From a virus, in IMG/VR virus record IMGVR_UViG_3300025154_002782, positions 1 through 20,104 of that record: 20,104 nucleotides of DNA, one strand, 5' to 3'. Shown here one piece after another: positions 1 through 20,104 of the stretch. The notes beneath the pieces are model-generated. The model worked only from the letters and a program-made list of their open reading frames with translations. It was not told the DNA's origin and did not search any database. Numbering within the stretch: the stretch's first letter is position 1; every line of letters begins with the position of its first letter. The position numbers were made by a program, and so were the translations under genes.

Positions 1-81
1 CAGGATCTGCGGCTCGCCCCCCCCCAAACCGCACGGCTGCATGCCTTCATGCGCCGCGTGCAGCTTGAGGTGCCTGCGTGA
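1..81 (+). CDS. C-terminal end of an unidentified upstream phage gene (partial)
   Basis: The frame beginning at base 1 is open to a TGA at 79-81 and gives a 26-residue basic tail ending LEVPA. The stop overlaps the GTG start of the next gene in a GTGA junction, the same coupling used elsewhere in this phage, which is the main reason to think it is real. It crosses a run of nine C at 17-25, so the frame depends on that homopolymer being read correctly. No family can be named from this short piece; by position it belongs to the early region. Confidence 0.45.
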   Translation, partial: QDLRLAPPQTARLHAFMRRVQLEVPA

Positions 82-626
82 AAACCTCCTGCCCAGCCTG
101 CGGCGCTGCCTTCTCGCTCGATGTTCTCATCGGCAACGAAGGCGCGCGCGAGGCCGTCATGGCCGCGCTGGCCATCCCTGCGCCCCTTGGCAAGCTGCTC
201 GTGCAGTACCTCGGCCTCTTCCGCCCCGCGCAGCGCCAGCTCTCGTTTGATCGCGTGGCGAACCTGCTGGGCGAACTGCTGCCGCTGATCGCCGAAGCCA
301 AGATCGAGCGCAACGGCCGCATCTGGTCCGCCCCGCAGGACTACTGGGCGGCGGCGCTGAACGAGATGCTGGCAAAGCGAGACGCACTCACCCTGCCGTT
401 AAAAAGCCACGGTTACCTGCTGGCGATCATCGAAGGCTACAGCAGCAAGGCCGAAGCCAAGCAGGAGGCAGGCACCGAGGCGCGGCGCGGCGGATACACG
501 CAGGTGGGCAGTGCAGCGACAAAGCCCGTCGACCAGGTGTTGGGGCCAGTCACAAACAAACCGCGCAGCACCCCGCCGAATCTCAGGGCAGCCCTACGAA
601 AAGGAGAAAACGATGGCATCCAGTGA
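78..626 (+). CDS. Conserved early-region phage protein with N-terminal CPxC motif
   Basis: The 182-residue protein starts with GTG at 78, overlapping the preceding stop. Residues 5-8 are CPAC, half of a zinc-ribbon-like knuckle; I see no second Cys pair, so metal binding is uncertain. Residues about 35-130 look helical and contain the phrase LPLKSHGYLLAII, which I associate with uncharacterised proteins of Mu-type early regions. The C-terminal 50 residues are polar, low in hydrophobics and probably flexible. It overlaps the next gene by 14 bp, so the two are probably translated together. Its place among regulatory and DNA-metabolism genes suggests a semi-essential early function, but none can be assigned. 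Confidence 0.75.
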   Translation: MKTSCPACGAAFSLDVLIGNEGAREAVMAALAIPAPLGKLLVQYLGLFRPAQRQLSFDRVANLLGELLPLIAEAKIERNGRIWSAPQDYWAAALNEMLAKRDALTLPLKSHGYLLAIIEGYSSKAEAKQEAGTEARRGGYTQVGSAATKPVDQVLGPVTNKPRSTPPNLRAALRKGENDGIQ

Positions 627-930
627 CCAGCTTCTCAACCTGCTCAGCCGCCACATCGGCAAGGGCAACGGCATCGGCGTCAAGCAGCTCGCGGAGCAGC
701 TTGGTACACCAGAGCGCCACGTCCGCACCCTGGTGAGCGACCTACGCGACGAAGGCCACGCCATCTGCGGCACGCCGAAGCACGGCTACTACATCGCCGC
801 CACCTCGGAAGAGCTGACGCAGACCTGCGAATTCCTGCGCAACCGCGCCATGCATAGCTTGGGGCTGGAAGCCAAGCTGCGCCGTATCCCGCTGCCCGAT
901 CTGCTCGGGCAGCTTCACCTACCAACTTAG
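613..930 (+). CDS. Small winged-helix/HTH DNA-binding protein
   Basis: The 105-residue protein starts at ATG 613, preceded by AAGGAG; a more upstream in-frame ATG at 511 lies inside the previous gene and lacks a ribosome site. Residues about 22-62 form a plausible winged helix-turn-helix: VKQLAEQL is helix two, TPERHVRTLVSDLRDEG the recognition helix, and the GTPKHGYYIA stretch a beta-hairpin wing. This resembles the short HTH domain of BirA- and DeoR-like regulators. The C-terminal 40 residues are helical, possibly for dimerisation. It sits in the early operon of a Mu-type prophage and may regulate early transcription, but its operator and target are unknown. Confidence 0.75.
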   Translation: MASSDQLLNLLSRHIGKGNGIGVKQLAEQLGTPERHVRTLVSDLRDEGHAICGTPKHGYYIAATSEELTQTCEFLRNRAMHSLGLEAKLRRIPLPDLLGQLHLPT

Positions 931-944
931 CGAAACTATTTCGC
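930..944. promoter_or_regulatory. Short dyad GCGAAA-CTA-TTTCGC between early genes
   Basis: A perfect 6-bp inverted repeat with a 3-bp centre begins at the last base of the HTH gene stop codon. A further CGAAAT at 962-967 could pair with ATTTCG at 938-943 as an alternative. It lies just upstream of the Gam-like gene, where an operator for the neighbouring HTH protein or a weak hairpin would be plausible. No U-tract follows, so it is not a standard terminator. Confidence 0.3.
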
Positions 945-988
945 ACTCAATTCCCGTTAAACGAAATCGACCCACAAAGGAGACACAC

Positions 989-1510
989 ATGGCAACCATG
1001 CAAGAGATCGAAACCAAGGCCAAGGCACACGCCCAGGCACGCGAGAAGCTGAGCGAGATCGTCACCGAGCTGCAGAGCGAGATCGACGCCGCCAGCCATC
1101 GCCACATGAAGAACATCAAGGCCGCCGTGAGCAAGGCCGCGACCACCGGCGACGAGCTGCTGCGCCTGGTCAGGGATTCGCAGAAGCTGTTCACCAAGCC
1201 CAAGAGCGTGGTACTGCACGGCATCAAGCTGGGCTACAAGAAACAGAAGGGCAAGATCGAGTTCGACGATCCGGACCAGGTGATCAAGCTGATCCGCAAG
1301 CACTGCCCGGATCTGGAAGACACGCTGATCGCGACCACCGAGACGCCGTCGAAGGAAGCGCTGAACAACCTGACCGCAGACGTACTCAAGAAACTGGGCG
1401 TCAAAGTCACCAGCGACACCGACGTGGTGTTTATCGCGCCGGCCGACAGCGATGTGGACAAGATGGTCAATGCCTTGGTGAAGGGCGCAGATGATCAGGA
1501 GGCGGTATGA
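989..1510 (+). CDS. gam: Mu Gam-like host-nuclease inhibitor / DNA-end-binding protein
   Basis: The 173-residue protein matches Mu Gam in length (about 174 residues) and layout. Residues about 8-65 form a charged helical, coiled-coil-like N-terminus. The C-terminal half follows the Gam pattern: a basic beta segment (GIKLGYKKQKGKI), a helix with VIKLIRKHCPDL, then PSKEALNNL, GVKV and a final hydrophobic VFIAP strand. Mu Gam binds double-stranded DNA ends as a Ku-like dimer and protects them from RecBCD-type exonucleases. The start has a good ribosome site, AAAGGAG at 976-982. The early-region position is the one expected for gam. The call rests on pattern resemblance rather than strong identity. 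Confidence 0.65.
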   Translation: MATMQEIETKAKAHAQAREKLSEIVTELQSEIDAASHRHMKNIKAAVSKAATTGDELLRLVRDSQKLFTKPKSVVLHGIKLGYKKQKGKIEFDDPDQVIKLIRKHCPDLEDTLIATTETPSKEALNNLTADVLKKLGVKVTSDTDVVFIAPADSDVDKMVNALVKGADDQEAV

Positions 1511-1629
1511 ACCTGTTCATCCTGGCATTGATCATGGCCGGTCTGTTCGCCGCTGCCGTCTCCCTCATCCTGTGGGCGCTGGGCGTGCTGGAGTTTGAGT
1601 GCAAGCGTGTCGAGGGGGATGAGCAATGA
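1507..1629 (+). CDS. 40-residue single-pass membrane peptide
   Basis: This small gene begins with ATG at 1507 inside the gam stop (ATGA) and ends at TGA 1627-1629, overlapping the next start in another ATGA. Both junctions use the coupling typical of this phage. The product is a hydrophobic helix over residues 2-28 (rich in Leu, Ile, Ala) followed by a short polar tail, VLEFECKRVEGDEQ. The tail has four acidic residues within its last twelve and probably faces the cytoplasm. No family is recognised. It is locked to the nucleotide hydrolase downstream, so a membrane-linked accessory role is possible but unproven. Confidence 0.65.
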   Translation: MNLFILALIMAGLFAAAVSLILWALGVLEFECKRVEGDEQ

Positions 1630-2450
1630 ACGTCGTCCAGAAACTGAGCCCTAACACATTCGAGAACGAATACATCCTGGGCATCCTGAACCACCTGGTG
1701 GCTGAAATGCACACAGCCAAGCCGCCCGCCCAGATTCTGGACAAGTACGCGGTAGAGCTGACGGCGTACATGAACGGCAAGAACCCGCCCGCAATGAAGT
1801 TCAGCGTGCAGGAACTGCGGCCGGAGGTGATGGGGTTCGCGCTGCTGATGGAGGCACGGCTACGCATCAAAGACGCGGACAAGGGCCAGAGCTGGAAATC
1901 GATGGCATTGCACGATCTGTGCGTCCCGATGACTTGCAAGGCCGTCATGCTGGAACGCGAGCTGGACGGGGTTCAACACGGCCGCCCGCTCAGCGTAGCC
2001 GTGACCAAGCACTCCGTCGACCTCGCCAACTTCTGCATGATGATCGCGGATGTGGCGGGGGCGCTGGAAGATACGAACGATAACGGTGGTGCTGGCTGGC
2101 CCGGCCTCAACCAGGTGCAGGGCATGAAGACATACGACCTGATCGATCACCTCCAGCGCCAGCAGGACTTCTCCCTGCGCACGTTTGGCCCAGGCATGCG
2201 GACTGACGGCCTGATCGATCACGTCAAGAAAGAGCTTGCCGAAATCAAGGAAGACCCGACCGATGTCACCGAGTGGATCGACGTGATGCTGTTGGCAATG
2301 GACGGCGCATGGCGTGCCGGATACGACGCCGAGAGTATCTGCCAGGCGCTGAGGGCGAAGCTGGAAAAGAACATCGCCCGCACTTGGCCGGACTGGCGCG
2401 CGGTCGACCCAAACAAAGCAATCGAACACGTCTCAAAGAGTCACGGCTAA
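1626..2450 (+). CDS. Tandem MazG-like nucleotide pyrophosphohydrolase with C-terminal DUF550 (dATP/dGTP pyrophosphohydrolase-type) domain
   Basis: The 274-residue protein has two all-alpha halves. Residues about 175-270 match the DUF550 family, whose Pfam name is dATP/dGTP pyrophosphohydrolase: FSLRTFGPG, then ELAE (E203, E206) and EWID (E216, D219), giving the ExxE...ExxD metal-binding pattern of MazG-type enzymes, and a late TWPDW motif. Residues about 72-148 resemble a second MazG-like unit, with helices over residues 71-118 and the signature VDLANFCMMIADVAG (D132, N135); its first acidic motif looks weak, so it may be structural. Family enzymes convert dNTPs to dNMP and pyrophosphate. The gene overlaps the membrane peptide upstream. 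It could alter nucleotide pools during replicative transposition; the real substrate is not known. Confidence 0.8.
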   Translation: MNVVQKLSPNTFENEYILGILNHLVAEMHTAKPPAQILDKYAVELTAYMNGKNPPAMKFSVQELRPEVMGFALLMEARLRIKDADKGQSWKSMALHDLCVPMTCKAVMLERELDGVQHGRPLSVAVTKHSVDLANFCMMIADVAGALEDTNDNGGAGWPGLNQVQGMKTYDLIDHLQRQQDFSLRTFGPGMRTDGLIDHVKKELAEIKEDPTDVTEWIDVMLLAMDGAWRAGYDAESICQALRAKLEKNIARTWPDWRAVDPNKAIEHVSKSHG

Positions 2451-2516
2451 GGGCGCGCCGTGGTTCGCATTACCCGCCCATGTTTCAGACTTACCGTTAA
2501 CTACAAGGAGTATCAA

Positions 2517-2798
2517 ATGAACCAAGCTGAACTGATCAACAAGATTTCCTCCAACGCCACGAATGAAGGCATTTCCAAGACCACGATCAAGTGGGTGCTG
2601 GATCAACAAGGTCTCGCCGCCCAGGACGAGTTGGCAAACGGTGGCGAAGTCACGCTAATCGGCATCGGCAAGCTGACCGTCAAGCAAAGCGCAGCGCGCA
2701 AGGGCCGCAACCCCGCCACCGGCGCTGAGATGCAGATCGCGGCCAAGAAAGCGCCGAAGTTCAGCGCAGCCAAGGCGCTGAAGGACGCGGTGGCCTAG
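2517..2798 (+). CDS. HU/IHF-family DNA-binding protein
   Basis: The 93-residue protein has the length and fold pattern of HU. An N-terminal helical pair (NQAELINKISSNATNEGISK) is followed by VTLIGIGKLTV and the DNA-embracing arm with GRNPATG at residues 63-69, including the conserved intercalating proline (P66), and a C-terminal APKFSAAKALKDAV helix. The start ATG 2517 has AAGGAG five bases upstream; the frame extends further upstream but without a better start. Host HU is a cofactor of Mu transpososome assembly, so a phage-encoded HU here could assist transposition or compact phage DNA. That link is an inference from family knowledge. Confidence 0.92.
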   Translation: MNQAELINKISSNATNEGISKTTIKWVLDQQGLAAQDELANGGEVTLIGIGKLTVKQSAARKGRNPATGAEMQIAAKKAPKFSAAKALKDAVA

Positions 2799-2813
2799 CC
2801 AATCGCCTAAAGC

Positions 2814-2885
2814 CCGTTCGTGGTGAGCTTGTCGAACCATGAGCGGACTTTGGGAGATGTGCTTCGACAGGCTCAGCACGAACGG
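2814..2885. repeat. Dispersed REP-like inverted repeat upstream of gemA
   Basis: Two 28-base arms, 2814-2841 and 2858-2885, are inverted copies with 23 of 28 matching bases, separated by 16 bases. Their core, GTTCGTG(G/C)TGAGC(T/C)TGTCGAA, is a sequence I know as a widely dispersed intergenic repeat of proteobacterial genomes, where it produces spurious translations such as VLSLSKH and VRQAHHE. As RNA it would fold into a long hairpin between the HU and gemA genes. The right arm ends at the gemA ribosome site. Confidence 0.8.
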
Positions 2886-2892
2886 AGGAAAA

Positions 2893-3327
2893 GTGAAATC
2901 GAGTCGCCCCAACAAATACCCAGCCCGCTACGCCGAGCAGAAACGCGAGATCCAGCTGATCAAGATCGCGCAGAAGCAGCTCGGCATGGATGACGACGCG
3001 TACCGTGACATCCTGTTCACGCTCACGCGCAAGCGTTCGTCGACGGAGCTGGACTTTGCGGAGCGTAAAAAGGTTTTGGAACATTTCGAAGCGTGCGGCT
3101 TCAAGCGCACGCCCAAGCAACCGCGCAAGCTGGCCGACGATCCGCAGAGCAAGCTGATCCGTTCGCTGTGGCTGCAGCTGCACGAGGCGGGCAAGGTGCG
3201 TAACCCTTCCGAGTCTGCGCTGGCCGCGTTCGTGAAGCGCCAGGTGGGCCGTGACGATCTGCACTGGCTGAATGCCCGCGAGGCGTCGTCGGTGATCGAG
3301 GATCTGAAAAAATGGCTGGCACGCTAG
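2893..3327 (+). CDS. gemA: GemA/gp16 family regulatory protein (DUF1018)
   Basis: The 144-residue protein has the gp16 (GemA) architecture. It opens with a basic helix of the pattern IQLIKIAQKQLGMDDDAYRDIL (residues 20-41) and LTRKRSSTELDFAERKKVLEHFEACGF (44-70), then a second module with SKLIRSLWLQLHEAGKVRN, ALAAFVKRQ and LNAREASSVIEDLKKWL. In Mu, GemA lies just before Mor and modulates host gene expression and DNA topology. GTG at 2893 is preferred because GGAGG lies at 2884-2888; an in-frame ATG at 2839 would place the start inside the inverted repeat and add 18 residues encoded by it. It overlaps mor by 16 bp. Confidence 0.88.
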   Translation: MKSSRPNKYPARYAEQKREIQLIKIAQKQLGMDDDAYRDILFTLTRKRSSTELDFAERKKVLEHFEACGFKRTPKQPRKLADDPQSKLIRSLWLQLHEAGKVRNPSESALAAFVKRQVGRDDLHWLNAREASSVIEDLKKWLAR

Positions 3328-3716
3328 TCCTGGACGAATCCGATCTGGATCTGCTGCCGCCCAGCATGCGGCAGTTTGCGCTGGAGTACGGGCTGCCGGC
3401 GTTGTTGTGCCTGGTGGAGGCTTACGCCGGGACCCGTGTGCGGGTGCCGGTAAATCCGAACACCGAGTCGGATCTGTTCCGGGTGCTTGGGGGCGAGGTA
3501 TATCTCGCCCTGGTGAAGGCGCACCCCGGCGAGACGTACGAGGTGGCGCGCTGCCTGCGCGCAGCGCGGCACCTGGTGTATCGGCAGATCCAGAAGGACA
3601 GCCTGGAGCTGTCGCAGCGCGAGCTGGCGCTGAAGTACAAATACACCGAGCGGCACATCCGCAACATCGAGATGCTGGGTGAGGTTCCCCCGGATCGGAA
3701 CGGGAGCCTTTTTTAG
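3312..3716 (+). CDS. mor: Mor/C-family transcription activator
   Basis: The 134-residue protein is close to the 129 residues of Mu Mor and follows GemA as in Mu. Residues about 15-95 form the dimerisation region with LPPSMRQFALEYGLPALLCLVEAYAG and VYRQI; residues about 100-121 form the helix-turn-helix, SQRELALKYKYTERHIRNIE. Mor and C are homologous activators that bind a dyad upstream of promoters with poor -35 boxes and recruit RNA polymerase through the alpha and sigma subunits. Only one member is present here, so it may drive the late genes directly. The non-coding region downstream is the obvious place to look for its site. Confidence 0.9.
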   Translation: MAGTLVLDESDLDLLPPSMRQFALEYGLPALLCLVEAYAGTRVRVPVNPNTESDLFRVLGGEVYLALVKAHPGETYEVARCLRAARHLVYRQIQKDSLELSQRELALKYKYTERHIRNIEMLGEVPPDRNGSLF

Positions 3717-3720
3717 GCTC
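3704..3720 (+). other. Hairpin with U-rich loop spanning the mor stop
   Basis: GAGCC at 3704-3708 and GGCTC at 3716-3720 flank TTTTTTA, so the last codons and stop of mor sit in a 5-bp stem with an oligo-U loop. The U run is in the loop and not after the stem, so this is not a standard terminator. It could be an mRNA-end structure or chance. Confidence 0.3.
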
Positions 3721-3777
3721 TAGGACGGGGCGGGTGCGGCGGATGTACGGATTTGCACCCACTGAGCGCGCCAAGGA

Positions 3778-3796
3778 CTTTATAAAGCGTTTTATA
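3778..3796. promoter_or_regulatory. A+T-rich dyad, candidate activator site
   Basis: Two nested symmetric elements are visible: the perfect 10-bp palindrome CTTTATAAAG at 3778-3787 and the inverted repeat TATAAA-N4-TTTATA at 3781-3796. It lies 62 bases after the mor stop. Mor/C-family proteins bind short A+T-containing dyads upstream of their promoters, so this is a reasonable candidate, but no experimental consensus for this phage is available. Confidence 0.35.
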
Positions 3797-3879
3797 GGCG
3801 AGTTGAGATTGATGCCGGGGTGCGTTTTTTGCATTTGCTTTTGATCCGTACTCTGCTACTCTAAAAAAAGCACCTCACC

Positions 3880-3907
3880 AGCCCCGCACTCGCGGGGCTT
3901 TCTTATT
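3880..3907 (+). terminator. Rho-independent terminator after the early/middle region
   Basis: AGCCCCGC at 3880-3887 and GCGGGGCT at 3892-3899 form a perfect 8-bp GC-rich stem with the loop ACTC, followed by TTCTTATT. This is a textbook + strand intrinsic terminator. It should stop transcripts that pass through mor, separating them from the head genes unless it is leaky or antiterminated. Confidence 0.85.
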
Positions 3908-3908
3908 G

Positions 3909-3922
3909 CGGAAACGTTTCCG
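3909..3922. promoter_or_regulatory. 14-bp perfect palindrome, candidate operator
   Basis: CGGAAACGTTTCCG is perfectly symmetric and lies directly after the terminator, 29 bases before the protease ATG. Its core GAAACGTTTC resembles operators of LacI/GalR-family repressors. It exactly fills the start of the spacer between a weak TTATTG (3903-3908) and TTAACT (3925-3930), which are 16 bases apart. Operator function is inferred from symmetry and position only. Confidence 0.4.
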
Positions 3923-3951
3923 GCTTAACTGCATCGGTCGCCATCGCCAGA

Positions 3952-5070
3952 ATGGCAACCATGAAACGCAAACCCAAATCCCCTGCTCTTGGCTTCGCCG
4001 TCGCCGCCTGTTCGGTGGCGATGAATGCTGCAGGCGAGATCCAGCTCACACCCGCAGGCGTCTTTCGTGGCAACGATGGCCGCCCGAAGGATGCGCCGCA
4101 CTGGGTGATGGATGCGCAGGCCGCCCAGGATGTAATCGCATTCTGCTCTGCGCGCCAGAACGAATTCGTCATCGACTACGAACACCAGACCCTGCTGGCC
4201 GAAAAGAACGGCCAGCCCGCTCCTGCGGCGGGCTGGTTCTCCGGTGCTGCGCTGCGCTGGGAGGAAGGCGTCGGCCTGTTCGTCAAATCCCGCTGGACAT
4301 CCCGCGCTCAGGAATTCATCTCCAACGATGAATACAAGTACATCTCGCCGGTGATCCTCTACGAGAAGGTCACCGGTCGCATCAAAGGCATCATCAGTGC
4401 CGCCCTCACCAATACCGCTTGCATCGACGGCATGGACGAAGTGCTGTCCCGTGCCGCCGCCAGTTTCATGTTGGACGAATCAACCTCAAAGGAGAATGGA
4501 ATGGATGAACTGCTCGAACAGCTGCGCTGGTTTTTCAACATGCCGACGCTGGCAACCGCCGAAGATATCCTCGCGGAACTGAAAAAAGCCGTCGACAAGA
4601 TCAAGACAGCCGCGCCGGAAGCAACTGCCGCTGCCGGCTTCCGTGTCGACAACCTGGTCGCCTCGCTCGGCACCGAAGTCGCCGCGCTGAAGTCTGCATC
4701 GCCAGATCCTGCCAAGTTTGTGCCGGTGGACACCATGCAGGCGCTTCAGACCGAACTGGCAGCGCTGCGCAGCGAGAAGACCGAGCGTGAAGTCGGCGAG
4801 GTGGTCACCGCCGCGCTGTCGTCCGGCAAGCTGCTGCCGCCCCAGGAGAAGTGGGCGCGCGATCTGGGCATGAAGGATCTCGATGCGCTGAATGGCTACG
4901 TCGAGAGCGCGCAAGGTGTGGCCGCACTGACATCCACTCAGACCAAAGGCAAGCAGCCCCAGGGCACGGCTGATGCAAACGGCCTCGACGAAACCCAGCT
5001 CGCAGCATGCAAGTTGCTGGGGGTCGATCCGGCCGATTACGCCAAGACTTTGTCCGGCGTAGACGACTAA
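3952..5070 (+). CDS. I: Mu gpI-like prohead protease with C-terminal scaffold region
   Basis: The 372-residue protein matches the Mu gpI protease family. The N-terminal domain (about residues 10-160) shows IQLTPAGVFRGNDGRP, FVIDYEHQT (72-80), AAGWFSGAALRW, YKYISPVI (128-135) and ALTNTACIDGM, all landmarks of this family. The rest (about 184-372) is Ala/Leu/Glu-rich, helical and scaffold-like. In Mu, I is a self-cleaving maturation protease and its C-terminal part is separately made as scaffold Z. No clear ribosome site precedes ATG 3952 or the alternative ATG 3961, suggesting weak initiation. It is the first gene of the structural block and is followed by the decoration and capsid genes. Confidence 0.9.
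   Translation: MATMKRKPKSPALGFAVAACSVAMNAAGEIQLTPAGVFRGNDGRPKDAPHWVMDAQAAQDVIAFCSARQNEFVIDYEHQTLLAEKNGQPAPAAGWFSGAALRWEEGVGLFVKSRWTSRAQEFISNDEYKYISPVILYEKVTGRIKGIISAALTNTACIDGMDEVLSRAAASFMLDESTSKENGMDELLEQLRWFFNMPTLATAEDILAELKKAVDKIKTAAPEATAAAGFRVDNLVASLGTEVAALKSASPDPAKFVPVDTMQALQTELAALRSEKTEREVGEVVTAALSSGKLLPPQEKWARDLGMKDLDALNGYVESAQGVAALTSTQTKGKQPQGTADANGLDETQLAACKLLGVDPADYAKTLSGVDD
4501..5070 (+). CDS. Z: Internal in-frame start for Z-type head scaffold protein
   Basis: ATG 4501 is in frame with the protease (its codon 184) and is preceded by AAAGGAG at 4488-4494 with a six-base spacer, far better than any ribosome site at the protease start. Translation from here gives a 189-residue helical protein, MDELLEQLRWFFN onward, with a coiled-coil-like middle (about residues 60-105, with MQALQTELAALRSEKTEREV). 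Mu makes scaffold Z from just such an internal start within I. The strong site here predicts scaffold in excess over protease, the ratio expected in prohead assembly. Confidence 0.75.
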   Translation: MDELLEQLRWFFNMPTLATAEDILAELKKAVDKIKTAAPEATAAAGFRVDNLVASLGTEVAALKSASPDPAKFVPVDTMQALQTELAALRSEKTEREVGEVVTAALSSGKLLPPQEKWARDLGMKDLDALNGYVESAQGVAALTSTQTKGKQPQGTADANGLDETQLAACKLLGVDPADYAKTLSGVDD

Positions 5071-5090
5071 CCAACCAACGGGAGAACAAC

Positions 5091-5492
5091 ATGGCTTTAG
5101 CAGCTGATCGCGATACACATATGCAGGATGGCGAGCTGATCTCGGCGCCCATCGCTGCCAACGTCAAGGCATTTGCGGGCGGCCTCGCTGCTGCGAACGC
5201 CACCGGCTACGCCACCCCCGGCGCAGTCGCCACCACGCTGACCTACCTGGGGCGCTTCGAAGAGACCGTGGACAACACGGGCGGTGCCGCCGGTGCAAAG
5301 AACGTTCAGATTCGCCGCAAGAAAGCGTTCAAGTTTAAAAACTCCGGCGCGGATGCGGTGACTCAGGCCAGCCTCGGCAAGGTCTGCTACATCGTGGACG
5401 ACGAAACCGTTGCTTTGACGAACGGCGGCAACACGCGTTCTGCGGCTGGCACCGTCATTGGCTTGGACGCTGATGGCGTCTGGGTGCAGTAA
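5091..5492 (+). CDS. Putative head decoration/cement protein
   Basis: The 133-residue protein starts at ATG 5091 after GGGAGA; an earlier in-frame start at 5007 lies inside the protease gene. It is rich in Gly, Ala, Thr and Val with predicted beta structure: a flexible N-terminus, then YLGRFEETVDN, the basic VQIRRKKAFKFKNS and the closing VCYIVDDETVAL and AGTVIGLDADGVWVQ. Small beta-rich proteins ending in a V(I/V)G..DGVWV strand between the protease/scaffold and the major capsid gene are typical capsid-stabilising or cement proteins. The assignment relies on location and composition more than on a recognised motif. Confidence 0.65.
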   Translation: MALAADRDTHMQDGELISAPIAANVKAFAGGLAAANATGYATPGAVATTLTYLGRFEETVDNTGGAAGAKNVQIRRKKAFKFKNSGADAVTQASLGKVCYIVDDETVALTNGGNTRSAAGTVIGLDADGVWVQ

Positions 5493-5531
5493 TCCGTCGA
5501 CCACATCCCTCTACCAATTAGGAGATATCAC

Positions 5532-6569
5532 ATGAGACTCACCAAACCCCTGTTCTGGATCTTCGGCACGATTGTGCTGGCCGCGATCTGTCTGATCGTC
5601 GGCGCGCCTTCCGCGCCCGCCGCACATTCGTTCGATGTTCCCGCCATCGGCATGGCTGGCATGCTGGTCAACAAAGACACGCTGGCCAGCATCTTCACCG
5701 GCCTGAAAACCATCTTCAACAACACGCTGAAGGCAGCGCCGGGCAATTGGTCGGCGACGGCGATGGAAGTGCAGTCCGATGCCGAGGGCGAAGACTACAT
5801 GTGGCTCAGCCGCTTCCCGAAGCTGCGCAAGTGGTTGGGTGACAAGGTCGTCAAGAACCTCAAGGCCGGTAAGTACTACAAGGTCAACGAAGATTGGGAA
5901 ACCACCATCGCCGTCAAGCGCAATCATATCGACGACGACCGCCTGGGGATCTACAACACGCAGGCTCAACAGGCTGGCGAAGCGGCCTCCGAACTGCATG
6001 ACATCATCGTTGACGATCTGAAGAACAAGGCGTTCACCGAAGCCTGCTTCGACGGTCAGTTCTACTACGACACCGATCACCCGGTGAAAGATGCCAGCGT
6101 GAGCAACAAGGGCACGATGGCGCTGTCTTGCGCAACCAAGGCGGCCGCAGTGGCAAGTTACGGCGCGGCGCGCACCACGGTCATGAGCTTCAAGGATGAA
6201 GAAGGCATGCCGCTGCGCCTGATCCCGGACACGCTGGAAGTTCCGCCCGCGCTGGAAGCCACGGCCCGCACGCTGTGCGAGTCGGACAAGCTGGATGACA
6301 ACTCACCCAACCCGTACAAGGGTTCCGCGACTGTGCTGGTGAACCCGGCGCTGACCAGTGCCACCGGCTGGATGCTGCACGTTACCAAGAAAGCTTCGGT
6401 GAAGCCGTTCATCGTGCAGATGCGCAAGAAGCCGATCTTTGTGTCGCAGACCAGCGCAGACAACGACGACGTGTTCAACCGTGCCGAGTACAAGTTCGGC
6501 GCCGAAGCGCGCGCAACCGGTCTGTATGGCTACTGGCAGCTGTCTTACGGCAGCACCGGCGCGGCTTAA
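5532..6569 (+). CDS. T: Mu gpT-like major capsid protein with N-terminal hydrophobic extension
   Basis: From about residue 44 (MLVNKDTLASIFTGLKTIFNNTL) the protein follows the Mu major head subunit gpT family through WLSRFPKLRKWLGDK, NEDWETTIAVKRNHIDDDRLGIY, FYDTDHPV and LRLIPDTLEVPPALE to GAEARATGLYGYWQLSYG. It forms the HK97-fold shell. The total length is 345 residues against about 305 in Mu. The extra N-terminal 43 residues read as a signal peptide: basic RLTK, a hydrophobic stretch at about 8-24, then APSAPAAHS. The ribosome site TAGGAG sits before ATG 5532, while ATGs 5652 and 5661 at the canonical start lack one, so the extension is probably translated. Confidence 0.92.
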   Translation: MRLTKPLFWIFGTIVLAAICLIVGAPSAPAAHSFDVPAIGMAGMLVNKDTLASIFTGLKTIFNNTLKAAPGNWSATAMEVQSDAEGEDYMWLSRFPKLRKWLGDKVVKNLKAGKYYKVNEDWETTIAVKRNHIDDDRLGIYNTQAQQAGEAASELHDIIVDDLKNKAFTEACFDGQFYYDTDHPVKDASVSNKGTMALSCATKAAAVASYGAARTTVMSFKDEEGMPLRLIPDTLEVPPALEATARTLCESDKLDDNSPNPYKGSATVLVNPALTSATGWMLHVTKKASVKPFIVQMRKKPIFVSQTSADNDDVFNRAEYKFGAEARATGLYGYWQLSYGSTGAA

Positions 6570-6602
6570 GGAATACACCCAGCCCGCGAGGTAACACGCT
6601 AA

Positions 6603-6629
6603 CCGGAGCCGCTGTGAGTGCGGCTCCGG
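6603..6629 (+). other. Strong stem-loop after the capsid gene
   Basis: CCGGAGCCGC at 6603-6612 and GCGGCTCCGG at 6620-6629 form a perfect 10-bp stem with a 7-base loop. No U-tract follows, so it is more likely an mRNA-stabilising or processing structure than an intrinsic terminator. Its place directly after the most highly expressed gene of the block fits protection of the capsid message or partial attenuation. Confidence 0.6.
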
Positions 6630-6661
6630 GGTGTGCAGAGTGAACGGTCAAGGAGACAGAC

Positions 6662-7027
6662 ATGGCAAACAAGAACAAACCCAGCGGCGGCAAGCCGACA
6701 GCGCCCGGCGCTGATCCTGCGGCCAAGGCTGCGGCGGCAGCAGAGGCCAAAGCTAAGGTAAAGGCTGAAGCAGAAGCCAAGGCAGCAGCAGAGGCCAAGG
6801 CCAAAGAGGAAGCAGAAGGCGCGAAAGGCAAGACGAAAACCATCAAGGTGCCTGCGCTGAGCGTGACATCGAGTGTGGAAGGCTTCCGTCGTGGGGGTCG
6901 CTCCTGGAGCAAGGTGGGGGTGGTGGTCAAACTCTCCGAGTTGAACAAGGTGCAGATCGCGCTGATCAAGGACGAAGGCATGCTGACAGTCGAAGAGGTC
7001 GAGGTCGACGAAGAGGTGGCCGAGTAA
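6662..7027 (+). CDS. FluMu-type head protein with Ala/Lys/Glu-rich linker
   Basis: The 121-residue protein has a low-complexity N-terminus (about residues 18-57) of repeated Ala, Lys and Glu, such as KAEAEAKAAAEAKAKEE, likely a single charged helix. Residues about 65-112 hold a small domain with SSVEGFRRGGRSWSK, LSELNKVQIALIKDEGMLTVEEV, which matches the FluMu-type domain of Mu-like phages (GFRR near the start, then a helix and ML.VEE). The tail is strongly acidic. In Mu-like genomes this gene follows the capsid gene; its role is not established. AAGGAG lies upstream, and its TAA overlaps the next ATG by one base. Confidence 0.75.
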   Translation: MANKNKPSGGKPTAPGADPAAKAAAAAEAKAKVKAEAEAKAAAEAKAKEEAEGAKGKTKTIKVPALSVTSSVEGFRRGGRSWSKVGVVVKLSELNKVQIALIKDEGMLTVEEVEVDEEVAE

Positions 7028-7401
7028 TGAGCCGCGACCAGATCGAGCAGGAGATCCAGGGCAAAGGATTGACCGCCCCGCGCATCACGCCTGCGGACAT
7101 CGAGGCGAACATTGCCAGCGAGCACTATTTCACTGCTGCCGACGGCGTTTCCGGCGCTCACGTCAATGTGGACGGCGGGAAATGCGTGGTTGCCGTGCAC
7201 GAATGTCCGCACGAGCTGGAGCTGCTGACCTTCTGCGTCCTGATCCTGCGTAACGGCTTTACCGTCACCGGCGAATCGGCCTGCGCCAGCCCAGAGAACT
7301 TCGACGCCGAACTGGGCCGCAAGATCGCCCGCAAGAATGCGATCGAGAAGATCTGGCCGCTGATGGGCTATGAACTTCGCAGCAAGTTGGACGGACGATG
7401 A
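7027..7401 (+). CDS. Gp49-family (N4 Gp49/Sf6 Gp66-like) phage protein
   Basis: The 124-residue protein carries the family features PRITPADIEANIASEHYFTAADGV at about 18-42, a middle beta section with CVVAVHECPHELELLTFCVLILRNGFTVTGESACASPENFD, and the final helix GRKIARKNAIEKIWPLMGYELRSKL. This family is common in phages and its function is unknown. The gene is tied by one-base and ATGA overlaps to its neighbours. In Mu-type phages it lies between the capsid gene and gp36, consistent with a head-completion or accessory role. Confidence 0.85.
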   Translation: MSRDQIEQEIQGKGLTAPRITPADIEANIASEHYFTAADGVSGAHVNVDGGKCVVAVHECPHELELLTFCVLILRNGFTVTGESACASPENFDAELGRKIARKNAIEKIWPLMGYELRSKLDGR

Positions 7402-7817
7402 CCTACGCCACTCAAGTCGACCTCGAAACCCGCTTCAAGCAGCAGGAGCTGATCGAGCTGACCGACGAAGCCGGTATCGGTGAGATCGATGCGGCTGCTG
7501 TTGCAGTGGCTCTGGCCGATACGGACGCGGAGATCAACGGTTTCCTTTCCGGCCGCTATTCGTTGCCGCTGACGCAGACATCGCCCGAGCTGGTGCGCCT
7601 GGCATGCGACATTGCCCGGTACCGGCTGTACGACACCAAGGCGACGGAGCAGGTAAAGGCGCGCTACGACGATGCGATCAGGAAGCTTCGCGAGGTATCC
7701 AACGGCAAGGCTTCCCTTGGCATCGATCAGGCCAGTGCGCCGGTGAAGGTGGCTGGCGGTGCGGAGATCAGTTCCGGCGGGCGTGACTTTTCGCGCACCG
7801 ATCGCGGGCGCTGGTAA
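7398..7817 (+). CDS. Mu gp36-like head-tail connector protein (DUF1320)
   Basis: The 139-residue protein has the DUF1320 pattern: YATQVDLETRFKQQELIELTD at the N-terminus, then a helix with AVALADTDAEINGFLSGRYSLPL, a segment with PELVRLACDIARYRLYD, and a flexible C-terminus with AEISSGGRDFSRTDRGRW. Proteins of this family are helical adaptor/connector components placed between capsid and tail genes. ATG 7398 overlaps the previous stop; its own TAA overlaps the following ATG. Confidence 0.9.
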   Translation: MTYATQVDLETRFKQQELIELTDEAGIGEIDAAAVAVALADTDAEINGFLSGRYSLPLTQTSPELVRLACDIARYRLYDTKATEQVKARYDDAIRKLREVSNGKASLGIDQASAPVKVAGGAEISSGGRDFSRTDRGRW

Positions 7818-8257
7818 TGCTGCTCGCCCCTGTCGTCGATACGCTCAAGCTGATCGTCACCCCGGGCGGCGCGCAGGAATTCCGCAAGGTGGCCACGGCG
7901 GCGAACTTCGCCGCCGCCCGCGACGACCTGAAGACCCCGCCCGCTGCTTACGTGATCCCGGCGCGGGACACGGCCGGTGCGAACAAGTTGGGCGGTGGCG
8001 GAGCGATCATCCAGCCGGTGGCCGAGCAGTTCGGGGTGGTGCTGGCGGTGAGTAATTTGCGTGACGCATCCGGCGTGGCGGCACAGGTCGAATTTGAGCG
8101 GTTGCGCCGCCTGGTGATCGACCAGATGCTCGGCTTCGTGCCCGGCGATGGCTACGAGCCGTGCGAGTACGGCGGCGGGGCGCTGCTGGCGCTGGATGCT
8201 TCGGTGCTGTGGTGGCAATTGGTCTTTAGGACCGGATACACGGAAAGGAACTACTGA
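7817..8257 (+). CDS. Mu gp37-type tail terminator/completion protein
   Basis: The 146-residue protein begins LLAPVVDTLKLIVTPGGAQEFRKVATAANFAAA and includes PAAYVIPARDTAG, the motif VVLAVSNLRDASG, then LRRLVIDQMLGFVPGDGYEPCEYGGGALLALDASVLWWQLVF. The late pattern, with GW/GF..P, EY.GG.LL and LWWQ, is typical of the gp37-like proteins of Mu-type siphoviruses and of small tail terminators that cap the tail tube at the head-tail junction. Its location directly before the tail tube supports this. Confidence 0.75.
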   Translation: MLLAPVVDTLKLIVTPGGAQEFRKVATAANFAAARDDLKTPPAAYVIPARDTAGANKLGGGGAIIQPVAEQFGVVLAVSNLRDASGVAAQVEFERLRRLVIDQMLGFVPGDGYEPCEYGGGALLALDASVLWWQLVFRTGYTERNY

Positions 8258-8433
8258 TGAGCGATGAATTTAAAGACGAACACAGCGGCAAGGGCGGCTC
8301 CTATGTGATTGATGCTGACGGCAAGCGCGTGTTGCAGGAGCGCACTGTGCCCGCCGCCGAACAAAACAAAGCCGCATCGACCATTGCTGGAAAATCCACT
8401 GTGAAGGGAGCAACCAATGCCAAGTCCAACTAA
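8257..8433 (+). CDS. Small hydrophilic protein preceding the tail tube gene
   Basis: This 58-residue gene starts at ATG 8257, overlapping the preceding TGA by one base, and ends at TAA 8431-8433, 17 bases inside the tail tube gene. AAAGGAA lies just before the start. The protein is polar, with GSYVIDADGKRVLQERT at residues 14-30 and a Lys/Ala-rich tail. Similar short proteins with a YV.D..G in the same position occur in lambda-type tail modules, but I know no function. The two-sided overlap and matching codon use make a real gene likely. Confidence 0.75.
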   Translation: MSDEFKDEHSGKGGSYVIDADGKRVLQERTVPAAEQNKAASTIAGKSTVKGATNAKSN

Positions 8434-9358
8434 TGTCCGATTTTGGAAGAAGAAGGCCGTCTTGTTCGGCATGGAAGCCACCTACGCACTCGATCCGGTG
8501 CTGGTTGGTACTGACTGGTTCGAGGCGCGAAATGTGTCGCTGACGCCGTTTGAAGTGGAAAGCGGCGACCGTAATATCGCGATGCCGTGGATGGGGAATA
8601 GCGGCAAGCTGATCGTTGCTATGCGTCAGAAATTGGCGTTCGAGGTGGCACTGGCCGGTAGCGGTGCGCTCGGGACCGTGCCCAAGATCGGCAAGTTGCT
8701 GCGTGCGTGCGGATTCGCCGAGACCATCACTGCCGGCGTCAAGGTAGAGTACACGCTGATCAGCGAGGCATTCGAGTCCGGTGCGTTCTACATCAACATC
8801 GACGGCGTGCTGCACAAAGGTATGGGTGTACGCGGATCGGCATCGATCACGCTGGATGCCAAGGGCGTCCCGCTGCTGAAAGTCGAGATGACTGCGCTCT
8901 ACACCGCGCCGGTGGATGCGGCGCCTCCGGTTGTGGACCGCAGCGGCTGGCCTATCGAGAAAGCGGTCAATGCCGCAAATACCCTGGTGTGCAAGGTAAA
9001 TGCCGTCGATAGCTTCTATTCGAAGTTCGGTGTCAACCTGGCAAGCCAGGTGTCGCACGACATCTACGGCGGCGGCCACGAGCAGATCAAGATCGGAGAT
9101 CGTCAGCCGACCGCCAACCTCACCATACTTGCCGAGCTGCTGGCGACGTTCGACCCGTATGCGCTGGCCACCGCCACGACCAACGTGCCGGTGCAGGTGG
9201 TGCATGGCACTACCGCAGGATCAAAGGTGCAGGTCGATCTCAAGACCAATATAACCGGCGCGAACGAGGTGGACCTGAATGGCTCGGTCGGCTACGACCT
9301 ATCGCTGTCTCCGATACCCGTCACCGGCAACGACGAAGTCAAACTGACTTTCCTGTGA
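8417..9358 (+). CDS. Major tail tube protein (siphovirus type)
   Basis: The 313-residue protein fits the phage tail tube family used by lambda-type and transposable siphoviruses. It opens with RFWKKKAVLFGMEATYALDPV, has the N-terminal beta region with PFEVESGDRNIAMPWMGNSGKL, a central FESGAFYINIDGVLHKGMGVRGSASITLDAKGVPLLKVEM segment and a C-terminal domain ending NEVKLTFL-like (EVKLTFL). It is about twice the size of small Mu tube proteins, and there is no sheath gene nearby, both fitting a non-contractile tail. ATG 8417 has AAGGGAG upstream. Confidence 0.85.
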   Translation: MPSPTNVRFWKKKAVLFGMEATYALDPVLVGTDWFEARNVSLTPFEVESGDRNIAMPWMGNSGKLIVAMRQKLAFEVALAGSGALGTVPKIGKLLRACGFAETITAGVKVEYTLISEAFESGAFYINIDGVLHKGMGVRGSASITLDAKGVPLLKVEMTALYTAPVDAAPPVVDRSGWPIEKAVNAANTLVCKVNAVDSFYSKFGVNLASQVSHDIYGGGHEQIKIGDRQPTANLTILAELLATFDPYALATATTNVPVQVVHGTTAGSKVQVDLKTNITGANEVDLNGSVGYDLSLSPIPVTGNDEVKLTFL

Positions 9359-9365
9359 GAACGAT

Positions 9366-9800
9366 ATGACAGACAAGAAAACCAATCCCATGTTCGTCAT
9401 CGACCAGTCCGGCACCGTCAAGTGGCCGGTGGTCGTGAAGATCCCGACAGACGGCGGCGAGTTCGCCGCATTTCAATTCTCCGGTGTGTTCAAACGCTTG
9501 GCTGAAGATGAATACGACGCGATATTGAACCCGAAGAAGGTAGAGGCGAAGCCAGACGATGTGGTGCTGGTCGATGTCGTGCCGGGCAAGAGTCGCGCCG
9601 ACATCCTCGCCGACAACGCCGTGCTGTTCCCGCAACTGATGGTCGGCTGGGATGGCCCGAAGGATGCCAAGGGCGAATCTGTGCCGTTCAGCGTCGAGAC
9701 GCTTCAACGGCAGATCCAGGGTGTAAACGGACAGCACTTATCCATCGGGCTGTGGCAGGCGATCTTCGAGATCCGCAGCGGGGCCCGCCTGGGAAACTGA
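9366..9800 (+). CDS. G: Tail assembly chaperone, lambda gpG-like (zero-frame product)
   Basis: The 144-residue protein starts at ATG 9366 between the tail tube and the tape measure. It has a beta-rich N-terminus (WPVVVKIPTDGGEFAAFQFSGVFKRL) and a helical C-terminus, the layout of siphovirus tail assembly chaperones that coat the tape measure during tail assembly. Its stop TGA at 9798-9800 follows immediately after a GGGAAAC slippery heptamer at 9791-9797, so a fraction of ribosomes should continue into the T-type frame and make a longer G-T fusion. Confidence 0.85.
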   Translation: MTDKKTNPMFVIDQSGTVKWPVVVKIPTDGGEFAAFQFSGVFKRLAEDEYDAILNPKKVEAKPDDVVLVDVVPGKSRADILADNAVLFPQLMVGWDGPKDAKGESVPFSVETLQRQIQGVNGQHLSIGLWQAIFEIRSGARLGN

Positions 9801-9844
9801 AGGCTGCCGCCAGGCGCTGGGCAACCGGGCGCTTCGGCGGCAGC
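9791..9844 (+). promoter_or_regulatory. Programmed -1 ribosomal frameshift signal (slippery heptamer plus stem-loop)
   Basis: G GGA AAC at 9791-9797 is in the zero frame of gene G in exact X XXY YYZ register. Five bases later GCTGCCGCC (9803-9811) pairs perfectly with GGCGGCAGC (9836-9844). Inside the loop GCGC (9814-9817) can pair with GCGC (9829-9832), TGG with CCG, closing on GCAA (9821-9824). Shifting back one base joins the open frame of the T-type gene. Lambda uses GGGAAAG at the same genomic place. Confidence 0.9.
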
Positions 9845-10147
9845 GACGAGCTGGACGAAGACCTTGCCGCCTTCGGGCTGGCAGACCAGATCAAAGCCGA
9901 CCGGAATGCGCCGTTCGGCATCTGGCCGGAGAACGAGACCGCGGTGCGCACATTCCTTGAACTGGAGGCGCACTGGGTCATCGGCAAGACGGCAGACGGC
10001 ACTTCGCGCCTGGTGCTGGACAACCGGCAGATCAAAGACACGTTGGAGTTGATGGGCGTTAAGCGGCGGGCGTGGCCCGATCTGTTTAACGGCCTGAAAG
10101 TCATGGAAACGGCAGCATTGCTGGAATTGCACGGAGAGACTGAGTGA
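9797..10147 (+). CDS. T-type extension of the tail assembly chaperone (DUF1799), made by -1 frameshift
   Basis: This frame adds 116 residues to G after slippage, giving a G-T fusion of about 260 residues. The sequence includes LKAAARRWATGRFGGSDELDEDLAAFGL, FGIWPENETAVRTFLELEAHWVIGKTADG and RAWPDLFNGLKVMETAALLEL, the pattern of DUF1799 proteins that sit between the G-type gene and the tape measure. A GTG at 9752 could start an independent product but has no ribosome site. In lambda, G-T links the tape measure to the tube subunits. Its stop overlaps the tape measure GTG in a GTGA. Confidence 0.88.
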   Translation: MKAAARRWATGRFGGSDELDEDLAAFGLADQIKADRNAPFGIWPENETAVRTFLELEAHWVIGKTADGTSRLVLDNRQIKDTLELMGVKRRAWPDLFNGLKVMETAALLELHGETE

Positions 10148-12117
10148 GCGAGCTGACCTTTGGAATGCGCCTGACCTATGACGGCAAGTCTGCAAATGCC
10201 GACATGGAGGAAACGCGCGCCAGGATGGAGCGCCTGACCAGCACTGGCGGCAAGATGGCGACGCAGTACTCGTACATCGATTCGGCGATGCGCAAGCACG
10301 TCGAGACCAACGTGCAGACCGCTTCCAGCGTCAACAAGCTGCTCGACCGCTACGATCCGCTGGGCGCGAAGTTGCGCCAGCTGCAGGAAGACTTCAAGAA
10401 ACTGGACTCGGCCGCAGCGGGCGGGCAGATCGGCACGGGCAGCGATGCGCGGGTCGACCAGGCGTATGCCGCCATGCAGCAGCAGATGGTGATGCTGAAG
10501 AACGGCACCACAGCATCCTCTACTTCAATGTCTTCTCTCGGCCTCAACACGCAGTATGCCCGGCGCGAGCTGATGCAGCTTGGCAAGGAAGCGCTGACGG
10601 GCGACTTCTCCCAAATGCCGCGCACCTTTGCTACGTTGGCTACCCACTCCAATATCCTGCCTGCGCTGATCTCTCCAATCGGACTGGCGATCGCCGGTGT
10701 GACCGCTGCAGCAGTGGCCGGTGGTGCGGCTTGGTACTACTGGGGACATGAGGCGGAGAGTGCCGCCGACAGAGCGATCACTGCTTCAAAGAGAGCAACT
10801 GAAGATATGCGTGCCTCAGACGCGGTGTATCTGTTGAACCGCGAACGCGAACAGATCGCAAAGAAGATCCCGGTTCAGTGGCTTTCCTACGACGAAAAAG
10901 ACCTGAAGAAGCTGGACGATGACTCACAGAAGCTCATTGCAGAATACCGGCGTCTCAGCAAGGAACTGAAGCAGGAGACTGCGCGGAGCGACGCATCTTG
11001 GGACTCGTTGCATTCAACCCCGCAAGAAAAGCACACCTCTGAATTGCAAAATCTAAAACAGCGTTTTGAAGAGCAAAAGGTAATCCATAAGAGCAACCAG
11101 CAAGAACTTTTAGCACTTGAAAAACAATATCAACAGAAGAAAGCCGAGATCGAAAAACAGTATTCCAAGAAAGCCAACGCCGACCAAGACAAAGGCGACT
11201 CCATCGTCAACGGCCTGATCGCCGACTACGACCGCGAAATTGCCAAGCGTCAGCGCGATATCCAATCGCCGCTGTTGTCTGCTGCGGACAAGCAGCACGC
11301 CGACAACCTTGCCCTGGTCGGCGAAAAAGCAGACCGCGCCCGCGAGAGCCTGGACAAACTGAATCTCAGCAAGGAAGAAGCAAAGTCCAAGACGGCGCAG
11401 ATCAATGCCGGCGAAAGAGATGCGATCGCCGCGATGGAAGCATTGCGCATGCAAGTCGAGAAGAACAACGCCAGTTGGGAATACGGCGCTGCCATCGCCA
11501 TGCGCAAGTACCAGGACGAAGCCGCCAACACTGCCGCACTGAGCGAGCGGTTCTTCACTTCATCGTTCAAGAGCATGGAGGCGCAGGAGGTCAGCTTTAT
11601 CCGCAAGGGTAAGGCCGACTGGCGCAGCTTCGGCGACACCATCATCAACGAGCTGGTCCGCATTCAGGTGGCCAAGGCGAATGCGCAGCTCATCGGCACT
11701 GTTGCTGGCTGGTTCAGTGGTGGTTCTGGCTCTGGGGCAACATCCACCGGCAGCGACTGGAACCCGGATTATTCCTTGGGATCTGCCACCCCGCGCGCCA
11801 GCGGCGGCCCTGTGGCTGCAAACAGTCTGTACCGAGTGAATGAGATGGGGCCCGAGCTGTTCCACCAAGACGGCAGCGACTACCTGATGATGGGTGGGCG
11901 TGGTGGCTACGTCAAACCGCTTGGTTCTGAGGTTGGCGTGAACGGCGGCGGCAACGTCTTCTCCATCCAGGTGAACGTCGACGCCAAGAGCGGCGATACG
12001 CAGACACAGTCGAACAACGACGCCCTTGCCAAGCTTGGAAACAGGATTGCCACCGTGTCGCGTAGCGTGATCCTGGAAGAGATGCGTCCGGGCGGTTTGC
12101 TGGCGAGGGCTGCCTGA
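10144..12117 (+). CDS. H: Tail tape measure protein, lambda gpH family
   Basis: The 657-residue protein starts with GTG at 10144. Residues about 1-170 are helical, about 171-200 form a hydrophobic segment (ILPALISPIGLAIAGVTAAA then VAGGAAWYYW), about 205-435 are long charged helices, and about 439-520 show the lambda tape-measure C-terminal pattern, with YGAAIAMRKYQDEAANTAALSERF and SFGDTIINELVRIQVAKANAQL. The end has a Gly-rich PRASGGPVAANSLYRVNEMGPELF motif. It sets tail length and helps DNA entry; at about 0.15 nm per residue it implies a tail near 100 nm. Residues about 300-340 lie in an unusually AT-rich patch. Confidence 0.92.
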   Translation: MSELTFGMRLTYDGKSANADMEETRARMERLTSTGGKMATQYSYIDSAMRKHVETNVQTASSVNKLLDRYDPLGAKLRQLQEDFKKLDSAAAGGQIGTGSDARVDQAYAAMQQQMVMLKNGTTASSTSMSSLGLNTQYARRELMQLGKEALTGDFSQMPRTFATLATHSNILPALISPIGLAIAGVTAAAVAGGAAWYYWGHEAESAADRAITASKRATEDMRASDAVYLLNREREQIAKKIPVQWLSYDEKDLKKLDDDSQKLIAEYRRLSKELKQETARSDASWDSLHSTPQEKHTSELQNLKQRFEEQKVIHKSNQQELLALEKQYQQKKAEIEKQYSKKANADQDKGDSIVNGLIADYDREIAKRQRDIQSPLLSAADKQHADNLALVGEKADRARESLDKLNLSKEEAKSKTAQINAGERDAIAAMEALRMQVEKNNASWEYGAAIAMRKYQDEAANTAALSERFFTSSFKSMEAQEVSFIRKGKADWRSFGDTIINELVRIQVAKANAQLIGTVAGWFSGGSGSGATSTGSDWNPDYSLGSATPRASGGPVAANSLYRVNEMGPELFHQDGSDYLMMGGRGGYVKPLGSEVGVNGGGNVFSIQVNVDAKSGDTQTQSNNDALAKLGNRIATVSRSVILEEMRPGGLLARAA

Positions 12118-12458
12118 TGGCTATTTTCATCTGGCTGGTCAGCAAGGACGGTACCAAGACCGTTAAACCGCGCGTGCTGAAGGCGCAATTCGGCGACGGC
12201 TACGCTCAGCGCGGGCCGGACGGCATCAATTCGTTGCTGCGCCGCTGGACCGTGGCGCTGAACAACCGCGAGGCCGCCGAACTGGATGCGGCCGAGGCAT
12301 TCCTGGTCGAGCATGGCGGGTACATCAAGTTCGACTGGACGCCGCCGCATGGCGCGGCTGGCAAGTGGATCTGCGACGCCGAGACCGGCTGGGAGCGCAT
12401 CCAGGGCGGTGGGCCGAACGGCAGCCTCCGCTGCACCTTTGTCGAGGTGCCAGCATGA
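12117..12458 (+). CDS. M: Minor tail protein, lambda gpM-like
   Basis: The 113-residue protein matches the phage minor tail protein M family. Visible features are VKPRVLKAQFGDGYAQRGPDGIN near the start (the FGDGYAQR-type signature), WTVALNN, a helix over AAELDAAEAFLVEHGG, and FDWTPPHGAAGKWIC. It joins the distal tail tip assembly. The start overlaps the tape measure stop by one base and the end overlaps the L gene in ATGA. Confidence 0.9.
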   Translation: MAIFIWLVSKDGTKTVKPRVLKAQFGDGYAQRGPDGINSLLRRWTVALNNREAAELDAAEAFLVEHGGYIKFDWTPPHGAAGKWICDAETGWERIQGGGPNGSLRCTFVEVPA

Positions 12459-13165
12459 TCCGCGCCGAGATCCAATCCCTCGAACACAGCGCCATCATCG
12501 AGCTGTTCGAGCTGGACGCCACCATTCTGGGCGCGCCGCAAAAGCTCTACTTCCACGCCGGTACCAACGAGATCGCCGCGCCCATCGTGTGGCAGACCAA
12601 CACCTATGCGCCGATGCCGATCGAGGCGTCTGGCTTCGAGTGGTCCGGCAAGGGTCAGTTGCCGCGCCCGAAGATGAAAATCTCCAACGTGCTGGGCGAG
12701 GTGGGTGCGTATGCGGCGCTGTACGATGCGCTGAGCGGCGCCAAGATCACCCGCCGCAAGACGCTGGCCAAGTACCTGGACGGCGTTAACTTCCCCAGCG
12801 GCAACCCCTATGCCGACCCGTCCCAGGCATTCCCGGACGAAATCTGGTTCATCGACCGCATGGCGTCCGAGAACCCTATCTTCATGGAATTCGAACTGGC
12901 GTGCCCGTTCGACGTGGCGGGCATCAACCTGCCTTCGCGGCAGTACATCGCCAACTGCTGCGCCTGGGTGTATCGCTCGTCGGAATGTTCCTACGCGGGT
13001 GGCCCCGTCGCCGACACCAACGACAACGTGCTGGACGAGACCGGCAACCCGATCACCTCGCTCAACGACATGTGCGGCGGCAAACTCGCTTCCTGCAAGC
13101 TGCGCTTCGGCGAATTTGCCACCCTGCCCTATGGCGGGTTTCCCGGTGTGGGGTTGGTGCGATGA
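12455..13165 (+). CDS. L: Minor tail protein, lambda gpL-like with four-cysteine Fe-S motif
   Basis: The 236-residue protein matches lambda gpL (232 residues). The start is ATG 12455 in an ATGA overlap; upstream in-frame starts lie inside M. N-terminal SLEHSAIIELFELDATILG and WSGKGQLPRPKMKISNV are family features. In lambda L, four cysteines (173, 182, 205, 212) bind a 4Fe-4S cluster. Here C169, C178, C207 and C214 reproduce the first and last spacings exactly (9 and 7), with a six-residue longer middle loop; C168 is an alternative to C169. It is a tail-tip component placed between M and K. Confidence 0.92.
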   Translation: MIRAEIQSLEHSAIIELFELDATILGAPQKLYFHAGTNEIAAPIVWQTNTYAPMPIEASGFEWSGKGQLPRPKMKISNVLGEVGAYAALYDALSGAKITRRKTLAKYLDGVNFPSGNPYADPSQAFPDEIWFIDRMASENPIFMEFELACPFDVAGINLPSRQYIANCCAWVYRSSECSYAGGPVADTNDNVLDETGNPITSLNDMCGGKLASCKLRFGEFATLPYGGFPGVGLVR

Positions 13166-13881
13166 TCATCCTGTCCGAATCGCTCAAGGCCGCCATCCTC
13201 GCCCACGCGCAGGCCGAATCTCCGCGAGAATGTTGCGGCGTCATCGTCAATGTCGGGCGCGATCGCGGCTACGTCGCCTGCCGCAACCTGGCCGACGATC
13301 CGCGCCAGCACTTCCAGATCCACCACGAAGACTTCGCCCGCGCCGAAGATCAGGGCGAGATCATCGCCATCGTCCACTCGCATCCGTTCGCCAACGTGCA
13401 GCCGTCTGAGGCCGACAAGGTCGCCTGTGAAGACAGCGGCCTGCCCTGGGTGATCGTCAACCCGCAGACCGAGGCGTTCGGCATCTTCGAACCCAGCGGC
13501 TACGAGGCGCAGCTGATCGGCCGCCAGTTCGTGTATGGCGTGCTGGACTGCTACACCCTGGTGCTGGACTACTACCGACGCGAGCTGGGCATCATGTTGC
13601 CGTACTACGTGCGCGACGACTCATGGGGCTGGTGGGAGCGCGGGCAGAACCTTTACGCCGATCGCTTCGCCGAGGCGGGCTTTGTGGCCGTGCACACGCC
13701 GCAGCCGGGCGACGTGATCCTGATGCAGGTGCAGAGCGATGTCGCCAACCATGCGGCGGTCTACCTGGGCGACAACGTCATCCTGCACCACCTGGTGAAA
13801 CAGCTCTCGCGCCGCGACATGTACGGCGGCTACTGGCAGAAGCACACGCTGCACATTCTGAGGCACCGTTCCAGATGCTGA
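13162..13881 (+). CDS. K: Tail tip assembly protein, lambda gpK-like: JAMM plus NlpC/P60 peptidase
   Basis: The 239-residue protein has two peptidase domains. Residues about 1-110 are a JAB/MPN domain with the complete JAMM set: E23, H72-S-H74, S82 and D85 (HxHx7SxxD). Residues about 120-232 are an NlpC/P60 domain, with C130 in the LDCYTLVLDYYRR helix, H197 in NHAAVYLG and H209 as a third-residue candidate. In lambda, K acts in tail tip assembly; in related phages the NlpC/P60 domain cuts peptidoglycan at infection. ATG 13162 overlaps the L stop. Confidence 0.93.
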   Translation: MIILSESLKAAILAHAQAESPRECCGVIVNVGRDRGYVACRNLADDPRQHFQIHHEDFARAEDQGEIIAIVHSHPFANVQPSEADKVACEDSGLPWVIVNPQTEAFGIFEPSGYEAQLIGRQFVYGVLDCYTLVLDYYRRELGIMLPYYVRDDSWGWWERGQNLYADRFAEAGFVAVHTPQPGDVILMQVQSDVANHAAVYLGDNVILHHLVKQLSRRDMYGGYWQKHTLHILRHRSRC

Positions 13882-14468
13882 CCCAAGTCATCCTATCCGG
13901 CTTCCTCGCCAAGCGCTTCGGCAAGCGTTTTGAGCTCGATGTTGCCAGCCCGCGTGAGGCCGTGCAGGCGCTGTGCATTCAGCTCAAGGGCTTCGAGCAG
14001 GCGCTGCTGGAATACAAGCCCGGCTTTCGTGTCTGGCTCGACCGCGAGCTTCAACCCAATGCCGACAAACTCGACTACCCGCACGGCGGCGCGCCTATTC
14101 GTATCGTTCCGGTGATCGCGGGTTCCAAGGACGCGGCGGTCAACATCATCGTCGGCGCGGTGTTGATCTGGGCGTCTGGCGGTACGGTTGGTTGGGAATG
14201 GCTGGGAAACATCGGTTACGCAATGGTGATCTCCGGCGTCGGCCAGCTCCTGCTCGGCGCGCCCAAGCCGCCCGACATGAACGCCTCCCCCGACAACAAA
14301 CCCAACTTCGTCTACGACGGCGCAGTCAACACCACCGCCCAGGGCAACTCGGTGCCGATCTGCTACGGCGAGATGGAGATCGGTTCGCAGGTGCTGTCGG
14401 CCAGTATTTACTCGGAGCAGGTCGTGAGCGGCGATGCCGTCAACGACCCGGTGCACTATGCGCTCTAA
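13875..14468 (+). CDS. I: Tail assembly protein, lambda gpI-like
   Basis: The 197-residue protein matches the lambda tail assembly I family: LAKRFGKRFELDVASPREAVQALCIQLKGFEQAL near the start, then YKPGFRVWLDRELQP, a hydrophobic pair of segments (VNIIVGAVLIWASGG and IGYAMVISGVGQLLLGAPKPPD), and the C-terminal NFVYDGAVNTTAQGNSVPICYGEMEIGSQVLSASIYSE. It acts transiently in tail tip assembly with J. ATG 13875 overlaps the K stop by seven bases. The name is shared with the Mu protease gene I but the proteins are unrelated. Confidence 0.9.
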   Translation: MLTQVILSGFLAKRFGKRFELDVASPREAVQALCIQLKGFEQALLEYKPGFRVWLDRELQPNADKLDYPHGGAPIRIVPVIAGSKDAAVNIIVGAVLIWASGGTVGWEWLGNIGYAMVISGVGQLLLGAPKPPDMNASPDNKPNFVYDGAVNTTAQGNSVPICYGEMEIGSQVLSASIYSEQVVSGDAVNDPVHYAL

Positions 14469-17400
14469 GCACATTAAATCCGACATCATCCGGGGCGCTG
14501 GCGGCGACGAAGGCGGGCAGAGTTCCACGCCGGTAGAGCAGCCGGACAGCCTGCACAGCCGCGACACGGCCTATCTGCTGGATGGCCTGTGCGAGGGCGA
14601 GATCGAGGGCTTGGTGGACGGCCTCAAGTCTATCTATCTGGACGGCACGCCGATTCAGAACCCGAACGGCACCTACAATTTCAAGAACCTCACGGTGTAC
14701 AGCACCAAGGGAACGCAGGGGCAGCCGTACATCCCGATGTTCTCATCGATCGAGAGCGAGACACCCTACAGCGTCAAGGTTTCCAACGGCTCGCCGGTCG
14801 TGCGCAGCCTGGTGAACGCCAATGCCAATGCGTTGCGGGTGCGCCTTTCCACGCTCGCCATGTTCGCCCAGGATTCCGGCGGTAATACCGGCGGTACTAC
14901 CATCGCCTTCAAGATCGAAGTGCAGAACAACGGCGGCGGCTATGTGGTGAAGGTAAACGATGCGTTCAGCGGCAAAACCACCACCAAGTACGACCGCGCC
15001 TATCGCATCCCGCTCACCGGCACCGGCCCGTGGGATGTGCGCGTTACCAAGACCACGGCGGACAGCACATCGTCCACCATGCGCAACGACCTGTATCTGG
15101 AATCCATCGCGGGCATCATCGACCAGAAGTTGAGCATGCCCAACACGGCAGCCATCGGCTTGAGCATCGATGCGCGCGTGTTCCCCAGCATTCCGCGCCG
15201 TGCCTACCGAGTGCGCGGAATGCGCGTGAAGATCCCGACCAACTACGACCCGGTGCTGCGCACCTATTCCGGCGTGTGGGACGGCACGTTCCGAATCGCC
15301 TACACCAACAACCCGGCCTGGTGTTATTACGACCTGTGTACCAGCGGCCGCTATGGCTTGGGCCGCTACATCGATGCGGCGCTGGTGAACAAGTGGTGGT
15401 TGTATGGCATCGCCCAGTATTGCGACGTGATGGTGCCGGATGGCTACGGAAGTACCGAGCCGCGTTTTACCCTCAACTGCCATTTGCAGACGCGGGCCGA
15501 GGCGTTCAACGTGCTCAACAGCCTGGCGTCGTCCTTCCGTGGCATGACGTACTGGGAGAGCGGGCAGATCTCCGCCGTGCAGGATGCGCCCAGCGACCCG
15601 GTGGCCCTTTTTACCCGCGCCAATGTGATCAATGGCGAGTTCAGCTATTCCGGTGTATCGCGCCGCGCGCGGCACACCGTGGCGCTGGTGACCTGGAACG
15701 ATCCGGAGGATGCCTATCGCCAAAAGGTCGAGTACGTGCAGGACGAATATATGGTGGCGCGCTACGGCGTCATCCAGGCCGATGTGGTCGCCTTCGGCTG
15801 CACCTCGCGCGGGCAGGCGAACCGCGTCGGCAAATGGCTGCTCTATACCGAGCGTTTCGAGAGCGAGACGGTCGGCTTCAAGGCCGCGCTGGATTCCGCC
15901 TACTTGCGCCCCGGCAAGGTCATCGCCATTCAGGATGCCCACCGGGCGGGCAAGCGTTTCAGCGGCAGGTTGGCCAGCGCGGGCAGCACGGCCTCGTCGC
16001 TGGTGATCGATGCGGCCATCGACATCGAGGCAGGCAAAACCTACCTCGCATCGGTCGTGCTTCCGGATGGTACGGTTGCCAGCGCCGACGTGGTCAACGC
16101 GCCGGGCAGCACCGCCGTGCTGGCACTGGCCGCGCCGCTGGCCGCTGTGCCGCAGGCCAATGCCGTCTGGGCGGTCTCCGCCTCCGATCTCGCCACGCAG
16201 ACCTATCGCGTGCTGTCGGTGGCCGAGACGGGCAAGAACGAATTCAGCATCACCGCGCTCAAGCACTACGCTGGAAAATACGACCTGGTCGAGAACAACC
16301 TGGCGCTGCGCATCCCCCCGGTGAGCAGCATCGACACCACCGCCCCCGCCATGCCCGGCAATCTGGCGCTAGCCGAAGACCTGGTGCGCATGCAGGGCAT
16401 CGTGCGCGTGCGCATGTCGGTGTCGTGGGATGCCGTGTTGCGCGCCAGCAGCTACCGCGTCTCCTGGCGCTCGCGCACCGGCAACTGGAACCTGCTGCCG
16501 GACGTGCTGGCCACCGGCACTGAGATCATCGATCCGCCCAATGGCAAGGTCGAAGTGCGCGTGCAGGCCATCGGCGTGATGGGCCAGCCCAGCGCACCAG
16601 CCACGGCCACCATCATCCTGCTGGGCAAGACCGCGCCGCCTGCAGACGTGACGGGGTTCATCGTCTCGCGCAAGGGCAATGACATTTACTTTGCATGGAA
16701 CCCAGTCGCCGATCTGGATGTGCACCATTACGAGATCAGGCTGGGCGGCGTGTGGGAAACCGCGCTCAACATCGCCACCACCGCACGCACCGCGCTGACG
16801 CACGTCTCCCCGCATGGCGGCACCTTCCTGATCAAGGCCGTTGACACCAGCGGAAACTTCTCGCGCGTTGCCACCTCGTTCTATCTGGCCGCGAACACTG
16901 ATGTCAACGTGGTGCTGGTGGACGATGATGGCACCTACGGCTGGCCCGGCACGCTGACTGATATGGTGCACGACGGTGCCGCGCTAACACTGGCCTATGC
17001 CAATAGCTGGGCCAGCCTGACCCAGCTCTGGAGCAGCTACACCGGCTCGTGGATGTCGGAGAGCCTGCCGCTCACCAGCGGCAACTATGTGACCGATGTG
17101 GAAGACCTCGGCCGCGTGCTCGATGCGCACTTCGGCGTGGCACCTCAGCTCGATGTGATTCCGTTGGGCACGAGCTGGTCGACGTGGAACATGCCCTGGT
17201 CTTCCTATGGCAACAACTGGACGTGGTTTGGCCCAAGCGGCGCGGTCTCGGCCATATTCGAGATCGACACCTCGGCGGACAACATCGTCTGGACCGGTTG
17301 GCAGCCTTTCGTGCCCGGCCTGCGCACGTGCCGCTATTACAAGATGCGCGCCAGCTTTGTGGTGCAGACCAACTTCCAGATCCGCTTCAACAGCTTCCCC

Positions 17401-17646
17401 ATCACGGTGGACGTACCGGACCGCCTGGAACGCTTCCCCAACGAAGCCATCCCGCTGGCGGGCAAGACCATCACCTTCAACCCGCCGTTCACGGCGCTGG
17501 ATGCCGTGAGCGTCACGCTTCTCAATGGCGCGGCCGGTGACACCGTGACCGTGGCCAAGACCGTCAACGACATCACCGTGAACATTTACGATTCGACCAA
17601 CGCAGCCAAAGCCGGGACGGCGGATATCGTCGTGCCTGGATATTAG
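14458..17646 (+). CDS. J: Host specificity / tail tip attachment protein, lambda gpJ-like
   Basis: The 1062-residue protein (lambda J is 1132) begins IRGAGGDEGGQ...PVEQPDSLHSRDTAYLLDGLCEGEIEGLVDG, the usual J N-terminus. ATG 14458 overlaps the preceding TAA; an upstream ATG at 14434 would add eight residues. The core includes RVRGMRVKIPTNYDP, TYSGVWDGTFRIAYTNNPAWCYYDLCTSGRYGLG and VALVTWNDPEDAYRQKVEYVQD. Two fibronectin-type III-like domains span about 629-722 and 723-811. The C-terminal 250 residues are Trp-rich, with WSSYTGSW (858-865) and WSSYGNNW (914-921), and end in a short beta domain. It forms the tip hub and contacts the host receptor. Confidence 0.93.
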   Translation: MRSKHIKSDIIRGAGGDEGGQSSTPVEQPDSLHSRDTAYLLDGLCEGEIEGLVDGLKSIYLDGTPIQNPNGTYNFKNLTVYSTKGTQGQPYIPMFSSIESETPYSVKVSNGSPVVRSLVNANANALRVRLSTLAMFAQDSGGNTGGTTIAFKIEVQNNGGGYVVKVNDAFSGKTTTKYDRAYRIPLTGTGPWDVRVTKTTADSTSSTMRNDLYLESIAGIIDQKLSMPNTAAIGLSIDARVFPSIPRRAYRVRGMRVKIPTNYDPVLRTYSGVWDGTFRIAYTNNPAWCYYDLCTSGRYGLGRYIDAALVNKWWLYGIAQYCDVMVPDGYGSTEPRFTLNCHLQTRAEAFNVLNSLASSFRGMTYWESGQISAVQDAPSDPVALFTRANVINGEFSYSGVSRRARHTVALVTWNDPEDAYRQKVEYVQDEYMVARYGVIQADVVAFGCTSRGQANRVGKWLLYTERFESETVGFKAALDSAYLRPGKVIAIQDAHRAGKRFSGRLASAGSTASSLVIDAAIDIEAGKTYLASVVLPDGTVASADVVNAPGSTAVLALAAPLAAVPQANAVWAVSASDLATQTYRVLSVAETGKNEFSITALKHYAGKYDLVENNLALRIPPVSSIDTTAPAMPGNLALAEDLVRMQGIVRVRMSVSWDAVLRASSYRVSWRSRTGNWNLLPDVLATGTEIIDPPNGKVEVRVQAIGVMGQPSAPATATIILLGKTAPPADVTGFIVSRKGNDIYFAWNPVADLDVHHYEIRLGGVWETALNIATTARTALTHVSPHGGTFLIKAVDTSGNFSRVATSFYLAANTDVNVVLVDDDGTYGWPGTLTDMVHDGAALTLAYANSWASLTQLWSSYTGSWMSESLPLTSGNYVTDVEDLGRVLDAHFGVAPQLDVIPLGTSWSTWNMPWSSYGNNWTWFGPSGAVSAIFEIDTSADNIVWTGWQPFVPGLRTCRYYKMRASFVVQTNFQIRFNSFPITVDVPDRLERFPNEAIPLAGKTITFNPPFTALDAVSVTLLNGAAGDTVTVAKTVNDITVNIYDSTNAAKAGTADIVVPGY

Positions 17647-17658
17647 AGAGGAAAGACC

Positions 17659-18660
17659 ATGAGCCAAGTTTGGACCATCCCCGAAATCGACCCGGCAGTC
17701 ACATCGCCCGCCGTCGATATCCAGAAGATGCTGGACGGACTGAATGCGTTAAAAACAGTATTCAGCGGCGCCGCGTTGCCCACCACCAACCTGGTCGGCG
17801 GAATGCTCGCACTCGAAACCACCAACAACCTGTACTGGCGGCGCGATGCAGCCAATACCAAGTGGATGATCTACGCCAGCGCAGATGCGGTGTCGGTGGT
17901 AGCCAAGGCAGCGGCCTACACCGTGCTGCTGGGGGATCACGGCAAGACGTTCTCCTGCGCGGGCACCTTCGCACTTGACTTCACCGCAGCCGCCACGCTG
18001 ACGGATGGCTGGTGGTGCAACGTGCGCAACGACGGTGCGGGCAACATCACCCTAGACCCGAATCTGGCCGAGCTGATCGACGGTGCGGCAACGGTGGTGC
18101 TGCTGCCGGGGCAGAGCTGTCTGGTGAAGTGCGATGGTGCAGGGTTGATCACGGTGGGCAAGCCGTCTTCCGAGTTCGCTGCCGGCACGCGCATGACATT
18201 CCAGCAGACCACCGCACCGACGGGGTGGACCAAGGACACGACGGCCGCGCTGAACGACAGCATCATGCGCATCGTCACCGGCGCGGTGGTGGGTGGAGGG
18301 TCGACGGCTTTCAGCACCTTCAATGGGCAGACGGCGACGGCGGCTTATACATTGACGACGAGCAATATTCCGGCGCATGCGCATGGCGTGACTGATGCAG
18401 GCCATAACCATTCGCAAAATAGCCACGCACACACGACAGTAGCTGGTGCATCGGTGCAGGTGGACCTTAGTTCTGGCGGTGGAACTACTTACAGCGTTCC
18501 GTTGTATAGCGCAGGAAGCGGGACAAGTGGCACGACCGCCACAAACAACTCTGCCGCGACCGGGATATCTACCAACAACGCTGGCGGTGGCGCATCCCAC
18601 TCCCACGGCATCACCACGGCCATTAAATACAACGACTTCATCATCGCGTCGAAGAACTAG
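17659..18660 (+). CDS. Tail fibre with collar-like, His-rich C-terminal tip
   Basis: The 333-residue protein follows J after GAGAGGAAAG. The N-terminus (WTIPEIDPAVTSPAVDIQKMLDGLN) is probably the attachment part, the middle is beta-rich, and the C-terminus resembles phage tail-collar fibre tips: AGTRMTFQQTTAPTGWTKD, DSIMRIVTGAVVGGG, IPAHAHG (237-243), GHNHSQNSHAH (248-258), SHSH (313-316) and the closing IKYNDFIIASKN. In T4 gp12-type tips, HxH pairs from three chains bind metal ions; four HxH motifs here (240/242, 249/251, 256/258, 314/316) fit that. The last third is visibly less GC-rich than the rest, as expected for exchanged receptor-binding ends. Confidence 0.85.
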   Translation: MSQVWTIPEIDPAVTSPAVDIQKMLDGLNALKTVFSGAALPTTNLVGGMLALETTNNLYWRRDAANTKWMIYASADAVSVVAKAAAYTVLLGDHGKTFSCAGTFALDFTAAATLTDGWWCNVRNDGAGNITLDPNLAELIDGAATVVLLPGQSCLVKCDGAGLITVGKPSSEFAAGTRMTFQQTTAPTGWTKDTTAALNDSIMRIVTGAVVGGGSTAFSTFNGQTATAAYTLTTSNIPAHAHGVTDAGHNHSQNSHAHTTVAGASVQVDLSSGGGTTYSVPLYSAGSGTSGTTATNNSAATGISTNNAGGGASHSHGITTAIKYNDFIIASKN

Positions 18661-18669
18661 GAGCTGAGC

Positions 18670-19101
18670 ATGGCTGAAAACGCAAAAATTATCTGCCCGA
18701 TGATGGGCGGCCAGGAGTGCATCGGAGACGGCGCGATCCGTATGGTGGAAGGCAAGCCGGAGATGGTGAAGTGCCGCTTCTGGGTGGTGGTGCAGGGCAA
18801 AAACCCGCAGGACGGCACGGTGACGAACAACGGCGACTGCGCTTTCTGCTGGACGCCGGTGCTGCTGATCGAGAACAGCAAGGTGAATCGCGAAACGGGG
18901 GCTGCAGTCGAGAGTCTGCGCAACGAGGCAGCGACGGCACAGCAGTTAACCCAATCGCTGATGGGCGGCATCGTGCAGGCCATCGGGCAGGTGCAGCAGA
19001 GCCGTATCGCTGGGCCGGGTGAAGTTGAGTGGAAGGCAGCCGGTCCGAATGGATCGGCTGTGCACGGCGGATTTGTACAAATTGAAGGAGACAAGACATG
19101 A
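18670..19101 (+). CDS. Cys-containing phage protein of unknown function
   Basis: The 143-residue protein starts at ATG 18670, nine bases after the fibre stop, with GGAG upstream. Its N-terminal half has five cysteines: C9, C17, C35, C57 and C60, in the contexts ICPMMGGQEC, VKCRFWVVVQGKNP and GDCAFCW, a spacing that could bind a metal ion or an Fe-S cluster. The C-terminal half is a polar helix followed by a Gly-rich tail. I recall similar short proteins near the fibre genes of Mu-type prophages but no function. It ends in ATGA overlap with the DUF4376 gene, so it belongs to the fibre module. Confidence 0.8.
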   Translation: MAENAKIICPMMGGQECIGDGAIRMVEGKPEMVKCRFWVVVQGKNPQDGTVTNNGDCAFCWTPVLLIENSKVNRETGAAVESLRNEAATAQQLTQSLMGGIVQAIGQVQQSRIAGPGEVEWKAAGPNGSAVHGGFVQIEGDKT

Positions 19102-19745
19102 AAATCACGATCATCGACGGACAGGTAGGTTTTAACGGGGTATTCCGCCCGGTGCAGGACGCTGGCGGGTTGCTCACCGGAATTCACGCCGTGCAGTTCG
19201 ACACAGTCGCTGCTCAGGGTCACATCGAGAAGAACGACCTCTCGAACGTGAAGATCACCGACATGACCCAGTTCCAGCCGCTGCTGGATGCCTGGCTGGC
19301 CAACGCGCCAACCACCGCCCCGGTCGCGCCCAAGACCTTCGACGAGCTGAAGGCGGACAAGAGCAAGGTGATCGTGGACCACTGCGATGCGGCCTGCGTG
19401 ATGGGCTTCATCAGCAACGCCCTCGGCACGGCTCACCTGTACCCCAGCAAGGTGCTGGACCAGCAGAACCTGAATGCCAGCGTGGTGGATAGCCTGCTGA
19501 ACCATCCCACCGACTGGACCACGCCACACATGTGCCAGGACGTGGCCACCGGAGTCTGGGCCTACCGCCCGCACGCCGCCGCGCAGATCCAGCAAGCAGG
19601 CAGCGACGTGAAGGCTGGCATCCTGGGGCACCTGGTGCGCAACGCCATGCTGCAGGCGCAGATCGCCGCCATCGTCCCGGCCAGTGCTGGTGCCGCCGAT
19701 GTGGAAGCAGCCACGGCAGCACTTGATGCGGTGGTGTGGGCATGA
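19098..19745 (+). CDS. DUF4376 domain protein, probable tail-fibre accessory
   Basis: The 215-residue protein has an N-terminal region (about 1-65) with a short beta segment ending in ITDMTQFQPLLDAWLAN, then an Ala/Pro linker and a C-terminal domain (about 80-200) with AACVMGFISNALGTAHLYPSKVLDQQNLNASV, WTTPHMCQDVATGVWAYRPHAAAQIQQAGSDV, the pattern of DUF4376, which is often found beside or fused to tail fibres. Its small size and place directly after the fibre genes suggest a fibre chaperone or accessory, but this is inferred. Coupled by ATGA on both sides. Confidence 0.75.
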   Translation: MKITIIDGQVGFNGVFRPVQDAGGLLTGIHAVQFDTVAAQGHIEKNDLSNVKITDMTQFQPLLDAWLANAPTTAPVAPKTFDELKADKSKVIVDHCDAACVMGFISNALGTAHLYPSKVLDQQNLNASVVDSLLNHPTDWTTPHMCQDVATGVWAYRPHAAAQIQQAGSDVKAGILGHLVRNAMLQAQIAAIVPASAGAADVEAATAALDAVVWA

Positions 19746-20104
19746 GCACCTTCACCACTCCCGCCAACCTGCGCATGCTGGATAACTTCAAGTGGGAGCT
19801 GCTGACCCCGTTCCAGTACCACATCGGCAACCTGCCCAGCGACGACGTGATCGAAGTCCCCGCAGGCTTCGTCACCGATCTGGCCAGCACCCCGCGCCTA
19901 CTCTGGACCATCCTCCCACCCCACGGCCAATACGCCAAAGCCGCGATCCTGCACGACTACCTCTACGACAACGCCACCGGCAGCAAACGCTACGCAGATG
20001 ATGTGTATCTGGAGGCGATGGAAGTGCTCGGCGTGGCTACGTGGCGGCGCAGGGTGATGTATTGGGCGGTAAGGTGGTTTGGGAAGGGGAATTACAGCAG
20101 TTGA
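19742..20104 (+). CDS. DUF1353 phage protein
   Basis: The 120-residue protein carries the DUF1353 signature: IEVPAGFVTDLASTPRLLWTILPPHGQYAKAAILHDYLYDNATGSKRYADDVYLEAM, with the invariant DLAS.P and HDYLY. The C-terminus is basic with VMYWAVRWFGKGNY. The family is common in tailed phages, generally next to tail or lysis genes, and its biochemical role is unknown. ATG 19742 overlaps the previous stop; a GTG at 19736 is only two codons upstream. The TGA is the last codon of the window, so the gene is complete. Confidence 0.88.
   Translation: MSTFTTPANLRMLDNFKWELLTPFQYHIGNLPSDDVIEVPAGFVTDLASTPRLLWTILPPHGQYAKAAILHDYLYDNATGSKRYADDVYLEAMEVLGVATWRRRVMYWAVRWFGKGNYSS

Follow-up and report, generated by a model that had tools for sequence, protein, structure and literature searches.

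The window, by which we mean the whole stretch of 20,104 nucleotides that was analyzed, carries a Mu-like siphoviral prophage, whose head genes resemble those of Mu (gpT, gp36) and whose long-tail genes are lambda-like (tail terminator, tube, tape measure and minor tail). At the locus under study the genes follow each other in the order tube, chaperone ORF, DUF1799 and tape measure, which is the placement of G and G-T (Table 1). The second ORF (9752-10147) runs in the -1 frame relative to the first (9366-9800), and this -1 frame is open from position 9512, across the junction between the two. Rfam and tRNA searches over the window returned no match.

Table 1. Coordinates of the genes and signals at the chaperone locus of the window
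Feature	Position	Strand	Evidence or remark
Tail tube protein (Phage_tube_2), upstream gene	8417..9358	+	Pfam PF18906, E 9.5e-10
Zero-frame ORF, 144 aa, predicted tail assembly (tape measure) chaperone, G-like by role	9366..9800	+	ORF, PHROG 569
GGGG, weak Shine-Dalgarno-like stretch, doubtful in the window	9780..9783	+	7 nt 5' of the heptamer
Slippery heptamer G_GGA_AAC (GGGAAAC)	9791..9797	+	Sequence, register, conserved position
Zero-frame stop TGA abutting the heptamer	9798..9800	+	Sequence; abutting stop in 106/118 homologous sites
-1-frame extension, 116 codons + TGA, DUF1799 domain	9797..10147	+	PF08809, E 4.6e-12; alignment
Outer 9-bp stem, 5' arm GCTGCCGCC	9803..9811	+	Perfect pairing, RNAfold, relatives
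Inner helix and loop (9812-9818 with 9828-9834), not conserved	9812..9834	+	RNAfold, relatives
Outer 9-bp stem, 3' arm GGCGGCAGC	9836..9844	+	Perfect pairing, RNAfold, relatives
Tape measure protein, downstream gene	10144..12117	+	Tape_meas_lam_C, E 2.6e-16

The zero-frame product matches PHROG 569 (tail) with an E-value of 2.7e-7. The AlphaFold model of this 144-aa protein (pLDDT 80) resembles, among BFVD folds, Gp15 of Edwardsiella phage eiAU (E-value 2.6e-5) and the 'tape measure chaperone' of Serratia phage Scapp (E-value 8e-4), and no solved structure in the PDB resembles it. From these matches, which lean in part on a predicted fold, we infer that the product is a chaperone of the tail or tape measure. 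The second domain is DUF1799 (PF08809), which it matches with 46.4 bits versus a curated cut-off of 26. PF06223 (Phage_tail_T, the lambda T family) was discarded as its family, and this family was not found in the window's own genome. The second gene had been called 'T-type' in the preliminary description, a term that holds for its role and position but not for its family. PHROGs 569 and 680, which correspond to the two chaperone parts (9366-10147), are both labelled 'tail length tape measure protein', a misleading name that chaperones bear in many phage records.

At the end of the first ORF, the codon AAC (9795-9797) directly precedes the TGA, with a gap of 0 nt. The heptamer is therefore in register and abuts the stop, rather than standing three bases before it as originally worded. 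GGGAAAC alone is common, since it occurs five times in the window versus 1.9 times expected, and its meaning comes from the in-frame position right before the stop and from its conservation in relatives. The Shine-Dalgarno-like GGGG was rejected as a stimulator in the window, because it does no better than its own synonymous shuffles: the duplex with the anti-Shine-Dalgarno sequence (approximately -5 kcal/mol, at -16 to -12) is equalled by 45% of them. Across the DUF1799 family, such pairing peaks 7-15 nt 5' of the heptamer, with a small excess over synonymous shuffles (p 0.006), much of which follows from the protein sequence.

Downstream of the heptamer, the five-base spacer (9798-9802, which includes the stop) and the perfect 9-bp stem lie exactly where they had been placed. 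The inner stem, which had been described as closing on GCAA, ends in a CAA triloop in the minimum free energy structure. RNAfold gives the 53-nt stretch -36.6 kcal/mol, with a z-score of -5.4 versus dinucleotide shuffles, and the z-score is only -0.84 when the hairpin is folded within a 91-nt stretch. Because the region is both GC-rich and coding, the fairest test is the comparison with synonymous shuffles that preserve the -1-frame protein. This comparison returns a z-score of -4.5, ahead of every other site among 92 homologous ones. At the level of the family, the 51 nt that follow the CTN codon have a mean z-score of -1.12 versus synonymous shuffles, whereas a control stretch 90 nt downstream folds less well (mean z-score -0.44, Mann-Whitney 5e-4, 92 sites). 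The first paired base lies 3-8 nt 3' of the heptamer in 87 of these 92 sites.

The signal is conserved in close relatives. The preliminary description had proposed to look for the heptamer and for compensatory changes in them, and seven relatives from IMG/VR cover the site, with 58-89% identity in the DUF1799 domain. All seven have the heptamer, an abutting stop (TGA or TAA) and a stem of 9-10 bp starting 5 nt downstream. The outer 9 bp of the hairpin are kept in the relatives and the inner helix is not. As for compensatory changes, a single two-sided one is present, from T9805-A9842 to G-C, whose second change turns Ser into Arg. Four distinct sequences are too few to give it statistical power, and we consequently take the covariation as consistent with a selected stem and do not count it as proof. 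Two further searches added little: genome contigs returned no relative for the window's own DUF1799 domain, and viral contigs returned one for the first-frame protein.

To place the site in a broader context, we drew DUF1799 loci from whole genomes, IMG/VR, GTDB genomes and named phages, dereplicated them at 80% identity into 124 clusters, and counted a heptamer when it lay at most 60 nt from the upstream stop. A heptamer in register is present in 118 of the 124 clusters (AAAAAAC in 76, GGGAAAC in 40 and AAAAAAG in 2), and 116 of these 118 follow the pattern RRRAAAC. In 106 of the 118 clusters no base separates the heptamer from the stop of the upstream ORF (TGA in 64, TAA in 31, TAG in 11), and in the remaining 12 this stop lies 3-54 nt 3' of the heptamer. 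A second prophage-like DUF1799 locus of the window's genome (L026; G000:C43, ~17553) has AAAAAAC followed by TAG, so both heptamer types are found within one host. At another locus (L051, ~1498-1531) AAAAAAC-TAG is kept, yet a short way further on an in-frame TAG interrupts the -1 frame; this is probably a decaying prophage.

Taken together, frame, heptamer, hairpin and conservation support the earlier proposal of a -1 frameshift that fuses a second domain onto a tail chaperone, aided by a stimulatory hairpin. We consider it very probable (approximately 0.92), judging from sequence features, that the site is a -1 programmed frameshift of the kind known from tail assembly chaperones, which would produce a chaperone of 144 aa and a fusion of 260 aa (144 + 116), a length in agreement with the 'about 260' residues predicted before. 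Counting against this reading are the poor performance of the heptamer in E. coli, the single compensatory change, the absence of a PDB match and a few homologues that have no heptamer. Most ribosomes would read GGA-AAC and terminate at the abutting TGA to release the short form. A minority, aided by the hairpin 5 nt downstream, would slip by -1 on G_GGA_AAC and continue with CTG-AAG-GCT through DUF1799. If lambda is a guide, coating of the tape measure protein may fall to the short form and recruitment of the tube protein to the long one. At the predicted junction of the fusion, trypsin would release LGNLK, which is too short for specificity, and Glu-C would give ..IRSGARLGNLKAAARRWATGRFGGSDE.

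Two other explanations for the pair of frames are each very improbable. The DUF1799 gene might use its own start, GTG at 9752, and form no fusion: an ORF with this GTG exists, and the codon is kept in close relatives. However, no evident ribosome-binding site lies upstream of it, the GTG is a by-product of conserved Leu-Trp codons (CTG-TGG) in the upstream frame, and initiation there leaves the conserved heptamer unexplained. Moreover, 63 of 92 homologues have no ATG, GTG or TTG ahead of the heptamer in the second frame, and 40 of the 92 remain startless even through the first 20 codons past it, which bears out the earlier advice to give the second gene no separate start. Equally hard to sustain is an origin in transcriptional slippage, or in a frame break due to mutation or sequencing error. 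Runs of six or seven A do occur in the AAAAAAC members, but GGGAAAC lacks them, and across the family the two heptamer forms are found at one and the same position, while a mutation or an error would not account for two frames and a signal preserved over a very diverse set. Finally, reinitiation on a CTG that overlaps the TGA (CTGA) was rejected as a rule of the family, as 28 of 92 sites have CTA.

The frameshift reading leaves the position of the stop to be explained. On the sequences surveyed, the stop-abutting architecture is a trait of the DUF1799 family. In control loci with PF06223, the lambda-T type, the stop abuts in 1 of 13 cases and lies 3-60 nt downstream, mostly 18-60, in the other 12. 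Among P2-type controls (PF06528) it abuts in none of 8 and lies approximately 27-36 nt downstream in 6 of 8, measured from the likely motif. For the chaperones of SEA-PHAGES, PRFect reports a mean of 26 nt (PMC10885494). Many of the PF06223 loci (L059-L072) also use AAAAAAC, mostly followed by CTCC and at a distance of 18-60 nt from the stop; the weak Asn heptamer is not confined to DUF1799 but widespread among phage chaperones.

In 83 of 90 cases among the first 92 sites, the Leu codon read after the slip creates a stop in the upstream frame; of the Leu codons at other positions of these ORFs, 142 of 899 do so (Fisher p ~1e-50, a value that overstates the difference because the rows are related). 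On a tree of the 92 fusions, the site switches state (between TGA, TAA, TAG and no stop) 27 times or more, yet only 9 rows are without an abutting stop. Hence, as far as these alignments tell, the stop is probably retained by selection rather than through shared ancestry alone.

What the stop is selected for can be read in two ways. We see roughly even odds that it acts outside the shift mechanism, either by fixing the C-terminus of the short form (..KN or ..GN) or by sparing the hairpin from zero-frame ribosomes. This reading gains from the homologues that have no heptamer, namely Escherichia phage AHP24 (L246, ~692-704), Klebsiella phage GH-K3 (L248) and Sin4 (L253), to which a further locus, L054, is similar. 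The site of the three phages is GCA-AAG-GTC-TAA or GCA-AAA-GTT-TAA, which suggests that their ribosomes would slip on a tetramer (A_AAG or A_AAA) one codon upstream. Their stop is at the unchanged aligned place, and a stop that stays where it is while the slip motif moves weakens the idea of an obligatory stop in the A site. Against a role outside the mechanism, chaperones of the lambda-T and P2 types tolerate stops farther downstream, and there is no sign that a longer short form does harm.

A more tentative alternative, to which we give clearly less weight, is that RRRAAAC, the abutting stop, the hairpin and often a Shine-Dalgarno-like stretch would act jointly, with the slip occurring while the stop is in the A site and in competition with release factors. 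In E. coli, frameshifting at the HIV heptamer falls when a stop follows it, a stop that is titrated by RF2 (PMC4373837). The reduction favours a stop that is external to the shift; it also implies that the codon after the heptamer can occupy the A site at the slip, in which case an abutting stop would hold the shift back and couple it to termination. If termination coupling were true, the ratio of short to long chaperone would depend on termination, and the DUF1799 tail chaperones would carry bacterial -1 frameshift signals of a separate class.

The rate of slippage is expected to be low, at a few percent. All 64 heptamers have been measured in E. coli, whose tRNAs and ribosomes may differ from those of the window's host, and both G_GGA_AAC and A_AAA_AAC are of low efficiency there, which is ascribed to poorly tolerated re-pairing from AAC to AAA; the motifs are used in IS elements (PMC4066793). 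The 'high-efficiency' slippage claimed at first is therefore unsupported. Nevertheless, lambda needs only about one long chaperone per thirty short ones (PMC5009743), so a weak site may be adequate. In practice, the locus of the window should be annotated as one frameshifted gene. More generally, a stop directly follows a heptamer that is a poor slip site for E. coli ribosomes, and this combination is kept in many phages of Proteobacteria, among them T1-like coliphages that can be grown on laboratory E. coli. The DUF1799 sites are natural signals for measuring the competition between -1 slippage and termination in bacteria, and could show which ribosomal site holds the post-heptamer codon at the slip. 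A family-wide description of stop-abutting DUF1799 sites was not found in the literature searched, a search that lay outside Xu et al. 2004 and 2013.

The closest known arrangement is that of lambda G and G-T, reportedly the subject of studies by Levin (1993) and Xu (2004, 2013). As in the window, the lambda genes lie between tube and tape measure. In lambda a -1 shift on a GGGAAAN heptamer takes place near the end of the first frame and a short and a long chaperone are made, as predicted for the window; both are absent from finished virions of lambda (PMC5009743). Lambda differs in its heptamer, GGGAAAG, which is efficient in E. coli and a much better motif than GGGAAAC, and in its second domain, PF06223 instead of DUF1799, a family in which the stops are mostly distant rather than abutting. 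Closer by family are the gp40/gp39 tape measure chaperones of T1-like phages (Drexlerviridae; Stevie, U136B, Sin4, Rtp), which belong to DUF1799 and for which several records annotate the frameshift product (PMC4319613). Stevie, U136B, Rtp and tonnikala have AAAAAAC with an abutting TAA, unlike the GGGAAAC of the window, and the T1-like phages are lytic enterobacterial phages rather than prophages. In Acinetobacter phage vB_AbaS_Loki (gp12/gp13), AAAAAAC has been described as immediately adjacent to the stop (PMC5313236), a remark on one phage that we liken to the window by the arrangement of the site and not by assignment to DUF1799. Certain signals read by eukaryotic ribosomes also combine a heptamer, an immediate zero-frame stop and an RNA structure, but their genes and structures are unrelated. 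The frameshift sites of IS1 and IS3 transposases share hairpin and Shine-Dalgarno-like stimulators and differ in genes and purpose (PMC4066793). The arrangement of lambda G/G-T and the annotated frameshift of T1-like phages were thus already known, and the window adds to them a further ordinary member with an unusually strong hairpin.
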